Below, piece by piece: positions 1-64,000 of a DNA stretch of 64,000 bases. Every line of letters begins with the position of its first letter. Position 1 is the first letter of the stretch. A program made the translations under genes and the position numbers. The DNA comes from Jiella soli. GTDB lineage: Bacteria; Pseudomonadota; Alphaproteobacteria; Rhizobiales; Rhizobiaceae. The DNA lies in NCBI RefSeq assembly GCF_020615385.1, contig NZ_JAJAVB010000025.1:271296-335295 (forward strand), given 5' to 3'. The notes below the pieces were generated by a model. That model was not told where the DNA came from. It did not search any database and saw nothing but the letters and a program-made list of their open reading frames with translations.

Positions 1-795
1 CTGATCGCGGAGCGGGCGCAGGGTGCGCCGCTGGCGCTCGCCTTCATCGACGGGCTGTCGATGCACGAGGAGATGGTCGTCGCCGCCTTCGACTCGGTCT
101 TGCCGGACGTGCCGCTGGTCGGTGGCTCGGCCGGCGACCGGCTCGACTTCGGCGTCACCCGCGTCTCGCTCGACGGGCGCGTCTACGAGCACGGCGCGGT
201 GCTGTGCCTGATCTGGTCGACAGTGCCGTTCAGGATCTTCAAGTCCGACCACTACCGGCCGACCCAGACGCGGCTCGTCGTCACCGAATCGGACCCCGAC
301 CGGCGGCTGGTCACGGCGCTGAACGGCGCGCCGGCCGCCAGCGAATACGCAACCGTCCTCGGGCTGGATCCGCTCGGCCTAAACCGGTTCAGCTTCGCCT
401 CCTATCCGGTCGTGGTGAAGATCGGCGGCGAGCACTATTGCCGCTCGATCCGGCGCATGGAGGAGAACGGCCTGTCCTTCTTCTGCGCCGTGGAGACCGG
501 CGTCGTTCTCACCCTCGCCGAATCCCGCGACATGGCCGATTCGATGCGCGACGCGCTGTCGCGGGTCGCCGGGGACCTCGGCGGCATCGACGTCGTCGTC
601 GGCTTCGATTGCGTGCTGCGCCGTGTCGAGGCGGAGGAGCGCCAGCTCAGCCGGCAGGTTGCTTCGGTGTTCTCCGACTACAAGGTGTTCGGCTTCACCA
701 CCTATGGCGAACAGTACCGCTCCATGCATCTCAACCAGACCTTCACCGGCGTCGCCTTTGGCGCGGCGGCTGGCGATGCGGCCGGCTCCGCATGA
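1..795 (+). CDS. FIST-domain sensory protein, 5' end missing
   Basis: The reading frame is open from base 1, so the N-terminus lies outside the window and the visible part is about 264 residues. The protein resembles FIST (FIST_N plus FIST_C) proteins, which are cytoplasmic small-ligand-binding input modules of signalling systems. Visible family features are the early VGGSAGDRLDF stretch and a C-terminal FGFTTYGEQY-like segment typical of FIST_C. There are no membrane segments. The stop codon overlaps the start of the downstream hybrid histidine kinase by four bases (ATGA), so the two are translationally coupled and FIST probably feeds that kinase. The ligand is unknown; amino acids are only the general proposal for the family. 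Confidence 0.8.
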   Translation: MIAERAQGAPLALAFIDGLSMHEEMVVAAFDSVLPDVPLVGGSAGDRLDFGVTRVSLDGRVYEHGAVLCLIWSTVPFRIFKSDHYRPTQTRLVVTESDPDRRLVTALNGAPAASEYATVLGLDPLGLNRFSFASYPVVVKIGGEHYCRSIRRMEENGLSFFCAVETGVVLTLAESRDMADSMRDALSRVAGDLGGIDVVVGFDCVLRRVEAEERQLSRQVASVFSDYKVFGFTTYGEQYRSMHLNQTFTGVAFGAAAGDAAGSA

Positions 796-2183
796 ACCGC
801 ATCCTCCTCGGCACGCTCGGCGCGATCGGCGAGGACGCGGTTCCAGACCGTCCACCGGAGGAGGTGCGCCGGCTGGAGCTCGTCAACGCCGCGTTGATGC
901 GCCGCATCGAGCAGGTTACCGACAGCCAGGCCAACGCCTACTCGCTCTTCCAGACGGCGATCGACCTGGAATCGCAGGTTCGCCGGCGCACCGTCGAGCT
1001 CTCGCAGGCGCTGGCACGGGTCGAACAAACCAATCGCGAGAACCTCGCCGCGCTCGAACTTGCCGACCGCGCCAACCGGTCGAAGACGAAGTTCCTCGCC
1101 GCCGCGGGCCACGACATCCTGCAGCCCCTGAATGCGGCGCGCCTCTCCCTCTCCGCGCTGATCGCATCGGGGGTGGCCGAGGACGGCCATCGCTACGCGG
1201 CGAGCATCGACAAGGCGCTCGACACGATGGAGGGGCTGATCACCAGCGTTCTCGACATCGCGCGGCTCGACGCCGGAGCGATGACGCCGGAGATCGGCGA
1301 GATCTCGCTCTACGACCTGATCGCCAGCCTTGCCGCCGAATTCTCGCCGATCGCCGAGGGCAAGGGCCTCTCGCTGAGGGTCGCGGGACCGCAGGTGACG
1401 GCGCGAAGCGACGGCGCGCTCCTGCGCCGGCTGGTCGCCAATCTCGTCTCCAACGCCATCCGATATACCCGCGAAGGCGGCGTCCTGATCGGCCTCAGGC
1501 GCCGGGGCGACCAGGTGCGGCTCGACGTCTACGACACCGGCATGGGGATCGCGCCGGACCAGTACGAGCTGATCTTCCAGGAATTCCACCGCGGCCGCGT
1601 CGCCGGCGACGATCCGCGCGCGGCGATGGGCACCGGGCTCGGGCTCGGCCTCTCCATCGTCCGGCGCATCGCCGAGGCGCTCGGCCACCGCCTGTCCTTC
1701 CGCTCGGTCGAGGGGCGCGGCACGGTATTCTCGCTGATGCTGCCGGCGGTCGCCGAGCCGGCAAGGACCGTCCCGGTGCGGACCGCAGAATTCCGGCCGT
1801 CGGGCTTCGGCCTGGCACTTGCCAAGGTCCTGGTCGTCGAGAACGACCAGAGCGTGATGGACGCGACGCTGGCGCTTCTCGAACGCTGGTCCTGCACGGT
1901 GCGCACCGCGACGGAGATGCGCGACGCCTTGCCGATCCTTTCCCATGAGCGCTTCCATCCGGACGTCATCCTCGCCGATTTCTGGCTCGACAAGGGCCAG
2001 ATCGGCCTCGACGTCGTCGAAGCCGTCAGGGCGATGACCGGCTGGGCGGTGCCGGCGATCGTGATGACCGCCGATTATTCTGCGGAGACGCAGGCCGCGG
2101 TCGAGCGCGCCGGCTGCGAACTCCTGTTGAAGCCGGTCAAGCCAGCGGAGCTGCGCGCGCTGCTCGCCCACTTGGCATCCTGA
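792..2183 (+). CDS. cytoplasmic hybrid histidine kinase with receiver domain
   Basis: This is a 463-residue soluble hybrid sensor kinase. A coiled-coil segment (about residues 20-95) leads into the H-box AGHDILQPLN with the phosphoacceptor His107, an N-box around Asn221, a DTGMGI box near 248 and a GTGLGLGLSIV G-box near 280. A C-terminal receiver domain follows from about residue 345, with Asp396 as likely phosphoacceptor and conserved Lys447. There are no transmembrane helices and no PAS domain, so sensing is probably done by the coupled FIST protein. The layout resembles the NahK/ErcS' type of kinase. The ATG at 792 was chosen because it overlaps the FIST stop by four bases; the longer open frame upstream is out-of-frame coding shadow. 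Confidence 0.88.
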   Translation: MNRILLGTLGAIGEDAVPDRPPEEVRRLELVNAALMRRIEQVTDSQANAYSLFQTAIDLESQVRRRTVELSQALARVEQTNRENLAALELADRANRSKTKFLAAAGHDILQPLNAARLSLSALIASGVAEDGHRYAASIDKALDTMEGLITSVLDIARLDAGAMTPEIGEISLYDLIASLAAEFSPIAEGKGLSLRVAGPQVTARSDGALLRRLVANLVSNAIRYTREGGVLIGLRRRGDQVRLDVYDTGMGIAPDQYELIFQEFHRGRVAGDDPRAAMGTGLGLGLSIVRRIAEALGHRLSFRSVEGRGTVFSLMLPAVAEPARTVPVRTAEFRPSGFGLALAKVLVVENDQSVMDATLALLERWSCTVRTATEMRDALPILSHERFHPDVILADFWLDKGQIGLDVVEAVRAMTGWAVPAIVMTADYSAETQAAVERAGCELLLKPVKPAELRALLAHLAS

Positions 2184-2205
2184 CCCTGAGACGGCGCGTC
2201 CCTCG

Positions 2206-2895
2206 TCAGCGCGAGGCGGGAGGCTGCGCGGGCGCACCGGCCGGCAGGACGCCGAGCTTGTCGAAATCGAGCTTGGCGACCTCGATCACCGCCTGGGTCC
2301 GGCTGAAGACGTTGAGCTTGCGAAGGATTTCCGAGACGTGCGCCTTCACCGTCGTCTCGCCGACATTGAGCTCGTAGGCGATCTGCTTGTTGAGGAGTCC
2401 CTGGCGGATCATCGAGAGGACGCGCAGCTGCTGCGGCGTGAGACTGGCGATCCGCGACGGCAGGTCGCCGGCGTCTGCGCGGCGATCGCTCTCGCCGGAG
2501 ATCAGGCCGGGCTGGACATAGACCGAGCCTGCCAGCACCTCGGTGATCGCCGTCGACAGATCGAGCTTCTTGGCCGATTTCGAGACGAAGCCGGCGACGC
2601 CATAGGCGAGGACCTGCCGTACGATCTTGGGATCGTCGAGGGCCGAGACGACGAGGATCGGCAGCCGCGGAAACCGGCCGCGCAGTTCGAGAAGGCCCTC
2701 GAAGCCTGTGGTGCCGGGCATGGTCAGGTCGAGAAGGGCGAGATCGAAGGAGCGCTCGGCGGTCTCGACGGCTTCGATCGCGGTCTCGATGGCACCCGCC
2801 TCGACGATCTCGGCCTTTGGATCGGCCAGCGCGACGGCGCTGCGCAGCGCCTCGCGGAACAGCGGGTGGTCGTCGATGATCAGGAAGTGGTTCAT
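2206..2895 (-). CDS. LuxR/NarL-family response regulator
   Basis: This 229-residue response regulator has an N-terminal receiver (acidic pair Asp8-Asp9, phosphoacceptor Asp56 in LLDLTMPG, conserved SALDD and KSAKK stretches). A LuxR/NarL-type helix-turn-helix spans about residues 150-205 and contains SLTPQQLRVL and the recognition stretch GETTVKAHVSEIL. It is encoded convergently with the FIST/hybrid-kinase pair, only 22 bases from the kinase stop, so it is the natural phosphotransfer partner. NarL-type regulators paired with NahK/ErcS-like kinases (AgmR/ErbR type) control alcohol oxidation genes in pseudomonads, but no such targets are visible here, so the regulon is unknown. Confidence 0.9.
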   Translation of the reverse strand: MNHFLIIDDHPLFREALRSAVALADPKAEIVEAGAIETAIEAVETAERSFDLALLDLTMPGTTGFEGLLELRGRFPRLPILVVSALDDPKIVRQVLAYGVAGFVSKSAKKLDLSTAITEVLAGSVYVQPGLISGESDRRADAGDLPSRIASLTPQQLRVLSMIRQGLLNKQIAYELNVGETTVKAHVSEILRKLNVFSRTQAVIEVAKLDFDKLGVLPAGAPAQPPASR

Positions 2896-3025
2896 CCCTG
2901 GCGCTCCGCCTCGATCCCGGCCAGAAGCCCGTGAAGAGCCCGGCCCTGATCCCGCAACAGGTTAGGAGCCGGATTTCGGCCGGGCAAGTGGACCTTCGGA
3001 CGAAGCTCGACCCTGCTCCGCACCG

Positions 3026-3835
3026 TTAAGAACGGCCGGAGGGCTCGGCATGGGCCTTGTCGCCGGATGAATGCTCGAAGCTCGCGGCCGCTGCCTCGGC
3101 CGTGATCTCGTCCGAGCCTTCTTCCGGATCGACCGCGCCGTGCGCCTCCAGCCACTGGGCCACGAGCCACCAGCCGAGCGCCCATGCGGCGCCGGCAGTC
3201 CAGCCGGCGAGGACGTCGCTCGGCCAGTGGACGCCGAGATAGACCCGGCTGACTCCGACGAGGATCGTCAGGAAACAGGCGCAGGTGATCAGATAGGCCC
3301 GCACCCGTCGGCGCGGCTCGACCCGCGCGACGAGGGTCGCCAGCGTCAGATAGACGATCGCCGACATCATCGAATGGCCGCTCGGAAAGCTCGCCGTATA
3401 GACGTAGGAGCCGTGCGGGACGAGGTCGGGCCGTGGCCTGTCGAAGCCCATCTTCAGGAGGCGGCCCATCATCTGCCCCGATCCGATCGCCGCCAGCACC
3501 AGCCACATCGAGCGCCGCTTGCCGGAAAAGAGGAGGTAGAGCGCGACGAAGACGGTGATCATGACGAGGATGCCGGTGCCGCCCAGCGCGGTCAGATCGC
3601 GGCCGAGCTCTTCCAGCCAGGGCGGCCCCAGCGGGTCGGACATGTCGGCGGGACTGCGGAAGGCGAGCAGGATCGTCGTGTCGAAGCCGGTGGTATCGCC
3701 CTCCACCACTTCGCCTGCGAGCGAGACGAAAGCCCAGACCGCCGCCGCGACGAGAAGCGCGACGGCGAGCGTGGTGATCTCGACCCGGCTTCGCAGATGA
3801 GCCCATATCGCCTTCGCCTGATCGAATTGCATCAT
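3026..3835 (-). CDS. PAP2-family membrane phosphatase
   Basis: This 269-residue integral membrane protein carries all three PAP2 phosphatase signatures. KMGFDRPRP is at 128-136, PSGH at 151-154 (His154 general acid), and SRVYLGVHWPSD at 196-207 supplies Arg197, nucleophile His203 and Asp207. About six hydrophobic helices are visible, the first at residues 19-40. Such enzymes dephosphorylate lipid phosphates, for example undecaprenyl pyrophosphate or phosphatidic acid, at the membrane. The C-terminus from about residue 235 is acidic and probably disordered. It lies 118 bases downstream of nasA on the same strand, behind a strong hairpin, so co-transcription with the nitrate genes is uncertain. 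The substrate cannot be assigned. Confidence 0.88.
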   Translation of the reverse strand: MMQFDQAKAIWAHLRSRVEITTLAVALLVAAAVWAFVSLAGEVVEGDTTGFDTTILLAFRSPADMSDPLGPPWLEELGRDLTALGGTGILVMITVFVALYLLFSGKRRSMWLVLAAIGSGQMMGRLLKMGFDRPRPDLVPHGSYVYTASFPSGHSMMSAIVYLTLATLVARVEPRRRVRAYLITCACFLTILVGVSRVYLGVHWPSDVLAGWTAGAAWALGWWLVAQWLEAHGAVDPEEGSDEITAEAAAASFEHSSGDKAHAEPSGRS

Positions 3836-3846
3836 CGCTCCCTGTT

Positions 3847-3877
3847 TCCGGCCGCCGCCAACCGTTCGGCGGCCGGA
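3847..3877 (-). terminator. strong hairpin between nasA and the PAP2 gene
   Basis: A perfect 10-bp inverted repeat (TCCGGCCGCC/GGCGGCCGGA, 11-base loop) lies about 77 bases beyond the nasA stop and 12 bases before the PAP2 start codon. There is no U-run after it on the minus strand. It could therefore be a weak terminator, a processing or attenuation element for the PAP2 message, or a fold that hides the PAP2 ribosome binding site. Confidence 0.4.
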
Positions 3878-3953
3878 CCTGCCTATTTGGCTGGCAGGGC
3901 GAGGGCAAGCGTTGCGCTCTTCGCGTCCACGTGATCGGGCGGAAGCTGACCGG

Positions 3954-6638
3954 TCAGGCCGGGACCCGCTCGGACGTGCGGGCGATGACGGCGCCGATCT
4001 CGCTTCGGCAGGAGCCGCAATTGGTGCCGGCCTTCAGCGCCGCACCGACCGCCTCGACGGTGAGGGCGCGGCCGGAGGTGACGGCGGCGGCGATCTCGTT
4101 GACGCCGACGGCAAAGCAGGAGCAGACGACCGCGCCCGGGTCCGGCCGGTCGACGCCGCCGCGCCCGGCGAGCAGCCGGATGCGGTCGCGGCCGACGAAG
4201 GCGCCCTGCGAGAGGTGGCCGGCCGCCCAGACGCGGGAGACGGCGACGGGCCTTCGCGACAGGAACAGCGCGCCGGACAGGCGCTCTCCGCCGAAGGCGG
4301 CGAAGCGATGTTCGCCGGCCGCCTCGTCGCGATAGGCGAGGAGATCGCCGTCCCCTTCTGCTCCGAGCAATCTTGCCGCAAAGCCCGCGGGATCGGCGAG
4401 CGGGGCGAGACCGGCGATCTCCATCCGCCACCCGGCTTCGGCCCGCGCCATCGCGAAATAGTCGAGGCCGTCGGTCTGCGGGCGGTGCGCCGTGACGGCG
4501 AAGCCGTACCATGCGGCGGCGAAGCGTTCGAGCGTCACCGGCGTCGCCTTGAGGCCCGGCTGGCCGGAGACAGGATCGGTCGCCGGCGCGACGACCGCGT
4601 CGATGCGACCGTGCGAGGAGAATTGGCCGGTCCAGTGCATCGGGGCGAAGACGGTGCCCGGCCGCTGGCGGTCGGTCACGAGGCAGCGGATGATCGCGGC
4701 TCCCTGCGGCGAGCGGATGGTCACCAGATCGGCTTCTCCGAGCCGCAGCCGGGACGCGTCCTCGGGGTGGATTTCGGCGAAGGGCTCGGCGATGTGCGCC
4801 GACAGCCGCGCCGACAGGCCGGTGCGCGTCATCGTATGCCAGTGATCGCGCACCCGGCCGGTATTGAGCAGGAAGCCGCCGGTTCGAAGCGGTTCCGGAA
4901 GGGGCGGGCGGACGGCCACGAAGCGGGCGCGCCCGTCGGCGTGATAGAACCGGCCGCGCGCGAAGAAGCGGCGATCGCCGGCCCGATCCGCCGAGGCGGC
5001 GCTGCCCGGCACCGGCCACTGCACCGGGTGAAGCGCGTCATACCCGGTCTGTCCGAGGCCAGCGAGACCGCCGATGTCGAAGTCGCGCGATCCGGCGTTC
5101 TCCTCGGCCGACAGACGGGCGTGCTCGTCGAAGATGTCCGCAGCGCTTCCATAGGCGAAGGCGGCGCCGAAGCCGAGGCGCCGGGCGACGGCCGTAAGGA
5201 TCCACCAGTCCGGCCGCGCTTCGCCCGGCAGCGGCAGGAACGCCCGCTGGCGCGAGATCCGCCGCTCGGAATTGGTGACGGTGCCGTCCTTTTCTCCCCA
5301 GGCGGCGGCGGGCAGCGCCACATGGGCGAAGGGCAGCGTGTCGTTCTTCGCGACGACGTCGGAGACGGCGACGAAGGGGCAGGCGGCGAGCGCGGCCTTC
5401 ACCGCGTCCGCGTCCGGCATGGAGACGACCGGGTTCGTCCCGATGATCCAGAGCGCCTTGATCCGCCCATCGGCGACGGCCCGGAACATGTCCACCGCCT
5501 TCAGCCCCGCCCGCGCGGCGATCGTCGGGGATTGCCAGAAGCGCTGCACCAGCGCGCGGTGGTTCGGGTCCTCGATCTCCATATGGGCGGCCAGCATGTT
5601 GGCCATGCCGCCGACCTCGCGCCCGCCCATGGCGTTCGGCTGGCCGGTGATCGAGAACGGCCCCATGCCCGGCCGGCCGATCCGGCCGGTGGCGAGATGG
5701 ACGTTGACGATCGCATTGACCTTGTCGGTGCCGCAGACCGACTGGTTGACGCCCTGGCTGTAAACGGTGACGGTCTTTTCGGTGGTCGCAAAGAGATCGT
5801 AGAAGCGCCGGAGGTGGGCCGGTGCGAGCCCTGTCGCGGCGGCGACGGCCGCAATGTCGAACTCGTCCGCGGCGCAAAGCGCCGCGTCGAAGCCCCCGGT
5901 GTGGTCGGCGACGAAATCCCGGTCGATCGCGCGTGCCCCGGCGAGATGCCGCAAGAGGCCGGCGAAGAGCGCGGCGTCGCCGTCGGCGGCGATCGGCAGA
6001 TGAAGGTCGGCGATGTCGGCCGTCGCCGTGCGCCGGGGATCGATCAGCACGACCCGCATATCGGACCGTGCGGCCTTGGCGGCGGCGATGCGTTGATGGA
6101 TCACCGGATGGCACCAAGCCAGATTGGCGCCGACGATGACGACGAGATCGGCGCGTTCCAGGTCCTCATAGGTGCCGGGAACGGTGTCCGAGCCGAAGGC
6201 GCGGCGGTGACCGGCGACCGAGGACGCCATGCAGAGGCGCGAATTGGTGTCGATATTGGCCGAGCCGACGAAGCCCTTCATCAGCTTGTTGGCGACGTAA
6301 TAGTCCTCGGTCAGAAGCTGGCCGGAGACGTAGAGAGCGACCGAATCCGGCCCATGCTCGGCGATCGTGCCCGCGAAGACATCCGCCACCCGGCCGAGCG
6401 CCTCGTCCCATGTCGCTGGCCTGCCGCCGATCGTCGGAAAGAGCAGCCGTTCCTCCAGCGACAGCGTCTCACCCAGCGCCGAGCCCTTCGAACAGAGCCG
6501 GCCGAAATTGGCGGGATGCGCCGGGTCGCCGGCGATCGTCACGGACCCGTCCGCCTGCGGCGCCGCGAGCACGCCGCAGCCGACGCCGCAATAGGCGCAT
6601 GTGGTTCGCACCGATGTCTCGCGCGGCCGCTGTTCCAT
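3954..6638 (-). CDS. nasA: assimilatory nitrate reductase catalytic subunit
   Basis: This 894-residue cytoplasmic molybdopterin oxidoreductase reduces nitrate to nitrite. The N-terminus has the [4Fe-4S] motif CAYCGVGC followed by a fourth cysteine in RLCSKG near residue 49, typical of NasA/NapA-type enzymes. The body carries the molybdopterin-binding regions (GQPNAMGGREVGG, NPVVSMPDAD), and the molydopterin dinucleotide-binding C-terminal domain includes LNTGRVRDHWHTMTRTG. A further C-terminal BFD-like [2Fe-2S] domain (VVCSCF ... GTNCGSC) is present, as in Klebsiella-type NasA. It is the last gene of nirB-nirD-nasA and starts 11 bases after the nirD stop. No TAT signal is present, consistent with a cytoplasmic assimilatory enzyme. 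Confidence 0.95.
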   Translation of the reverse strand: MEQRPRETSVRTTCAYCGVGCGVLAAPQADGSVTIAGDPAHPANFGRLCSKGSALGETLSLEERLLFPTIGGRPATWDEALGRVADVFAGTIAEHGPDSVALYVSGQLLTEDYYVANKLMKGFVGSANIDTNSRLCMASSVAGHRRAFGSDTVPGTYEDLERADLVVIVGANLAWCHPVIHQRIAAAKAARSDMRVVLIDPRRTATADIADLHLPIAADGDAALFAGLLRHLAGARAIDRDFVADHTGGFDAALCAADEFDIAAVAAATGLAPAHLRRFYDLFATTEKTVTVYSQGVNQSVCGTDKVNAIVNVHLATGRIGRPGMGPFSITGQPNAMGGREVGGMANMLAAHMEIEDPNHRALVQRFWQSPTIAARAGLKAVDMFRAVADGRIKALWIIGTNPVVSMPDADAVKAALAACPFVAVSDVVAKNDTLPFAHVALPAAAWGEKDGTVTNSERRISRQRAFLPLPGEARPDWWILTAVARRLGFGAAFAYGSAADIFDEHARLSAEENAGSRDFDIGGLAGLGQTGYDALHPVQWPVPGSAASADRAGDRRFFARGRFYHADGRARFVAVRPPLPEPLRTGGFLLNTGRVRDHWHTMTRTGLSARLSAHIAEPFAEIHPEDASRLRLGEADLVTIRSPQGAAIIRCLVTDRQRPGTVFAPMHWTGQFSSHGRIDAVVAPATDPVSGQPGLKATPVTLERFAAAWYGFAVTAHRPQTDGLDYFAMARAEAGWRMEIAGLAPLADPAGFAARLLGAEGDGDLLAYRDEAAGEHRFAAFGGERLSGALFLSRRPVAVSRVWAAGHLSQGAFVGRDRIRLLAGRGGVDRPDPGAVVCSCFAVGVNEIAAAVTSGRALTVEAVGAALKAGTNCGSCRSEIGAVIARTSERVPA

Positions 6639-6649
6639 CGTCTGCCCGC

Positions 6650-7003
6650 CTATTCCGCCGCTTGCGCGAACGGCTGCGCGCCGGCCGCATCGAGCGAGAT
6701 CTCGATCGTCTCGGTCAACGGATCGACACGGATGGCAAAGGTCCTGACCGCGCCCTCATCCGGCCCTTCGACGCGGCCGGTCTTGAGCGAGATCACCTGG
6801 TTGTGCAGCGGGCAGGTGACCGAGGCGTCGTGGACGATGCCTTGGCTGAGCGGGCCGCCCTTGTGCGGACAGCGGTCCTCGGTCGCGAAGACATGATCCT
6901 CGGCGGTGCGGAAGATCGCGATCCGCCCCAGCGGGGTCAGGACGCAGCGCGCGCCGCGGCGGGGGATGTCGGTGATCGTTCCGATCCTGTGCCAGTCGCT
7001 CAT
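6650..7003 (-). CDS. nirD: nitrite reductase (NADH) small subunit, Rieske-type
   Basis: This 117-residue protein is the small subunit of the cytoplasmic NADH-dependent nitrite reductase. A Rieske-like fold is indicated by CPHKGGPL (residues about 47-54) and CPLHNQV (about 66-72), so a [2Fe-2S] cluster may be bound; in E. coli NirD these ligands are absent. The ATG at 7003 overlaps the nirB stop as TGATG, which implies translational coupling. A GTG codon one triplet upstream is possible but less likely. It sits between nirB and nasA in one operon and is expected to form a complex with NirB. Confidence 0.93.
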   Translation of the reverse strand: MSDWHRIGTITDIPRRGARCVLTPLGRIAIFRTAEDHVFATEDRCPHKGGPLSQGIVHDASVTCPLHNQVISLKTGRVEGPDEGAVRTFAIRVDPLTETIEISLDAAGAQPFAQAAE

Positions 7004-9456
7004 CACTCCGCGGCCTCCCGGAAGGTCAGGTCGGCCATCGGCCGGAATTCATGGGATGCGACGCGGCCGGTCGCCCGGTCCGCCCAGGGATCGCGCTGTG
7101 AGAACTTCTGGCTGAAGACGAAGGCATCGAAACACGCCCGGCGCTTCTCGGGGTCGTCGACGATGGCCGCGTGGATCGAGTCCATCCCGACCCGCTTCAG
7201 CCATTTGTACATGCGCTCGAGGTAGTGGCCCTGCTCGCGATAGAGCTGGACGAGGGCGACGATCATCTCGAGCGCCTCGTCCTCGGTCCTAACCTGCGTC
7301 AGGACTTCGGTACCCTTGATGTCGAGCCCGGCGGCGCCGGCGAAATGGATCTCGTAGCCGGCGTCGGTGCAGATGACGCCGACATCCTTGCAGGTCGCCT
7401 CGGCGCAATTGCGCGGGCAGCCGGAGACCGCCATCTTGACCTTGGCCGGCGTCCAGGAGCCCCACATGAAGCGCTCGATCCGGATGCCGAGGCCGGTCGA
7501 ATCCTGCGTCCCGAAGCGGCACCAGTCGGTGCCGACGCAAGTCTTCACGGTCCGCAACGCCTTGCCATAGGCGGCGCCCGAGACCATGCCGGCGGCGTTG
7601 AGGTCGGCCCAGACGGCGGGCAGGTCCTCCTTCTTCACGCCCAGCATGTCGATGCGCTGGCCGCCGGTGCATTTGACAGAGGGGATGTCGAACTTCTCGA
7701 CGACGTCGGCGATGGCCCTCAGCTCCTTCGCCGAGGTCATGCCGCCCCACATGCGCGGCACCACGGAATAGGTGCCGTCCTTCTGGATGTTGGCGTGGAC
7801 GCGCTCGTTGATGAAGCGCGACTGCTTGTCGTCGAGATATTCGCCCGGCCAGTCGGCAAGGAGGTAGTAGTTCAGCGCCGGCCGGCATTTGGCGCAGCCG
7901 CAGGAGGTCTTCCATTGAAGCTCCTGCATGAGCTCGGGGATCGACTTCAGGCTCTTTGCCCTGATCAGTCGGCGCACATCCGCATGGCCGAGCTCGGTGC
8001 AGCCGCACATCGGCTGGACGGCGGAAGGATTGTAGGCGTCGCCGAGTGTCAGCGCCATCAGCTGCTCGACGAGGCCGGTGCAGGTGCCGCAGGAGGAGGA
8101 GGCCTTGGTGTGGGCCCTGACGTCCGACAGCGTCGTCAGGCCCTTCGCGGCGATCGTGCCGGTGATCTTCGACTTGCAGACGCCGTTGCAGCCGCAGATC
8201 TCCGCATCATCCGGCAAGGCTGCAACGGCCGCCATAGGGTCCAGGGGGGCGCCTCCCTGATAGGACCGGCCGAAGATCAGCGTCTCGCGCATCTCCGCGA
8301 CCGGCGTCTCCTTCTTGATGAGGTCGGAGAACCAGGCGCCGTCCGCCGTCTCGCCGTAAAGGACGGTGCCGATGACGCGGTCGTCCTTCAGGATCAGCCG
8401 CTTGTAGACCCCGGCGGTGGCGTCGCGCAGGACGATCTCCTCGCGTCCGTCGCCATCGGCGAAGTCGCCCACGGAATAGAGATCGATGCCGGTGACCTTC
8501 AGCTTGGTCGGCGTGTCGGAATGGGCGAAGGCGGTGGTCTCGTCGCCGCAGAGCCTTGCCGCGGCGACCCGCGCCATCTGGTAGAGCGGCGCGACGAGGC
8601 CGTAGACCCGGCCGCCGACTTCGGCGCATTCGCCGAGGGAGAGGATGTCGGGATCCGAGCTGCGCATGCCGGCATCGACGACGATGCCGCGATTGGTCTC
8701 GAGCCCGGCGTCCCTGGCGAGCGCCGCGTTCGGCTTGATGCCGGCGGCCATGACGACGAGGCTTGCGGGGATCACGGTGCCGTCGGCGAGTTCCACCGCC
8801 TCGACCTTGGCATCTCCGCGGATCGCCTTGGTGTTCGCCTTCGTCATCACCTTGATGCCGCGTTGTTCGAGCGAGCGCTGCAGCATGAAGCCGGCGGCGG
8901 GATCGAGCTGACGCTCCATCAGCGTCGGCATCAGGTGAAGGACGGTGACGTCCATGCCGCGCGCATGAAGACCCGCGGCGGCTTCCAGCCCAAGCAGGCC
9001 GCCGCCGATGACGACCGCCTTCTCGCGTGACTGTGCGGCAAGGAGCATCGCCTCGACGTCGTCGAGGTCCCGATAGGTGAGCACCCCCGGCAGGTCCTTG
9101 CCCGGCACCGGCAGGATGAAGGGTACCGAACCGGTTGCGATCACCAGCCTGTCATAGGCCTCCGTCACGCCGTGGTCGGAGGTGACCGTCTTTGCGGCCC
9201 GGTCGATCGAGACGATCCTGTGGCCCTTGTAGAGGGTGATGCCATGGTCGACATACCAACCGTCGCCATGGATCACGATCTCCTCGAAGGCCTTCTCCCC
9301 GGAGAGCACCGGCGAGAGCATGATGCGGTCGTAATTGACCCGCGGCTCGGCGTTGAAGATCGTCACGGCATAGCGGCCGGGCGCCTCTTCGAAGAGGTGC
9401 TCCAGCATGCGGCCCGGCGCCATGCCGTTGCCGATGACGACGAGTTTCTCAGTCAT
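7003..9456 (-). CDS. nirB: nitrite reductase (NADH) large subunit
   Basis: The 817-residue NirB reduces nitrite to ammonium with NADH. The N-terminus holds a nucleotide-binding fold (LVVIGNGMAPGR) and a second one (VVIGGGLLGLEAA) characteristic of FAD-NAD(P)H oxidoreductases. A BFD-type [2Fe-2S] region (CGCNGVCKS ... SSCGTC) occupies the middle. The C-terminal sulfite/nitrite reductase half carries the sirohaem-[4Fe-4S] ligands in CVGTDWCRFG and SGCPRNCAEATC. The ATG at 9456 was preferred over an in-frame start 54 bases upstream because family members begin just before the first nucleotide-binding motif. It lies on the same strand as nrtCD but is separated from it by the antisense toxin-antitoxin pair. 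Confidence 0.95.
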   Translation of the reverse strand: MTEKLVVIGNGMAPGRMLEHLFEEAPGRYAVTIFNAEPRVNYDRIMLSPVLSGEKAFEEIVIHGDGWYVDHGITLYKGHRIVSIDRAAKTVTSDHGVTEAYDRLVIATGSVPFILPVPGKDLPGVLTYRDLDDVEAMLLAAQSREKAVVIGGGLLGLEAAAGLHARGMDVTVLHLMPTLMERQLDPAAGFMLQRSLEQRGIKVMTKANTKAIRGDAKVEAVELADGTVIPASLVVMAAGIKPNAALARDAGLETNRGIVVDAGMRSSDPDILSLGECAEVGGRVYGLVAPLYQMARVAAARLCGDETTAFAHSDTPTKLKVTGIDLYSVGDFADGDGREEIVLRDATAGVYKRLILKDDRVIGTVLYGETADGAWFSDLIKKETPVAEMRETLIFGRSYQGGAPLDPMAAVAALPDDAEICGCNGVCKSKITGTIAAKGLTTLSDVRAHTKASSSCGTCTGLVEQLMALTLGDAYNPSAVQPMCGCTELGHADVRRLIRAKSLKSIPELMQELQWKTSCGCAKCRPALNYYLLADWPGEYLDDKQSRFINERVHANIQKDGTYSVVPRMWGGMTSAKELRAIADVVEKFDIPSVKCTGGQRIDMLGVKKEDLPAVWADLNAAGMVSGAAYGKALRTVKTCVGTDWCRFGTQDSTGLGIRIERFMWGSWTPAKVKMAVSGCPRNCAEATCKDVGVICTDAGYEIHFAGAAGLDIKGTEVLTQVRTEDEALEMIVALVQLYREQGHYLERMYKWLKRVGMDSIHAAIVDDPEKRRACFDAFVFSQKFSQRDPWADRATGRVASHEFRPMADLTFREAAE

Positions 9457-9544
9457 GGGCGGAGGCTCCATGGAGGGGTTTTGGACGATTGTCGTTGGCG
9501 GGATCGCCACCTAAGGTAGCTGGCGCTGCATCGAGGCGGGCGGG

Positions 9545-9736
9545 ATGGCCGGATGCGATTGGGACGAGACGAAGCGACTGGCGAATCTCGCCAAGCATGG
9601 GGTCGATTTTGAGTTTGCGTACGTCGACGCAAAGACCGGAAAGGAAATTCTTCGAGTCATAAGTTTGAGAAAGGCGAACAAACGCGAGAGGCGCTTCTAT
9701 GAAGAAGCCATGGCTGACCGAACCGATCAGCGATGA
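9545..9736 (+). CDS. BrnT-like toxin, internally shortened
   Basis: The 63-residue product begins like a BrnT ribonuclease toxin (CDWDETKRLANLAKHGVDFE) and ends like one (RVISLRKANKRERRFYEEA). BrnT proteins are normally about 90 residues, and the central strands between these two blocks, roughly 30 residues, appear to be missing. The frame itself is intact. The downstream antitoxin starts inside it with a 38-base overlap, the usual brnT-brnA arrangement. It is encoded antisense between nrtCD and nirB. Family assignment is from sequence pattern only. The gap suggests an inactive or altered toxin that may persist only because its antitoxin overlaps it. Confidence 0.65.
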   Translation: MAGCDWDETKRLANLAKHGVDFEFAYVDAKTGKEILRVISLRKANKRERRFYEEAMADRTDQR

Positions 9737-10001
9737 AGAGGACGCCGAGATCACGGCTGCCGCATTAAGCGACCCGGACATTCCGCCTCTGAGCGACGAA
9801 GACTGGGCTCGCTTGCGTCCCGCCCGCGAGGTCATGCCGCCTGAGTTCTTCGAGCCGGTCACATCGCCGCCCAGACGGTTCTTCATGGCGGAGATCGAGC
9901 TGGACGTCGCCGAGCATTTCAAGCGCGAAGCTGGCGAAGACTGGCAGGCCCGCATCAACGACATCCTGCGGGCGGTCATTGCGAAGGACGCTGCAGAATA
10001 G
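9699..10001 (+). CDS. BrnA-like antitoxin
   Basis: This 100-residue acidic protein has the organisation of BrnA antitoxins. An extended acidic N-terminus contains DPDIPPLSDEDWARLRPA, and a C-terminal ribbon-helix-helix-like segment contains ELDVAEHFKREAGEDWQARINDIL. The latter is the expected DNA-binding and dimerisation module through which BrnA represses its own promoter. It overlaps the shortened brnT by 38 bases and ends 32 bases from the convergent nrtCD stop. Unlike its toxin partner it appears full length. Confidence 0.7.
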   Translation: MKKPWLTEPISDEEDAEITAAALSDPDIPPLSDEDWARLRPAREVMPPEFFEPVTSPPRRFFMAEIELDVAEHFKREAGEDWQARINDILRAVIAKDAAE

Positions 10002-10032
10002 ACCGGAGCGGCGAGGGGCGAGGCAGGGACCA

Positions 10033-11820
10033 TCACGCTGCCTTCCTGGCCTTCGCGGCCCGAGCGGATTTGCCGGCTGCGTCGCCCAGGCCTGTCTCGG
10101 CGGGAGACTTCGCCTCGCCCGGCCGTGCGCCGCCCTCGTATTCCTCGAGAAAGTCGAGCAGCTCCTGCCGGTAGCGCCAGTAGTCGGGATGTTCGAGCAG
10201 CGCCTTGCGGCTCCTCGGGCGCGGCAGGTCGACCTTCATGATCTTGCCGATCCTGGCCATCGGTCCGTTGGTCATCATCACCACGCGGTCGGCCAGCAGG
10301 ATCGCCTCGTTGACATCATGGGTGACGCAGATCGCGGTCACCTGCGTGCGCTTCCAGACGTCCATCAGCACGTCCTGAAGCTCCCAGCGGGTGAGCGAAT
10401 CCAGCATTCCGAAGGGCTCGTCGAGAAGGAGGAGCTTCGGCGACAGGGCGAAGGCCCGGGCGATGCCGACCCGCTGCTTCATGCCGTTGGACAGATCGGC
10501 CGCGCGGCGGTGTATGGCGTCGGCGAGACCGACGCGGTGGAGATAGTGCTCGACGACGTCGCGGCGCTCGGCCGGCGCGGCGTTCGGATAGACGCGGTCG
10601 ACGCCGAGCGCGACGTTCTCGCGGGCCGTCAGCCAGGGCATCAGCGACGGCGCCTGGAAGACGACGGCGCGGTCCGGTCCGGCGCCGGAAACCTCGCGGC
10701 CGTCGAGGACGATGCCGCCCGAGGAAATGTCGGCAAGACCCGCCGCCATCGACAGGACCGTCGACTTGCCGCAGCCAGAATGGCCGATCAGCGTGACGAA
10801 CTCGCCCTTTTCCATTTTCATGTCGAAGCCGTCGACGACGGTCAGCGGCCCCTTCGGGGTCGGATAGACCTTGCGGACCTCGAAGAACTCGACATAGCCG
10901 CGCGCGATCGGCGAATGGGCAGCGTCGCGATAGGCCTTCGGCAGGTCCGGCGCGGGTGCGCGGGGCTTCGATCCGAGCGTGATCGGCACGACGTTCGGCA
11001 GCGCGACCGCGTCGCCCGCCTCCTCGTTCGCATGCCGGCCCTTCTCGACGAGATAGCCGGTGACCTCGCGGCGCAGCCGCTTGAACGTCTCGTTCCCGTT
11101 CATGGCGCCGCGCTCGCGCGGATGCGGCAGATCGACCGGGAAGGATGGCCCGAGGCTCGCGCGCGGACCGGGATCGAGCGGAATGATCCGGTCGGCCAGA
11201 AGGATCGCCTCGTCGACGTCGTTGGTGATCAGGATGATGGTCTTCTTCTCGACCCGGCTGATGGCGGCGAACTCGTCCTGGAGCTTTCCCCGGGTCAGCG
11301 CGTCGAGCGCCGAGAGCGGCTCGTCGAGAAGCAGGATCTCGGGGCTCATCGCGAGCGCCCTGGCGACGGCGACCCGCTGGCGCATGCCGCCGGACAGTTC
11401 CGCCGGCCGGCGCGCATCGGCATGGGAGAGGCCGACCATGGCGATGTACTTGTCGATACGGCGCTTGCGCTCCGCCCGGCTTTCGCGGGCAAAGACCGTG
11501 TCGACCGCGAGCGCGACATTGCCGCGCACCGTCAGCCAGGGCATCAGCGAATAGGACTGGAAGACGAGGCCGCGCTCGGGGCCGGGACCAGCCACCGGCT
11601 TGCCCTTCATCAGGACTTCGCCGGCATCGGGTGAAATCAACCCGGCGAGCAGCGAGATCAGCGTGGTCTTGCCCGACCCGGAAAAGCCGACGATCGCGAC
11701 GAACTCGCCCTCGCGGACGGACAGGTTCACGTCCTTCAGGATTTCGCTGCGGTGCTCGCCTTCGCCGTAGGATTTGGAGACGGACTTCAGTTCGATGATC
11801 CGGGAAGGGATGATGGTCAT
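10033..11820 (-). CDS. nitrate ABC transporter ATPase, two fused nucleotide-binding domains
   Basis: This 595-residue protein contains two complete ABC ATPase domains in one chain. It would energise nitrate uptake through NrtB. Domain 1 has Walker A GFSGSGKT (45-52), signature LSGGM (142-146) and Walker B near 162-167. Domain 2 has Walker A GHSGCGKS (346-353), signature LSNGM (443-447) and Walker B near 463-468. The H-loop histidine is present in domain 2 (THDVNEA, His501) but replaced by Asn200 in domain 1 (TNDVDEA), so the two catalytic sites are unequal. A linker of about 85 residues joins the domains. The ATG at 11820 follows nrtB by 17 bases; frame upstream of it is shadow coding within nrtB. 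Confidence 0.92.
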   Translation of the reverse strand: MTIIPSRIIELKSVSKSYGEGEHRSEILKDVNLSVREGEFVAIVGFSGSGKTTLISLLAGLISPDAGEVLMKGKPVAGPGPERGLVFQSYSLMPWLTVRGNVALAVDTVFARESRAERKRRIDKYIAMVGLSHADARRPAELSGGMRQRVAVARALAMSPEILLLDEPLSALDALTRGKLQDEFAAISRVEKKTIILITNDVDEAILLADRIIPLDPGPRASLGPSFPVDLPHPRERGAMNGNETFKRLRREVTGYLVEKGRHANEEAGDAVALPNVVPITLGSKPRAPAPDLPKAYRDAAHSPIARGYVEFFEVRKVYPTPKGPLTVVDGFDMKMEKGEFVTLIGHSGCGKSTVLSMAAGLADISSGGIVLDGREVSGAGPDRAVVFQAPSLMPWLTARENVALGVDRVYPNAAPAERRDVVEHYLHRVGLADAIHRRAADLSNGMKQRVGIARAFALSPKLLLLDEPFGMLDSLTRWELQDVLMDVWKRTQVTAICVTHDVNEAILLADRVVMMTNGPMARIGKIMKVDLPRPRSRKALLEHPDYWRYRQELLDFLEEYEGGARPGEAKSPAETGLGDAAGKSARAAKARKAA

Positions 11821-11837
11821 CTTGATCGCCCTCCGAC

Positions 11838-12971
11838 TTATCGGCTCGAGGAGAAGGTGAAGGCGGCCTGCAGCGCGGCCATGATCCGGTCGAGCACGAA
11901 GCCGACGATGCCGATGGTGATGACCGCGACGATGATGCGGGCGAGCGAGTCCGAGGAGCCGTTCTGGAACTCGTCCCAGACGAACTTGCCGAGGCCGGGA
12001 TTCTGGGCGAGCATCTCGGCGGCGATCAGCACCATCCAGCCGACGCCCAGCGACAGCCTGAGGCCGGTGAAGATCAGCGGCATCGCCGAGGGAAGCACCA
12101 GCTTGGTGATCGTCTTGTGGGTCGGCAGCTGCAGCACCTTGCCGACATTGACGAGGTCCTTGTCGATCGAGGCGACGCCGAGCGCGGTGTTGATCAGCGT
12201 CGGCCAGAGCGAGCAGAGCGTCACCGTGATCGCCGAGACCACCATCGACTTCGGAAGGGCGTCGGAGGCGTTCACGTAGAGCGCCGAGACGATCATCGTC
12301 ACGATCGGCAGCCAGGCGAGCGGCGAGACGGGCTTGAAGATCTGGATCAGCGGGTTGAGCGCACCGCTGACGGTGGAGGAGAGGCCGCAGGCGATGCCGA
12401 GCGGGACGGCGATGATCGTCGCGAGCAGGAAGCCGAGGAAGACGGTCTTCAGCGAGGTGAAGATCTGCTCGGGATAGGTCGGTGCGCCGGTATAGTCGCG
12501 GACCTTGACGCGGTCGGCATGGCCGGCGGCGACGAGCTTCTGGTTCCTGGCCTCCTGGCGCTCGTAGAAGGCCACCTTGTCGGCCTCGGTGCGCTGGTAG
12601 TCGGCATAGAGCGATTCCACCTGGCCCCAGACCTTGGCCGGGCCCGGCACCGTGCCGAGCGAGGTCTGCACCGTCGGGGCCAGCGCCGCCCAGACGGCGA
12701 GGAAGGCGAGGATGCCGATCAGCGGCACCGCGAGGCCCTGCCACAGCGCCTTGAGATTGGAGCGCGGATCGTCGCCGGCGGCGATCTTCATGATCGGCAC
12801 AGACCAGCCGAGACCGATCGCCGTCAGCGGGCCGGTAGCGCGGGTGATGCGCGTCATCCGTCTTTCCAGACGCAGGGTCCGGCGTTCCTCGGTGGAGAGC
12901 TCGTGGCCCATGAAGTCGGAGGCGGTGCTCATGGCAGGATCCGTCGTCGGGAAAATCGGGGCGCGGTTCAT
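11838..12971 (-). CDS. nrtB: nitrate ABC transporter permease
   Basis: This 377-residue inner-membrane permease of the NrtB/SsuC type is the membrane channel for nitrate import. Several hydrophobic helices are visible, starting at about residue 80 (GLAVPLIGILAFLAVWAAL). The binding-protein-dependent transport domain contains an EAA-like loop followed by LPSAMPLIFTGLRLSLGVGW. Before the core there is a charged loop of about 70 residues (VESLYADYQRTEADK onward) typical of proteobacterial NrtB. The gene lies between nrtA and the fused ATPase in the same orientation. Start codons at 12971 and 12932 are both possible; the second would remove 13 poorly conserved residues. Confidence 0.92.
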   Translation of the reverse strand: MNRAPIFPTTDPAMSTASDFMGHELSTEERRTLRLERRMTRITRATGPLTAIGLGWSVPIMKIAAGDDPRSNLKALWQGLAVPLIGILAFLAVWAALAPTVQTSLGTVPGPAKVWGQVESLYADYQRTEADKVAFYERQEARNQKLVAAGHADRVKVRDYTGAPTYPEQIFTSLKTVFLGFLLATIIAVPLGIACGLSSTVSGALNPLIQIFKPVSPLAWLPIVTMIVSALYVNASDALPKSMVVSAITVTLCSLWPTLINTALGVASIDKDLVNVGKVLQLPTHKTITKLVLPSAMPLIFTGLRLSLGVGWMVLIAAEMLAQNPGLGKFVWDEFQNGSSDSLARIIVAVITIGIVGFVLDRIMAALQAAFTFSSSR

Positions 12972-13003
12972 CGGACCGGCGCGCCTTGGCGCCGGCCGCG
13001 GGT

Positions 13004-14407
13004 TCAGTTCGAGGCGAGGCTGGCGACGTCCTCGTCGCCCTTCAGGCCGATCTCGAATTTCTTGAGGTACGCATTCGGCGTCCGGCCGTCATATTCGACG
13101 CCGTCGATGAAGGCTGATGTCGCCGGCTTGTAGCCGTCGGTCTGCGGCACCTCGGAGGCTTCGAGGCGGCCGTCGTCGACGAGCGAGGCGGCGGCCTGCC
13201 TGTAGATGTCCGGCAGATAGACCGACTTCGCCGTCTCTTCGTACCAGTCGTCCGGCTTCGCCTCGGAAATCTGGCCCCAGCGCCGCATCTGGGTGAGGTA
13301 CCAGACGGCGTCGGAATAATAGGGATAGGTCGCGAACTTCTCGAAGAAGACGTTGAAGTCCGGGGCCGGGCGCTTGTCGCCCTTTTCATATTCGAAGGTG
13401 CCGGTCATCGAATTGGCGATCACCTCGGCGTCGGCGCCGACATACTCCGGCCGCGCCAGGATCTGGACGGCCTCCTTGCGGTTTTCAGGGCTTTCGTCGA
13501 GCCATTTGCCGGCGCGGATCAACGCCTTGGTGACGGCAACTGCCGTCTGCGAGTTCTCCTCGACGAAGCCTGCGGTCATCCCGAAGACCTTCTCCGGATT
13601 GTCCTTCCAGATCTCGGTGTCGGTGATGACGGGAACGCCGATGCCCTTGAAGACGGCCGCCTGGTTCCACGGCTCGCCGACGCAATAGCCCTGGATGGTG
13701 CCGGCCTCGAGCGTCGCCGGCATCTGCGGTGGCGGCGTCACCGAGAGGAGGATGTCGGCCTTCACCTGCCCGGACGTGTCGGAGGGGGTATAGTAGCCGG
13801 GGTTCAGCCCGCCGGCGGCGAGCCAGTAGCGCAGCTCGTAATTGTGGGTCGAAACGGGGAAGACCATGCCCATGTTGAAGGGCTTGCCGGCTGCCTTGTA
13901 CTGGTCGACGACCGGCTTCAGGGCGCTCGCCGAGATCGGATGCTGCGGCCTGCCATCGGCGTTTTCGGGGATATGCTTCTTCATCTCGGCCCAGACGGCG
14001 TTCGACACGGTGATGCCGTTGCCGTTGAGGTCCATGGAGAAGGGCGTGACGATATGCGCCTTTGTGCCGAAGCCGATGGTCGCGGCGAGCGGCTGGCCGG
14101 CCAGCATGTGCGCCCCGTCGAGCTCGCCGGTGATCACCCGGTCGAGCAGTACCTTCCAGTTCGCCTGCGGCTCCAGCGTGACGTAGAGCCCCTCGTCCTC
14201 GAAGAAGTGCTTCTCCTTGGCGATGGCGAGCGGAGCCATGTCGGTCAGCTTGATGAAGCCGAACTTCAATTCGTCCTTCTCGGGGATCAGCATGTCGGCT
14301 CGCGCCGGCTGTGCTGTTGCGGAAAGGCCGGTGAGGGCGCCGGCAAGGGCAATCGCGGCGACGCCGCCGAGGAAGGCGCGTCTGGAGAGGTCGGTCAGTC
14401 TGGCCAT
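13004..14407 (-). CDS. nrtA: nitrate ABC transporter substrate-binding protein
   Basis: This 467-residue periplasmic nitrate-binding protein begins with a twin-arginine-type signal (LSRRAFLGG, then a hydrophobic stretch to about residue 36). Family hallmarks are the [10 protein letters not shown] region, the [14 protein letters not shown] stretch and the YCVGEPWN motif lining the nitrate site. It captures nitrate for NrtB and the fused ATPase, which follow immediately. The ATG at 14407 starts directly before the signal peptide; the open frame continuing upstream is not coding. Expression is probably controlled by the leader between 14408 and 14636, which contains ANTAR-type hairpins and a terminator. 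Confidence 0.95.
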
Positions 14408-14469
14408 GGGCGCAGTTTCCCCGTTGCCGGAAGCCCCGAGGGGGTCCGGAGTGGATGACGAAGGACATG

Positions 14470-14496
14470 AAAAAAGGCCGCTCGACCAATCGCGGC
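14470..14496 (-). terminator. intrinsic terminator in the nrtA leader
   Basis: On the minus strand the leader RNA forms a GCCGC/GCGGC stem with a 10-base inner segment that can pair further (GA...TC), followed at once by CUUUUUU. This is a textbook attenuation terminator placed about 65 bases before the nrtA start. Positioned after the tandem hairpins, it would end transcription unless the antiterminator NasT is active. Confidence 0.75.
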
Positions 14497-14545
14497 GCCT
14501 GCCATCTGGAAGCGCTCTTGACGAAGGGTCGGCAGCCTTGCCGGT

Positions 14546-14565
14546 GACGTCCATCGTTGGACGTC
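14546..14565 (-). promoter_or_regulatory. ANTAR-type hairpin P2, hexaloop AACGAU
   Basis: The transcript reads GACGTCC, six-base loop AACGAT, GGACGTC: a perfect 7-bp stem with a hexanucleotide loop. Known NasR/ANTAR target RNAs consist of two hairpins with six-base loops having A at position 1 and G at position 4, and this loop fits exactly. It lies between hairpin P1 and the terminator, and nasT for an ANTAR protein is encoded just upstream. Confidence 0.8.
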
Positions 14566-14573
14566 GGGTCAAA

Positions 14574-14593
14574 CGGAGCCTCAGCAGCTTCCG
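14574..14593 (-). promoter_or_regulatory. ANTAR-type hairpin P1, less canonical loop
   Basis: The transcript reads CGGAAGC, loop TGCTGA, GGCTCCG: a 7-bp stem with one internal A-C mismatch and a six-base loop. It precedes P2 by eight bases, matching the tandem arrangement of ANTAR target RNAs. The loop lacks the consensus A at position 1 and G at position 4, so this half of the motif is weaker. Confidence 0.55.
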
Positions 14594-14642
14594 TTTTCGA
14601 ACAGGCGCTACGGTCTTTCGAAGCGCAGGTTGTTCGACTGGG

Positions 14643-14671
14643 TTTATAGCCGGCCCGCGCTCATGTTGCAA
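14643..14671 (-). promoter_or_regulatory. predicted promoter of nrtA operon
   Basis: On the minus strand a TTGCAA box (14666-14671) and a TATAAA box (14643-14648) are separated by exactly 17 bases. This is a reasonable sigma-70 promoter in an otherwise GC-rich region. A start near 14636 would give a leader of about 230 bases that includes both hairpins and the terminator. The AT-rich stretch just upstream could hold activator sites; none was assigned. Confidence 0.5.
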
Positions 14672-14771
14672 TGCGAGCGGAGCAATTTTTGCAGCTTTTC
14701 TAGACTTCCGTAGTAATTGTGCAAATAATGAGCAGACCGCTGCGCCTGCAGGCAGCGGAGTTGCGCAGAGG

Positions 14772-15926
14772 CTAGGCGTCCGCCACGCCAGCCTCGCGGT
14801 CGAACAGCCCCGGCGGAACGTCTGGCCCATCTGCCACATCGGAGGATCCGGAGGCCTCCGAATTCGCCTCCGGGCCTTCCCCGAGCGCCTGTCGATAGAG
14901 ATCCGGCCGGAAGACGTCGCCAGCGACGGCAAGGCTTTCGGGCGAGAGCGGCGCGTCCCCCCACCGCACCATCTGGCGTAGGAGCCAGCGTCCCTGGCGC
15001 GGGTCGGGCCGGTTGGCCCCGCTGGCGTGAAAGACGATGAAGTCGGGGATCACCAGATGCCGTCCGGGCGAGACCTCCAGTCGTCCGGCAAGCGCCGGCA
15101 GGAGATTCGTCTCGGCGAGACCGAGATTCTCGGGCGCGGCGAGGAGCGCGGCAAGCGCAAGATGGTTGGCCGGGTCGTCGCACCAGGCCGCGGCATCGGC
15201 GAGCGCCAGGATCAGCCGCTCCAGCGCGTCGGGGCGCTCTTCGGCAAAGCCTCTTGCGACGCCGAGCACCTTTTCCGGGCTGCGCCGCCAGATCTCCGCC
15301 TTGGTGGTGACGATCGCCCCCGCGCTGCGGCGGACCGCGATGGTGCTCCAAGGCTCGCCGACGCAGAAGCCGTCGATCTGGCCGCCGGCCAGCGCATCCG
15401 GCACCAGGGGCGGCGGAACCACGGTTATGTCGACGTCGCGCTCCGGCGCGATGCCGGAGGCCGCCAGCCAATAGCGCAGATCGTAGTTGTGGCTCGAATG
15501 CGGGTGGACGACGGCAAAACGCAGCGGCGGCTCGCCCTTCGCCTTGCGCCGCTCGACCACGGTGCGGAGCGCCGCGCCGGCATCCGCCGGGCCGGAGCCG
15601 AGGGGGCGGACGGTCTCCATCGTGGCCGCGACGGCCTGCGACACGGTGACGGCGTTGCCGCCGAGGGCGAGCACCATCGGCGCGATCATCGGCACGGCCA
15701 GCGGCCCGATCCCGAGGCTCGCGGCGATCGGCATCGGCGCCAGCATGTGCGCCACGTCGAAATGGCCGACGCCCATGCGGTCGCGGATCGTCGCCCAGGA
15801 GGTTTCGCGCGAGAGCTTCAGATGGATGCCGCGCGCCTCGGCAAACCCTTCCTGCGCCGCGGCGACGAGGACGGCGCTGTCGAGCAGCGGCAGGAAGCCC
15901 GCGCGGATCTCGATTGTGCGGCTCAT
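14772..15926 (-). CDS. nasS: nitrate sensor protein
   Basis: This 384-residue protein is homologous to the nitrate-binding protein NrtA (compare [16 protein letters not shown] and FCVGEPWS) but starts directly with the mature fold ([20 protein letters not shown]) and has no signal peptide. That marks it as NasS, the cytoplasmic nitrate sensor that sequesters NasT when nitrate is absent and frees it when nitrate binds. The start at 15926 overlaps the nasT stop by four bases (ATGA), so sensor and effector are translationally coupled. The C-terminal 30 residues are acidic and variable. Its stop lies about 100 bases before the nrtA promoter. Confidence 0.92.
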
Positions 15927-16516
15927 GACCCGTCTCCGAGCAGGCTGTGGGCGCTGACGAGTGACTTCGCGACCTCGGCAATCCGCCGGTTCTCGTTCAT
16001 CGCGGTCTTGCGCAGAAGCCGGTACGCCTCGGGCTCGTCGAGGCCCTTGGCCTTCATCAGGATCCCCTTGGCCCGGTCGATCATCTTGCGGTCGGCGAGC
16101 TCGCTGCGCGCATCGTGGAGTTCGCGGGTCAGCCGGTTGAAGGCGTTGAACCGCATGATCGCCATGTCGAGGATCGGCTTCACCCGCTCCTTTTTCAGCC
16201 CGTCGACGATATAGGCCGAGACGCCGGCGGCCACGGCCGCCTCCATCGAGGCGGAATCGGAGCGGTCGACGAACATGGCGATCGGCCGCTGGACCGAGCG
16301 CGAGACCTGGAAGAAGTGCTCCAGCTGGTCGCGATTGGGGTTTTCCAGGTCGACGACGATGACGTCCGGCTTCAGCGTCTCGATCCTGCGCACCAGGCCG
16401 AACGTCTCCGTCACCACCTCGACATGGCTGTAGCCGGCTTCCCGCAGCCCGTCCTCGATGATCGCGGCGCGCGCGCGGTTTTCGTCGACGACCAGAATCG
16501 AGAGGAAGGGACCCAT
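15923..16516 (-). CDS. nasT: ANTAR-domain RNA-binding antiterminator
   Basis: The 197-residue protein has an N-terminal receiver-like domain (ILVVDENRARA, VIVVDLENPNRDQ) and a C-terminal ANTAR domain from about residue 130, with the hallmark DRKMIDRAKGILMKAKGLDEPEAYRLLRKTAM. NasT binds tandem hexaloop hairpins in leader RNA and prevents termination; NasS inhibits it without nitrate. Its likely target is the nrtA leader 1.4 kb downstream. The ATG at 16516 was chosen because the receiver fold begins there and the length matches the family; an ORF extension to 16552 adds 12 unrelated residues. Confidence 0.94.
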   Translation of the reverse strand: MGPFLSILVVDENRARAAIIEDGLREAGYSHVEVVTETFGLVRRIETLKPDVIVVDLENPNRDQLEHFFQVSRSVQRPIAMFVDRSDSASMEAAVAAGVSAYIVDGLKKERVKPILDMAIMRFNAFNRLTRELHDARSELADRKMIDRAKGILMKAKGLDEPEAYRLLRKTAMNENRRIAEVAKSLVSAHSLLGDGS

Positions 16517-16579
16517 AAGCGCAGTTTGCACCTGCGAAGACGCGCCTGACAATTGCAGCTGAAAGTGCGGGCGATCTGC

Positions 16580-17410
16580 CTAAACAGGAGGCAGGAACAG
16601 GAGCGCCCGCGCCTCCGAAACGCTCGCCGGATGCCGGCCGTGGCGTTCGCAGAGCGCCGCGGCGCGCTCCACCAGTGCGGCGTTGGACGGGGCGAGCGTC
16701 GTCCTGTCCAGCCGGACATTGTCTTCCAGCCCGGTGCGCAGATGGCCGCCGAGTTCCAGGCTCCAGTCGTTCAAGGTGATCTGGTGACGGCCGATGCCGG
16801 CGCCGGTCCAGGTCGCGTCCGGCTCGAGTCGCTTCAGCGTCGCGGCGAAGAATTCGAAGCTCTCCCGGTCGACCGGCATGGCGTTTGTCACGCCCATGAC
16901 GAACTGGACGTGCAGCGGGCCCGCGATCAGCCCGCGCTGCTTCAGCGCCGCAGCCTGGAAGATCATCGAGAGATCGAAGGCTTCGATCTCCGGCTTGACC
17001 CCGTGGCGCAGCATCTCGCCCGCCAGCCATTCGACGAGGTCTGGCGGGTTGTCATAGACGCGCGTCGGGAAATTGCAGGAGCCGGTGGCGAGCGAGGCCA
17101 TGTCGGGCTTCAGGGAGAGCATGGCGCCGCGCGCCGCGCCCGCGCCGGAGCGACCGCCGGTCGAGAACTGGACGATCATGCCCGGGCAATGGCGGCGGAT
17201 GCCTTCCATCAGCCGCGCGAACTTCTCCGGATCGGAACTCGGCGTCTCGTCGTCGTTGCGGACATGGCAGTGAACGAGGCTGGCACCCGCCTCGAAGGCG
17301 GCCTGCGTCGATTCGACCTGTTCGGATACGGTTATCGGCACCGCCGGATTGTTCGCCTTGGTCGGAAGCGAGCCGGTGATGGCGACGGTGATGATCGCGG
17401 GCGTCGTCAT
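16580..17410 (-). CDS. BKACE-family beta-keto acid cleavage enzyme
   Basis: This 276-residue protein belongs to the 3-keto-5-aminohexanoate cleavage enzyme (Kce/BKACE, DUF849) family. These zinc-dependent TIM-barrel enzymes condense a beta-keto acid with acetyl-CoA to give acetoacetate and a new CoA thioester. The metal-ligand motif VHCHVRN (about residues 46-52), the QFSTGG strand and the C-terminal [11 protein letters not shown] and [11 protein letters not shown] motifs are all visible. The family covers many substrates and the specificity here is unknown. It is encoded on the same strand as nasT, upstream of it, and divergently from phnC, without an obvious pathway partner. Confidence 0.85.
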
Positions 17411-17656
17411 GAGGCTTATCTGGCCGGGGTTTCGCCGAAGTCGAGAGCGAGCGGTGACCGGGCGCGGACGGCGCCCCGGAGGAGCGAAATCCGTCCGGCC
17501 CGGTGGTGGGTCCTCCGTCGATTGTCATGGAACCGAATCCGATCCGACATCGAGGGTTCACCGACGGCCAATAGTCCACTGCCGAACGCGGCGCTCCCGG
17601 GCCACCACCGGTCCACAGCGGGCGGCGCAGCGAACTTGGCCGAGCATGGTGAACCG

Positions 17657-18493
17657 ATGCTGAAACTGGAAAACGTCTCCCGACGTTTCGCCACGTTCAC
17701 CGCCGTGAACGGCGTTACGCTGTCGATCCCGGCGGGACAGATGGTCGGTGTGATCGGCCGCTCCGGCGCGGGAAAATCGACGCTCCTGCGGATGCTGAAC
17801 CGGCTGATCGACCCCAGCGGCGGCCGGATCGGCTTCGGAGAGACCGACGTGACCGCGCTGCGCGGGGCCAAGCTCCGCCGCTGGCAGCGCGACTGCGCGA
17901 TGATCTTCCAGCAGTTCAACCTCGTGCCGCGGATCGATGTCCTCACCAATGTTCTGCTCGGCCGGCTGAACCACCGCAACACCGTCCTCAACCTCCTCGG
18001 CATCTTCTCGGACGAGGAGCGCGTGAAGGCGCTCGCGGCGCTCGACCGGCTCGGCATCGCGCAGACCGCCCTGCAGATGGCCGGGACGCTTTCCGGCGGC
18101 CAGCAGCAGCGGGTCGCCATCGCACGGGCCCTGATGCAGGAGCCCAAGGTCATCCTCGCCGACGAGCCGATCGCCTCGCTCGACCCGCTCAACGCCGAGA
18201 TCGTGATGGACGCGCTGCGCGACATCAACGAGAAGGAAGGCATCACCGTCATCACCAATCTGCACACGCTCGACACCGCACGCGCCTATTGCGAGCGCAT
18301 CGTCGGGCTGGCGGCGGGCGAGGTGGTGTTCGACGGCGCCCCGGAAGCCCTGACCAGCGACGTCGTCCGCCGGATCTACGGCGCCGACGACAAAGCGCTC
18401 AGCGAGCATATCACCTCCACCAGTATTTCCCGTCCCCGGGCCGAGGCCGCGCAGGCGCCGCAGAGATTCCGGCCGGTTCTCGAAGCCGGCTGA
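17657..18493 (+). CDS. phnC: phosphonate ABC transporter ATPase
   Basis: The 278-residue protein is a PhnC-type ATPase for phosphonate import. Walker A GRSGAGKS is at about residues 36-43, the Q-loop in FQQFNLVPR, signature LSGGQQQR near 143 and Walker B VILADEP near 163. The H-loop follows as NLHTLDTA. PhnC-specific spacing and NVLLGRLNH are recognisable. The ATG at 17657 was chosen because the fold begins there; upstream frame is non-coding. It heads phnC-phnD-phnE1-phnE2. The 246 bases before it, shared with the divergent BKACE gene, contain one TGTCAT half-site (17523-17528) but no complete Pho box that I can see. Confidence 0.93.
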
Positions 18494-18580
18494 CGAGACG
18501 GATTTTCGTACTTCGCTGCCCCGACGTACGCCGTCGCGGCGGCAAGAACCGGTACCCACGCATCCAACAGGAGAGAGAAA

Positions 18581-19486
18581 ATGTTGAAGCAAGTCCTTCT
18601 CGGCGCCGTCGCGATCGCGACTGTGGCCGCCGGCACGGCGTCCGCCTCCGCTTCGGAATTCCGCATCGGGATACTCGGCGGCGAGAACCAGGCGGATCGG
18701 CTGCGCAACTTCCAGTGCATGGTCGACCAGCTGAAGCCGGTGCTCGGCGTGGACGAGGTCAAGCTGTTCCCGGCCGCCGACTATGACGGCGTCGTGCAGG
18801 GCCTTCTCGGCGGCACGCTGGACGAGGCCGAGCTCGGCGCTTCGGGCTATGCCAAGGTCTATCTGGAGAACAAGGACGCGGTCGATCCGATCCTGACCAC
18901 GGTCCAGACCGACGGCTCCACCGGCTATCGCTCGGTCATGGTCGCCCGGAAGGATTCCGGCATGACCAAGCTCAAGGACATGAAGGGCAAGAAGCTCGGC
19001 TTCGCCGATCCGGATTCGACCTCGGGCTATCTCGTCCCGAACGTCGCCCTGCCGAAGGACATCGGCATGCCGATCGATGAGTTCTTCGCTTCGACCGGCT
19101 TCGGCGGCGGCCATGAGAACCTCGTCCTCGAAGTCGTCAAGGGCACCTTCGACGCCGGCACGACCTGGGCCTCGGGCGTCGGCCAGTTCGAGGACGGCTA
19201 CACCTCCGGGAACCTGCGCAAGATGGTCGACAAGGGCGAACTGGACATGAACGACCTCGTCCAGCTGTGGGAATCCCCGCTGATCCCGAACGGCCCGATC
19301 GTCGTGCGCTCCGACCTCGACAAGGACATGAAGCAGAAGTTCAAGGATTGGATGATGAAGCTGCCGGAATCCGATCCGGCCTGCTTCTCGGCGATCGAGG
19401 GCGGCGAATTCAAGGGCTTCACCGAGGTGACGCCCGCCTTCTACGAGACCATCATCGAGGCTCGCCGCTCCGTCATCGGCGGCTGA
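18581..19486 (+). CDS. phnD: phosphonate ABC transporter substrate-binding protein
   Basis: This 301-residue periplasmic protein starts with a Sec signal peptide (MLKQVLLGAVAIATVAAG, cleavage around ASASA at residue 24). The mature part begins SEFRIGILGGENQADRL, typical of PhnD. Further PhnD features are the AELGASGYAKVY stretch and the FADPDSTSGYLVP loop, which in PhnD proteins contacts the phosphonate group. It delivers phosphonates to the two PhnE permeases encoded next. It lies 87 bases after phnC, with a GGAGAGAG ribosome binding site directly upstream of the ATG. Confidence 0.94.
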   Translation: MLKQVLLGAVAIATVAAGTASASASEFRIGILGGENQADRLRNFQCMVDQLKPVLGVDEVKLFPAADYDGVVQGLLGGTLDEAELGASGYAKVYLENKDAVDPILTTVQTDGSTGYRSVMVARKDSGMTKLKDMKGKKLGFADPDSTSGYLVPNVALPKDIGMPIDEFFASTGFGGGHENLVLEVVKGTFDAGTTWASGVGQFEDGYTSGNLRKMVDKGELDMNDLVQLWESPLIPNGPIVVRSDLDKDMKQKFKDWMMKLPESDPACFSAIEGGEFKGFTEVTPAFYETIIEARRSVIGG

Positions 19487-19550
19487 TCGATCCCGCCCTG
19501 TCGGCGCGTCGCGGCCCCCGCGGCGCGCCAATTTGGTTCAGGTGTCCCGT

Positions 19551-20507
19551 ATGCCCGTTTCCGCGGCCGATCTCGGTCACGATACACAGCTCGTCTATCG
19601 GCATTTCCGGGAGCTGCAGTTCCAGCGCCGGCTCTACAGCTGGGGCGGTCTTCTCGTCGTTCTCCTGGCGCTCGCCGGATCGCTCTGGTTCGCCAACGAG
19701 ACCAATGCCGGCAAGTTCTTCGACCGGCTGCCGCACTTCTTCGACTTCATCGACCAGATGATCCCGCGCGACGCCACCGAGGTCTGGCGCGCTTTGTTCG
19801 ACCTGCCGTCGCCCTACGATACCGGCAGCCTGAAGTACAACTACCCGGTCGGGCGCTTCTACATCACGGACGGGTTCTACATTCCCGAATATTTCTACAA
19901 GATGGTGGAGACGCTGAACATCGCGCTGGTCTCCACGATCATCGGCTTCGTCTTCGCCTTCATTCTGAGCTTTCCGGCAGCCCGCAATCTTAAGGCGCCC
20001 TTCTTCGTGCGGATCCCGGTCAAGCGCTTCATGGAGATCGTGCGCGCCTTCCCGGAAATCGTGCTCGCCGGCTTCTTCCTGGCGATCCTGTCGATCGGGC
20101 CGATCCCGGCGATGATCGCGGTGTCGATCCATGCGATCGGCGCGCTCGGCAAGCTCTTCTATGAAGTCGTGGAAAACGCCGACATGAAGCCCGACGAGGG
20201 CCTCAGGGCGGTCGGCGGCTCCTGGGTGGAGCGGGTGCGCTACGGCATCGTGCCGGCGGTCCTGCCGAATTTCCTCTCCTATACGCTGCTGCGGCTGGAG
20301 ATAAACGTGAGGGCCTCAGTCATCATCGGCGCGGTAGGCGGCGGCGGCATCGGCGAGCCCCTGCGCCTGGCGATCAGCCGCGGCCATGAGGCCAAGACGC
20401 TCGCGATCATCCTTTTGTTGTTCGCGACGATCGTCGCGGTCGACCAGCTCTCGGCGCATCTCAGGCGCCGGCTCGTCGGAAACACCGCCTTCCAGCTCGG
20501 CGGCTGA
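19551..20507 (+). CDS. phnE: phosphonate ABC transporter permease 1
   Basis: This 318-residue inner-membrane permease has a first helix at about residues 33-52 and a periplasmic loop of about 65 residues. A binding-protein-dependent transport domain of about five helices then contains the EAA-type loop GALGKLFYEVVENADMKPDEGLRAVGGSW. The end of the domain (SVIIGAVGGGGIGEPL) is characteristic of PhnE. The ATG at 19551 was preferred over an in-frame TTG at 19533. It is followed 11 bases later by a second PhnE, so the transporter channel is probably a PhnE1-PhnE2 heterodimer. Confidence 0.92.
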   Translation: MPVSAADLGHDTQLVYRHFRELQFQRRLYSWGGLLVVLLALAGSLWFANETNAGKFFDRLPHFFDFIDQMIPRDATEVWRALFDLPSPYDTGSLKYNYPVGRFYITDGFYIPEYFYKMVETLNIALVSTIIGFVFAFILSFPAARNLKAPFFVRIPVKRFMEIVRAFPEIVLAGFFLAILSIGPIPAMIAVSIHAIGALGKLFYEVVENADMKPDEGLRAVGGSWVERVRYGIVPAVLPNFLSYTLLRLEINVRASVIIGAVGGGGIGEPLRLAISRGHEAKTLAIILLLFATIVAVDQLSAHLRRRLVGNTAFQLGG

Positions 20508-20518
20508 GGGAGACCGAG

Positions 20519-22183
20519 ATGAGCGCCATGTCCGCCGCAGCCGCAGACGATTTGCGCAGCCGCTATCCCGAGGTGTTCCACCAGTCGTTCTGGCAGCGCT
20601 GGCGGTTCCCGGCGATCGCCGGCGCGACGATCCTCTACCTCTGCTTCGCCTGGTGGATGTTCGGCGTCGGCACGGCGCTCTCCAGGGCGAGCTGGCACAT
20701 CGCCGGGATCTACCTGTCCGACTGGGTCTCCTATGAGGTCCGGCCGACGGTCGAGACCGACGGCGACTATCTGAAGGTCACCTATCCGCGCTTCTCGCCG
20801 CTCGGCGACAATCCCGATCCGGACTGGCTGAAGAAGGACGAGACCACGATCGCCCGGCGCGCCGCCGAAACCGCAGCGGGCACGTCGCCGGCCGGCGCGC
20901 CCGCCACCTCGACCTCGAGCAGCGCCGGCAGCTTCATGGCGCCGGCCGCTCCGGCGGCCTCGGCCCCTTCGACATCGACGCAGAGCAGTGCGGGGAGCTT
21001 CATGGCGCCCGCGGCGCCGGCGACCTCGGCGCCGTCCACCTCGACGAAGAGCAGCGGCGACAGCTTCATGGCTCCGACGGCGCCGGCAACTGAGACCGGC
21101 CCAGCGAAACAGGACGCGCCGCCGGCGGCAACGCCCGCCGCGCCGGCCGTGGAGACCGTGACGACCGCCGCCCATCTGACCATCGGCGGCGCCGACATCA
21201 CCATCGCACCGCGCATCGTCACGGTCGCCTATGAGGGCGAGACGCGGATCATCGACATGACGCCCGGCAAGAGCGTCGTCATGCGGGGCGGGCCGCTTCC
21301 CGCCTGGGCGAGCCAGGTCGGCGAGACGGGGACGCTGCGCTGCGATTTCGGCTTTCGCGGATCGATCGAAGTGCGCGACGACGAGGTGAAGGTGCGCCAT
21401 CGCTTCTGGGGCTGGCAGAACTTCGTCTTCGACACCCGCTCGCCCTTCTTCGGCAAGTCGGCCTCCGACGTGATCCACCTGATCGTCTCCGGCCCGCGCC
21501 TCGATCCCGCGCAGTCGAACCTGTCGCTCGCCTGGGACAACATCCTCAACAATGCCGAATGGCAGCATGGCGATGTCTGGCTGAAGCTGATGCAGATCAT
21601 CGTGATGGCCTTCGCCGGCACGCTGTTCGCCTCGCTCGTCGCCTTTCCGCTCGCCTTCGTCGCGGCGCGCAACATCACCCACAACAAGCCGGTCAACCAG
21701 ATCACCAAGCGCTTCTTCGACTTTCAGCGCTGCGTCGACATGCTGATCTGGGCGCTGTTCTTCATCCGGGCCTTCGGACCCGGCCCGCTCGCCGGCATCT
21801 GCGCGATCTTCTTCACCGACACGGGCACGCTCGGAAAGCTCTATTCGGAAGCGCTGGAGAATATCGACGACAAGCAGCGCGAGGGGCTGAAGTCGGTCGG
21901 CGCTGCGCCGGTGCTCGTCCAGCGCTTCGGCGTCCTGCCGCAAGTCCTGCCGGTCTTCGTCTCGCAGTCGCTCTATTTCTGGGAATCGAATACGCGCTCG
22001 GCGACGATCATCGGCGCGGTCGGCGCCGGCGGCATCGGCCTGAAGCTCTGGGAGGCGATGCGCACCAACGCCAATTGGGAAAACGTCGCCTATATGGTGC
22101 TGCTCATCCTGATCGTGGTGCTCATCTTCGACGGCATCTCCAACGTCATCCGCAGCCGGCTGATCAAGGGCGACCGGCGCTGA
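20519..22183 (+). CDS. phnE: phosphonate ABC transporter permease 2 with large repeat-bearing insertion
   Basis: The C-terminal 200 residues (about 345-550) form a standard PhnE transport domain with an EAA loop (GTLGKLYSEALENIDDKQREGLKSVG) and ATIIGAVGAGGIGLKLW. At 554 residues the protein is nearly twice the length of an ordinary PhnE. A first helix (about 33-52) is followed by an insertion of roughly 285 residues, predicted to be periplasmic. The insertion contains three 22-residue Ser/Thr/Ala/Pro-rich repeats (about 134-190) and a beta-rich segment (about 215-330). Large insertions occur in some alphaproteobacterial PhnE2 proteins, but the repeats look unusual. The function of the insertion is unknown. 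Confidence 0.88.
   Translation: MSAMSAAAADDLRSRYPEVFHQSFWQRWRFPAIAGATILYLCFAWWMFGVGTALSRASWHIAGIYLSDWVSYEVRPTVETDGDYLKVTYPRFSPLGDNPDPDWLKKDETTIARRAAETAAGTSPAGAPATSTSSSAGSFMAPAAPAASAPSTSTQSSAGSFMAPAAPATSAPSTSTKSSGDSFMAPTAPATETGPAKQDAPPAATPAAPAVETVTTAAHLTIGGADITIAPRIVTVAYEGETRIIDMTPGKSVVMRGGPLPAWASQVGETGTLRCDFGFRGSIEVRDDEVKVRHRFWGWQNFVFDTRSPFFGKSASDVIHLIVSGPRLDPAQSNLSLAWDNILNNAEWQHGDVWLKLMQIIVMAFAGTLFASLVAFPLAFVAARNITHNKPVNQITKRFFDFQRCVDMLIWALFFIRAFGPGPLAGICAIFFTDTGTLGKLYSEALENIDDKQREGLKSVGAAPVLVQRFGVLPQVLPVFVSQSLYFWESNTRSATIIGAVGAGGIGLKLWEAMRTNANWENVAYMVLLILIVVLIFDGISNVIRSRLIKGDRR
20918..21088 (+). repeat. three coding tandem repeats of 66 bases in phnE2
   Basis: Three consecutive 22-codon units encode SSAGSFMAPAAPAASAPSTSTQ-like segments. 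Copies start at 20918, 20984 and 21050. The first two are nearly identical in protein but differ at several third positions, so they are not a very recent duplication; the third is diverged and shortened. They lie in the predicted periplasmic loop. Confidence 0.85.
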
Positions 22184-22215
22184 GGCGGGTGGAAGCGCGG
22201 GCTGCCCGGCCGCTT

Positions 22216-23022
22216 CTAAACCCCCGCCGCATCCAGCAGGCGTTCGACCATGCCGCGATAGCCGCTGCCGAAGAGCCTCAGATGCACCAGGGCGGGCCAG
22301 AGCTGGTAGAGGTCGCGGCGCTCCGGCCAGCCGGGCTCGAGCTCGCCATAGGCCTCGAAGAAGGCCGGGCCCGGGCTGCCGAAGAGTCCGAGCATGGCGA
22401 TGTCGATCTCGCCATGGCCATGATAGCAGGCCGGGTCGATGAGGCCGGAGATCCGCCCCTTCGATGCAAGGACGTTGCCGCTCCACAGGTCGCCGTGGAG
22501 GAGTGAGGCGGGCGGGCTTGCGGGCAGGCGTTCGTCGAGGCCATGCGCGAGCGCTTCCAGCCGACGCGCGACGGCGCCCGGCACGTGCGGCAGATGGGTG
22601 AGGAGACGGCGCTCGCCGTAAAAGCGCGGCCAGTCGCCTCCCGCGGTATTCTCGATCACGACCTTGCCGAAGGCGTAGTCGGCCTCCCAGCCGTAATGCG
22701 GCCCGGTGGCCGCGTGAAGCCGTCGAAGCACAGCGCCGAGATCGGCCGAAGCGGAGGAAAGACTGCCGCCGGACGGCAGAAGTTCGATCGCCAGCGCCGC
22801 ATCGTCCACGCCATAGACCTTCGGCGCGGGGGCGCCGGCCGCCCGGATCGCCTGGAGCATCGCGGCTTCCATCCGCGGAGCGGGGCCGGTCTTGACCACG
22901 GCCCGGCGGCCGTCGGCGAGCGTGATGGTCACGAGGTCGGAGAGCGAGCCGCCGGAAGCGCCGCCGGCTTCGGCGAGCGTGCCGCCCATCAGCGCGGCGC
23001 CCCGTTCGGCAAGGCCGGTCAT
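22216..23022 (-). CDS. fructosamine kinase family protein
   Basis: The 268-residue protein has an aminoglycoside-phosphotransferase-like kinase fold of the fructosamine-3-kinase family. It shows SGGSLSDLVTITLADGRRAVVKTG near the N-terminus (nucleotide-binding lysine), the catalytic loop LLHGDLWSGNVL near residue 175, and the metal-binding LIDPACYHGHGEIDIAML. Bacterial members mostly phosphorylate ribulosamines or erythrulosamines on glycated proteins or small amines, a step in deglycation. The ATG at 23022 overlaps the upstream phosphatase stop by four bases; the longer frame to 23595 is shadow within the phosphatase. It converges with phnE2. Confidence 0.88.
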   Translation of the reverse strand: MTGLAERGAALMGGTLAEAGGASGGSLSDLVTITLADGRRAVVKTGPAPRMEAAMLQAIRAAGAPAPKVYGVDDAALAIELLPSGGSLSSASADLGAVLRRLHAATGPHYGWEADYAFGKVVIENTAGGDWPRFYGERRLLTHLPHVPGAVARRLEALAHGLDERLPASPPASLLHGDLWSGNVLASKGRISGLIDPACYHGHGEIDIAMLGLFGSPGPAFFEAYGELEPGWPERRDLYQLWPALVHLRLFGSGYRGMVERLLDAAGV

Positions 23023-23492
23023 GTCTCGCCTGCGATATGCCGGGCGAGCCCCGCCGCGCCCTCCGTCGCGTCCGCCCAGGTGACGTCGAAACCGGCATCG
23101 TCGCCGTAATAGGGGTCGGCGACCGGCTGACCTTCGCGTCCGGGCACGAAATCGAGAAGCAGGCAGAGCTCGGCCGAAGCATCGGCCGGACGGATCCGCC
23201 GGAGGTTCCTGAGATTGTCGCTGTCGAGCGCGACGACATGGGTGAAGCGGGTGAAGTCTTCCTGCGTCACCTGCCTCGCGCGGTATTGCGAGATGTCGAT
23301 CCCGGCCCGCGCGGCCACCGCCTGCGCCCGGCGGTCCGGCGGATGGCCGACATGATAGTCGCCGGTTCCGGCCGAATCGGCCGTGACATCCAGCCCGAGA
23401 CGCGCCGCCTCGGCGCGAAAGGCGGCCTCGGCGAGGGGCGAGCGGCAGATATTGCCGAGGCAGACGAAGAGGACGGCGGGCTTGGAGGTCAC
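23019..23492 (-). CDS. low-molecular-weight phosphotyrosine-type phosphatase
   Basis: This 157-residue protein has the LMW-PTP signature CLGNICRSPLAE with nucleophile Cys11 and Arg17, and the C-terminal general-acid motif VADPYYGDD with the catalytic Asp near residue 126. Coupling to a fructosamine kinase homologue by a four-base overlap suggests it acts in deglycation, for example on a ribulosamine 5-phosphate formed from ribose 5-phosphate, as shown for some bacterial LMW-PTP-A enzymes. A role as an ordinary protein-tyrosine phosphatase remains possible. Confidence 0.9.
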   Translation of the reverse strand: MTSKPAVLFVCLGNICRSPLAEAAFRAEAARLGLDVTADSAGTGDYHVGHPPDRRAQAVAARAGIDISQYRARQVTQEDFTRFTHVVALDSDNLRNLRRIRPADASAELCLLLDFVPGREGQPVADPYYGDDAGFDVTWADATEGAAGLARHIAGET

Positions 23493-23654
23493 GGCTGGCT
23501 CGTCTTTGAACAGGGGGCGGTGCGCGCTGGCGGCTCTCGGGCGAAGCTGTCGCGCACATAGGACCTGTCAACCGTCCCGGCTCCGAAGCATGCAAGCCGG
23601 CCCTTCGCCGCTGGCGGTGTCGCGCGGACCTCCGTCCCGACCCAGCGAGTCCGT

Positions 23655-24275
23655 CTACTGCGTGAAGATCGCGTAGTCGGGCATGCCGAGGCCGAGAATG
23701 CCGACCAGCGTCTCGGCGCCGGCTTCCGCCGGCCCGTCATTGACGATGCGCACGAAGCGCTCGGCGCCGTCCGGCAGCTTCAGCGGAACGGCGCGGTCGA
23801 GCCGGGCGGCGACCTCCTCGCGGCTTTCGCGGCCACGGCCCGATACGCGTTCGACGAGGACTTCCCGTGGCGCGGTGATTTCGACGACGGCGAGCCGCGG
23901 AAACCGCGCCGCCGCCGCGTCGAGCACCCGGCGGGAGATGTTGGCTATGACCGTGCCGCCGGAGGCGACATGCCCGACGAGGCTCGCCGGCAGGCCGTAG
24001 GCGAGGCCATGCGCGCGCCAGGAGAGGCAGAAGGCGCCACCCGCCTCCGCCGCCTCGAAGGCGGCAAGGCTCATCACCTCGTGGTCTTCCAGTTCGGCGA
24101 CCGCCGGGCGCGTGACCACGCGCCGGGCGACGACGACGCCGGAGGCCTCCGGCAGGCGCGCGGCGGCGAGCCCGATCAGCGTGTCCTTGCCGGCGCCGCT
24201 CGGGCCGACGACGGCGCAGAAGAGGCCCGGTGCCGGGTCCTGGGCCACGGCGTGCAGGTCCATCCGATCAGGCAA
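23655..24275 (-). CDS. phnN: ribose 1,5-bisphosphate phosphokinase
   Basis: This 206-residue guanylate-kinase-like protein has a P-loop GPSGAGKDT at about residues 24-32 and the PhnN-typical TRP and LSWRAHGLAYGLP stretches. PhnN phosphorylates ribose 1,5-bisphosphate, produced during C-P lyase catabolism, to PRPP. The start at 24275 overlaps the end of phnM by eight bases, so the two are coupled; a start inside the phnM stop at MDLHAVAQ (24263) is also possible. The C-P lyase core genes phnGHIJKL are not in the window. Confidence 0.92.
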   Translation of the reverse strand: MPDRMDLHAVAQDPAPGLFCAVVGPSGAGKDTLIGLAAARLPEASGVVVARRVVTRPAVAELEDHEVMSLAAFEAAEAGGAFCLSWRAHGLAYGLPASLVGHVASGGTVIANISRRVLDAAAARFPRLAVVEITAPREVLVERVSGRGRESREEVAARLDRAVPLKLPDGAERFVRIVNDGPAEAGAETLVGILGLGMPDYAIFTQ

Positions 24276-25407
24276 CGCGCCGCCCCTCGCGAAAGACCGA
24301 GCGCACCACCGGCGGCTCGCCGCGATGGGCGCGGATGCGCACGAGATCGGCGCGGCGACCGGGCTCGATCGCGCCGCGATCGGCCAGGCCGACGGCCTCT
24401 GCCGGGGCCTTCGTCACATGCCGGATCGCTTCCGGCAGCGAAGCCTCTTCGAGGTCGTAGAGATGGAAGGCCGCCTGCAGCATGGAGAAGGGCACATAGT
24501 CGGAGGACAGGATGTCGAGGACGCCGAGCCGCATCAGCTCCAGCGCCGAGACATTGCCCGAATGCGAGCCGCCGCGCACGATGTTGGGCGCGCCCATCAG
24601 GATATGCAGCCCGGCCGCCCGCGAGGCTTCCGCTGCCTCGACCGTCGTCGGAAATTCGGCGACGGCGATGCCGAGTTCGACGGATTCGGCGACATGCGCG
24701 GCGCTGGCGTCGTCATGCGAGGCGAGCGCGATGCCCCGCTCGCGGCAGGCCGCGGCGATCGCCCGCCGGCTCGCCGGCGCGTATTTCTCCGACTCGGCAA
24801 TCCGGCGCTCGCAGAAGGCGTCGAACTCGGCGTCGGTCAGCCCGTCCTTCTTCTGGTAGAAGGCGCGATAGGCATCGAGATCGCGGAACTGGCGCTGGCC
24901 GGGCGCGTGGTCCATCAGCGAGGCGAGCCTCAGCCGCGGATTGTCCTTCACCTTGTCGAAGCCCTCGACGACGTCCTCGGCCGAGACCTCGCATCTGAGA
25001 TGGATGAAATGGTCGGCGCGCACCCGGTCCTCGTCCACCGCCTGGCCGATCGCCCGTCCCATCGCCGCGATGTCGTCGGAACTGGCGATCCGGTTCTCGT
25101 CGGTGCCGACGCGCAGGGCGTCGAAGACGGTGGTGATTCCCGAGGCGGCGATCTGGGCGTCATGCGCCTGGATCGCGGCCATCCGGTTCCAGACGACGCG
25201 CGGGCGCGGGTGGTAATGGCCCTCGATATGGTCGGTGTGGAGCTCGACGAGGCCGGGGATGACGAAGTCGCCGCCCATGTCCTCGCCGCGCGTCGACCGG
25301 CCTTCGCCGATCTCGGCGATCTCGCCGCCGATCAGGACGAGATGGCCGTCGACGATCTCCTCGGGGGTGACGATTTTGGCATTGGTGAGGATCGTCTCGG
25401 CGGGCAT
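24268..25407 (-). CDS. phnM: alpha-D-ribose 1-methylphosphonate 5-triphosphate diphosphatase
   Basis: This 379-residue amidohydrolase-superfamily enzyme removes pyrophosphate from ribose 1-methylphosphonate 5-triphosphate in the C-P lyase pathway. Metal-binding LHTDHIEGH (about residues 56-64), a second histidine region SLMDHAPGQRQF, ALASHDDAS and the C-terminal LSSDYVPF are visible. The ATG at 25407 gives the expected family N-terminus (MPAETILTNAKIV). It leads the minus-strand pair phnM-phnN, convergent with phnCDEE. An inverted repeat about 140-160 bases upstream could be its operator. Confidence 0.94.
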   Translation of the reverse strand: MPAETILTNAKIVTPEEIVDGHLVLIGGEIAEIGEGRSTRGEDMGGDFVIPGLVELHTDHIEGHYHPRPRVVWNRMAAIQAHDAQIAASGITTVFDALRVGTDENRIASSDDIAAMGRAIGQAVDEDRVRADHFIHLRCEVSAEDVVEGFDKVKDNPRLRLASLMDHAPGQRQFRDLDAYRAFYQKKDGLTDAEFDAFCERRIAESEKYAPASRRAIAAACRERGIALASHDDASAAHVAESVELGIAVAEFPTTVEAAEASRAAGLHILMGAPNIVRGGSHSGNVSALELMRLGVLDILSSDYVPFSMLQAAFHLYDLEEASLPEAIRHVTKAPAEAVGLADRGAIEPGRRADLVRIRAHRGEPPVVRSVFREGRRVA

Positions 25408-25838
25408 TGCGGTGTCTTTCGAAAGGAACGCGCGTTCGGCCGCGGCGCAGTTTCGGCAGGGCAGGTGGCGCGCGGCGGCTCGCGGCCATCGCGTCCCCCG
25501 ATGCTGGATGCGGCGGCGAGGGGCATGTGGTCGATCCGGGCGAGAAACGTCAAGTGACGCTTTGACGTCAGCTGCATACGGCCGGGCGAGGCGTGCGCGA
25601 ACGCATCCTGCCGACACCGCGTCGCTGCATCGGCGCGGACCCGGCACTCCTTCCGCGCGGCGTCCTTGATTGGGGGCGGGCGTCTCGCCGTTGGCTACAC
25701 CGGCACCGGCAACACGACCCGGTTCGCAACGCTCGAGCACGAGTCCGGCAGGGACTGTGGCCGATGACGATCGCGCTCGCATCATCTCAGATGCCGAAAT
25801 CGGACGGAAGGTAAACCGGACGGCTAAAGGCGCGCTTC
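25408..25838. other. intergenic region between phnM and the low-GC patch
   Basis: This 431-base divergent region should hold the promoters of phnM (minus) and the glycosyltransferase (plus). It contains the inverted repeat at 25547-25568. A short open frame around 25680-25770 reads AVGYTGTGNTTRFATLEHES-like protein but matches no family I recognise and has no clear start. Base composition drops towards the right-hand end, where the low-GC patch begins. Confidence 0.6.
25547..25568. promoter_or_regulatory. inverted repeat upstream of phnM
   Basis: The sequence ACGTCAA, eight bases, TTGACGT is a perfect 7-bp inverted repeat, and the spacer contains another TGACG core. It lies 140 bases upstream of the phnM start codon, in the right place for a regulator site. 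It does not match the 11-base-spaced Pho box, so the binding protein is unknown. Confidence 0.4.
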
Positions 25839-26795
25839 ATGCGAGATCGATCGCCATCTATAGTCGCTGCGTTGAGCCAGGCAGTGGGGACGAAATTGGC
25901 CGAAAGCGACGAAAATCCGCAGGTGCGTGGCGGTCTGTCAGAGGAGATCGCGCGCCTCAAGGAACAGGTGAAGGAACTCCAGGCAGCTTCGGTACATCAT
26001 GAGCAGAGGTGTCACAGAATAGAAGCCCTTCTCAGCGGCACGTCTGCGGCTCGACCTCCCGGAGCGAGTGTGGCGGCGGTCGCGACGGGCGGACCAGTCG
26101 TTTCCGTCATCATGCCTACCTTTGATCGTGCAAAGTTCATTGGTGAAGCCATTGCGAGCGTTCAGAGACAGCAGTTCCAAGAATGGGAACTCATTGTTGT
26201 GAGCGACGGAGCAAGCGAAGATACGGAGGCCGCCGTCATCCCATTCCTGGAAGACAAGCGGATCAAAATGGTCCGGCAACAGAATGCAGGATCGGCGAAT
26301 GCCAGGAATTTCGGCATCCTCAATTCTTCCGCTCCGCTTCTGGCATATCTTGATGATGACAATCTTTGGTATCCAGAGTTTCTTTATCGTGCGGTCGACG
26401 TCTTCGCGACCCGCGAGGATGTTGATATTATCTATGGTGCCTTAGTGACTGAGGAGAATAGATTGCGGAATTCCTGCGTACTTTGGAAGAAATTCAATAG
26501 AAAACATCTTGAAATTTTGAATTACATTGATACGAACGTGATCGTTCACCGTCGAAAGCTTTTTGATAAGTATGGAGGGTGGGACGGAAGTGTCAGGAAA
26601 CTCTGCGACTGGGATCTGGTCCTGCGATATACCTCGCACAGCCCTGCGCTCGCGTTGAACGTGCTGGCGGCTTACTACCGTGATTGCGACGGCGGTCGGG
26701 CCAGAGGGCCATCGGATCCGCTGACGTTCAATGAGGTCCGTCGACGGATCGAATCCGGCTCGTATCAGCCCGTATCACCCAACCAGCCGGGCTAA
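25839..26795 (+). CDS. family 2 glycosyltransferase with coiled-coil N-terminus
   Basis: The 318-residue protein has a charged helical N-terminus (about residues 30-65, EIARLKEQVKELQ) likely to form a coiled coil. A GT-A glycosyltransferase domain follows from about residue 86 (VVSVIMPTFDRAKFIGEAIASV) with the nucleotide-sugar region VVSDGASED and the metal-binding LAYLDDDNLWYP (DDD near 192). The acceptor and donor are unknown. Base composition from about 26300 onward is much richer in A+T than flanking genes, which suggests horizontal acquisition. The stop overlaps the convergent aldolase gene by 21 bases. Confidence 0.85.
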   Translation: MRDRSPSIVAALSQAVGTKLAESDENPQVRGGLSEEIARLKEQVKELQAASVHHEQRCHRIEALLSGTSAARPPGASVAAVATGGPVVSVIMPTFDRAKFIGEAIASVQRQQFQEWELIVVSDGASEDTEAAVIPFLEDKRIKMVRQQNAGSANARNFGILNSSAPLLAYLDDDNLWYPEFLYRAVDVFATREDVDIIYGALVTEENRLRNSCVLWKKFNRKHLEILNYIDTNVIVHRRKLFDKYGGWDGSVRKLCDWDLVLRYTSHSPALALNVLAAYYRDCDGGRARGPSDPLTFNEVRRRIESGSYQPVSPNQPG

Positions 26796-27581
26796 TCTGT
26801 CCCGCGCTCCGATCCAGGAGTCGGGCCCGGCTTGCGACCACACCGTCAGTCGTCTTCGCAGCTTGGCGATGGATTCTTCCATATTCCAGTCGGCCGGAGT
26901 GTCCTTGAAAAATGAACGTGAGAGCCAGGCGCCAGATGCATCCAGGCGCGGATACTGGGCAATAACGAGGTCCGGGGGATAGGGAAGATTTCCGTCATCC
27001 GGACGCGCCAGCCCGCCCACCGAGAACGGCAGTCCGGCATCATTCACCGCTCGTGCGAGGCGAGACAGCGCTTCGGAAACCAGAACTTCGAAGTGGCTTC
27101 GAAGTCTTAGCTGTATGCGTAGATCGTTCAGCCCGGCCATGATCTCGTCCACACCGGGGATATCTAGAATTTTATCGATGCGCTCTAAAGCGGGTTTCGT
27201 CTCCACAAGAAGAATAGTGCGCGCGCGCGCTCGAACCAAATCGATGAAATGGGCCACTTCGGTCGGGCTTGTGAAATACGGAAGCATTATTACCTTGGCC
27301 CCGGCCTCCAGAACGCTCTCTATTTCCTGATCGCTTTGAGAATTGATGGGGTTGATGCGTACAAATGCGTCGGAACGGCTGAGGACTTGCGATACGCGTT
27401 GGAGATCGGAAATCGAATGGTATGAAAGGCGTGTATCGAGGCCGGATTGCCTGACGGATTTGCCGAGCGTTTCTAAGTCCACCCCGACTCGATCGACACC
27501 CGCTGCATCCGCTGCGGCCGCCTGGAACCGGTCATTCGTGATGAATGTCAGAACGAACGCTTCACCGTAGGATCGGTCCAT
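26775..27581 (-). CDS. HpcH/HpaI aldolase / citrate-lyase family protein
   Basis: This 268-residue protein has the TIM-barrel pattern of the HpcH/HpaI aldolase family: VDRVGVDLE near residue 29, RINPIN near 75, GAKVIMLPYFTSPTEV near 94 and the ILLVETKPALERID strand with a metal-ligand glutamate near 122. The family cleaves or forms C-C bonds with pyruvate or acetyl-CoA-type partners, so the likely role is aldol chemistry on a small acid or sugar acid. It starts seven bases after the RmlC-like gene and shares its strand, forming a two-gene unit. The substrate is unknown. Confidence 0.75.
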   Translation of the reverse strand: MDRSYGEAFVLTFITNDRFQAAAADAAGVDRVGVDLETLGKSVRQSGLDTRLSYHSISDLQRVSQVLSRSDAFVRINPINSQSDQEIESVLEAGAKVIMLPYFTSPTEVAHFIDLVRARARTILLVETKPALERIDKILDIPGVDEIMAGLNDLRIQLRLRSHFEVLVSEALSRLARAVNDAGLPFSVGGLARPDDGNLPYPPDLVIAQYPRLDASGAWLSRSFFKDTPADWNMEESIAKLRRRLTVWSQAGPDSWIGARDRLARLVG

Positions 27582-27588
27582 ATAAGAT

Positions 27589-28110
27589 CTACAACACTTT
27601 CGGGATCATGGGAGAGCCGGGCTCGGCTCTCCAATTGTCAGGTTCTTCATGAACATAGGTTTCGTCGGTAATGTTTAGATAGCTGGCCGGGCACCCGCTT
27701 TCATTGCGCAATCCGTGCCAGACTCCAGGCGGTACAACGACCATGACGGGGCGCTTGGCCCCGATCCGAATGATATCCGTCGCGCCGTGGGTGGGAGAGC
27801 GGGGTCTCGCGTCCCAAAGCGCGAGCTTTATATTGCCGCCGATTCCAACAAGATGGTCAGTTTGCTTGGTATGAGCGTGCCAGTCGGTAACGGCGTCCGG
27901 GTTCATCTCCACCCAATTGACCTGTCGGACGTCTATTCCGATTTCCGACCAGTCGATCCTGAATACTTCGGCCATGGAGCCGCTGCGAGTGAGGATGTTT
28001 CCGAGCTCGCGTACGAGAACGCCTGAAATATTCGGGGTATGAGCGCGCGCGCCGTCGCTCTTTACGGTTTGCGTATCTCTAGTTCCAATCATGCCCATCT
28101 CAACAATCAT
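27589..28110 (-). CDS. RmlC-like cupin (dTDP-sugar epimerase related)
   Basis: The 173-residue protein has a cupin fold resembling dTDP-4-dehydrorhamnose 3,5-epimerase. DWHAHTKQTDHLVGIGGNIK (around residue 76) provides the first cupin motif and VVVPPGVWHGLRN (around 124) the second. The C-terminus ITDETYVHEEPDNW resembles the YxxxDPD region of RmlC-like proteins. It could be an epimerase or isomerase for a nucleotide sugar or a related cupin. Several in-frame ATG starts exist (28110, 28098, 28092). With the adjacent aldolase and glycosyltransferase it suggests surface-carbohydrate modification, which is inference. Confidence 0.75.
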   Translation of the reverse strand: MIVEMGMIGTRDTQTVKSDGARAHTPNISGVLVRELGNILTRSGSMAEVFRIDWSEIGIDVRQVNWVEMNPDAVTDWHAHTKQTDHLVGIGGNIKLALWDARPRSPTHGATDIIRIGAKRPVMVVVPPGVWHGLRNESGCPASYLNITDETYVHEEPDNWRAEPGSPMIPKVL

Positions 28111-28199
28111 CGCTGTGTAAATCTATTCAAACTGCCGGTAGTCGCTGCGACCGGCCATCCTATTCTGCCGTGGAGCGAGGTCCTCGGCCTTTGGTGTGG

Positions 28200-28564
28200 G
28201 CGGTTCAACCCGAAGCCTCTGTGTCGCATGTCAGTGGGAGCAGAGCCTTGGCAGGCAAGACGCTCATTTCACCAAGTGTGCCGGTGCCTACCCAGCGACG
28301 GATGGTCTGCGACCATCTGCGCCTTCGTCTGGCTGATCTCCGTCAGAACCTCGTCGCCATGCAGGCGATCACTCTCGCAGGCGCCGGCGTCTTGGCCTTC
28401 TCCCGATTGTCGAGCCAGGCGGCCGCCGTCCGCCGCCGTTCAAAGATATTTGCCTCCTCATGGGCAAACGGCTCTTCACGCTTCAGCCGGATCTGTGCGA
28501 GATGGACGACCGACCCATCCTGCGGCTTGCAAAATCCGATCGTGCTCACTGTCCTTGTCTGCAT
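28200..28564 (-). pseudogene. remnant of a tyrosine recombinase (integrase)
   Basis: Reading from an ATG at 28564, the first 55 residues look like the N-terminal domain of a phage-type integrase: VSTIGFCKPQDGSVV, HLAQIRLKRE, then FERRRTAAAWLDNREKA. The frame then breaks near 28380. A second frame continues with GDEVLTEISQTKAQMV, and a third resumes near 28305 with QTIRRWVGTGTLGEM, which fits the core-binding (SAM-like) domain. The catalytic Arg/His/Tyr domain is absent. The remnant points away from the adjacent dusA gene. Integrases of this class commonly insert mobile elements into dusA. Confidence 0.65.
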
Positions 28565-28566
28565 CG

Positions 28567-28603
28567 GTGCAACATCAGGACTCCCAGTGCAACATTGTGG
28601 CAC
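28567..28603. repeat. GTGCAACAT direct repeat and overlapping inverted repeat
   Basis: GTGCAACAT occurs at 28567-28575 and again at 28587-28595. The second copy forms an imperfect inverted repeat with GTGGCAC (28597-28603). They lie just upstream of the integrase remnant and 80 bases before dusA, where arm-type sites or an autoregulatory operator of the integrase would be expected. Confidence 0.35.
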
Positions 28604-28681
28604 TCAAGGCAATAGAATAGCGTGATGCGGCCTGAAGGAAGAACAGACGAAACAATGCAGAACCAGGCGTAAGTCTCTGAC

Positions 28682-29701
28682 ATGACGCAAAGATCAAGCT
28701 ACTCCGCGTCCCGCATCTTCGCCGTCGCGCCCATGATCGACTGGACGGACCGGCATTGCCGGTTCTTCCACCGGCAGCTGACGCGGCGGGCGCTGCTCTA
28801 TACCGAGATGATCGTCGACCAGGCGATCATCCATGGCGACGCGGACCGGCTGCTCGGGTTCGACGCGGCCGAGCATCCCGTGGCGCTTCAGATCGGCGGC
28901 TCCGATCCAGAGAAGCTCGCCCGCGCCTGCGCTATCGCCGGCGGCTATGGCTATGACGAGATCAACCTCAATGTCGGCTGCCCGTCCGACCGGGTGCAGT
29001 CCGGGACGTTCGGCGCCTGCCTGATGCGCACGCCGGAGCTCGTCGGCGACTGCCTCGCGGCCATGGTCGAGGCGAGCGCCGCGAAGGTGACGGTGAAGTG
29101 CCGCATCGGGGTCGACGATCAGGATCCGGAGGCGGCGCTCGACGCGCTCGCCGATGCGGCGGTGAAGGCCGGCGTGGAGACGATCTGGGTCCATGCGCGA
29201 AAAGCCTGGCTCCAGGGTCTCAGCCCGAAGGAAAACCGCGACATTCCGCCCCTCGACTACGACCGCGTGCGCCGGCTGAAGGCGCGGCTGCCGGAGGTCT
29301 TCGTCGGACTGAATGGCGGGCTGAAGACGGTCGCGGCGGCAAGGTCCGAGATGCGGGAACTCGACGGCGTCATGCTCGGCCGCGCCGCGTATCAGACGCC
29401 GGACATCCTTGGCGAGGTGGATGCGGCGTTCTATGGCGAGCCGGCACGGCCGGTGGACTATGGCGCGGTGATCGCAACGATGACGGGCTATGCCGTGCGC
29501 CATGTCGCTGGCGGCGGCAAGCTCGGCCAGGTCACGCGGCATATGACCGGCCTCTTCAGCGGGCTGCCGGGCGCCCGGCGCTGGCGGCAGATCCTGTCGG
29601 AGGGCGCCAGCCGCCCGGACGCCTCGCCGCGGCTCATCGAAGAGGCCTTCGCCGCGGTGCGGCTCGAGCCGGCGGCGGGTAGCGCGCGCGACGCGGCTTG
29701 A
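28682..29701 (+). CDS. dusA: tRNA-dihydrouridine(20/20a) synthase
   Basis: The 339-residue flavoenzyme reduces uridine 20/20a in the tRNA D-loop to dihydrouridine. The conserved DusA start (FAVAPMIDWTDRHCRFFHR), the catalytic cysteine Cys100 in NLNVGCPSDRVQ, VKCRIGVDD, VHARKAWLQGLSPKENR and the GVMLGRAAYQ phosphate-binding end are all present, so the gene is intact. The 5' end of dusA is a documented integration target for genomic islands, and the integrase remnant directly upstream is consistent with such an event. Confidence 0.96.
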   Translation: MTQRSSYSASRIFAVAPMIDWTDRHCRFFHRQLTRRALLYTEMIVDQAIIHGDADRLLGFDAAEHPVALQIGGSDPEKLARACAIAGGYGYDEINLNVGCPSDRVQSGTFGACLMRTPELVGDCLAAMVEASAAKVTVKCRIGVDDQDPEAALDALADAAVKAGVETIWVHARKAWLQGLSPKENRDIPPLDYDRVRRLKARLPEVFVGLNGGLKTVAAARSEMRELDGVMLGRAAYQTPDILGEVDAAFYGEPARPVDYGAVIATMTGYAVRHVAGGGKLGQVTRHMTGLFSGLPGARRWRQILSEGASRPDASPRLIEEAFAAVRLEPAAGSARDAA

Positions 29702-29819
29702 ATGCGCTTGAGGGGTTGGCGCCGTAGAGCGCTGACGTCTCAGATTTTCGGACGGTCCGAACACCAGCCAACAGCGGCTCCCCGTGGCGTTCGTCGGCGA
29801 GCCGGCCTATGAGGCCGGG

Positions 29820-30644
29820 ATGACCAGCCTCGCCGACGCCCATCTTCTGACGCTCATTCCGACGTTGCTTGTCGCCGCGGCCGCCGCCGGCTTCCTGGCC
29901 GGCCTGTTCGGCATCGGCGGCGGGGCGATATTCGTGCCGGTGCTCTACCAGACCTTCGAGGGCCTCGGCGTCGCGCATTCGGTGTCGATGCATCTCGCCG
30001 TCGGCTCGTCGATCGCGATCATCGTGCCGACCTCCGTGCGCTCGCTGATGGCGCATGCGAAGAAGGACGCCGTCGACAAGACGCTTCTGAAGCAATGGCT
30101 GGTCGCCGTACCGCTCGGCGCGGTGGCGGGTGCGATCGTCGCGGCCGCCGCCTCTTCGGAGGAACTGCGGGGCATCTTCGCGGCGCTCGCCTTCCTGCTC
30201 GGCCTGAAGCTCCTGATCGGGCGCGTCGGCTTCACGCTCGGGACGGACCTGCCGGGGCTCGTCGGCCGCTCGATCGCCGGGTTCACGATCGGCCTGTTGT
30301 CCTCGCTGATGGGGATCGGCGGCGGCGTCCTCAACAACACCTTCATGACGCTCTATGGCCGGCCGATGATCCAGGCGGTGGCGACGAGCGCCGGGGTCGG
30401 CGCGCTGATCTCGGTGCCGGGCCTCGTCGCCTACATCGTCGGCGGCTGGGGCGATCCGGCCCTCCCGGCGTTCAGCCTGGGCTTCGTCAACATCCTGGCG
30501 GTGCTGCTCGTCGCGCCGGCCTCGATCCTGGTCGTGCCCGCAGGCGCCGCGCTCGCCCACAGACTGACACGGCGCCAATTGGAACTCGGCTTCGGCTGCT
30601 TTCTTCTGATCGTCGCCGCGCGCTTCGCCTACAGCCTGTTCTGA
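29820..30644 (+). CDS. TSUP-family permease (sulfite exporter TauE/SafE type)
   Basis: This 274-residue membrane protein has about eight hydrophobic helices. It carries the twin TSUP glycine motifs GLFGIGGGAIFVPVLY (near residue 30) and SSLMGIGGGVLNNTFM (near 160), plus HLAVGSSIAIIVPTS. TSUP permeases move small anions such as sulfite or sulfonates; substrate cannot be told from sequence. The ATG at 29820 is preceded by GAGGCCGGG; an in-frame GTG at 29784 would add twelve residues. It is convergent with the retropepsin-like gene. Confidence 0.9.
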   Translation: MTSLADAHLLTLIPTLLVAAAAAGFLAGLFGIGGGAIFVPVLYQTFEGLGVAHSVSMHLAVGSSIAIIVPTSVRSLMAHAKKDAVDKTLLKQWLVAVPLGAVAGAIVAAAASSEELRGIFAALAFLLGLKLLIGRVGFTLGTDLPGLVGRSIAGFTIGLLSSLMGIGGGVLNNTFMTLYGRPMIQAVATSAGVGALISVPGLVAYIVGGWGDPALPAFSLGFVNILAVLLVAPASILVVPAGAALAHRLTRRQLELGFGCFLLIVAARFAYSLF

Positions 30645-30668
30645 CGGCCCGCGCGCAAGGCACCGGCG

Positions 30669-31376
30669 TCAATCGGTCAGGATCAGCCGGTCGCCGCGGA
30701 AGTCGTAGGAAGTCAGCGTGTCGAGATAGCTCATGCCGAGCAGCACGACGCCCAGCCCCTTGCCTTCGGTGACGGCGGCCGGGACGTTATGGCGCACGAT
30801 GTCGCCGATCTTCACCGTGTCGAGGCGCACGGGCGCGGCTCGGGCAAGGCCATTCGCCGTCATCACCTGCTGGGTGTAGTTGAGGGAGCGGGTGTCGATC
30901 CCGAGCGACTGCGCGGTCTCGGCATCCATCGCGACGACCGAGGCGCCGGTATCCACCATCATCGGCGCAGGCGCGCCGTCGATCGTCCCGTTGAGATGGA
31001 AATGTCCGTCGGCCGTGCGGACCGCCATGAACTGCCGGCCCTCGCTGCCGGAGACAGGCACCAGGCTGCCGGGCACGAGGACGGCATAGACGCGGTCCTT
31101 CAGCGCCTGAAATTCCGGCGCATAGGCATAGGCAGCGACCAGCACCAGGAAGGCCAAGCCCCACACGACCGCGCTCTTGATCGCCGTCGTCAGCTGCGTT
31201 CGCGCGAGGATCACGACACCCGCCGCCATCGCCGTGCCCCAGGCGCCGTAATAGGCGAGGCCCGCGAACTGGTCCTTGTCGAGCCCCGCAATCGTCTCGC
31301 CCTGACTGAAGACGAGGGCGAGGCAGGCGAGGCCGAGCACGGCGAGAATGACCCAGAGGATCGTGTCACGTCGCAT
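30669..31376 (-). CDS. membrane-anchored retropepsin-like aspartic protease
   Basis: The 235-residue protein has three hydrophobic N-terminal helices (about residues 5-25, 38-58, 68-88). A C-terminal retropepsin-like domain of the TIGR02281 clan AA type carries the single catalytic motif VDTGASVVAM with Asp142. Such proteins work as dimers on the periplasmic side; targets are unknown. The domain ends with LGMSYLDTLTSYDFRGDRLIL, typical of the family. The ATG at 31376 was preferred to one at 31400. The upstream DUF1289 gene overlaps its start by 11 bases. Confidence 0.85.
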   Translation of the reverse strand: MRRDTILWVILAVLGLACLALVFSQGETIAGLDKDQFAGLAYYGAWGTAMAAGVVILARTQLTTAIKSAVVWGLAFLVLVAAYAYAPEFQALKDRVYAVLVPGSLVPVSGSEGRQFMAVRTADGHFHLNGTIDGAPAPMMVDTGASVVAMDAETAQSLGIDTRSLNYTQQVMTANGLARAAPVRLDTVKIGDIVRHNVPAAVTEGKGLGVVLLGMSYLDTLTSYDFRGDRLILTD

Positions 31377-31602
31377 CGCTGGGTCCCCCATTCTTAGCAC
31401 GCTCAGCCGCTTTGGCAGCCGGCGCCTCGCGGGAGGTCAGTGCGGCCAGCCGATCCGGCAGTTCCTGCATCAGCTGGAGGCGCCGCTCGGCTGAAAAGCC
31501 GAGCCAGCAGGCGATCTCCTCGCCCGTGCGCCCGCAGCCAAGGCAGAAGCCGCTTTGCGGATCGAGCGTGCAGACACTGTTGCAGGGGGTTGCGATTCCC
31601 AT
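31366..31602 (-). CDS. DUF1289 domain protein
   Basis: This small protein of 78 residues shows the DUF1289 cysteine pattern, CNSVCTLDPQSGFCLGCGRT followed by EIACWLGFSAERR, suggesting a small metal- or cluster-binding protein. Its function is unknown. The ATG at 31602 gives the typical MGIATPC start; a frame extension to 31674 adds 24 residues not seen in the family. It overlaps the retropepsin-like gene by 11 bases and is likely co-transcribed with it. Confidence 0.82.
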   Translation of the reverse strand: MGIATPCNSVCTLDPQSGFCLGCGRTGEEIACWLGFSAERRLQLMQELPDRLAALTSREAPAAKAAERAKNGGPSDAT

Positions 31603-31959
31603 CGGGAAGTTGGCCGTCCATTTCTGATCGTGAGCGTCTCTTTGGGATATGGCGGCAGGCGCCCTTTGTAACAAGGATATCCTGCAAACCTTGCCGAGGC
31701 TTCATCGGCCGTGGGCCGCCAAATCCATCCCGATCGAAGCCGCTCCCGCGACTGCCCGGCATCGTGCTGAAGGCCCGGATGTCGTGCGCCGGCCTGTGGC
31801 GGTCCTTAGCTAACTGCCTATAGCCGCACATGTTTAATTCATCGCAGGAGGCTGAACTTGAGTGTCCTCCTCCGCATTGTCCCCGCCGAGGCAGATACCC
31901 CGTGGGGGTATGAGCGCACGCGTGGTGCGGGCGCTCGCCTGACAACAAAGGGACCGATC
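31603..31959. other. divergent control region of DUF1289 and Mn-catalase genes
   Basis: This 357-base region separates divergent genes. It contains the CsoR-type palindrome at 31895-31911 and a strong AGGAGG ribosome-binding-like sequence (around 31847-31852) six bases before an in-frame TTG at 31858. Translation from that TTG would add 34 residues to the catalase or make a leader peptide. No other gene was recognised. Confidence 0.55.
31895..31911. promoter_or_regulatory. CsoR/RcnR/FrmR-type palindromic operator
   Basis: ATACCCC GTG GGGGTAT is a perfect 7-bp palindrome with a three-base centre. DUF156 regulators (CsoR, RcnR, FrmR) bind AT-flanked G/C-tract palindromes of this form. It lies 49 bases upstream of the catalase ATG, and a DUF156 regulator is encoded just after the catalase, so the pairing is consistent in both site and protein. 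Confidence 0.65.
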
Positions 31960-32817
31960 ATGTTCTATCTCGACAAGCGCCTCCAATATCCGGTGAAGGT
32001 GGAAAATCCCGATCCGCAGTTCGCGCGCATGCTGCAGCAGGCCATCGGCGGGATCGAAGGCGAGATCCGCGTCGCCATGCAGTATTTCTTCCAGGGCTGG
32101 GGTGCCCGCGGCCCCAATCCGAAATATCGCGACATGCTGCTCCATACGGCCACCGAGGAGATGGGCCATGTGGAAATGCTGGCGACCGCCGTCGCCATGA
32201 ACCTCGAAAAGGCGCCGACCTCGCTACAGGAAGCGGGCGCTGCGGACGCCGTCGTCGGCGCTGTCATGGGCGGCGAGAATCCGCGGCACGTGATGGAAGG
32301 CATGCTGCACAGGCACGTCCTGTCGACGGGCCTTGCGGCTTATCCGGCCAATTCCGACGGCGTTCCCTTCGACATGTCGCACATCTATGCGAGCGGCAAT
32401 CTTGCGGCCGACATGTACTGCAATGTCGCCGCCGAGAGCACCGGCCGCGTCCTCGCCGTACGCCTTTACAACGCCGCGCATGACAAGGGCATGAAGGACA
32501 TGCTGCACTTCATGATCGCGCGCGACACCATGCACCAGCAGCAATGGCTGGCCGTGATCGAGGAACTCGGGGGGCACAAGGGCACGCTGCCGATCCCCAA
32601 TTCCTTCCCGCAGGAGAAGGAGGACCAGGAGCACAATTACGATTTCTTCGGCTCGGCCGCCGACGGCACGCCGCCGCCCGCCGGCCGCTGGACGGAAGGC
32701 GCCTCGCTCGACGGCAAGGGCAACTTCACCGTCTTCCAGAACAAGCCGCTCGGCCAGGAACCCGATCTCGGGCCGGCGCGCCCGGACAGCGGTGCGCAGA
32801 CTGAGCAGATGGGCTAA
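31960..32817 (+). CDS. manganese catalase
   Basis: The 285-residue protein is a non-haem dimanganese catalase that converts hydrogen peroxide to water and oxygen. Family residues are visible in EGEIRVAMQYFFQGW (Glu ligand near 34), TATEEMGHVEML (bridging Glu and His near 65-70), ESTGRVLAVRLY and MIARDTMHQQQW (Glu/His ligands). The C-terminal PIPNSFPQEKEDQEHNY segment is typical. The ATG at 31960 follows an AAAGGGA ribosome binding site. The message is probably shared with the CsoR-family regulator 116 bases downstream, past a GC hairpin. The palindromic operator before it suggests metal- or electrophile-dependent derepression. Confidence 0.93.
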   Translation: MFYLDKRLQYPVKVENPDPQFARMLQQAIGGIEGEIRVAMQYFFQGWGARGPNPKYRDMLLHTATEEMGHVEMLATAVAMNLEKAPTSLQEAGAADAVVGAVMGGENPRHVMEGMLHRHVLSTGLAAYPANSDGVPFDMSHIYASGNLAADMYCNVAAESTGRVLAVRLYNAAHDKGMKDMLHFMIARDTMHQQQWLAVIEELGGHKGTLPIPNSFPQEKEDQEHNYDFFGSAADGTPPPAGRWTEGASLDGKGNFTVFQNKPLGQEPDLGPARPDSGAQTEQMG

Positions 32818-32825
32818 GGATCCTT

Positions 32826-32852
32826 CAGGCCCCGCCCCGGCGGCGGGGCCTG
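32826..32852 (+). terminator. GC hairpin after Mn-catalase
   Basis: CAGGCCCCGCC and GGCGGGGCCTG form an 11-bp perfect stem with a 5-base loop nine bases after the catalase stop. There is no U-run, so it may be a 3'-stabilising hairpin or weak terminator between the catalase and the regulator gene. Confidence 0.5.
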
Positions 32853-32933
32853 AATCCCATCGGCTTCGGCTGTAGCCGGCGCGATCCCGGCCGCCATTGC
32901 CGGACCGCCGGCCTCGAAAAGGACGGACCTGAC

Positions 32934-33251
32934 GTGCCTGGCGGAGAGATCATCGGCGACCGCATCGAACTGCGGCGAACGGAGGAGGAGAAGCGGCCAC
33001 TCCTGCAGCGGCTGAAGCGGATCGAGGGACAGGCCCGCGGTCTCCAGAACATGATCGCGGAAGACCGCTACTGCCTCGACGAGGTCCAGCAGATCAATGC
33101 GATGACCGCGGCGCTGCGCGAGGTCGCGCTGATGATCATCTCGCAGCATGTCAGCTGCGGCATCGAAATTGCTGTCGAGGATGACCACAAGAAGATCGCG
33201 GTGGAGGATATCATGCGGGTCCTGCGCCCGGCGATGCGCCCAAGCGGCTGA
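32934..33251 (+). CDS. CsoR/RcnR/FrmR-family (DUF156) transcriptional repressor
   Basis: The 105-residue all-helical regulator starts at a GTG preceded by AAAAGGACGGA. It carries the family core LLQRLKRIEGQARGLQNMI and sensor residues Cys47 (RYCLDEVQQI), His72 and Cys75 (SQHVSC). Cys and His are spaced as in CsoR and FrmR, but the second cysteine is three rather than four residues after the histidine, so copper specificity cannot be assumed. It probably represses the catalase unit from the ATACCCC palindrome at 31895. The inducer could be a metal ion, aldehyde or reactive sulfur species. Confidence 0.85.
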   Translation: MPGGEIIGDRIELRRTEEEKRPLLQRLKRIEGQARGLQNMIAEDRYCLDEVQQINAMTAALREVALMIISQHVSCGIEIAVEDDHKKIAVEDIMRVLRPAMRPSG

Positions 33252-33276
33252 GAGTGCCGGCCAGGCACCTGTCGCA

Positions 33277-33292
33277 TTGACGTTTACGTAAG
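33277..33292. promoter_or_regulatory. LiuR-like palindrome upstream of fadE
   Basis: TTGACGTTTACGTAAG is an imperfect palindrome with TTxACGT and ACGTxA arms, about 90 bases before the fadE start. Similar sites are bound by the MerR-type regulator LiuR in proteobacteria, which controls branched-chain amino-acid and fatty-acid catabolism. No MerR gene is visible in the window, so this is pattern similarity only. Confidence 0.3.
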
Positions 33293-33381
33293 AGGGAGAC
33301 ATTGTTCCGGAAGGCGTCGGTGGAAACCGCCGCGCGGTCTCTACATAAGCCCGCAAGAGGGCAGCCAACCGGAGCATTCCC

Positions 33382-35664
33382 ATGTCTTTCCGAAAGGACA
33401 AGCTGACCCGGCCGATCTACCGGTGGGCGAAGAAGGTCATGCCGCCGATCTCCGAGACGGAGACCGAGGCGATCAACGCCGGCACCGTCTGGTGGGACGG
33501 CGAACTGTTCTCGGGCGCGCCCGACTGGAACAAGCTCCTCGCCATGCCGCCGGCGCGGCTGACGCCGGACGAGCAGGCCTTCATGGACGGCCCGGTCAGA
33601 GAGCTCTGCTCCATGATCGACGACTGGAAGATCGCTTCCGTCGATCACGACCTGCCGCCCGAAGTGTGGGACTTCCTGCGCCGCGAAAAATTCTTCGGCA
33701 TGATCATCCCGAAGGAATATGGCGGCCTCGGCTTTTCCAACACGGCCCATTCTGAGGTCGTGCGCAAGGTCTCCTCCTGCTCGGTCGTCGCCGGCGTCAC
33801 GGTCATGGTGCCGAATTCGCTCGGACCGGGCGAGCTGATGCTGCATTTCGGCACCAGGGACCAGTGCGACTACTGGCTGCCCCGGCTCGCCGACGGCCGG
33901 GAGATCCCGTGCTTCGGCCTGACCTCCGCCGATGCCGGCTCGGACGCCGCCGCCATGACCGATACCGGCATCGTCGAATATGGCGAGCACGAGGGCAACC
34001 AGGTCCTCGGCATCCGGCTGAACTTCCACAAGCGCTACATCACGCTCGGGCCCATCGCGACTGTGATGGGCTTGGCCTTCAAGCTCTTCGATCCGGGGAA
34101 CCATCTCGGCCGCGGCGAGAATCTGGGCATCACCGTCGCCCTGCTGCCGACCTCGACACCCGGCGTCGTCCATGGCGACCGGCACATCCCGCAGATGACC
34201 TATTTCCAGAACGGGCCGCTCAGCGGCAAGGACGTTTTCATCCCGCTCGACTGGATCCTCGGCGGCGAGAAGCAGATCGGGCAGGGTTGGACCATGCTGA
34301 TGACGGCGCTCGCCGCCGGTCGGTCGATCTCGCTGCCCTCCCAGTCGGCGGCCTCGGCGGCGATGTGCGCGCGCGTCACCGGCGCCTATGCCAGGATCCG
34401 CACGCAGTTCAACGTGCCGATCGGCCTCTTCGAAGGCATCCAGCAGCCGCTCGCCGAGATTACCGCCAACGCCTATCTGATCGACGCCGCGCGGCGGCTG
34501 ACGGTGGCCGCCCTCGACGAGGGTCACAAGCCCTCGGTGATCTCCGCGATCATGAAGGCGCACGCGACCTACCGGATGCGCGAATGCATCGAGCGGGCGA
34601 TGGACATCCATGGCGGCAAGGCGATCATCGACGGGCCGAAGAACTATCTCGGCCAGGCCTATCGCTCCGTGCCGATCGGCATCACCGTCGAGGGCGCCAA
34701 CATCCTCACCCGCAGCCTGATGATCTTCGGCCAGGGAGCGATCCGCGCCCATCCCTACATGCTGAAGGAGATGATGGCCCTGTCCGAAAAGGACGAGGCG
34801 AAGGGGCTCGCCGAGTTCGACAGGCATTTCTGGGCGCATGTCGGCCACGCCGTCACGAACACGGTCCGCGCCTTCGTCCAGGGCTGGACCGGCGGCCTCG
34901 CGGCCCCGGCGCCGAAGGACGCGGCCTTCACCGGCCACTGGCGTCAGCTCTCGCGCTACGCCTCGGCCTTCGCGCTGGTCGCCGATCTCTCGCTCCTGAC
35001 CCTCGGCGGCGCGTTGAAGCGCAAGGAGATGCTGTCGGCCCGTCTCGGCGACATCCTGTCCGAACTCTATCTCCTCGCCGCGGTCCTGAAGCGCTTCGAG
35101 GTGGAGGGACGGCCGGAGGCAGACCGTCCGCTGATCGAGTACATCATGGAAAAGGGCTATTGCCGCCTGGCGATCGCCTTCACCGGCGTGCTCGACAATC
35201 TGCCGGCGCGATGGGCAGCCGGCTTTGCCCGCTTCGTCGCCTTCCCGCTCGGCGTCCCCTATCAGGAGCCCTCGGACGAGTTGCTGCAGGAGGTGGCGGC
35301 GATCGTCATGCGCCCGTCCTCGCAGCGCGACCGTCTGACCCCCGATCTCTATCTCGGCGAAGGCCATGCCGACCATCCGGTCAAGGATTTGGAGCATGCC
35401 TTCGAGCTCGTCGCGGAAGCCGCGCCGATCGAGAAGAAGATGCGGGACGCCAGGATCCGCGATCCCGAAGCGGCGCGGGACGAGGGCGTGATCACGGCCG
35501 CCGAGTTCGACCAGCTTCAGGCCGCCAGGGCGGCCGTCGCCAAGGTGGTCGCGGTCGATGCCTTCCCGGGTGCCGATGTCTCTCCGATCGCCGCGCAACA
35601 CGATCGCGGCTCCGATCGTTCGGGAAGCGGCGCACCATCACCCTCCAGGGAGGCCGCGGAATAA
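33382..35664 (+). CDS. fadE: acyl-CoA dehydrogenase, FadE type
   Basis: The 760-residue flavoprotein catalyses the first step of fatty-acid beta-oxidation. It has the long FadE architecture with the acyl-CoA dehydrogenase core (about residues 90-480, including GLTSADAGSDAAAM, KRYITLGPIATVMGLAFKL and ERAMDIHGGKAI) and the C-terminal DUF1974 extension. E. coli FadE is 814 residues. The stop overlaps the thiolase start as TAATG, so translation is coupled. It heads the fadE-thiolase-fadJ operon. Confidence 0.94.
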   Translation: MSFRKDKLTRPIYRWAKKVMPPISETETEAINAGTVWWDGELFSGAPDWNKLLAMPPARLTPDEQAFMDGPVRELCSMIDDWKIASVDHDLPPEVWDFLRREKFFGMIIPKEYGGLGFSNTAHSEVVRKVSSCSVVAGVTVMVPNSLGPGELMLHFGTRDQCDYWLPRLADGREIPCFGLTSADAGSDAAAMTDTGIVEYGEHEGNQVLGIRLNFHKRYITLGPIATVMGLAFKLFDPGNHLGRGENLGITVALLPTSTPGVVHGDRHIPQMTYFQNGPLSGKDVFIPLDWILGGEKQIGQGWTMLMTALAAGRSISLPSQSAASAAMCARVTGAYARIRTQFNVPIGLFEGIQQPLAEITANAYLIDAARRLTVAALDEGHKPSVISAIMKAHATYRMRECIERAMDIHGGKAIIDGPKNYLGQAYRSVPIGITVEGANILTRSLMIFGQGAIRAHPYMLKEMMALSEKDEAKGLAEFDRHFWAHVGHAVTNTVRAFVQGWTGGLAAPAPKDAAFTGHWRQLSRYASAFALVADLSLLTLGGALKRKEMLSARLGDILSELYLLAAVLKRFEVEGRPEADRPLIEYIMEKGYCRLAIAFTGVLDNLPARWAAGFARFVAFPLGVPYQEPSDELLQEVAAIVMRPSSQRDRLTPDLYLGEGHADHPVKDLEHAFELVAEAAPIEKKMRDARIRDPEAARDEGVITAAEFDQLQAARAAVAKVVAVDAFPGADVSPIAAQHDRGSDRSGSGAPSPSREAAE

Positions 35665-36947
35665 TGGCGCGAGACGTCTACCTCGTCGACGGGGCCCGCA
35701 CGCCCTTCATCAAGGCGCGCGGCAAGCCCGGGCCCTTCTCGCCGGTCGACCTCGCCGTCCAGTGCGGCCGGCCGCTGCTCCTGCGGCAGGCCTTTTCGCC
35801 GGACGCGATCGACCTCGTGATTTTGGGCTGCGTCAACGTCGTCGCCGACGAGATGAACCCGGCGCGTGTCGCCGCGCTCCGTCTCGGTCTGTCCGACGAG
35901 ACCCCGGCCTTCACCGTGCAGATCAATTGCGGCTCCGGCATGCAGTCGATCGACACCGCCTTCCGCACGATCGAGAACGGCAAGGCCGAGATCGTGCTGG
36001 CCGGCGGCGCCGAGGCGCTCAGCCACTCGCCGCTGGTCCTGAGGCGCGGGGCGGTCGACTGGTTCGCGCGGCTGAACGGCGCCAAGACGACGAGCGACCG
36101 GCTCAAGGCCTTCACCGGGCTGAAGCCGGAATTCCTGAAGCCGGAGATCGGTCTCGAGCGCGGCCTGACCGACCCGATCACCGATCTCAACATGGGCCAG
36201 ACCGCCGAGGTTCTCGCCCATCTCTTTTCCATCTCCCGGCGCGAGGCCGACGCCTATGCGGCGGAAAGCCACGAGCGGCTCGGCCGCGCCACCAGCGAAG
36301 GCTGGCTGAGGGACGAGATGCTGCCGGCCTTCTCGCGCGGGGGCGAGGTCTTCGACCATGACGACGGCATTCGGCCGGGCTCGACGGCCAAGAGCCTGTC
36401 GAAGCTGAAGCCGGTCTTCGAGCGGCCCTATGGCAAGGTGACCGCCGGCAACGCCTCGCAGATCACCGACGGCGCATCCTGGACGATCCTCGCGTCGCAG
36501 GAAGCGGTCGAAAAGCACGGCCTCTCGCCGCTCGCCAAGATCGTCGATTCCGAATGGGGCGCGCTCGATCCCGCGATCATGGGGCTCGGCCCCGTGGTCT
36601 CGACGGCTCCGATCCTGAAGCGGCAGCAGATGGCGGTCTCCGACGTCGACCTTTGGGAGCTGAACGAGGCCTTCGCAGCGCAGGTCCTCGCCTGCCTTGC
36701 CGCCCTCGACGAGCCGGATGTCGCCGACGGTGTGCTCGGCCTCGACGGGCGCGGCGGGGCGATCGACCGGGAGCGGCTGAATGTCGACGGCGGGGCGATC
36801 GCGCTCGGCCATCCGGTCGGCACCAGCGGCAACCGCATCACGCTCCACCTCGCCAACGCCATGCGCCGCCTCGGGCTGAAGCGCGGCATCGCCACCGAAT
36901 GCATCGGCGGCGGGCAGGGCGGGGCGATGCTGCTCGAAGCCGCCTGA
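35664..36947 (+). CDS. acetyl-CoA C-acyltransferase (3-ketoacyl-CoA thiolase)
   Basis: This 427-residue thiolase has the nucleophile Cys89 in INCGSGMQ, the NEAFAAQ histidine region, GHPVGTSG and the second catalytic cysteine in ECIGGGQGGAM. Its length and VDGARTPFIKARG start are those of FadI/FadA-type enzymes that release acetyl-CoA from 3-ketoacyl-CoA. It starts on the last base of the fadE stop and precedes the multifunctional FadJ-like protein by about 110 bases, which contain a hairpin. Confidence 0.94.
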   Translation: MARDVYLVDGARTPFIKARGKPGPFSPVDLAVQCGRPLLLRQAFSPDAIDLVILGCVNVVADEMNPARVAALRLGLSDETPAFTVQINCGSGMQSIDTAFRTIENGKAEIVLAGGAEALSHSPLVLRRGAVDWFARLNGAKTTSDRLKAFTGLKPEFLKPEIGLERGLTDPITDLNMGQTAEVLAHLFSISRREADAYAAESHERLGRATSEGWLRDEMLPAFSRGGEVFDHDDGIRPGSTAKSLSKLKPVFERPYGKVTAGNASQITDGASWTILASQEAVEKHGLSPLAKIVDSEWGALDPAIMGLGPVVSTAPILKRQQMAVSDVDLWELNEAFAAQVLACLAALDEPDVADGVLGLDGRGGAIDRERLNVDGGAIALGHPVGTSGNRITLHLANAMRRLGLKRGIATECIGGGQGGAMLLEAA

Positions 36948-36967
36948 CACCGAGCCGCCGCGTTCAA

Positions 36968-36991
36968 GGCAGGCCCGCACGCCGGCCTGCC
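36968..36991 (+). terminator. hairpin between thiolase and fadJ genes
   Basis: GGCAGGCC, an eight-base loop and GGCCTGCC form an 8-bp stem just after the thiolase stop. There is no U-tract. It may act as an attenuator or stabilise the upstream message. Confidence 0.35.
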
Positions 36992-37059
36992 GAAACGAGA
37001 TCCCGCCGGGGCTGTTCTTTCACCCCTTTGTTCCAGCCGAGAGACGAGACCGAGATCCC

Positions 37060-39159
37060 ATGGGCAGAATGCTGACCGCGCTTTCCGATCGCGCCCTCGA
37101 ACTGGGCCCGGCCCGCACCGCGCCGCAGGAGGGAAACTGGCGCCTCGCCACCGACCGGGACTATGTCGCCTGGCTGGTGCTCGACCGTCCGGACCGCTCG
37201 GTCAACACGATCGACCGCAGCGTCATCGAGGAACTCGACCGGCATCTGGGCACGATCGCCGAGCAGAAGCCGACGGCCCTCGTCATCCGCTCCGCCAAGC
37301 CCACGGGCTTCGCGGTCGGCGCCGACATCCAGCAATTCGTCGGCGCCTCGACGGCCGAGATCCACGGCATGCTCGAAGAGGCCCACCATGTGCTCGACCG
37401 GCTGGCGTCGCTCGAGGCGAAGACCATCGCCGTCGTCCACGGCCACTGCCTCGGCGCCGGGCTCGAGATCGCGCTCGCCTGCGACCGGCGGATCGCCGTC
37501 GCCGATGCCAGCCTCGGCTTTCCCGAAGTGATGCTTGGGCTTCATCCCGGGCTCGGCGGCACCTATCGTGCGACCGCCATTGCCGATCCGATCGAGGCGA
37601 TGACCATGATGCTGACCGGACGGTCCGTCTCGGCGAGGAAGGCGAAGGCGATCGGCCTCGTCGACGCGGTCGCCGAGGAGCGCCATGTCGGCGCGGCGGT
37701 CGAGGCGGCGCTCTATGGCGACCTTCCCCCGCGCGGCGGCAGCTTCAAGGCGCAGGCCTTCTCGCTGAAGCCCGCGCGCGCCTTCGCGGCGGGCCAGATG
37801 CGCAGGAAGACGGCCGAAAAGGCGGCGAAGGCGCATTATCCCGCGCCCTACAGGCTGATCGACCTCTGGGAGGCGCATGGCGGCGACCCCGAGACCATGC
37901 GGCACGAGGAGGTGAAGAGCTTCGCCGAGCTGATCGAGACGGAGACGGCGCAGAACCTCGTGCGCGTCTTCTTCCTGCGCGAGGCGATGCGCGGGCTGAA
38001 GGAGGGCGCTTCAGCGATCCGCCACGTCCATGTCGTTGGCGCGGGGGCTATGGGCGGCGAAATAGCGGCCTTCGCCGCCGGCCGCGGCTTCCACGTCACC
38101 CTCGGCGACATCGCCGCCGAGCCCATCGGCAAGGCGATGCGCGCGGCGACGAAGATGCTGGAGCGCACGCTGAAGGACAAGATCAAGGTCCGCGACGCGC
38201 TCGACCGGCTCACCCCCGACCCGCGCGGCTTCGGCATCCGCCATGCCGATCTCGTCATCGAGGCGGCGCCGGAAAAACCCGATCTGAAGCGGAAGATCTA
38301 TGCCGAGATCGAGCCGCAGCTGAAGGACGGCGCGCTTCTCGCCACCAATACCTCGGCCCTGAAGCTTGCCGAACTCGCCGAGGGGCTCGCCGATCCCTCG
38401 CGCTTCGTCGGGCTCCACTTCTTCAATCCGGTCTCGCGCATGCAGCTCGTCGAGATCGTCCATCACGACAGGATCGATCCGAAAACCGCGCGGCGGGCGA
38501 CGGCCTTCGCGGTCGAACTGTCGAAGCTGCCGGCGCCCCTCGCCTCCGCGCCGGGCTTCCTCGTCAACCGCGCGCTGACGCCGTACATGGCCGAGGCGCT
38601 GGTCATTCTCGACGAGGGCGTGCCGAAGGAGCGGATCGACAGGACGGCCGAGGACTTCGGCATGCCGATGGGGCCGATCGAACTCACCGACCAGGTCGGG
38701 CTCGACATCGCCCTCGACGTCGCGACCTCGCTGCGCCGGGACCTCGACACGGCCTATCCCGAGACGCCCGGCTGGCTGAAGGCGATGGTCGAGGAGGGCC
38801 GGCTCGGCCGCAAGACCGGGCGCGGCCTCTACGAGTGGGACGAGGACGGAAAGCCGAAGAAGAAGAAGGTCGAGGCGCTGCCCGACGATTCCAGGTCCGA
38901 CCCCGACCTCCTCGACCGGCTGATCCTGCCCATGCTGAACGCCGTCGTCGCGTGCCTCCGCGAAGGCGTCGTCGAGCGCGAGGACATCGCCGACGGCGCG
39001 ATGATCTTCGGCACCGGCTTCGCCCCCTTCCGCGGCGGCCCGCTCCACTATGCGAGGTCGCGCGGCGTGGACGCGATCGTCGCCCGGATGCGGGAACTGG
39101 AGGGCAAGCACGGGCCGCGCTTTGCGGCAGACGCCGGGTGGGAGAGGCTCAAGGGGTGA
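37060..39159 (+). CDS. fadJ: multifunctional enoyl-CoA hydratase / 3-hydroxyacyl-CoA dehydrogenase
   Basis: The 699-residue protein fuses an N-terminal crotonase domain (about residues 30-250; oxyanion-hole stretches GFAVGADIQQF and GHCLGAGLEIALACD) to a 3-hydroxyacyl-CoA dehydrogenase part. The dehydrogenase begins with the NAD-binding VHVVGAGAMGGEIAA near residue 325 and includes GLHFFNPVSRMQLVEIV and PGFLVNRALTPY. It carries out hydration and NAD-dependent oxidation in beta-oxidation, working with the FadE and thiolase encoded upstream. FadB versus FadJ cannot be separated confidently; the fadE-thiolase-fadJ grouping is common in alphaproteobacteria. Confidence 0.93.
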   Translation: MGRMLTALSDRALELGPARTAPQEGNWRLATDRDYVAWLVLDRPDRSVNTIDRSVIEELDRHLGTIAEQKPTALVIRSAKPTGFAVGADIQQFVGASTAEIHGMLEEAHHVLDRLASLEAKTIAVVHGHCLGAGLEIALACDRRIAVADASLGFPEVMLGLHPGLGGTYRATAIADPIEAMTMMLTGRSVSARKAKAIGLVDAVAEERHVGAAVEAALYGDLPPRGGSFKAQAFSLKPARAFAAGQMRRKTAEKAAKAHYPAPYRLIDLWEAHGGDPETMRHEEVKSFAELIETETAQNLVRVFFLREAMRGLKEGASAIRHVHVVGAGAMGGEIAAFAAGRGFHVTLGDIAAEPIGKAMRAATKMLERTLKDKIKVRDALDRLTPDPRGFGIRHADLVIEAAPEKPDLKRKIYAEIEPQLKDGALLATNTSALKLAELAEGLADPSRFVGLHFFNPVSRMQLVEIVHHDRIDPKTARRATAFAVELSKLPAPLASAPGFLVNRALTPYMAEALVILDEGVPKERIDRTAEDFGMPMGPIELTDQVGLDIALDVATSLRRDLDTAYPETPGWLKAMVEEGRLGRKTGRGLYEWDEDGKPKKKKVEALPDDSRSDPDLLDRLILPMLNAVVACLREGVVEREDIADGAMIFGTGFAPFRGGPLHYARSRGVDAIVARMRELEGKHGPRFAADAGWERLKG

Positions 39160-39199
39160 TGCCCCGGTATCTGATCGACGCGGGCGCGCGGGTCGGGCG

Positions 39200-39499
39200 T
39201 TACCGCCGGACAAGCACCATGCCGGCATGGTGCAGTTCGTTGGACGCGACGAATTCGCCATCCGCGGTGAAGCCCGTGTCGTCACGATAACTGATATGCG
39301 TGCCGGTCACTTCGTAGGAGCCCATGTAGGCGCGTTCTCGCGTTCCGCGGGCCTCGACATTGCGACCGTTGGGCAGAAGTTCATGCCGGATGCGTTCGTC
39401 TTCGGTGACCCAGAGACCGACATAGGGATGATTGCCCACAACGGACGCGGCATCGGCATCGAGCCCAAGGAGGTCTGCTTTCGTCATGACGGACCTCAT
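39200..39499 (-). CDS. Atu4866-domain protein
   Basis: The 99-residue protein matches the Atu4866 family pattern: NHPYVGLWVTEDERIRHELLPNGRN, ARGTRERAYMGSYEVTGTHISYRDDTGFTADGEF and a final LHHAGMVLVRR. It is a small predicted beta-barrel with no known activity. The ATG at 39499 overlaps the SDR stop as TGATG, which supports coupling; a second ATG at 39487 is possible. The pairing with an SDR and a divergent LysR gene suggests a small LysR-controlled unit. Confidence 0.85.
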   Translation of the reverse strand: MRSVMTKADLLGLDADAASVVGNHPYVGLWVTEDERIRHELLPNGRNVEARGTRERAYMGSYEVTGTHISYRDDTGFTADGEFVASNELHHAGMVLVRR

Positions 39500-40221
39500 C
39501 ACTGCACCGCCGCGGTCGGGCGGATGGTGATTTCGCTCGTCTCGACGCCGGCGGGTGCCTCGATCAACTGGCGCACTGCCCGCGCGATGTCTGAAGGTTG
39601 CAGCGCGATGGCACGGTACTGATCCATGAAGGCCATCGTCTCGGCATGGGTAATGGTCCCGGCGAGTTCGCTTTCGACCACGCCTGGATTGACGCAGGTG
39701 ACGCGCACGGTCGGGCTTTCCTGACGCAATCCGTCCGAGATCGCGCGGACGGCGAACTTCGTGCCACAATACACTGCGGCCGTCGGCACCGATTGCAGGG
39801 CGCCGACGGAGCCGATGTTGATGATCTGCCCCGTGCCCTGCCGCTCCATCGTCGGCAGCACCGCGCCGATCCCCCACAGCACCCCTTTGATGTTGACGTC
39901 CACCATACGCTCCCATTCGTCGAGCTTGCCGGCGGACATGGGCGACAGGGGCATGATGCCTGCGTTGTTGATCAGTACGTCGATGCGGCCCCAGAGATCC
40001 AGGGCGCGTTTTGCAAAGGCCTGCATGTCGACGCGATCGGTGACATCCAGCGCGGCGGTTTCCACCGTCCCGCCTTCGGCTCGCAGCTCCGCCGCGAGCG
40101 CGTCCAGCCGGTCGATGCGTCGAGCGCCCAGAAGCACTTTCGCGCCAGCGCCGGCCAGCTCGCGGGCGATACCTGCGCCGATGCCGCTCGACGCGCCGGT
40201 GATGAGAATGACTTTGTCCAT
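39499..40221 (-). CDS. short-chain dehydrogenase/reductase
   Basis: The 240-residue classical SDR has the cofactor motif ITGASSGIGAGIA (residues about 7-19), NNAGIM near 85 and the catalytic Ser-Tyr-Lys pattern (SVGALQS, then YCGTK near 150-154). GARRIDR after the second strand suggests NADP(H) preference. The substrate is unknown. The ATG at 40221 fits the Rossmann start; an extension to 40254 is unlikely. It is divergent from the LysR gene, 100 bases away. Confidence 0.9.
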   Translation of the reverse strand: MDKVILITGASSGIGAGIARELAGAGAKVLLGARRIDRLDALAAELRAEGGTVETAALDVTDRVDMQAFAKRALDLWGRIDVLINNAGIMPLSPMSAGKLDEWERMVDVNIKGVLWGIGAVLPTMERQGTGQIINIGSVGALQSVPTAAVYCGTKFAVRAISDGLRQESPTVRVTCVNPGVVESELAGTITHAETMAFMDQYRAIALQPSDIARAVRQLIEAPAGVETSEITIRPTAAVQ

Positions 40222-40280
40222 GGCATCGTCCTTTTCAGCCAGTTGCACCGGCAAGATGGACGTCCGACATTGTTCACGGT

Positions 40281-40302
40281 ATTCCCTGAGCGCTGGACGA
40301 AT
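40281..40302. promoter_or_regulatory. possible LysR-type operator
   Basis: ATTC and GAAT flank a 14-base GC-rich centre in the 100-base region between the divergent SDR and LysR genes, where an autoregulatory LysR site is expected. The dyad is short, so this is tentative. Confidence 0.25.
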
Positions 40303-40321
40303 TGGTTAGGCCTACTGGACA

Positions 40322-41200
40322 ATGGATCTGAATCTGCTGCCGCTTCTGCTCGCAGTGTCGGAAGAGCGGAACTTCCGTGCCGCGGCCGATCGACTGGGAC
40401 TGACACGCTCGGCCGTCAGCCAAGGGATTCGCCGGCTTGAGGATACGCTTGGGCAGCAGCTCGTCATGCGCACGACGCGCTCGGTGCGGCTGACCGAGGC
40501 AGGAGAGCGGCTGGTGTCGAGCCTGCGCGGCCCCATGGAAGCGGTCCGCGAAGCGCTGGAAGTGCGGGACGGGGTGCCGCGTGGACGTTTGCGCCTTGCG
40601 GTAACCTCTATCGCCGAGCCGTTCCTGTCCGGCCCGCTCCTCGCGCGCTTTGCAGAAGACCATCCGCAGGTGACAGTGGACGTCACGGTGACGGATGAGG
40701 AGTTCGACATCGTCGAACGTGGCTATGACGCGGGGGTGCGGCTCGGAGAGGTCATTGAGCAGGACATGATCGCCGTGCCTGTCGGTGGCCCGCAGCGAGA
40801 GATCGCTGCCGCAACGCCGGCTTATCTCGCGCGCCACGGCGTCCCGACGCATCCGGGCGACCTACTGTCGCACCGGTGTATCGGGTGGCGTCCGGCACCG
40901 GAGACAACGCCTTGGCGATGGGAATTCGTCGAGGGCGGCAAGCCGTTCGACGTCGCCGTGAACCCGCAGGTAACGACCAACGACTTGGGGCTGATGCTGC
41001 GGGTGGCGCTCGCCGACGGCGGCATCACCTTCGGCCCCTGGGACTGTTTCGAAGCGCATTTTGGAACTGGTGCCCTGACGCCGCTACTCGAAGAGTATTT
41101 GCCGCCCTTCGCAGGGTTTTCGCTCTATTTCCCTCAGCGCCAGCACATGGCACCGAAGCTGCGGGCTCTTGTCGATCACCTGCGCCAGTGGCGCCGCTGA
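40322..41200 (+). CDS. LysR-family transcriptional regulator
   Basis: The 292-residue regulator has an N-terminal winged helix-turn-helix (LNLLPLLLAVSEERNFRAAADRLGLTRSAVSQGIRRLE) and a C-terminal periplasmic-binding-protein-like effector domain. It is transcribed divergently from the SDR/Atu4866 pair, the usual layout for a LysR protein controlling its neighbour. The effector is not predictable. Local base composition is slightly less GC-rich than in the flanking fatty-acid genes. Confidence 0.93.
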   Translation: MDLNLLPLLLAVSEERNFRAAADRLGLTRSAVSQGIRRLEDTLGQQLVMRTTRSVRLTEAGERLVSSLRGPMEAVREALEVRDGVPRGRLRLAVTSIAEPFLSGPLLARFAEDHPQVTVDVTVTDEEFDIVERGYDAGVRLGEVIEQDMIAVPVGGPQREIAAATPAYLARHGVPTHPGDLLSHRCIGWRPAPETTPWRWEFVEGGKPFDVAVNPQVTTNDLGLMLRVALADGGITFGPWDCFEAHFGTGALTPLLEEYLPPFAGFSLYFPQRQHMAPKLRALVDHLRQWRR

Positions 41201-41312
41201 CTGCACAATTCCCTGGCCTCGCAAACGACCATCCACCATTCGGAAAAACCGTCAGTGATGGCCGTCATGAACGGAGCTTGCCTCCGCCCACACCCAGCTC
41301 CATCACCGCCCT

Positions 41313-42155
41313 CTACGCCGACACGCAGACATAGCTCTGCTCGCCGAGCTTCGTGCCGCCGAGGCGCACCTTGTCACCGGGCTTGAGGAAGCGGGGCGGG
41401 TCGTAGGAGAGGCCGACGCCGCCGGGGGCGCCGGTGAGGAGGACGTCGCCGGGCTCCAGCCGCATGAAGCGCGAGACGTAGGAGATCAGGTAGGGCACCT
41501 TGAAGATCATGCCCTCGGTCGTCGCCTGCTGCTGGCGCTCGCCATTGACCTCGAGCCAGAGTTCGATCCCATCGAGATCGGGGAACTCGTCCGGCGTCAC
41601 CAGATAGGGGCCGAGCGGGGCGAAGGTGTCGTGCGACTTGCCCTTCGACCACTGGCCGCCGCGCTGCAGCTGGAAGTTGCGCTCGGTGATGTCGTTGGCG
41701 AGGGTGAAGCCGGCGACGCAGCGCATCGCATCCTCGACGCTGACATATTTTGCGACGCGCCCGATGACGACGGCGAGTTCCACGCCCCAATCGACGCGGT
41801 TCGCCATCTTCGGCAGTTCGATCGGATCGTTCGGCCCGGAGGCCGCCGTCGACGCCTTGAGGAAGAGCGTCGGTTCCGGATTGATCCGGAAGCCGGCGAG
41901 CGAGGCGCTGTCCTCGTAGTTCGGGCCGATGCCGACGATCTTGCCGATCCGGTCGATCGGCTTGCAGAGGCGCGTGCCTTCCCGCACGGCCGGCAGCGCG
42001 GCCGGATCGAGCCGGGCGCATTCGGCGAGCACGTCCGGGTCGAGCGAACCGTCTTCCAGCGCCCGGATCCGGTCCGACAGATCCCGGATCACGCCATCCG
42101 CGTCGACCATTCCCGGCCGCTCCGAACCCCGATCGCCGAACCGTACGAATCGCAT
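41313..42155 (-). CDS. fumarylacetoacetate hydrolase family protein
   Basis: This 280-residue protein has an FAH-family fold. IVGIGPNYEDSA near residue 73, metal-binding VDWGVELAVVIGR (Glu near 126), FTLANDITERNFQ and KSHDTFAPLGPYLV are present, as is the late LTGAPGGVGLSYDPP. Members hydrolyse or decarboxylate beta-diketo acids or acylpyruvates, often in aromatic or sugar acid degradation. The ATG at 42155 directly gives MRFVRFGDRG; a TTG one codon earlier is less likely. It is divergent from an acyl-CoA dehydrogenase gene. Confidence 0.88.
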   Translation of the reverse strand: MRFVRFGDRGSERPGMVDADGVIRDLSDRIRALEDGSLDPDVLAECARLDPAALPAVREGTRLCKPIDRIGKIVGIGPNYEDSASLAGFRINPEPTLFLKASTAASGPNDPIELPKMANRVDWGVELAVVIGRVAKYVSVEDAMRCVAGFTLANDITERNFQLQRGGQWSKGKSHDTFAPLGPYLVTPDEFPDLDGIELWLEVNGERQQQATTEGMIFKVPYLISYVSRFMRLEPGDVLLTGAPGGVGLSYDPPRFLKPGDKVRLGGTKLGEQSYVCVSA

Positions 42156-42292
42156 CAATTGCCTCCCGCACCCAATATCCCTGGAATGGCCCCGGCGATC
42201 GTTCGGTTCCTTGCTCTACGATGCAGGCCGGATAAGTTGTCCGGCAAGTCGAAGAGCCGCCGGCGGGGCCGCCGGGAAGGGGAAGAATCGAT

Positions 42293-44098
42293 ATGTTCGA
42301 GCCGCCGATCCGGGATATCGCCTTCACGCTCAACAAGATAGTCGGTCTTGAGACGGCTATGGAGAAAGGCCTGTTCGCCGATCTGTCGCCCGATCTCGTG
42401 GATGCCGTGCTTTCGGAGGCGGCGCGGTTTTCCGCCGAGCGCATGGCTCCGCTGGGCATCAGCGGCGATCGCGAGGGCGCCCGCTGGCATGACGGCATCG
42501 TGAACACGCCCGCCGGCTGGAAGGAGCTCTACGCGGACTGGGCGGAAGGCGGCTGGAACGGCATCTCCTCGCCGGCCGAGTTCGGCGGCCAGGGCCTGCC
42601 CCTCGTCCTCAACGCGGCCGTCAGCGAGATGTGGAACTTCGCCGCGATGGGCTTCGCCCTCGGGCCGCTGCTCACCACCGGCGCCGTCGAGGCGCTGCAT
42701 GCCCATGGGTCGGACGCGCTCAAGCGGACCTTCGCGCCGAAGCTGACCTCCGGCGAATGGATGGGCACGATGAACCTGACGGAGCCGCAGGCGGGCTCCG
42801 ACCTCGCGGCGCTCCGCGCCCGCGCCGAGCGTGCGGGCGACGGGACCTACCGGATCTTCGGCCAGAAGATCTACATCACCTATGGCGAGCACGATCTGAC
42901 CGACAACATCGTGCATCTGGTCCTGGCGCGGCTTCCCGACGCACCCGCCGGCGTGAAGGGAATCTCGCTCTTCCTTGTGCCGAAATTCCTGGTCGAGGCG
43001 GACGGGACGCTCGGCCGCAGGAACGACGTCGCCTGCGCCTCGATCGAGGAGAAGCTCGGCATCCACGGCTCGCCGACCTGCACCATGATCTATGGCGATG
43101 GAAGCGTGCCGGGAGAGGAGCCGGGCGCGGTGGGCTACCTCGTCGGCGAGGAAAACCGCGGCCTCGCCTGCATGTTCACGATGATGAACAATGCCCGGCT
43201 GCTCGTCGGCATCGAGGGGATCGGCATCGCCGATGCCGCCTATGAGAAGGCTCTCGCCTATGCGAGGGATCGCCGGCAGGGCCGCTCGACCCGGCTGGCG
43301 AAGACGCCGGAGCCTTCGGGTGCGATGAGCCCGATCGTCGAACATCCGGACGTCGCCCGCATGCTCCTGACGATGAAGGCGCTCGCCGGCTCGGCCCGGG
43401 CGATCGCCTATGACTGCGCCTTCGCGATCGACATGGCGCGTGCGCATGCCGGCGATGCGGCGGCGCGGCGCTGGCAGGAGCGGGCCAATCTCCTGACGCC
43501 GGTCGCCAAGGCCTTTGGCTCCGATGTCGGCGTCGAGGCGGCCTCGCTCGGCATCCAGGTGCATGGCGGCATGGGCTATGTCGAGGAGACCGGCGCCGCG
43601 CGGCTCTGGCGCGACGCGCGCATCGCGCCGATCTACGAGGGCACCAACGGCATCCAGGCGGTCGACCTCGTCGCCCGCAAGATCGGCCAGTCCGGCGGCG
43701 AGGCGGTGGAGGCTTATTTCGCCGCGCTGAACGAGACGGTCGAGGCCGCCCGCGCCCGCAATGCGACGGAGTTCGGCGCCATGGGCGAGGCGCTGAGGAA
43801 CGCGATGGCGGATCTGCGCGAGGCGACGGCGTTTCTTCAGGAGCGGCTTTCCGCTGGCGAGACGGACACGGCGCAGGCCGGCGCGACGGCCTATCTGCGC
43901 CAGTTCGCACTCACCGCCGGCGCGGTCTATCTCGCCAGGGGAGCGATCTCCGACGGGGCGGGGCCCGAGCGCGTCGCGCTCGCCCGGTTCATGGCCGAGA
44001 ACCTCCTCACCGAAGCGAGCGGGCTGAAGCGCCGCGTCGTTTCCGGCGCCGAAAGCCTCGCGGCGGCGCAGGAACTCCTCCTGGCGGCGGGAGCCTGA
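42293..44098 (+). CDS. acyl-CoA dehydrogenase with C-terminal extension
   Basis: The 601-residue flavoprotein belongs to the AidB/FadE12-like acyl-CoA dehydrogenases with a C-terminal extension. It shows MNLTEPQAGSDLAALRARAE, the KIYITYGEHD region, HGSPTC, GIQVHGGMGYVEETGAARLWRDARI and IYEGTNGIQAVDL. The last 120 residues form the acyl-CoA dehydrogenase C-terminal-like domain. It oxidises acyl-CoA in a route separate from the fadE operon. Its TGATG overlap with the downstream enoyl-CoA hydratase gene couples the two steps. Confidence 0.92.
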   Translation: MFEPPIRDIAFTLNKIVGLETAMEKGLFADLSPDLVDAVLSEAARFSAERMAPLGISGDREGARWHDGIVNTPAGWKELYADWAEGGWNGISSPAEFGGQGLPLVLNAAVSEMWNFAAMGFALGPLLTTGAVEALHAHGSDALKRTFAPKLTSGEWMGTMNLTEPQAGSDLAALRARAERAGDGTYRIFGQKIYITYGEHDLTDNIVHLVLARLPDAPAGVKGISLFLVPKFLVEADGTLGRRNDVACASIEEKLGIHGSPTCTMIYGDGSVPGEEPGAVGYLVGEENRGLACMFTMMNNARLLVGIEGIGIADAAYEKALAYARDRRQGRSTRLAKTPEPSGAMSPIVEHPDVARMLLTMKALAGSARAIAYDCAFAIDMARAHAGDAAARRWQERANLLTPVAKAFGSDVGVEAASLGIQVHGGMGYVEETGAARLWRDARIAPIYEGTNGIQAVDLVARKIGQSGGEAVEAYFAALNETVEAARARNATEFGAMGEALRNAMADLREATAFLQERLSAGETDTAQAGATAYLRQFALTAGAVYLARGAISDGAGPERVALARFMAENLLTEASGLKRRVVSGAESLAAAQELLLAAGA

Positions 44099-44835
44099 TG
44101 AGCGCCGCGGTCGAGAGGCGGGTCGAGGCGCGCGTCCTGACGATCCGGATGCGGCGGCCGGAGAAGAAGAACGCCATCACCCGCGAGATGTACCGGGCGA
44201 TGGCCGACGCCCTCGCTGCCGCCGACGCCGACGATGGGGTCGCCGCCATCGTCTTCTGCGGTGTGCCGGGCGCGTTCTCTGCCGGCAACGACATCGCCGA
44301 TTTCGTGGCGATCGCCGAGAGCGGCGCGCTGCCGGCGGAGGTGCGCGACTTCCTGCATGCGCTTGCCGGCGTGCAGAAGCCGCTGATCGCCGCCGTCGAC
44401 GGGCTCGCGGTCGGCATCGGCACGACGCTTCTGATGCATTGCGACCTTGCCTATGCCTCGCCGGGCTCGATCTTCCGCACGCCCTTCCTCGACCTCGGCG
44501 TCACGCCGGAGGCCGCCTCCAGCCTGATCGGGCCGCGGCTGATGGGCCATCAGCAGGCCTTTGCGCTGCTCGTCCTCGGCGAGACCTTCGGTGCGGCAAG
44601 GGCGCGGGAGGCGGGGCTGATCACGCAGGTGGTGGAAGATCCGGAGGCGGCGGCGGGGGATGCGGCGCGACGGCTCGGCGAGAAGCCGGCCGAGGCGCTG
44701 CGGATCGCCCGGGCGCTGCTCCGCGGCGCCCCCGACGAGATCGCGGCGCGGATCGATCTCGAGCTGAGATATTTCGGCGAACGGCTGCGCTCGGACGAGG
44801 CGCAGGCGGCGTTCCGGGCGTTCCTGGCGCGCTGA
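44098..44835 (+). CDS. enoyl-CoA hydratase/isomerase
   Basis: The 245-residue crotonase-family protein shows the CoA-binding RRPEKKNAITREMY, the first oxyanion stretch GAFSAGNDIADFV near residue 60 and the second GLAVGIGTTLLMHCDLAYAS near 103. Catalytic acids are not clearly placed (TPEAASSLIGP follows), so isomerase activity is equally possible. It is coupled by a one-base overlap to the acyl-CoA dehydrogenase. A degradation pathway for a particular acyl chain is likely but not identifiable. Confidence 0.9.
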   Translation: MSAAVERRVEARVLTIRMRRPEKKNAITREMYRAMADALAAADADDGVAAIVFCGVPGAFSAGNDIADFVAIAESGALPAEVRDFLHALAGVQKPLIAAVDGLAVGIGTTLLMHCDLAYASPGSIFRTPFLDLGVTPEAASSLIGPRLMGHQQAFALLVLGETFGAARAREAGLITQVVEDPEAAAGDAARRLGEKPAEALRIARALLRGAPDEIAARIDLELRYFGERLRSDEAQAAFRAFLAR

Positions 44836-44867
44836 CTTCCGGTCGAGGCCTCCGGTGCTGCGCAGGC

Positions 44868-45503
44868 TCAGGAGCCCGACTGGTCGGCGGCTTCGGCGCG
44901 CGATGGCCGCGGCTCCGGGTCGTCCGACTTGGCGAACAGGAATTTGTAAGTCCCGATGCAGCCGATCAGGCAGATGATTGCCGCCGCGACATAGAGCGGC
45001 CAGGTCGGATAGCCCTTGAAGACATGCTGGAAGGCTGTGCCGAAGAGATAGGCGCCGCCGCCATAGGCACCGGCCCAAAGCGCCGCGCTGATCGCATTGT
45101 AGAGGAAGAACACCGGCCAGTTCATGTGCATGGTGCCGGCGACGAAGCCGTTGAGCTGTCTCAGGATGATCACGAAGCGGGCGATCAGGACAACGACGAA
45201 GCCGTAATTCTGGAAGCGCTCCTCGACCATGGCGAAGCGCTTCTCGCCGAGGCCGAAATGCTCGCCCCATTTCACCACGATCCGGCGTCCGTAGCGCCGG
45301 CCGATGAAATAGCCGGTGTTGTCGCCGATGATGGAGGCCGCCCAGGCCACGAACAGGACGGCGAAGATGTTGAAATTGTCGTCATAGGCGAGGAGGCCGG
45401 CCGCTGCGACGAGGCTCTCGCCGGGAAGCGGCAGGCCGGTGGATTCGAACAGGACCACGATGAACAGGAAGGCGTAGCCGTAATGGGCGAGATATTCGGT
45501 CAC
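44868..45503 (-). CDS. DedA-family membrane protein
   Basis: This 211-residue membrane protein has the DedA (SNARE-associated) family motifs FESTGLPLPGESLV near residue 19, IIGDNTGYFIGRRYG near 58 and ARFVIILRQLNGFVAGTMHM near 105. Five or so hydrophobic helices are visible. DedA proteins are lipid or undecaprenyl-phosphate flippase-like transporters that support membrane homeostasis. The acidic 25-residue tail is probably disordered. It is convergent with the enoyl-CoA hydratase gene. Confidence 0.92.
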   Translation of the reverse strand: MTEYLAHYGYAFLFIVVLFESTGLPLPGESLVAAAGLLAYDDNFNIFAVLFVAWAASIIGDNTGYFIGRRYGRRIVVKWGEHFGLGEKRFAMVEERFQNYGFVVVLIARFVIILRQLNGFVAGTMHMNWPVFFLYNAISAALWAGAYGGGAYLFGTAFQHVFKGYPTWPLYVAAAIICLIGCIGTYKFLFAKSDDPEPRPSRAEAADQSGS

Positions 45504-45698
45504 GGCATCTGCGCTTTCCAGGCGTCACCCGCGGACATGGGGCTGTTCGGGGTCATGGCATCCAACGAGGCTCGGCGCCGGCGGGCGAGCGCCGCGAAGA
45601 TCGGGCGGCGGCGGACCGTCTGCCCGCGCCGTGTCTTGGCTTGCATGAACGGATCCTGCCGGCAAGCCTCTTCTGGCAGCATGCCGCCATTTGCGGCG

Positions 45699-46919
45699 TC
45701 ATCGCTCGAGAAGTGCCACCGCCTCCACATGGTGCGACCAGAGGAACTGGTCGATGGGCGTCACGGACACGATCCGGTAACCGCCGGCCAGAAGGATCGC
45801 GAGATCGCGGCCGAGCGTCACCGGGTTGCAGGAGACCGCGGCGATCTTGCGGACGGACGAGGCGGCAAGCTCGCGCGAGACGGCCTCCGCTCCGGCCCGC
45901 GGCGGGTCGAAGACGACCGCGTCGAACCCCTTCATCTCCCTAGCCTGCACCGGCCGGCGGAAGAGGTCGCGCCGCTCGCAGGTCAGCGGTTTCAACCCGG
46001 ATGCGCTGCGCCAGGCGGCGGTCTGCGCCGCGAGCGGGGCTTCCTCAGCTTCGACGGCGTGAACGGCGGACGTCTGTACGAGCCGCAGGGAGAAGGTGCC
46101 GCAACCGGAGAAGAGGTCGAGGCTTCGCTTGGCGTCGGCGAGATGTTGGGTCACCAGCGTGGCCATTGCAGCCTCCGACTGGGCCACGGCCTGGAGGAAG
46201 GCCCCCGGCGGCGGCTCGACGGTGATCCCGCCGAAATCGACCAGCGGCGGACGGGTCTGAAACAGCACCTCCCCACTGGCCGAGAGGCGGACGAAGTTCG
46301 AATCGAGCGAGAGCGCGACGGCGTCGCGCCTGATGACCTCGTTCAATCGCGCCGTGTCGGTCGCGGCGACGTCGAGCCCGCTGGCGGTGGCCGTGACGAG
46401 GAGCCGCAGCGGGCGCTTGCGGTCGATGAGGATGGACGCCAGGCGCCGGAGCGCCGGCAGCGCCTCCTGGATCGCGGGTAGCGCGATCGGGCAGGTCTCG
46501 ATCGCGACGATGCGATTGGACTTTTCTGCATTATAGCCGATGAGCACGCGGCCGCCGGCGCGCACCGCCGAGAGCGTCACGCGCCGCCGCGAGGCGGGCG
46601 GGCAGGACGTCAGCGGCGCGACACCAGCCTCGACCCCCGCCCGGGCGAGGGCGGTGACGACGAGATCGCGCTTGAAGCGGCGATAGAGGTCGTCGCTCGC
46701 ATGCTGCAGATCGCAGCCGCCGCAGGTTCCGAAATGCGGGCAGGGCGGCTCGCGCCGATCCGGGGAGGGGGCGAGGATGTCCGGCTCGTTCCGGCCGCCG
46801 AGGGCCGTGGTCGCCACACGCTCGCCCGGCAGCGTGAATGGAAGATAGACCGGCCCCTGCGGCGTCTCGGCGATGCCGTCGCCCTTGGCGCCGAGCCGGT
46901 CGATGGTGAACTCGCTCAT
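45699..46919 (-). CDS. rRNA uracil-5-methyltransferase (RlmD/TrmA family)
   Basis: The 406-residue SAM-dependent RNA methyltransferase has a TRAM-like N-terminal domain (IDRLGAKGDGIAE) and a [4Fe-4S] cysteine set (CPHFGTCGGC near residues 60-69 and a fourth cysteine in IETCPIA). The SAM-binding region LDLFSGCGTFSL and the catalytic FDPPRAGAE and AVSCNP motifs follow, the latter with the nucleophilic cysteine. It forms m5U in 23S rRNA, most likely U1939 or U747. Its ATG overlaps the tlyA stop by four bases, so the two modification enzymes are coupled. Confidence 0.9.
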   Translation of the reverse strand: MSEFTIDRLGAKGDGIAETPQGPVYLPFTLPGERVATTALGGRNEPDILAPSPDRREPPCPHFGTCGGCDLQHASDDLYRRFKRDLVVTALARAGVEAGVAPLTSCPPASRRRVTLSAVRAGGRVLIGYNAEKSNRIVAIETCPIALPAIQEALPALRRLASILIDRKRPLRLLVTATASGLDVAATDTARLNEVIRRDAVALSLDSNFVRLSASGEVLFQTRPPLVDFGGITVEPPPGAFLQAVAQSEAAMATLVTQHLADAKRSLDLFSGCGTFSLRLVQTSAVHAVEAEEAPLAAQTAAWRSASGLKPLTCERRDLFRRPVQAREMKGFDAVVFDPPRAGAEAVSRELAASSVRKIAAVSCNPVTLGRDLAILLAGGYRIVSVTPIDQFLWSHHVEAVALLER

Positions 46920-47683
46920 GACGCCTTGTCCGCCGCGAGCAGGAATTCGGTGTTGCCGTCGCCGCCGGCGATCGGCGAGACGATGAGGTCGCGGACGGTC
47001 CAGTCCGGCTGTTCGGCGAGCCAGTCGCGCACCGAAGCCGCGACCGCCGGCGCCGTCTCCGGATCGCGCAGAAGCCCGTTCTTTGCGATCGCCTCGCGGC
47101 CGGCCTCGAATTGCGGCTTGATCAGGAGGACGGCGGTGGCGCCGGGGTCGGCGAGGCCGAGCGCCGGAGGCAGGGCGAGGCGCAGCGAGATGAAGCTGAC
47201 ATCGGCGACGAGGAGATCGAAGCGGGCCCCGCCGATGTGCTCACGTTCCATCTCGCGGGCATTGAGCCCCTCGATCGGGGTGACGCGCGGATCGGCCTCG
47301 ATGCGCGGATGCATTTGGCCATGCCCGACATCGACCGCGACGACATGCGCCGCCCCGCGCCTGAGCAGCGCCTCGGTGAAGCCGCCGGTCGAGGCGCCGA
47401 TGTCGAGGCAGTGCCGGCTGGCGACGGGAACGGCGAAGGCATCCAGCGCGGCCTCTAACTTCAGCCCGGCGCGCGAGACGTAGTCGGCGGCCGGATCGTC
47501 GAGCGTGATGACGCTGTCTGCCGCGACATTGAGGCTCGGCTTGGTGACGACGGCGCCGTCGACCCGAACATGGCCGCGCAGGATCGCGTCGCGGGCGCGC
47601 GCCCGACTTGCCGCAAGGCCGCGTTCGCCGACGAGCACGTCGAGCCGGATGCGGGATAGATGCTGTTCTTCGGTCTGTGCCAT
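46916..47683 (-). CDS. tlyA: TlyA-family rRNA 2'-O-methyltransferase
   Basis: The 255-residue protein has an N-terminal S4 RNA-binding domain (IRLDVLVGERGLAASRARARDAILRGHVRVDG) and an FtsJ-like methyltransferase domain with HCLDIGASTGGFTEALLRRGA near residue 92. The TlyA family 2'-O-methylates rRNA and is often annotated as haemolysin A. The ATG at 47683 gives the usual length; an extension to 47725 is possible but not conserved. It is followed by the RlmD-like gene with a four-base overlap and lies 60 bases after dxs. Confidence 0.92.
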   Translation of the reverse strand: MAQTEEQHLSRIRLDVLVGERGLAASRARARDAILRGHVRVDGAVVTKPSLNVAADSVITLDDPAADYVSRAGLKLEAALDAFAVPVASRHCLDIGASTGGFTEALLRRGAAHVVAVDVGHGQMHPRIEADPRVTPIEGLNAREMEREHIGGARFDLLVADVSFISLRLALPPALGLADPGATAVLLIKPQFEAGREAIAKNGLLRDPETAPAVAASVRDWLAEQPDWTVRDLIVSPIAGGDGNTEFLLAADKAS

Positions 47684-47742
47684 CTGGCGGTCATGCGGGT
47701 CCCTATGCAGGAAGGCAAGCCGCAATCGCGTGACAGCTGGTG

Positions 47743-49659
47743 CTACGCCTGCAGCACCCGTCGGGATTCCTCGCCGAGCGCCCGGAACACCGCGTCGACG
47801 ATGCCCTTTGTGTCGAGCCCGGCCTGGGCGATCATCTTTTCGGGTGCGGCGTGGTCGAGGAAGCTGTCGGGCATCACCACCGGCCGCACCTTCAGCCCGT
47901 TGTCGATCAGGCCGTGAGCGGCGAGGTGATGGAGAACCTGGCTGGCAAAGCCGCCGCTCGCGCCTTCCTCGAGCAGGATCAGGAGCTGGTGGTCGCGGGC
48001 GAGGCGGGCGATCAGCTCGGCGTCGAGCGGCTTGGCGAAGCGGGCGTCGGCCACCGTGGTCGACAGGCCGAACGAGTCGAGTTCTTCCGCCGCCTTCACC
48101 GCATCGGCGAGCCGCGTGCCGAAGGAGAGGATCGCGACCTTGGTCCCCTCCTTGACGATCCGCCCCTTGCCGATCTCGAGGGCCTTGCCCCGCTCCGGCA
48201 TGTCGACGCCGACGCCGTTGCCGCGCGGATAGCGGAAGGAAATCGGGCCCTCGTCATATTCGACCGCGGTGCGCACCATGTGCCTCAACTCGGCCTCGTC
48301 GGCGGCCGCCATCACCACCATGCCCGGAAGCGCAGACAGGAAGCCGGTGTCGAAGGAGCCCGCATGGGTCGGGCCGTCGGCGCCGACAAAGCCGGCGCGG
48401 TCGATGGCGAAGCGCACCGGCAGGTGCTGGATCGCGACATCGTGGACGATCTGATCGTAGCCGCGCTGCAGGAAGGTCGAGTAGATGGCGGCGAAGGGCT
48501 TGTAGCCCTCGGTGGCCAGTCCCGCGCAGAAGGTCACCGCATGCTGTTCGGCGATGCCGACGTCGAAGGTGCGGGTGGGGAAGATCTCGCCGAACTTGTC
48601 GAGACCGGTGCCTGCCGGCATGGCGGCGTTGACGGCGACGATCTTGTCGTCCTCGCGCGCCTCCTGGATCAGGCTCTCGGCGAAGACGGCGGTGTAGCTC
48701 GGTGCATTCGCCTTCGACTTCGCCTGCGCTCCGGTGATGACGTCGAACTTGGAGACGCCGTGGTATTTGTCGGCGGAATCCTCCGCCGGCCCGTAGCCCT
48801 TGCCCTTCTTGGTGACGACATGGACGAGGATCGGTCCGGTGCGCGAATCGCGCACGTTCTTCAGGACCGGCAGGAGATGGTCGAGATCGTGGCCGTCGAT
48901 CGGGCCGACATAGAAGAAGCCGAGCTCCTCGAACATCGTGCCGCCGGTGAAGAAGGCGCGGGTGTATTCCTCCGTCCGCCGCGCGCCCTCGCGCATGAAG
49001 CCGGGAAGGTGCTGGGTGAAGTCCTTGGCCCGGTCGCGCAGGCTGCGATAGGTCTTGCCGGAGACGAGGCGCGCAAGATAGGCGCTCATCGCGCCGGTCG
49101 GCGGGGCGATCGACATGTCGTTGTCGTTGAGGATGACGATCAGCCTTGCATCGAGCGCGCCGGCATTGTTCATCGCCTCGTAGGCCATGCCGGCGCTCAT
49201 CGCGCCGTCGCCGATGATCGAGACGACGTTGTTGGTGCCGTGCGAGAGATCGCGGGCGACCGCCATGCCGAGGCCGGCCGAGATCGACGTGGAGGAATGG
49301 CCAGCGCCGAAGGCGTCGAACTCGCTCTCCGCCCGCTTGGCAAAGCCGGAAAGTCCGCCTTCCTGGCGCACGGTGCGCATGCGATCGCGGCGGCCGGTCA
49401 GGATCTTGTGTGGATAGGCCTGGTGGCTGACGTCCCAGATCAGCCGGTCGCGCGGCGTGTCGAACACGTAATGCAGGGCGACGGTCAGTTCGACCACGCC
49501 GAGCCCCGCGCCGAGATGGCCGCCGGTCTTCGACACCGCGTCGATCAAATCGGCTCGCAACTCGTCGGCGACCTGGCGAAGGCTGGTCTCCTTCAGCCGG
49601 CGCAGGTCAGCAGGGGATGCGATCTGATCAAGCAGCGGCGTCGTCGACTCGTTCGGCAC
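47743..49659 (-). CDS. dxs: 1-deoxy-D-xylulose-5-phosphate synthase
   Basis: This 638-residue thiamine-diphosphate enzyme makes DXP from pyruvate and glyceraldehyde 3-phosphate, the entry step of the MEP isoprenoid pathway. Signatures are [36 protein letters not shown], the TPP-binding [18 protein letters not shown]...[17 protein letters not shown] and the transketolase-like [15 protein letters not shown]. Length matches the family. It lies in the xseB-dxs-tlyA order usual in Hyphomicrobiales, 265 bases after xseB. Confidence 0.96.
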
Positions 49660-49924
49660 GATGAACCCTTTCGAAACTCACACCGGGAAACCGCGACGGC
49701 GGCCGCTGCCGGCTCTGCAATTCCATCCCCGGAACATCATGGCGCGGAGAAGGCTCCAGCTTCCGGCACAACGATGTTACCAAGCCTGGCGACATTAGAT
49801 CGGTTCCAGGCGCCTGGCTTCAAGGAGAACCGCCGATCGCGCGCCGGGAAGTCGCAGGGCGCCTATCGAGCGACATCCCCACGATGCGGTTCTGCATCGC
49901 CGCGACAGCCCGGTGCGGGCCTTC

Positions 49925-50197
49925 TCAACTCGGATCGAGCGGCTCCGTCCCGGTCGGCTTTCCCGCGCGGTTGAGCTTGATCTTCTCGACCTTGTCCTCG
50001 GCCGCCGAAAGCAGCCGGTCGCAATGGTTCTTCAGCTTCTCGCCGCGCTCGTAGATCCGGATCGAGCGGTCGAGCGGCACGTCGCCGCGTTCGAGATCCG
50101 CGACGATCCGCTCCAGCGCCGCGAGCGCCTCCTCGAAGCTCATCCGCTTGATGTCGGAATCGTCGGCCGGAACGGCGGTTTCGGCAGTGTCGGACAT
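49925..50197 (-). CDS. xseB: exodeoxyribonuclease VII small subunit
   Basis: The 90-residue helical protein shows the XseB pattern [41 protein letters not shown]. With XseA it forms exonuclease VII, which degrades single-stranded DNA to oligonucleotides. It lies between the deacetylase-like gene and dxs on the same strand, as in related genomes. xseA is not in the window. Confidence 0.95.
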
Positions 50198-50270
50198 AGT
50201 TGAACCTTTCGGCAGATCTCAATGGCTGCGGACGGCGGCTAAGGCGCCGCCCGGCGGGGGAAGATCGCGC

Positions 50271-51197
50271 TCAGCCGGTCATCAGGCGCTTGACGTGCGC
50301 AGCCGTGGAACTTGCAAGGCCCTCGAGGTCGTAGCCGCCCTCGAGCAGGCTGATCAGCCGGCCATCGGCGTGCCGGTCGGCGACCTCCATGAGTTCCGCC
50401 GTCGCCCAGTCGAAGTCCTTGTCGATGAACTTCAAATTGGCCAGCGGATCGCGATAATGGGCGTCGAAGCCGGCCGAGATGATCACGAGGTCCGGCGAAA
50501 AGTCGTCGAGCGCCGGCAGGATGCGGGAGCGGAACGCCTCGCGGAAGGCGCCACCGCCGTCGCCGGCCGCGAGCGGCGCGTTGACGATATTGCCCTTGCC
50601 GACCTCGTCCTTGGCGCCGGTGCCGGGATAGAGCGGCATCTGGTGCGTCGAGCAGTAGAGGACGGACGGATCGGACCAGAAGATGTCCTGGGTGCCGTTG
50701 CCGTGATGGACGTCCCAGTCGATGATCGCGACGCGCTCCAGCCCGTGCACCGCCTGCGCGTGGCGGGCCGCGATGGCGGCGTTGTTGAACAGGCAGAAGC
50801 CCATGGCCGTCGCCCGTTCGGCGTGGTGGCCGGGCGGGCGCGCGGCGACGAAGGCGTTCTCGGCCTCCTTGGCGACCACCGTGTCGACGGCGGCGGTCGC
50901 CGCGCCGACGCCGTGGAGCGCGGCCGAAAAGCTCTTGGGGCTGAGGATCGTATCGGAATCGACCCGCACCATCCCCTCTTCGGGAATCGCGGTCGCGAGC
51001 CGCCTCACGAACTCCTCGGGATGGCATCGATAGATCGATTCGAGGCTGCCTTCCGGCGCTTCCGCCCGGTCGAGGAGGTGGAACGCCTCATCTTCGAGCA
51101 CAGCCATCACGGCGCGGATCCGGTCCGGCCGCTCGGGATGTCCGGGCCCCGTGAGGTGTTCGGCGAAGATCGGGTGATGGAAAAGGCGGGTCAGCAT
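50271..51197 (-). CDS. histone deacetylase-like (class II) amide hydrolase
   Basis: The 308-residue zinc hydrolase has the HDAC-family signatures RPPGHHAERATAMGFCLFNNAAIAA near residue 130 (tandem histidines) and AIIDWDVHHGNGTQDIF near 168 with the zinc ligands. The late SAGFDAHYRDPLA supplies a further ligand, and GGYDLEGLASS follows. Bacterial members deacetylate polyamines or other small amides rather than histones; the substrate is not known. The ATG at 51197 gives MLTRLFHHP, preferred to one at 51218. Confidence 0.92.
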   Translation of the reverse strand: MLTRLFHHPIFAEHLTGPGHPERPDRIRAVMAVLEDEAFHLLDRAEAPEGSLESIYRCHPEEFVRRLATAIPEEGMVRVDSDTILSPKSFSAALHGVGAATAAVDTVVAKEAENAFVAARPPGHHAERATAMGFCLFNNAAIAARHAQAVHGLERVAIIDWDVHHGNGTQDIFWSDPSVLYCSTHQMPLYPGTGAKDEVGKGNIVNAPLAAGDGGGAFREAFRSRILPALDDFSPDLVIISAGFDAHYRDPLANLKFIDKDFDWATAELMEVADRHADGRLISLLEGGYDLEGLASSTAAHVKRLMTG

Positions 51198-51358
51198 GGG
51201 TTCAAGGATTAACCTCACACGGGCCAGGGCGCAATTTGCATTCCTGCAACCGCCGCCTAGATCGGCTGGAAGCGGTCCGGTTTGCGGGCCAGCGGCCCCG
51301 GCGCCGAGCCGGCTTTCCCGCCAACTCCCCTTACATAGACATTTCCGGAGACATCAGT

Positions 51359-52189
51359 ATGGCTGACCAACCCGTCGTCGCGTTTCATGACGGTCGATCG
51401 ATCCCGCAGGTCGGGCTCGGCGTATGGCAGACGCCCAACGAGGATGCCGCCGCAGTGGTGTCGGCGGCGCTTGCGGCCGGCTACCGCCATATCGACACGG
51501 CCGCCGCCTATGGCAATGAAGAGGGTGTCGGCGAGGGCATCCGCGCCTCTGAGATCGGGCGCGACGAGATCTTCGTCACCACCAAGCTGTGGAACAACGA
51601 CCAGGGCTACGACGCGGCGCTCAAGGCCTTCGACACCAGCCTGGAACGGCTCGGCCTCGAATCCGTGGACCTTTACCTCATCCACTGGCCGATGCCGAAG
51701 AAGGCGCTCTATGTCGAGACCTGGAAGGCGCTGACGAAGCTCAAGGCGGAGGGTCTCGCGCGCTCGATCGGCGTCTCCAATTTCTGCGAGGAGCATCTGG
51801 AGCGGATCATCGGCGAGACCGGCGAGACCCCTGTCCTCAACCAGATCGAGCTGCATCCCGACTTCCAGCAGAAGAAGCTGCGCGCGGTTCACGAGCGGTT
51901 GGGGATCAAGACCGAATCCTGGAGCCCGCTCGGCCGCGGCCAGCTGCTCGACCATCCGGAAATCGGGAAGATCGCCAAGAAGCACGGCCGTACCGCCGCG
52001 CAGGTGATCATCCGCTGGCATGTCGAGGAAGGCCTGGTGGTGATCCCGAAATCGTCCAATCCGGATCGGATCCGGCAGAATTTCGACGTCTTCGGCTTCG
52101 CGCTCGACGCGGACGACATGGCGGCGATCGCGGCGCTGGATTCGGCCGATGCCCGGATGGGGCCGGATCCTATGACGGCCGACTTCTGA
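51359..52189 (+). CDS. aldo/keto reductase (2,5-diketo-gluconate reductase type)
   Basis: The 276-residue NADPH-dependent reductase has the aldo/keto reductase catalytic tetrad: Asp in YRHIDTAAAYGNE with Tyr, Lys in VTTKLWN and His in LIHWPMP. The C-terminal cofactor motif is VVIPKSSNPDRIRQNF. It most resembles DkgA/DkgB-type enzymes that reduce ketoses and methylglyoxal. The ATG at 51359 gives MADQPVVAFHDG; sequence upstream in frame is not conserved. It is divergent from the deacetylase-like gene and convergent with aroC. Confidence 0.92.
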   Translation: MADQPVVAFHDGRSIPQVGLGVWQTPNEDAAAVVSAALAAGYRHIDTAAAYGNEEGVGEGIRASEIGRDEIFVTTKLWNNDQGYDAALKAFDTSLERLGLESVDLYLIHWPMPKKALYVETWKALTKLKAEGLARSIGVSNFCEEHLERIIGETGETPVLNQIELHPDFQQKKLRAVHERLGIKTESWSPLGRGQLLDHPEIGKIAKKHGRTAAQVIIRWHVEEGLVVIPKSSNPDRIRQNFDVFGFALDADDMAAIAALDSADARMGPDPMTADF

Positions 52190-52260
52190 CGCGGCGGGGG
52201 CTGGAACCACAATCCGCCCCGGACCATAGAGGCTGCCCCTCTTGCGAGGGCGCCGCGCGG

Positions 52261-53355
52261 TCAGCTTCGGCCGGTCTGCGCGCGGTTCCTCAGATAATGG
52301 TCGGCGATCGCGCAGGCGACCATCGCCTCGCCGATCGGCACCGCGCGGATTCCCACGCAAGGGTCGTGGCGGCCCTTGGTCATGACGTCAACTTCCTGCC
52401 CGTCGGCATCGACGGAGCGGCGCGGCGTCAGGATGGAAGAGGTCGGCTTGACCGCGAAGCGCGCGACTACCGGCTGGCCGGTGGCGATGCCGCCGAGAAT
52501 GCCGCCGGCGTGGTTCGACAGGAATTCCGGCCGCCCGTCCGCTCCGATCCGCATCTCGTCGGCATTGTCCTCGCCGCTCAAGCCTGCCGCGGCGAAGCCG
52601 TCGCCGATCTCGACGCCCTTGACCGCATTGATCGACATCAGCCCGGCCGCCATGTCGGCGTCGAGCTTGCCGTAGATCGGCGCGCCGAGCCCCGCCGGTA
52701 CGCCGGTTGCGACGATCTCGATCACCGCGCCGACGGAGGAGCCGCGCTTGCGCACGCCATCGAGGAGTTCGGCCCAGCGCTCGGCGGTCTCGCGGTCCGG
52801 GCAAAAGAACGGGTTCTCGTCGGTGGCGTCCCAGTCCCAGCGCGCGCGATCGATGCGGACATCGCCGATCTGGACGAGCGCGCCGCGCACGAGCAGCCCC
52901 GGCACCACCTTGCGGGCGATCGCTCCGGCGGCAACGCGCGTCGCGGTTTCGCGCGCCGAGGAGCGGCCACCGCCGCGATAGTCGCGGATCCCATATTTCA
53001 TGTCGTAGGTGACGTCGGCATGGCCGGGCCGGTAGCGCTTGGCGATCTCGGAATAGTCCTTGGAGCGCTGGTCGACATTCTGGATTTCCAGCGCGATGGG
53101 CGTACCCGTAGAAATCAGCTCGCCCTCCGCCTCGCCGGGCATGGTGCCCGACAGGACGCGCACCCGGTCCGGCTCCTGGCGCTGCGTGGTGTAGCGCGAC
53201 TGGCCGGGCCGGCGCTTGTCGAGATAGGCTTGGATCTCGGCCTCGGAAAAGGTGAGCCCTGGGGGCGTGCCGTCGACGACGCAGCCGATCGCTGGGCCGT
53301 GGCTCTCGCCCCAGGTGGTGACGCGGAAGAGATGGCCGTAACTGTTATGTGACAT
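52261..53355 (-). CDS. aroC: chorismate synthase
   Basis: The 364-residue FMN-dependent enzyme converts EPSP to chorismate, the last shared step of aromatic amino-acid biosynthesis. Motifs are [18 protein letters not shown] near residue 17, [16 protein letters not shown] near 48, [29 protein letters not shown] near 107 and the C-terminal [18 protein letters not shown]. Length matches the family. It stands alone here, not with other aro genes. Confidence 0.97.
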
Positions 53356-53467
53356 GGCGTCCGCCGCAGGGAGAAAGGGATGGGCGGGGTTTAGGCCGCC
53401 ACGGGCTTAACCGTCAAATGCCGGTTCGATCGATCTCGAAACAAATCGTCACGCCTCCGTACGACTG

Positions 53468-53497
53468 TTGACACAATCCCGCGGGACCTTGCCTACT
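53468..53497 (+). promoter_or_regulatory. possible promoter of the DUF1344 gene
   Basis: A perfect TTGACA (53468-53473) is followed after 18 bases by CCTACT (53492-53497), about 90 bases upstream of the GTG start. The -35 box is strong but the -10 box is poor. Confidence 0.3.
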
Positions 53498-53587
53498 GCA
53501 GCGAGGCGATCGGACGCATATGAAATGGCTCGGGGGATGAGCCGGAGGCGGCAGATGCGGACGACCCGACGGAACGAGGACAGAGCA

Positions 53588-53833
53588 GTGACCAGACGCA
53601 TACTCGCATTCTTCGCAAGCTCGTTTCTGACCGTGGCCTTCACCATCCCCGCCATGGCGCAGGAAGTCGACGGGACCATCGAGTCGATCGATCCCGAGCG
53701 CGCCCAGCTTCGGCTGAGCGACGGCGAGACCTACGACCTGCCGGAGCATTTCGACTATTCGGCCGTCGCACCCGGCATGACCGTCGTCTTGATCTACGAC
53801 CAGGACGAGCCGACCATTCTCCGCGTGATCTGA
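53588..53833 (+). CDS. DUF1344 small secreted protein
   Basis: This 81-residue protein starts at a GTG preceded by GAGGA and has a Sec signal peptide (ILAFFASSFLTVAFTIPAMA, cleavage after AMA). The mature part is the DUF1344 module: GTIESIDPERAQLRLSDGETYDLPEHFDYSAVAPGMTVVLIYD. DUF1344 proteins are small periplasmic beta-barrels common in Hyphomicrobiales, function unknown. Upstream in-frame ATG codons exist but would hide the signal peptide behind about 40 charged residues. Confidence 0.82.
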   Translation: MTRRILAFFASSFLTVAFTIPAMAQEVDGTIESIDPERAQLRLSDGETYDLPEHFDYSAVAPGMTVVLIYDQDEPTILRVI

Positions 53834-53962
53834 GTCTCGGCGCGGCATAAGCGCGTTGCTCCGTCGGCGGATGCGCCGGCGGACGATTTCTGGCGAAGCG
53901 CCGGGAGCCGTAGCCGGGGCGAGTTCTGATCTATTCCGCGCTGCTGCCGCCCTTGAGCAGGC

Positions 53963-54565
53963 TCAGCGCCATTGCGGCTGGCCGTGCTCCAGGGTGAGGA
54001 CCCGGTCCTGCGGAATGCCCAGATAGGCGGCCTCGTCGCCCGGAACGTCGCAATATTCTGCAAGGAAGATGCGCGAGATGCCGCCATGGGCGGTGATGAT
54101 GGTCGGGCCGGTCAGCTCTTCGAAGACCGGACGTGCCCGCTCGGCCAGAATGGCGTAGGACTCGGCCCGTTCGCCGGGCGGCACGAAATGCCATTTGTCG
54201 GCGTCCCGCGCGGCAAGCCCGGCGGCGTCCCACTGCCGGATCTCGCGGGTGGTCTGGCCTTGCCAGACGCCGAAATTCAGCTCGATCAGCCGGTCATCCG
54301 TCTCGAAATCCTCCGGAACGAGCCCGAGCTCGCGGCGGATGATCTGCATTGTGTCGCGGGCCCGCGACAGCGGGCTCGACAGAAAGCGGAAATCGGCGAC
54401 GCGATCGCGCAGGACTTCGCGAAGATAGCGGCCGTTGCGTCGCGCCTGATGACGGCCGAGCGGGCTGAGCGGCACGTCCTCCTGGCCTTGCAGCCGGCCT
54501 TCGGCATTCCAAGAGGTCTGGCCGTGCCGGCACAGGAACAGGGGCGGCAGGGCCATGTCGGTCAC
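53963..54565 (-). CDS. histidine phosphatase family protein
   Basis: The 200-residue protein belongs to the phosphoglycerate-mutase-like phosphatases. It carries the phosphohistidine motif LCRHGQTSWNAEGRLQG (His near 14), the arginine-containing SSPLSRARDTMQII, ELNFGVWQGQT and the second active-site histidine in IITAHGGISRI. Candidate roles include phosphate-ester hydrolysis in cofactor or sugar metabolism; substrate not predictable. Starts at 54565 or 54556 are both possible. It lies 13 bases downstream of fabI on the same strand. Confidence 0.9.
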   Translation of the reverse strand: MTDMALPPLFLCRHGQTSWNAEGRLQGQEDVPLSPLGRHQARRNGRYLREVLRDRVADFRFLSSPLSRARDTMQIIRRELGLVPEDFETDDRLIELNFGVWQGQTTREIRQWDAAGLAARDADKWHFVPPGERAESYAILAERARPVFEELTGPTIITAHGGISRIFLAEYCDVPGDEAAYLGIPQDRVLTLEHGQPQWR

Positions 54566-54578
54566 CTTGCGGATGCGC

Positions 54579-55403
54579 TCAGGGCAGGTCCTTGACGACC
54601 GAGATGTCCGGCGCGTCCACGGCCTTCATGCCGACCGTGTGGTAGCCGCAGTCGACGTGATGCACCTCGCCGGTGACGCCGCGGGACATGTCGGACAAGA
54701 GGTAGAGGGCCGACTGGCCGACCTCATCGATCGTCACCGAGCGCTTCAGCGGCGCGTTGTATTCGTTCCATTTGAGGATGTAGCGGAAATCGCCGATGCC
54801 GGAGGCCGCCAGCGTCTTGATCGGCCCGGCCGAGATCGCGTTGACCCGGATCGCCTGCTTGCCGAGGTCGACCGCGAGATAGCGAACCGAGGCCTCCAAT
54901 GCGGCCTTGGCGACGCCCATCACGTTGTAATGCGGCATCACCTTCTCGGCACCATAATAGGTGAGGGTGAGGATCGAGCCGCCCTTGGTCATCAGCTTCT
55001 CGGCGCGCGCGGTCACCGAGGTCAGCGAGTAGACCGAGACGTCCATCGTCTTGCGGAAGTTCTCGCGGCTCGTCTCGACATAGCGGCCGGTCAGCTCGTC
55101 CTTGTCGGAGAAGGCGATGGCGTGGACGACGAAGTCGAGCGAGCCCCACTTCTCCCGAAGTCCGTCGAAGACGGCGTCGATCGTGGCTTCGTCGGTGACG
55201 TCGCAATGGCCGGCGAGGCTGGCGCCCAACTCCTCGGCGAGCGGCGCGACCCGCTTCTTCAAAGCGTCGCCCTGATAGGTGAGCGCGAGTTCGGCACCCT
55301 GTTCAGCCAGGGCCTTGGCGATGCCCCACGCGATCGACCGATTGTTGGCGATGCCCATGATGAGGCCGCGCTTGCCGTTCATCAGACCGGTCGATGGGGC
55401 CAT
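54579..55403 (-). CDS. fabI: enoyl-[acyl-carrier-protein] reductase (NADH)
   Basis: This 274-residue FabI completes each elongation cycle of type II fatty-acid synthesis. The NADH-binding GIANNRSIAWGIAKAL near residue 17, HAIAFSDKDELTGRY near 94, and the catalytic Tyr159-x6-Lys166 (YNVMGVAK) are present. SAGPIKTLAASGI near the C-terminus is the FabI substrate loop. The ATG at 55403 gives MAPSTGLMNGKRGL; extension to 55481 is not conserved. It is probably co-transcribed with the histidine phosphatase gene. Confidence 0.96.
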   Translation of the reverse strand: MAPSTGLMNGKRGLIMGIANNRSIAWGIAKALAEQGAELALTYQGDALKKRVAPLAEELGASLAGHCDVTDEATIDAVFDGLREKWGSLDFVVHAIAFSDKDELTGRYVETSRENFRKTMDVSVYSLTSVTARAEKLMTKGGSILTLTYYGAEKVMPHYNVMGVAKAALEASVRYLAVDLGKQAIRVNAISAGPIKTLAASGIGDFRYILKWNEYNAPLKRSVTIDEVGQSALYLLSDMSRGVTGEVHHVDCGYHTVGMKAVDAPDISVVKDLP

Positions 55404-55556
55404 GGGGCGAATCCTCCGGGATCGTTTTTTGTGAGCCGTCTCAGCGGCGGCGGGTATGGCATAGGGGCGCCGCCCCATCAAGCGCGGCCGCCCGGCCGCC
55501 CGGAGCGGACAAGCCCCTTTCCGGCCATCGGTTCCCCAAACCCGGCGCCTCAGGGA

Positions 55557-56537
55557 TCAGGCAGCGGCCTCGCGGGCCATCCGCTCGCGCAGGAGGATCT
55601 CCAATTCGCGGTCGTCTTCGGGCAGCATGATCTGCGTCGAAACCATGAGGTCGCCGCGCTCGCCGCCCTTCTTCGTCAGGCCCTTGCCCCGCAGCCGGAA
55701 GGTCTTGCCGGAGTTCGTCCAGGCCGGGATGCTGAGCGCGATGCGCCCGTCCAGCGTCTCGACCTCGACCTTGCCGCCGAGAACGGCTGTCTTGAGCGGG
55801 ACCGCCAGGTTGAGGAAGAGGTTGCGATCCTCCACCCGGAACCTCGGATGCCTGGCGAAGTGCACGGTGATCAGCGCGTCGCCCGGCTGGCCGCCGGTGA
55901 TCGGTGCGGGCTGGCCCTGACCCTTCAGGCGGATCTGCTTGCCGTCCTCGACGCCGTCGGGAAGCGAGATTGCGAGCTTCTTGCCGGAGCCAAAGGCGAC
56001 CTCGACCTTTTCGTTCGAGACGATGTCCTCGAGTTCGATGGTGAGGCTGGCGGTGACGTCGGCACCCTTCGAGGCGGCCTCGCGGGCGGCCCCGAAACCG
56101 GAGCGCGGTGTGCGCCTGGCGCCGCCCATTCCCGCCGCGCCGCCGGCGCCGCCGAAGGTCTGCTCGAAGAAGTCGGAAAAGATGCTGTCGGCGTCGAAGT
56201 CCTCCGCGCGGGTCGACGAGCGGAATTCCGCCCCGCCCGGCTGGGCGCCTGCGCGGCCGCCGAACGGCCCGCGGAAACCGAAGGGGCTGCCCCCGGCAAA
56301 GCCCTGGAACTTCGGCTTGCCGTCAGCGTCGATCTCGCCGCGGTCGAACTGCGCTCGCTTGTCCTTTTCTCCGAGGATCTCGTAGGCCTGGTTCGCCTCG
56401 TTGAAACGCGCCGAAGCGCCCGGATCGTTCGAATTGGCGTCCGGGTGGTACTTCTTGGCGAGCTTGCGAAATGCCGCCTTGATCTCCTTTTCGCTCGCCG
56501 ATTTGGATACGCCGAGGACGGAGTAGGGATCGCGCAT
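55557..56537 (-). CDS. DnaJ-class co-chaperone (CbpA-like)
   Basis: The 326-residue protein has an N-terminal J domain ([31 protein letters not shown] with the HPD motif near residue 32), a Gly/Phe-rich linker and a DnaJ C-terminal domain with two beta-sandwich halves. It lacks the zinc-finger region, so it is a type II J-protein resembling CbpA or DjlA-like co-chaperones that stimulate DnaK. The ATG at 56537 is chosen; 56555 would add six residues. It lies between fabI and the lipoprotein gene, in the same orientation as both. Confidence 0.92.
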
Positions 56538-56677
56538 GGGATCGATGTCCTCCAAAAAAACGCAAGGTTGATGGCGCAGCCGCGCATGGGCGCCGCGCCT
56601 GAATGTCTACAGGTCGCCCTGTATATGGAGGCGGATTTCGCCGAATTGAAGCCCGTGACAGCACTTGGGGCCGACGA

Positions 56678-57097
56678 TCAGGGCCCGCGCGGCGCGAAGC
56701 TGACGAGTACCCACCGGCCGGAACCGGTGCTGCAGGCCTCGCCGTCGTAAAGCAGGACACCGTCGAAACGCTGGCGCGATGTCTCGAAGCTGCGGCAGAT
56801 GCGCGAGTCCTTGCGGACCTCGGCGAGCTTGGCGATGACGCCGCTGGCGCCGGTCTCCGGGTTGGACCAGGCAAAGCGCCCGTCGCCCGTGCGGAGGTCG
56901 GCGGACGACACCGCGTTGCGGATGATCCTCTGGTCGGAGACCTGGTCCTCGGGCAGAGCGGGGGCCGGCGCGATCGAACCCGTCACGATGCTCTCGTCGA
57001 CCATGTCGGCGAGGCCCGGGCCCGAGACGACGCAGCCGCCGAGCGAGATCGTGCAGATTCCCAGCGAGAGAAGTTTAAACCAGAGCATCGATCTCAT
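56678..57097 (-). CDS. RT0821/Lpp0805-family lipoprotein
   Basis: The 139-residue protein has a lipoprotein signal ([14 protein letters not shown], lipidated cysteine near residue 22) and a C-terminal region ([32 protein letters not shown]) resembling surface antigens of the RT0821/Lpp0805 type, small outer-membrane or periplasmic proteins of unknown function. The start is 53 bases from the divergent pdxH start. This pairing with pdxH and a J-protein is common in Hyphomicrobiales. Confidence 0.8.
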
Positions 57098-57150
57098 ATG
57101 ACTTGCGAAACGCCGACTCGGCGCAACGACGAAGAAGAGATGAGCGCAGC

Positions 57151-57771
57151 ATGGCCAATGAACGGTTAACGCTCGGTGAAACCCCTGTGGGTGACGACCC
57201 GATGGCATTGTTCGGCGTCTGGCTCAAGGACGCCGAGGACACGGAGCCGAACGATCCGAACGCAGTCGCACTGGCGACGGCCGACGACAACGGCCTTCCG
57301 GACGTGCGCATGGTGCTCTTGAAGGCCCATGACCCCAAGGGCTTCGTCTTCTATACCAATTTCGACAGCGCCAAGGGGCGCCAGATCCGCGAGAATCCGC
57401 AGGCCGCGATGTGCTTCCACTGGAAGTCCCGCCGCCGCCAGGTCCGGATTCGCGGCGGCCTCGAGACCGTGACGGACGCCGAGGCCGACGCCTATTTCGA
57501 AAGCCGGCCGCGCCAGAGCCGGGTCGGCGCCTGGGCTTCCGACCAGTCGCGCCCGCTGGGCAGCCGCTCCATGCTGGAGCAGCGCGTCGCCGAATTCTCC
57601 GAGCGCTACGGGGACGGCGATATCCCGCGGCCTCCTTACTGGTCCGGCTTCCGGCTGCGGCCGGTGCAGATCGAGTTCTGGCAGGACGGCGCGTTTCGTC
57701 TGCACGACAGGATCGTCTTCCGCCGGCCCGATCCGGACGCGCCGTTCACGATCGAACGGCTGTATCCTTGA
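57151..57771 (+). CDS. pdxH: pyridoxamine 5'-phosphate oxidase
   Basis: The 206-residue FMN enzyme oxidises pyridoxine or pyridoxamine 5'-phosphate to pyridoxal phosphate. It has [45 protein letters not shown], the [14 protein letters not shown] flavin region, [13 protein letters not shown] and the C-terminal [18 protein letters not shown]. The ATG at 57151 gives [12 protein letters not shown], the usual start. It is divergent from the lipoprotein gene. Confidence 0.96.
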
Positions 57772-57907
57772 GCGGACGCCCGGCATCTGCCGAACAGCGG
57801 CGCGGCGGGTCGATCACGGCCCGCTGCGCGGAAGCGGCGAACGCGCCGTTGCCAGCGCATCGCAAATTCGTGTATGTGGCAAATTAAAGATCACGTGGGG
57901 GAATGCC

Positions 57908-58060
57908 GTGGCCGGAACGCCGACTTTCGATACCTCGTCTGCTGCCGAGATGGACTATCCGGAGCACGAGAAGACCTACAATCTCTTCCTCGGCCTGGTG
58001 AAGTGGGGCGCGATCGGCGTCGTGATCATCCTGGTCTTCATGGCGCTCTTTCTGCTCTGA
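57908..58060 (+). CDS. aa3-type cytochrome c oxidase subunit IV
   Basis: This short 50-residue gene starts at a GTG after GGGGGAATGCC. It encodes MDYPEHEKTYNLFLGLVKWG followed by one membrane helix (AIGVVIILVFMALFLL), the bacterial COX4-type small subunit found in alphaproteobacterial aa3 oxidases. It has no coxABC genes nearby and sits alone between pdxH and the transhydrogenase operon, where it is often found in Hyphomicrobiales. An internal ATG at 57950 would leave only the conserved part. It stabilises the oxidase but is not catalytic. Confidence 0.85.
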   Translation: MAGTPTFDTSSAAEMDYPEHEKTYNLFLGLVKWGAIGVVIILVFMALFLL

Positions 58061-58209
58061 CGGCTAGGCCGCCCGGGGAGTGAGGCGGCCCGAGCACGGG
58101 AGCGAAAGCCGAAATACGGGGTGAGTGCGTCCGGCGAATCGTCGCCGGGGCCGCTCCGGACGCGACCTGCGGTGGGCACCGGCAGGCCGGCGAACGACAA
58201 GGGGAGGCG

Positions 58210-59394
58210 GTGCCGTTGAAGCTGTTCGTACCGAAGGAGCGCGACGCCGTCGAAACGCGCGTCGCCGCCTCGCCCGACACGGTGAAGCGCCTGGCCGGCC
58301 GCGGCATCGCGGTGGTCGTGGAAAGCGGAGCCGGCGACCATTCGCGGATCACCGACCAGGCCTTCGAGGCGGCCGGCGCGAAGATCGGCTCGTCGAGCGA
58401 CGCCGGCAATGCCGACGTGATTCTGAAGGTCCGGCGGCCCTCGGACGAGGAACTCTCCGGCTACAAGCGCGGCGCTGTCGTCATCGCGACCATGGACCCC
58501 TACGGCCATGAGGATGCGGTGCGGGCCATGGCCGAGGCCGGCATCCTTGCCTTCTCCATGGAATTCATGCCGCGCATCACCCGCGCGCAGGTGATGGACG
58601 TCCTGTCCTCCCAGGCGAACCTTTCCGGCTACCAGGCGGTGATCGACGCGGCGGCGGAGTTCGACCGGGCCTTCCCGATGATGATGACGGCGGCCGGCAC
58701 GGTGCCAGCCGCGCGGGTCTTCGTCATGGGCGCGGGCGTCGCCGGCCTGCAGGCCATCGCGACGGCAAGACGCCTCGGCGCCGTCGTCACCGCGACCGAT
58801 GTGCGCCCGGCCGCCAAGGAACAGGTGGAATCGCTCGGGGGCAAGTTCGTCGCCGTCGAAGACGAGGAATTCAAGGCGGCCGAGACCGCCGGCGGCTACG
58901 CCAAGGAGATGTCGAAGGAGTATCAGGCAAAGCAGGCCGAGCTCGTCGCCTCCCACATCGCCAAGCAGGACATCGTCATCACTACCGCGCTGATCCCCGG
59001 CCGCCCGGCGCCGCGGCTCGTCACCAAGGCGATGGTCGAATCGATGAAGCCGGGTTCGATCCTGGTCGACCTCGCGGTGGAGCGCGGCGGCAATGTCGAG
59101 GGCGCGGTGGCGGGCGAGGTCGCCTCAGTCGGCCCCGCCAGGATCATCGGCCATCTCAACGTTCCCGGCCGCATCGCCGCCTCCGCCTCGCTGCTCTACG
59201 CCAAGAACCTCCTCGCCTTCCTCGAGACGATGCTCGACAAGGAAAGCGGGGCGCTCGCGATCGATTTCGACGACCAGCTGGTCAAGGCGACGCTTCTGAC
59301 CCGCGACGGCAAAATCGTCCATCCGAACTTCGCGAAGGAAGAGCCGGCTGCGGCCCCGAGCGCCGGGACGCCAGCCGAAGGGGGAGACGCCTGA
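58210..59394 (+). CDS. pntAA: NAD(P) transhydrogenase alpha subunit, part 1
   Basis: The 394-residue subunit is the NAD(H)-binding domain I of proton-translocating transhydrogenase. It begins with [22 protein letters not shown] and has the alanine-dehydrogenase-like Rossmann segment [26 protein letters not shown] and [16 protein letters not shown]. The start is GTG at 58210, preceded by GGGGAGGC. The stop overlaps pntAB by one base (TGATG). It acts with pntAB and pntB in one operon to reduce NADP+ at the expense of the proton gradient. Confidence 0.96.
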
Positions 59395-59813
59395 TGGAAC
59401 AGGACACTGCACGCGAGACCCTGCAGCGCCTCAACGATGCCGGCGCCGCGATCCGCGACGCCCGCAGCGGCGTCGAACAGATGATCGGCAGCCGCGCGGT
59501 CCATTCGGCAGGCGAGGCGATCGCCGCCGTCGACCCCTTCGTCTTCCACTTCGCGATCTTCGTGCTCGCGATCTTCGTCGGCTACTATGTCGTCTGGTCG
59601 GTGACGCCGGCTCTCCACACGCCGCTGATGAGCGTCACCAACGCGATCTCGTCGGTCATCATCGTCGGCGCGCTTCTGGCCGTCGGTCTCTCGGTCTCCG
59701 GCCTCGCCACGACCTTCGGCTTCATCGCGCTGATCCTGGCCTCGGTGAACATCTTCGGCGGCTTCCTCGTCACCCAGCGCATGCTGGCGATGTACAAGAA
59801 AAAAGAAAAGTGA
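59394..59813 (+). CDS. pntAB: NAD(P) transhydrogenase alpha subunit, part 2
   Basis: The 139-residue protein supplies the alpha-subunit membrane helices of transhydrogenase. Four hydrophobic segments start around residue 47 ([20 protein letters not shown]) and include [19 protein letters not shown] and [22 protein letters not shown]. The separate pntAA/pntAB arrangement is typical of alphaproteobacteria. It starts on the last base of the pntAA stop, and pntB follows after 13 bases. Confidence 0.95.
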
Positions 59814-59826
59814 GGCGGGGAAGATA

Positions 59827-61227
59827 ATGTCCGAGAGCACCGCCGCCTTCCTCTATCTCGTCTCCGGCGTCCTGTTCATTCTGGCGCTGAGGGGGCTTTC
59901 GCACCCGACGACCAGCCGCCAGGGCAACATCTTCGGCATGGTCGGCATGGGACTTGCCGTCCTGACCACGCTGTTCCTGGCGCAGCCCTCCTTCGGCGGG
60001 CTCGTCCTGATCGTCATCGGCATCGCCATCGGCGGCACCGCCGGCGCGGTGATCGCGCGGCGCATCGCGATGACCGCGATGCCGCAGCTCGTCGCCGCCT
60101 TCCACTCGCTGGTCGGCCTTGCCGCCGTGATGGTGGCCGCCGCCGCGCTCTACGCGCCGGAAGCGATCGGCATCGGCACGATCGGGGCGATCCACGGCGA
60201 GGCGCTGGTCGAGATGTCGATCGGCGTCGCCATCGGCGCGATCACCTTCACCGGCTCGATCATCGCCTTCCTGAAGCTCGACGGGCGGATGAGCGGCAAG
60301 CCGATCATGCTGCCGCAGCGCCACCTCATCAACATCGTCCTCGGCGTCCTCCTCGTCGCCCTGGTGATCTGGTTCGCCGCCAGCCAGTCGCATCTCCTGT
60401 TCTGGCTGATCGTCCTCGTCTCGCTGGCGCTCGGCGTCCTCCTGATCGTGCCGATCGGCGGAGCCGACATGCCGGTCGTCGTGTCGATGCTGAACTCCTA
60501 TTCCGGCTGGGCGGCAGCCGGCATCGGCTTCACCCTGCAGAACCTCGCGCTGATCATCACCGGCGCGCTGGTCGGCTCGTCGGGTGCGATCCTCTCCTAC
60601 ATCATGTGCAAGGGGATGAACCGCTCCTTCATCTCGGTGATCCTCGGCGGCTTTGGCGGCGAGAGCGGACCGGCGGGCGGCGACGATCTCGGCGACCGGA
60701 CGATCAAGCAGGGCTCGGCCGAGGACGCGGCCTATCTTATGAAGAACGCTTCCAAGGTCATCATCGTGCCCGGATACGGCATGGCGGTGGCGCAGGCCCA
60801 GCATGCGCTGCGCGAGATGGCCGACAAGCTCAAGGCCGAGGGCGTCGAGGTGAAATACGCCATCCACCCGGTGGCGGGCCGCATGCCCGGCCACATGAAC
60901 GTGCTCTTGGCCGAGGCGAATGTTCCCTATGACGACGTCTTCGAGCTCGAGGACATCAATTCGGAGTTCGCCCAGACCGACGTCGCCTTCGTCATCGGCG
61001 CCAACGATGTGACCAACCCGGCCGCGCGCGACGACAAGTCCTCGCCGATCTACGGCATGCCGATCCTCAACGTCGATCAGGCCCAGACCTGCCTGTTCGT
61101 CAAGCGTTCGCTCGGCTCGGGCTATGCCGGCATCGACAACACCTTGTTCTACAAGGACAACACGATGATGCTGCTCGCCGACGCCAAGAAGATGGTCGAG
61201 GACATCGTCAAGTCGCTCGGCGACTAA
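59827..61227 (+). CDS. pntB: NAD(P) transhydrogenase beta subunit
   Basis: The 466-residue subunit has about nine membrane helices (FLYLVSGVLFILALRGLSHP onward) and a C-terminal NADP(H)-binding domain III from about residue 290. Domain III contains VIIVPGYGMAVAQAQHALREMA, HPVAGRMPGHMNVLLAEANVPYD, GANDVTNPAARDD and the final KRSLGSGYAGIDNTLFYKDNT. Proton translocation through these helices drives NADPH formation. Confidence 0.97.
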   Translation: MSESTAAFLYLVSGVLFILALRGLSHPTTSRQGNIFGMVGMGLAVLTTLFLAQPSFGGLVLIVIGIAIGGTAGAVIARRIAMTAMPQLVAAFHSLVGLAAVMVAAAALYAPEAIGIGTIGAIHGEALVEMSIGVAIGAITFTGSIIAFLKLDGRMSGKPIMLPQRHLINIVLGVLLVALVIWFAASQSHLLFWLIVLVSLALGVLLIVPIGGADMPVVVSMLNSYSGWAAAGIGFTLQNLALIITGALVGSSGAILSYIMCKGMNRSFISVILGGFGGESGPAGGDDLGDRTIKQGSAEDAAYLMKNASKVIIVPGYGMAVAQAQHALREMADKLKAEGVEVKYAIHPVAGRMPGHMNVLLAEANVPYDDVFELEDINSEFAQTDVAFVIGANDVTNPAARDDKSSPIYGMPILNVDQAQTCLFVKRSLGSGYAGIDNTLFYKDNTMMLLADAKKMVEDIVKSLGD

Positions 61228-61321
61228 GCTCTTCCGGACGCGGGAGATTGCCAGTCCTGGGCCGTTCGCAGCCATCATCGGTCACGCCGTGCTGGCTGCG
61301 GCGCCGTTCGGGAGATGAGGC

Positions 61322-62368
61322 ATGGCGATCGCGACGACGAATTCGGCTGGGGCTCCGGCCCCAATCGAGGAGCGGCTTGACCTCGCCATAAGATCCGGCC
61401 TTCTCGACGGGCTCCACGCCGTCCTCGTCAGGCGCAAGGGGGAGACGCTGCTCGAGCGATGTCTCGGCGGTCTCGACGAGGCCTGGGGCCGTCCGCTCGG
61501 CCATGTCGCGTTCGACGCCCGGACGTTGCACGACCTCAGATCGGTCACCAAGAGCGTCACCAGCCTGCTCTACGGCATTGCACTGGAGCGGGGGATGGTC
61601 GCCGATCCCGCAAGCCCGCTTCTCGAAGCCTTTCCGCAATATGCCGATCTCAGGGCAGATCCGCGCCGGGCCGGCTGGCGCATCGAGCATGCGCTGAACA
61701 TGACGCTCGGCACCGAGTGGAACGAGGATCTGCCCTATTCGGACCCGAGGAACAGTGAAATCGGTATGGAACGCTCCGGCGATCGCTATCGGTTCATCCT
61801 GGATCGTCCGCTCGTCGAGGAGCCTGGCGAGCGCTGGATCTACAATGGCGGTGCGACCGCGCTGATCGGCTATCTGATCGAAAGGGGCACCGGCCTCGAC
61901 CTTGCGAGTTTTGCCCGGGAATGTCTGTTCGACCCGCTCGGCATTTCGCGGTTCGAATGGGCCGCGGGATCGGATGGCGTCCTCTCGGCGGCATCGGGGC
62001 TACGGTTGAGCGCACCCGACCTTTTACGGATCGGGGAACTGATGCTGGCGCGCGGGGTCTGGAACGGCCGGAGCGTCGTGCCGGCAGAATGGATCGCGCG
62101 GTGTCTCGAGCCACAGGCCACGACGTCCTTCGGCCTTGGATACAGTCATCAATGGTATCTGTCGGCACAGCCGCTCCAGGGGCACGAGCCACGGACGACC
62201 CGGATGATCTCGGCCATGGGCAATGGCGGCCAGCGGCTCTTCGTCCTGCCCGACTACGAGGCATCGGCGGTGACGTTTTCGGGCTGCTACAACCGGCCGG
62301 ACCAGTGGGTGAACCCCACCCTTCTGTTGCAACGCCTGATCCTGCCGAGTTTGGCCGCTTACGGCTAG
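61322..62368 (+). CDS. beta-lactamase-family serine hydrolase
   Basis: This 348-residue protein belongs to the class C-like serine hydrolases. Catalytic SxxK is in RSVTKSVTSLLYG (Ser near residue 76), a YNGG motif supplies the Tyr near 180, and LGYSHQWYLSA and MGNGGQRLFVLPDYEASAV form the late strands. There is no signal peptide (MAIATTNSAGAPAPIEE), so the location is uncertain. It could be an esterase or peptidase rather than a beta-lactamase. It is convergent with the DUF992 gene across a strong hairpin. Confidence 0.88.
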   Translation: MAIATTNSAGAPAPIEERLDLAIRSGLLDGLHAVLVRRKGETLLERCLGGLDEAWGRPLGHVAFDARTLHDLRSVTKSVTSLLYGIALERGMVADPASPLLEAFPQYADLRADPRRAGWRIEHALNMTLGTEWNEDLPYSDPRNSEIGMERSGDRYRFILDRPLVEEPGERWIYNGGATALIGYLIERGTGLDLASFARECLFDPLGISRFEWAAGSDGVLSAASGLRLSAPDLLRIGELMLARGVWNGRSVVPAEWIARCLEPQATTSFGLGYSHQWYLSAQPLQGHEPRTTRMISAMGNGGQRLFVLPDYEASAVTFSGCYNRPDQWVNPTLLLQRLILPSLAAYG

Positions 62369-62470
62369 TGCCGCGTCGTGACGGTCAGGTTCCCATGATC
62401 TGCGCCGACGCCACAGGCGCCCGGCGAATGCGAGCTGCGCGAGTTCGAGGAGCAGAGGGCTTTCATGCGA

Positions 62471-62500
62471 GCGCGGCGCCCGAGGGATCGGGCGCCGCGC
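62471..62500. terminator. strong bidirectional hairpin between convergent genes
   Basis: A 13-bp perfect GC-rich stem (GCGCGGCGCCCGA/TCGGGCGCCGCGC) with a four-base loop lies between the serine hydrolase and DUF992 genes. No U-run follows on either strand, but its position between two converging stops suggests a shared terminator or mRNA end. Confidence 0.6.
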
Positions 62501-62531
62501 GATTGGCATCAAGCTCCTGGTAGCCGGCAGA

Positions 62532-63086
62532 TTACTTCGGCACGACCGTGCCGGCGCCTGCGGGCTCTGCCGGCACCTCGACCTTCGTGTCGCCGGTCAC
62601 GACCGGCTCTGCGGGCGCCAGCGTGAACTTGGAGACGCCGATCGCGGCGTTGATGCCTTCCTGCTCCTGCACGCTCACCGGCTGCAGGGTGAAGCCGTTG
62701 TCGCCGCCGACGAGGACGTTGGCGCCGCCGCCGACGATCGCCGAGGCGTTGGCCGAGGCTCCGGTATAGACCCCGGCCAGTGCATGCGGTTCGTAGGCAT
62801 CGGTGCCGGTCTCGAGCACGGCCCACTGCATGGTAGTGCGGCCGGTGACGCCGACATCGAGGCCGAAGGTGTTCAGCGTGCCGGCATAGACCTCGCGCTC
62901 GCCGTTGCCGGCGGGCGTGAATTCGCAGACGAGATCCTTCGACGAGCCGATGATGAAGCCGGTCGAGCCGTCGCTGTGGCAGCCGAGGAGGCCAAGCTTG
63001 GTCTCCGCCGAGGCCGGGCCCGAGAGGGCGGGAATCGCGGCGATGGCGGCGGCTGCAGCGAGGGCGGTGGTGAGGACTGTCTTCAT
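62532..63086 (-). CDS. DUF992 secreted protein
   Basis: The 184-residue protein has a Sec signal peptide (MKTVLTTALAAAAAIAAIPALSG, cleavage around PASA). The mature DUF992 module includes GLLGCHSDGSTGFIIGSSKDLVCEFTPAGN and DVGVTGRTTMQWAVLETGT. DUF992 proteins are common in Hyphomicrobiales and of unknown function. A Pro/Val/Glu-rich tail (about 150-184) is poorly conserved. The ATG at 63086 starts the signal peptide; the frame extends upstream but is not coding. Confidence 0.85.
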   Translation of the reverse strand: MKTVLTTALAAAAAIAAIPALSGPASAETKLGLLGCHSDGSTGFIIGSSKDLVCEFTPAGNGEREVYAGTLNTFGLDVGVTGRTTMQWAVLETGTDAYEPHALAGVYTGASANASAIVGGGANVLVGGDNGFTLQPVSVQEQEGINAAIGVSKFTLAPAEPVVTGDTKVEVPAEPAGAGTVVPK

Positions 63087-63288
63087 GATGGTTTCCTTCC
63101 TGGCTGGTGCCATTTCGGCAAGGAAACCGCGTGCCGGCGATCGGGTTCCGGCAAAAGTCGCGCGCCGGTCCCGGTCGGGGCCAGAGGAAGCCACTGATTC
63201 GGCTGAAGGTTCCGCTGCGAGAGCTTCGCCGCCGTCAGGCAGTCATCCGGCCGCCGCGTTGGCGAGCTCCGCTATTACGCAGCCGGCA

Positions 63289-64000
63289 TCAGCTGCGGGT
63301 GCGCGCCATGCCTTCCTTGGCGGGCGCGTATTTCGGGTCGAGCGAGGCGGCGTGCGCGTAGGCCTTGAACGCGCGGGGCTTGTTGCCTTGCTGCTCGTAC
63401 ACGATCGCCTGGTTGACCCAGTATTCGGCTTTGGTGTTGTCGAGCTTCAGCGCGATGTTGAAGTCGGCAAAGGCGTTGTCGAGATCGCCGAGCGCCACAT
63501 AGGAGACGCCGCGGCCGGAATAAGGCTCGGCCGCCTTCGGATCGATCGAGATCGCGGTCGAGAAATCCTCGATCGCCTGCTTGTGCTGACCGTCGCGCTG
63601 ATAGAGCAGGCCGCGATTGTGATAGGCGCGGGGATCGGCGGTCTTCAGGTCGATCGCGCGCTGGAAGTCGGCCAGCGCCTCGCGGTTTCGGCCCGCGACG
63701 CGGTAGACATTGCCCCTGCCGATATAGGCGGAATCATAGTTCGGATTGATCGCCAGCGCTTTGTTGTAGTCGGCCACGGCCTTGGCCGGCTCGTTGATCT
63801 GCCGGTAGACCAGCGCCCGGTTGGCATAGGCCTGGTAGAAGTTCGGATCGAGCTGGATCGCGGTGGAAAAGTCCTTGATCGCGGCGTCGTAGTCGCCGGC
63901 GCGGCCATAGGCGGTGCCGCGCACGTTGTAGCCTTCCGGCTCCTGCGGATTGGCGTTCACCGTCTGGGTGAGGGAACCGATGTTCTGTTCCAGGCCCTGG
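63289..64000 (-). CDS. tetratricopeptide repeat protein, 5' end missing
   Basis: The visible 237 residues at the C-terminal end of this gene consist of about six TPR units of 34 residues. Examples are NPQEPEGYNVRGTAYGRAGD, DPNFYQAYANRALVYRQIN and DPKAAEPYSGRGVSYVALGD. The frame stays open to base 64000, so the start codon lies beyond the window; a GTG at 63960 is in frame but falls inside the repeat array. TPR arrays mediate protein contacts, and no catalytic domain is visible. It resembles NrfG/O-linked-transferase-like TPR proteins of Hyphomicrobiales. Confidence 0.85.
   Translation of the reverse strand, partial: QGLEQNIGSLTQTVNANPQEPEGYNVRGTAYGRAGDYDAAIKDFSTAIQLDPNFYQAYANRALVYRQINEPAKAVADYNKALAINPNYDSAYIGRGNVYRVAGRNREALADFQRAIDLKTADPRAYHNRGLLYQRDGQHKQAIEDFSTAISIDPKAAEPYSGRGVSYVALGDLDNAFADFNIALKLDNTKAEYWVNQAIVYEQQGNKPRAFKAYAHAASLDPKYAPAKEGMARTRS

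Follow-up and report, generated by a model that had tools for sequence, protein, structure and literature searches.

The residues of CsoR-family regulators can be read against a fingerprint of three positions, X, Y and Z (PMC5146963, PMC5016687), and this fingerprint was used for the residue reading given below. CsoR binds Cu(I) through X-Y-Z, the metal sites described for the family use a ligand at position Z, and E. coli FrmR carries a non-ligand, Thr64, at Z (PMC5146963). Another member of the family, TTHA1953, is converted in vitro to disulfide-linked dimers by Cu(II) or H2O2 (PMC10318464). On the catalase side, the putative Mn-catalase CH00462 of R. etli is dependent on (p)ppGpp and on RpoE4, a sigma factor of the EcfG group (PMC3188799). 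The EcfG promoter is given as GGAAC-N16-CGTT (PMC3892343) and the EcfG-type motif as GGAAC-N17-20-GTT (PMC6599016). A literature search over titles and abstract openings, with subscription journals mostly outside its scope, returned no paper that pairs an Mn-catalase with a CsoR/DUF156 regulator; one print match for DUF156 with catalase was discarded, as the passage available reads DUF1566.

The locus described here places such a pair next to each other. It lies in a 64,000-nt stretch of DNA, which is referred to as the window, from a host genome of 5.51 Mb (G000). The features discussed in the text are the following.

31854 to 31857, plus strand: GAAC, possible relic of the -35 element of an EcfG-like promoter; its first base lies 41 bp before the operator
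31895 to 31911, no strand assigned: candidate operator, palindrome ATACCCC-GTG-GGGGTAT (ATACCCCGTGGGGGTAT)
31960 to 32817, plus strand: Mn-catalase of 285 aa (PF05067 Mn_catalase, E 1.8e-77)
32824 to 32854, plus strand: GC-rich hairpin with no T-run, directly after the catalase stop
32934 to 33251, plus strand: DUF156/CsoR-family regulator of 105 aa (PF02583) with a GTG start, predicted to be a repressor

The Mn-catalase locus and its palindrome

As the preliminary description had reported, the palindrome stands before the catalase ATG and the DUF156 gene follows 3' of the catalase. There are 48 bases between the palindrome and the ATG, and 116 bases separate the end of the stop codon at 32817 from the GTG at 32934. 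ATACCCCGTGGGGGTAT is the sole match at up to two mismatches in the window, while shuffled windows give a mean of 0.07 matches and at least one match in 7 of 100 shuffles. The 5.5 Mb host genome contains one exact copy and one other site with two mismatches, 31895-31911 being the only palindrome site with at most one mismatch; the reversed-pattern control over the whole genome gives one forward and one reverse match. The host genome contains 14 matches to a looser form of the operator, RTRCYC-N5-GRGYAY, compared with 7 to its reversal; ATAC/GTAT arms are present only at 31895. A regulon extending beyond the catalase was rejected on these counts.

The catalase is assigned to the manganese catalases by its PF05067 match and by conservation of the E, E-x2-H, E and H motifs in the alignment to 1jku, residues which we take to be the metal ligands. 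Its score against NCBIfam NF052557 is 321 bits, below the curated cut-off of 350. The host genome encodes one Mn-catalase and two DUF156 proteins. The second of the DUF156 proteins is encoded at L002 (G000:C17:18750-18962; ORF 1468-1734, minus strand) beside a CDF-like cation efflux ORF; it has GRDALAIAQQ at the Cys X position and is apparently without the otherwise conserved cysteine.

Fold and sensor residues of the regulator

The regulator matches PF02583 (Trns_repr_metal) with an E-value of 1.3e-20 and 74 bits against a cut-off of 22.8, and its AlphaFold model (pLDDT 93.8, from a 28-row alignment) consists of helices at residues 17-42, 47-80 and 83-101. The above-threshold profile score together with this three-helix CsoR fold places it in the DUF156/CsoR-RcnR family. 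The best match among solved structures is CsoR 4m1p (Z 11.2, rmsd 1.7, 95 residues aligned), followed by InrS 5fmn (Z 11.0), another CsoR, CstR (9.5) and FrmR (9.3). A Z-score of this size is not decisive alone for helical bundles; the sequence alignment to 4m1p agrees with it. Residues 3-14 (window 32940-32975) are confidently predicted to form an N-terminal beta-hairpin, with strands 3-7 and 10-14, ahead of the CsoR helices.

The preliminary description had proposed Cys47-His72-Cys75 as the sensor set, with a spacing that does not match CsoR exactly. All three residues are found at these positions, and alignment to 4m1p places Cys75 at His+3, whereas the CsoR cysteine stands one residue further on. 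Comparison of 39 regulators (that of L098 was left out, its gene being split) retains only the first two members of the set: Cys47 and His72, the Cys X and His Y of the family fingerprint, are each invariant in 39/39, but Cys75 is present in three, namely those of the window, Fulvimarina and A. glaciei. We have therefore rejected the three-residue set. Position 76, which corresponds to Z and the third CsoR ligand, is Gly in 29 of the 39 regulators and Ser in 10.

An ordinary copper CsoR, in which Cu(I) on Cys47-His72-Cys75 would induce the catalase against copper-driven oxidative stress, could be argued from copper CsoR 4m1p being the best match in both sequence and fold, and from the C and G runs of the window operator, which resemble a CsoR site. 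However, the positions through which CsoR holds Cu(I) include Z (PMC5146963), and the third Cys of the copper type at His+4 is absent from all 39 regulators, whereas it is present in 11/11 readable DUF156 loci taken from elsewhere for comparison (15 tried; two of the 11 identical). The copper reading is accordingly an improbable one.

The other ligands known at Z fare no better in these 39 regulators: neither the nickel-cobalt ligand of RcnR (His64 in RcnR) nor the second conserved Cys of the CstR persulfide type is present at this position. Read by the fingerprint, the residues speak against a standard copper, nickel/cobalt or two-cysteine persulfide site in this subfamily. One might still suppose that manganese, or another metal, is the signal, the Mn enzyme being made only while its metal can be had; the predicted target is a Mn enzyme, and Cys and His together with Asp49/Glu50, which are conserved in the subfamily, could hold a metal. 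Against this, the CsoR-family metal sites described in PMC5146963 use a ligand at Z, which is absent here, and none of the five neighbours scanned encodes a Mn transporter. We regard this possibility as slightly more remote than the copper one.

Since the usual copper-binding residues are missing, the regulator probably detects a reactive chemical through its single cysteine. On the fingerprint, such a one-cysteine sensor would come closest to FrmR, minus Pro2 as a conserved feature. A FrmR-like sensor of formaldehyde or another electrophile, with the catalase serving in a one-carbon or aldehyde stress response, would be in line with Cys X, His Y and the lack of a ligand at Z, a combination shared with E. 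coli FrmR (Thr64 at Z; PMC5146963), with the many Methylobacterium among the carriers of the module, and with a glutathione-dependent formaldehyde dehydrogenase gene (4634-5806) near a regulator-less Mn-catalase on a Geminicoccaceae plasmid (L143). Pro at residue 2, which lies beside Cys X in the FrmR type, is present in the window regulator and in L004, but is not seen at the remaining starts, the start codons having been picked by script. Moreover, the sensor cysteine is Cys47 as against Cys35, the N-terminus being about 12 residues longer than that of FrmR and modelled as a beta-hairpin, and no formaldehyde enzyme is encoded among the five window neighbours scanned. This reading is rather doubtful, yet better placed than either of the metal readings.

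Distribution of the regulator and of the catalase

The regulator is rare and the catalase commoner. Four relatives of the regulator were found by a scan of named genome contigs. Three are those of a Fulvimarina MAG (82%), Aureimonas glaciei (77%) and Methylobacterium sp. J-067 (64%); the fourth, from a Robiginitomaculum MAG (L006), is CsoR-like and further removed. It has Cys at His+4, and tblastn detects no catalase in the 7.6 kb of this locus. The regulator was detected in 18 of 394 family genomes (E<=1e-10), six of which, the host included, carry the close regulator group (E<=2.2e-35), and in 3 of 397 order genomes (E<=1e-17). Across the class (385 genomes, E<=1e-17) it was seen only in the window's own genome; plasmids gave no match at E<=1e-15, and viral contigs no confirmed match at the threshold used.

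The catalase was found in 37/397 order genomes (E<=1e-20) and in 69 of 111 genomes from the genus of G604 (E<=1e-60). We take this genus to be Methylobacterium, since two loci that bear that name, L005 and L145, group with those of the genus in the catalase tree. The three-part arrangement of catalase, regulator and site is seen again in relatives, Aureimonas, Fulvimarina and Methylobacterium among them.

Co-occurrence of the operator and the regulator

A set of 145 loci was reduced to 111 distinct Mn-catalase loci by removing those with no catalase hit, duplicates (loci with the same catalase and the same 100 bases before it) and L132, which has a partial start. One of the 111, L078 (G1208), has a Mn-catalase gene with an in-frame TAA. 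Operators were scored with a symmetric weight matrix built from 16 distinct sites, each locus being scored with its own site left out and against 200 shuffles; these shuffles, like those used for the promoter and for the later loci, preserve base composition (mononucleotide) and not dinucleotides.

The regulator lies behind the catalase in 40 of the 111 loci. An operator is present at p<=0.01 in all 40 linked loci (scores 5.5 to 26.9) against 4/71 unlinked ones (L119, L129, L131 and L145; scores 14.7 to 22.3), and p<=0.05 is reached by 7 of the 71. The exact ATAC-N9-GTAT within 300 bases upstream occurs in 22/40 linked loci against 1/71 others; the remaining 18 linked loci have a diverged operator near the same place, 13 of them as ATGCTCC-N3-GGAGTAC, and the family consensus is roughly rTrCyC-N5-GrGyAy. 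The weakest linked operators are those of L061 (6.7) and L098 (5.5). None of the 40 scores lower than L098 (G1156), where an insertion of about 0.8 kb interrupts the regulator gene. A profile search beside the unlinked loci, most of them with 1.5 kb flanks (L133 ends at a contig edge), revealed no divergent regulator at E<1e-3. A pseudo-palindromic TAC...GTA site is present at the predicted target promoter and co-occurs with the regulator, and we predict it to be the operator. The search for the palindrome in relatives that keep both genes, which the preliminary description had suggested, bears out its pairing of palindrome and regulator: none of the 40 is without the site, if in diverged form in 18.

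In 20 operator-aligned representatives, column identity is 0.86 in the arms, 0.31 in the centre and 0.26-0.32 in the flanks, and the outer dyad pairs 1-6 are complementary in 17-20 of the 20; the representatives were hand-picked. Their sites were chosen by the matrix, so that the arm conservation is partly by construction. With flanks so diverged, common descent alone does not explain the conserved arms.

Unlinked operators, later loci and the catalase tree

Of the four unlinked operator loci, three (L131, L129 and L119, from G1194, G1195 and G1247) have a regulator encoded at a distance: at 1.70 Mb in G1194, where the catalase lies at 3.94 Mb on the same contig, at 3.51 Mb in G1195 (catalase at 2.08 Mb), and, in G1247, adjoining a second catalase on another contig. 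The distant regulator of G1194 (L150) sits between M3 peptidase-like and ABC1 kinase-like genes, which were named by eye. No operator-like site was found around the distant regulators of G1194 and G1195 (L150 and L151) in their 3.3 kb loci, while the catalase keeps one. The fourth locus, L145, comes from an M. currus plasmid and has an operator without a regulator on its 6.9 kb stretch. These exceptions fit a regulator that could act in trans.

A search for a distant regulator in 18 genomes gave a match in nine, two of them weak (G558, at 43% identity, and G1156, a fragment of the split gene). The regulator was not found in G139, G1201, G1199, G1200, G1186, G583, G721, G764 and G1153, and the operator is absent from the catalase loci of these nine genomes. 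Genomes with a regulator can also carry a further catalase that has no convincing operator, as in L070 (G1163) and L127 (G1192; score 6.0 at -148, p 0.025).

A later search covered 149 relatives of Aureimonas, 15 of which have the catalase, and yielded a set of 13 loci, of which three repeats were not counted. The ten new loci have neither a regulator beside the catalase (0/10) nor an operator (0/10); their scores range from -12.3 to 0.6 with p from 0.045 to 0.94, two of them (scores 0.6 and -1.1) at p 0.045-0.05. As the set comprises negatives only, it bears on joint absence alone. The catalase of L165 is 86% identical to that of the window, and this locus has neither regulator nor operator.

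A quick catalase tree was built with 110 rows (L078, with its in-frame stop, was left out), in which 27 of 106 inner branches are starred and 37 are open. The regulator label changes 11 times on this tree, at least six of them on starred branches. With the operator label set by the weight-matrix scan, 5 or 6 out of the 6 independent pairs show the operator changing with the regulator, and none shows the opposite; a sign test on the pairs gives a borderline median p of 0.0625 (range 0.031-0.0625). By this reconstruction, the operator and the regulator change jointly, gain and loss not being told apart.

The palindrome might instead serve another factor or the promoter, and travel with the regulator by common descent. 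All loci are indeed related, many Methylobacterium rows are near-copies, and the sign test that corrects for descent is the borderline one just given. But the arms are conserved next to flanks of chance-like identity, changes in operator and regulator coincide on the tree, both have been kept in G1194 and G1195, where they are unlinked, and the near relative L165 is without both. We therefore judge a merely inherited palindrome to be very unlikely, and prefer the palindrome as the operator of the DUF156 protein.

Promoter and intergenic region

In 39 of the 44 operator loci, a GAAC-N16-18-GTT element ends 14-20 bp before the operator (shuffle control: mean 0.25, maximum 2). The window is one of the five misses, as it has no GTT partner at N16-18 after its GAAC, and a scan of 31600-33400 for sigma-70 promoters and intrinsic terminators gave no match. 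Among the 67 operator-less loci, the motif is found within 200 bases upstream in 33 (shuffle mean 1.4, maximum 5); the reverse-strand count of 16/67 is a poor control, the GAAC/GTT motif being partly self-complementary. The EcfG-like elements mostly come without the first G (C or T instead), and the strict GGAAC-N15-18-GTT is present in 1/40 linked against 21/71 unlinked loci. The simple idea that DUF156 control takes the place of EcfG control was considered and dropped, as the looser GAAC form occurs in 39/44 operator loci too. The host genome encodes the anti-sigma factor NepR.

From the position of the GAAC-GTT element just before the operators, the operator probably lies at or near the point where transcription from a stress-sigma promoter begins. 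At the 39 loci with the EcfG-like element, which the preliminary description had missed, control of the catalase is probably exerted at two levels.

The whole catalase-regulator gap of the window folds with a z of -2.4, 6 of 200 shuffles being as stable. Of the 40 linked loci, 32 have a folding energy of at most -25 kcal/mol in the 60 bases past the catalase stop, as raw values with no shuffle control. The hairpin may keep regulator expression low. In L136 (G036) the gap is about 340 bases and contains a second operator-like site, ATACTCCCCATAAGTAT (score 18.8), 85 bases after the catalase match, a position that fits autoregulation.

Proposed mechanism and inducer

The predicted fold, the candidate operator, its co-occurrence with the regulator, their joint change on the tree and their separation in some genomes all come from comparison, and are together consistent with a dedicated repressor-operator-catalase module, with an EcfG-like promoter beneath it in most of the relatives examined. 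We put the probability of this reading at about 0.85. The DUF156 protein would bind the ATAC-yC-N5-Gr-GTAT palindrome just 3' of the catalase promoter core, and we infer that it represses rather than activates, so that the bound protein would keep both the catalase gene and the regulator gene that follows it from being transcribed. The inducing signal would act at the invariant Cys47, assisted by His72, and free the operator. With the EcfG-like promoter in use in most relatives, the catalase might then be synthesised under general stress combined with the specific signal.

An oxidant or electrophile is favoured as the inducer over copper. Since the target enzyme is a catalase, peroxide or another oxidant would be the leading candidate, at somewhat short of even odds; formaldehyde or another electrophile is a clear minority possibility and a metal of any kind a little less probable again, whereas a persulfide seems unlikely and any further signal highly so. 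The fuller proposal of an oxidant-sensing branch of CsoR/DUF156, in which a one-cysteine repressor acts 3' of an EcfG promoter and the catalase needs both stress and oxidant, is tentative, and the odds are against it in this complete form.

If the module is real, Mn-catalases would gain a dedicated transcriptional regulator, of which none was found in literature titles and abstract openings, and DUF156 repressors, which act in the handling of metals, formaldehyde and sulfur, would also come to govern an enzyme that removes peroxide. Should the regulator sense an oxidant, it would represent a further kind of dedicated catalase control besides OxyR and PerR. One invariant cysteine, no Z ligand and a candidate operator make the signal of this minimal DUF156 sensor directly testable.

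Comparison with known systems

R. etli CH00462 resembles the catalases described here as a putative Mn-catalase under EcfG, an EcfG-like element being present at most of our loci; it differs in that a DUF156 operator is not mentioned in the available text of its description (PMC3188799). CstR and TTHA1953, which are persulfide or redox sensors, are likewise thiol-based DUF156 regulators. TTHA1953 has two cysteines (C39 and C68), as against the one conserved here, and its site is given as TACNNTACNNNNGTANNGTA in the part of the source available (PMC10318464).

The Cu(I) sensor CsoR (M. tuberculosis 2hh7, G. thermodenitrificans 4m1p) has in common with our regulator the three-helix DUF156 fold with RIEGQ-RG in helix 1, Cys X, His Y and, here as a candidate operator, a TAC/GTA palindrome with C and G runs. 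In contrast to CsoR, Z is Gly or Ser here and supplies no third ligand, and the predicted target is a catalase and not copper handling. FrmR (E. coli 5lbm, S. Typhimurium 5lcy) shares Cys X, His Y and a non-ligand at Z, and its gene adjoins that of the enzyme it controls, just as the gene of our regulator adjoins that of its predicted target. The regulator described here differs from FrmR in having no conserved Pro2, a longer N-terminus and another target enzyme, and the enzyme gene comes first.
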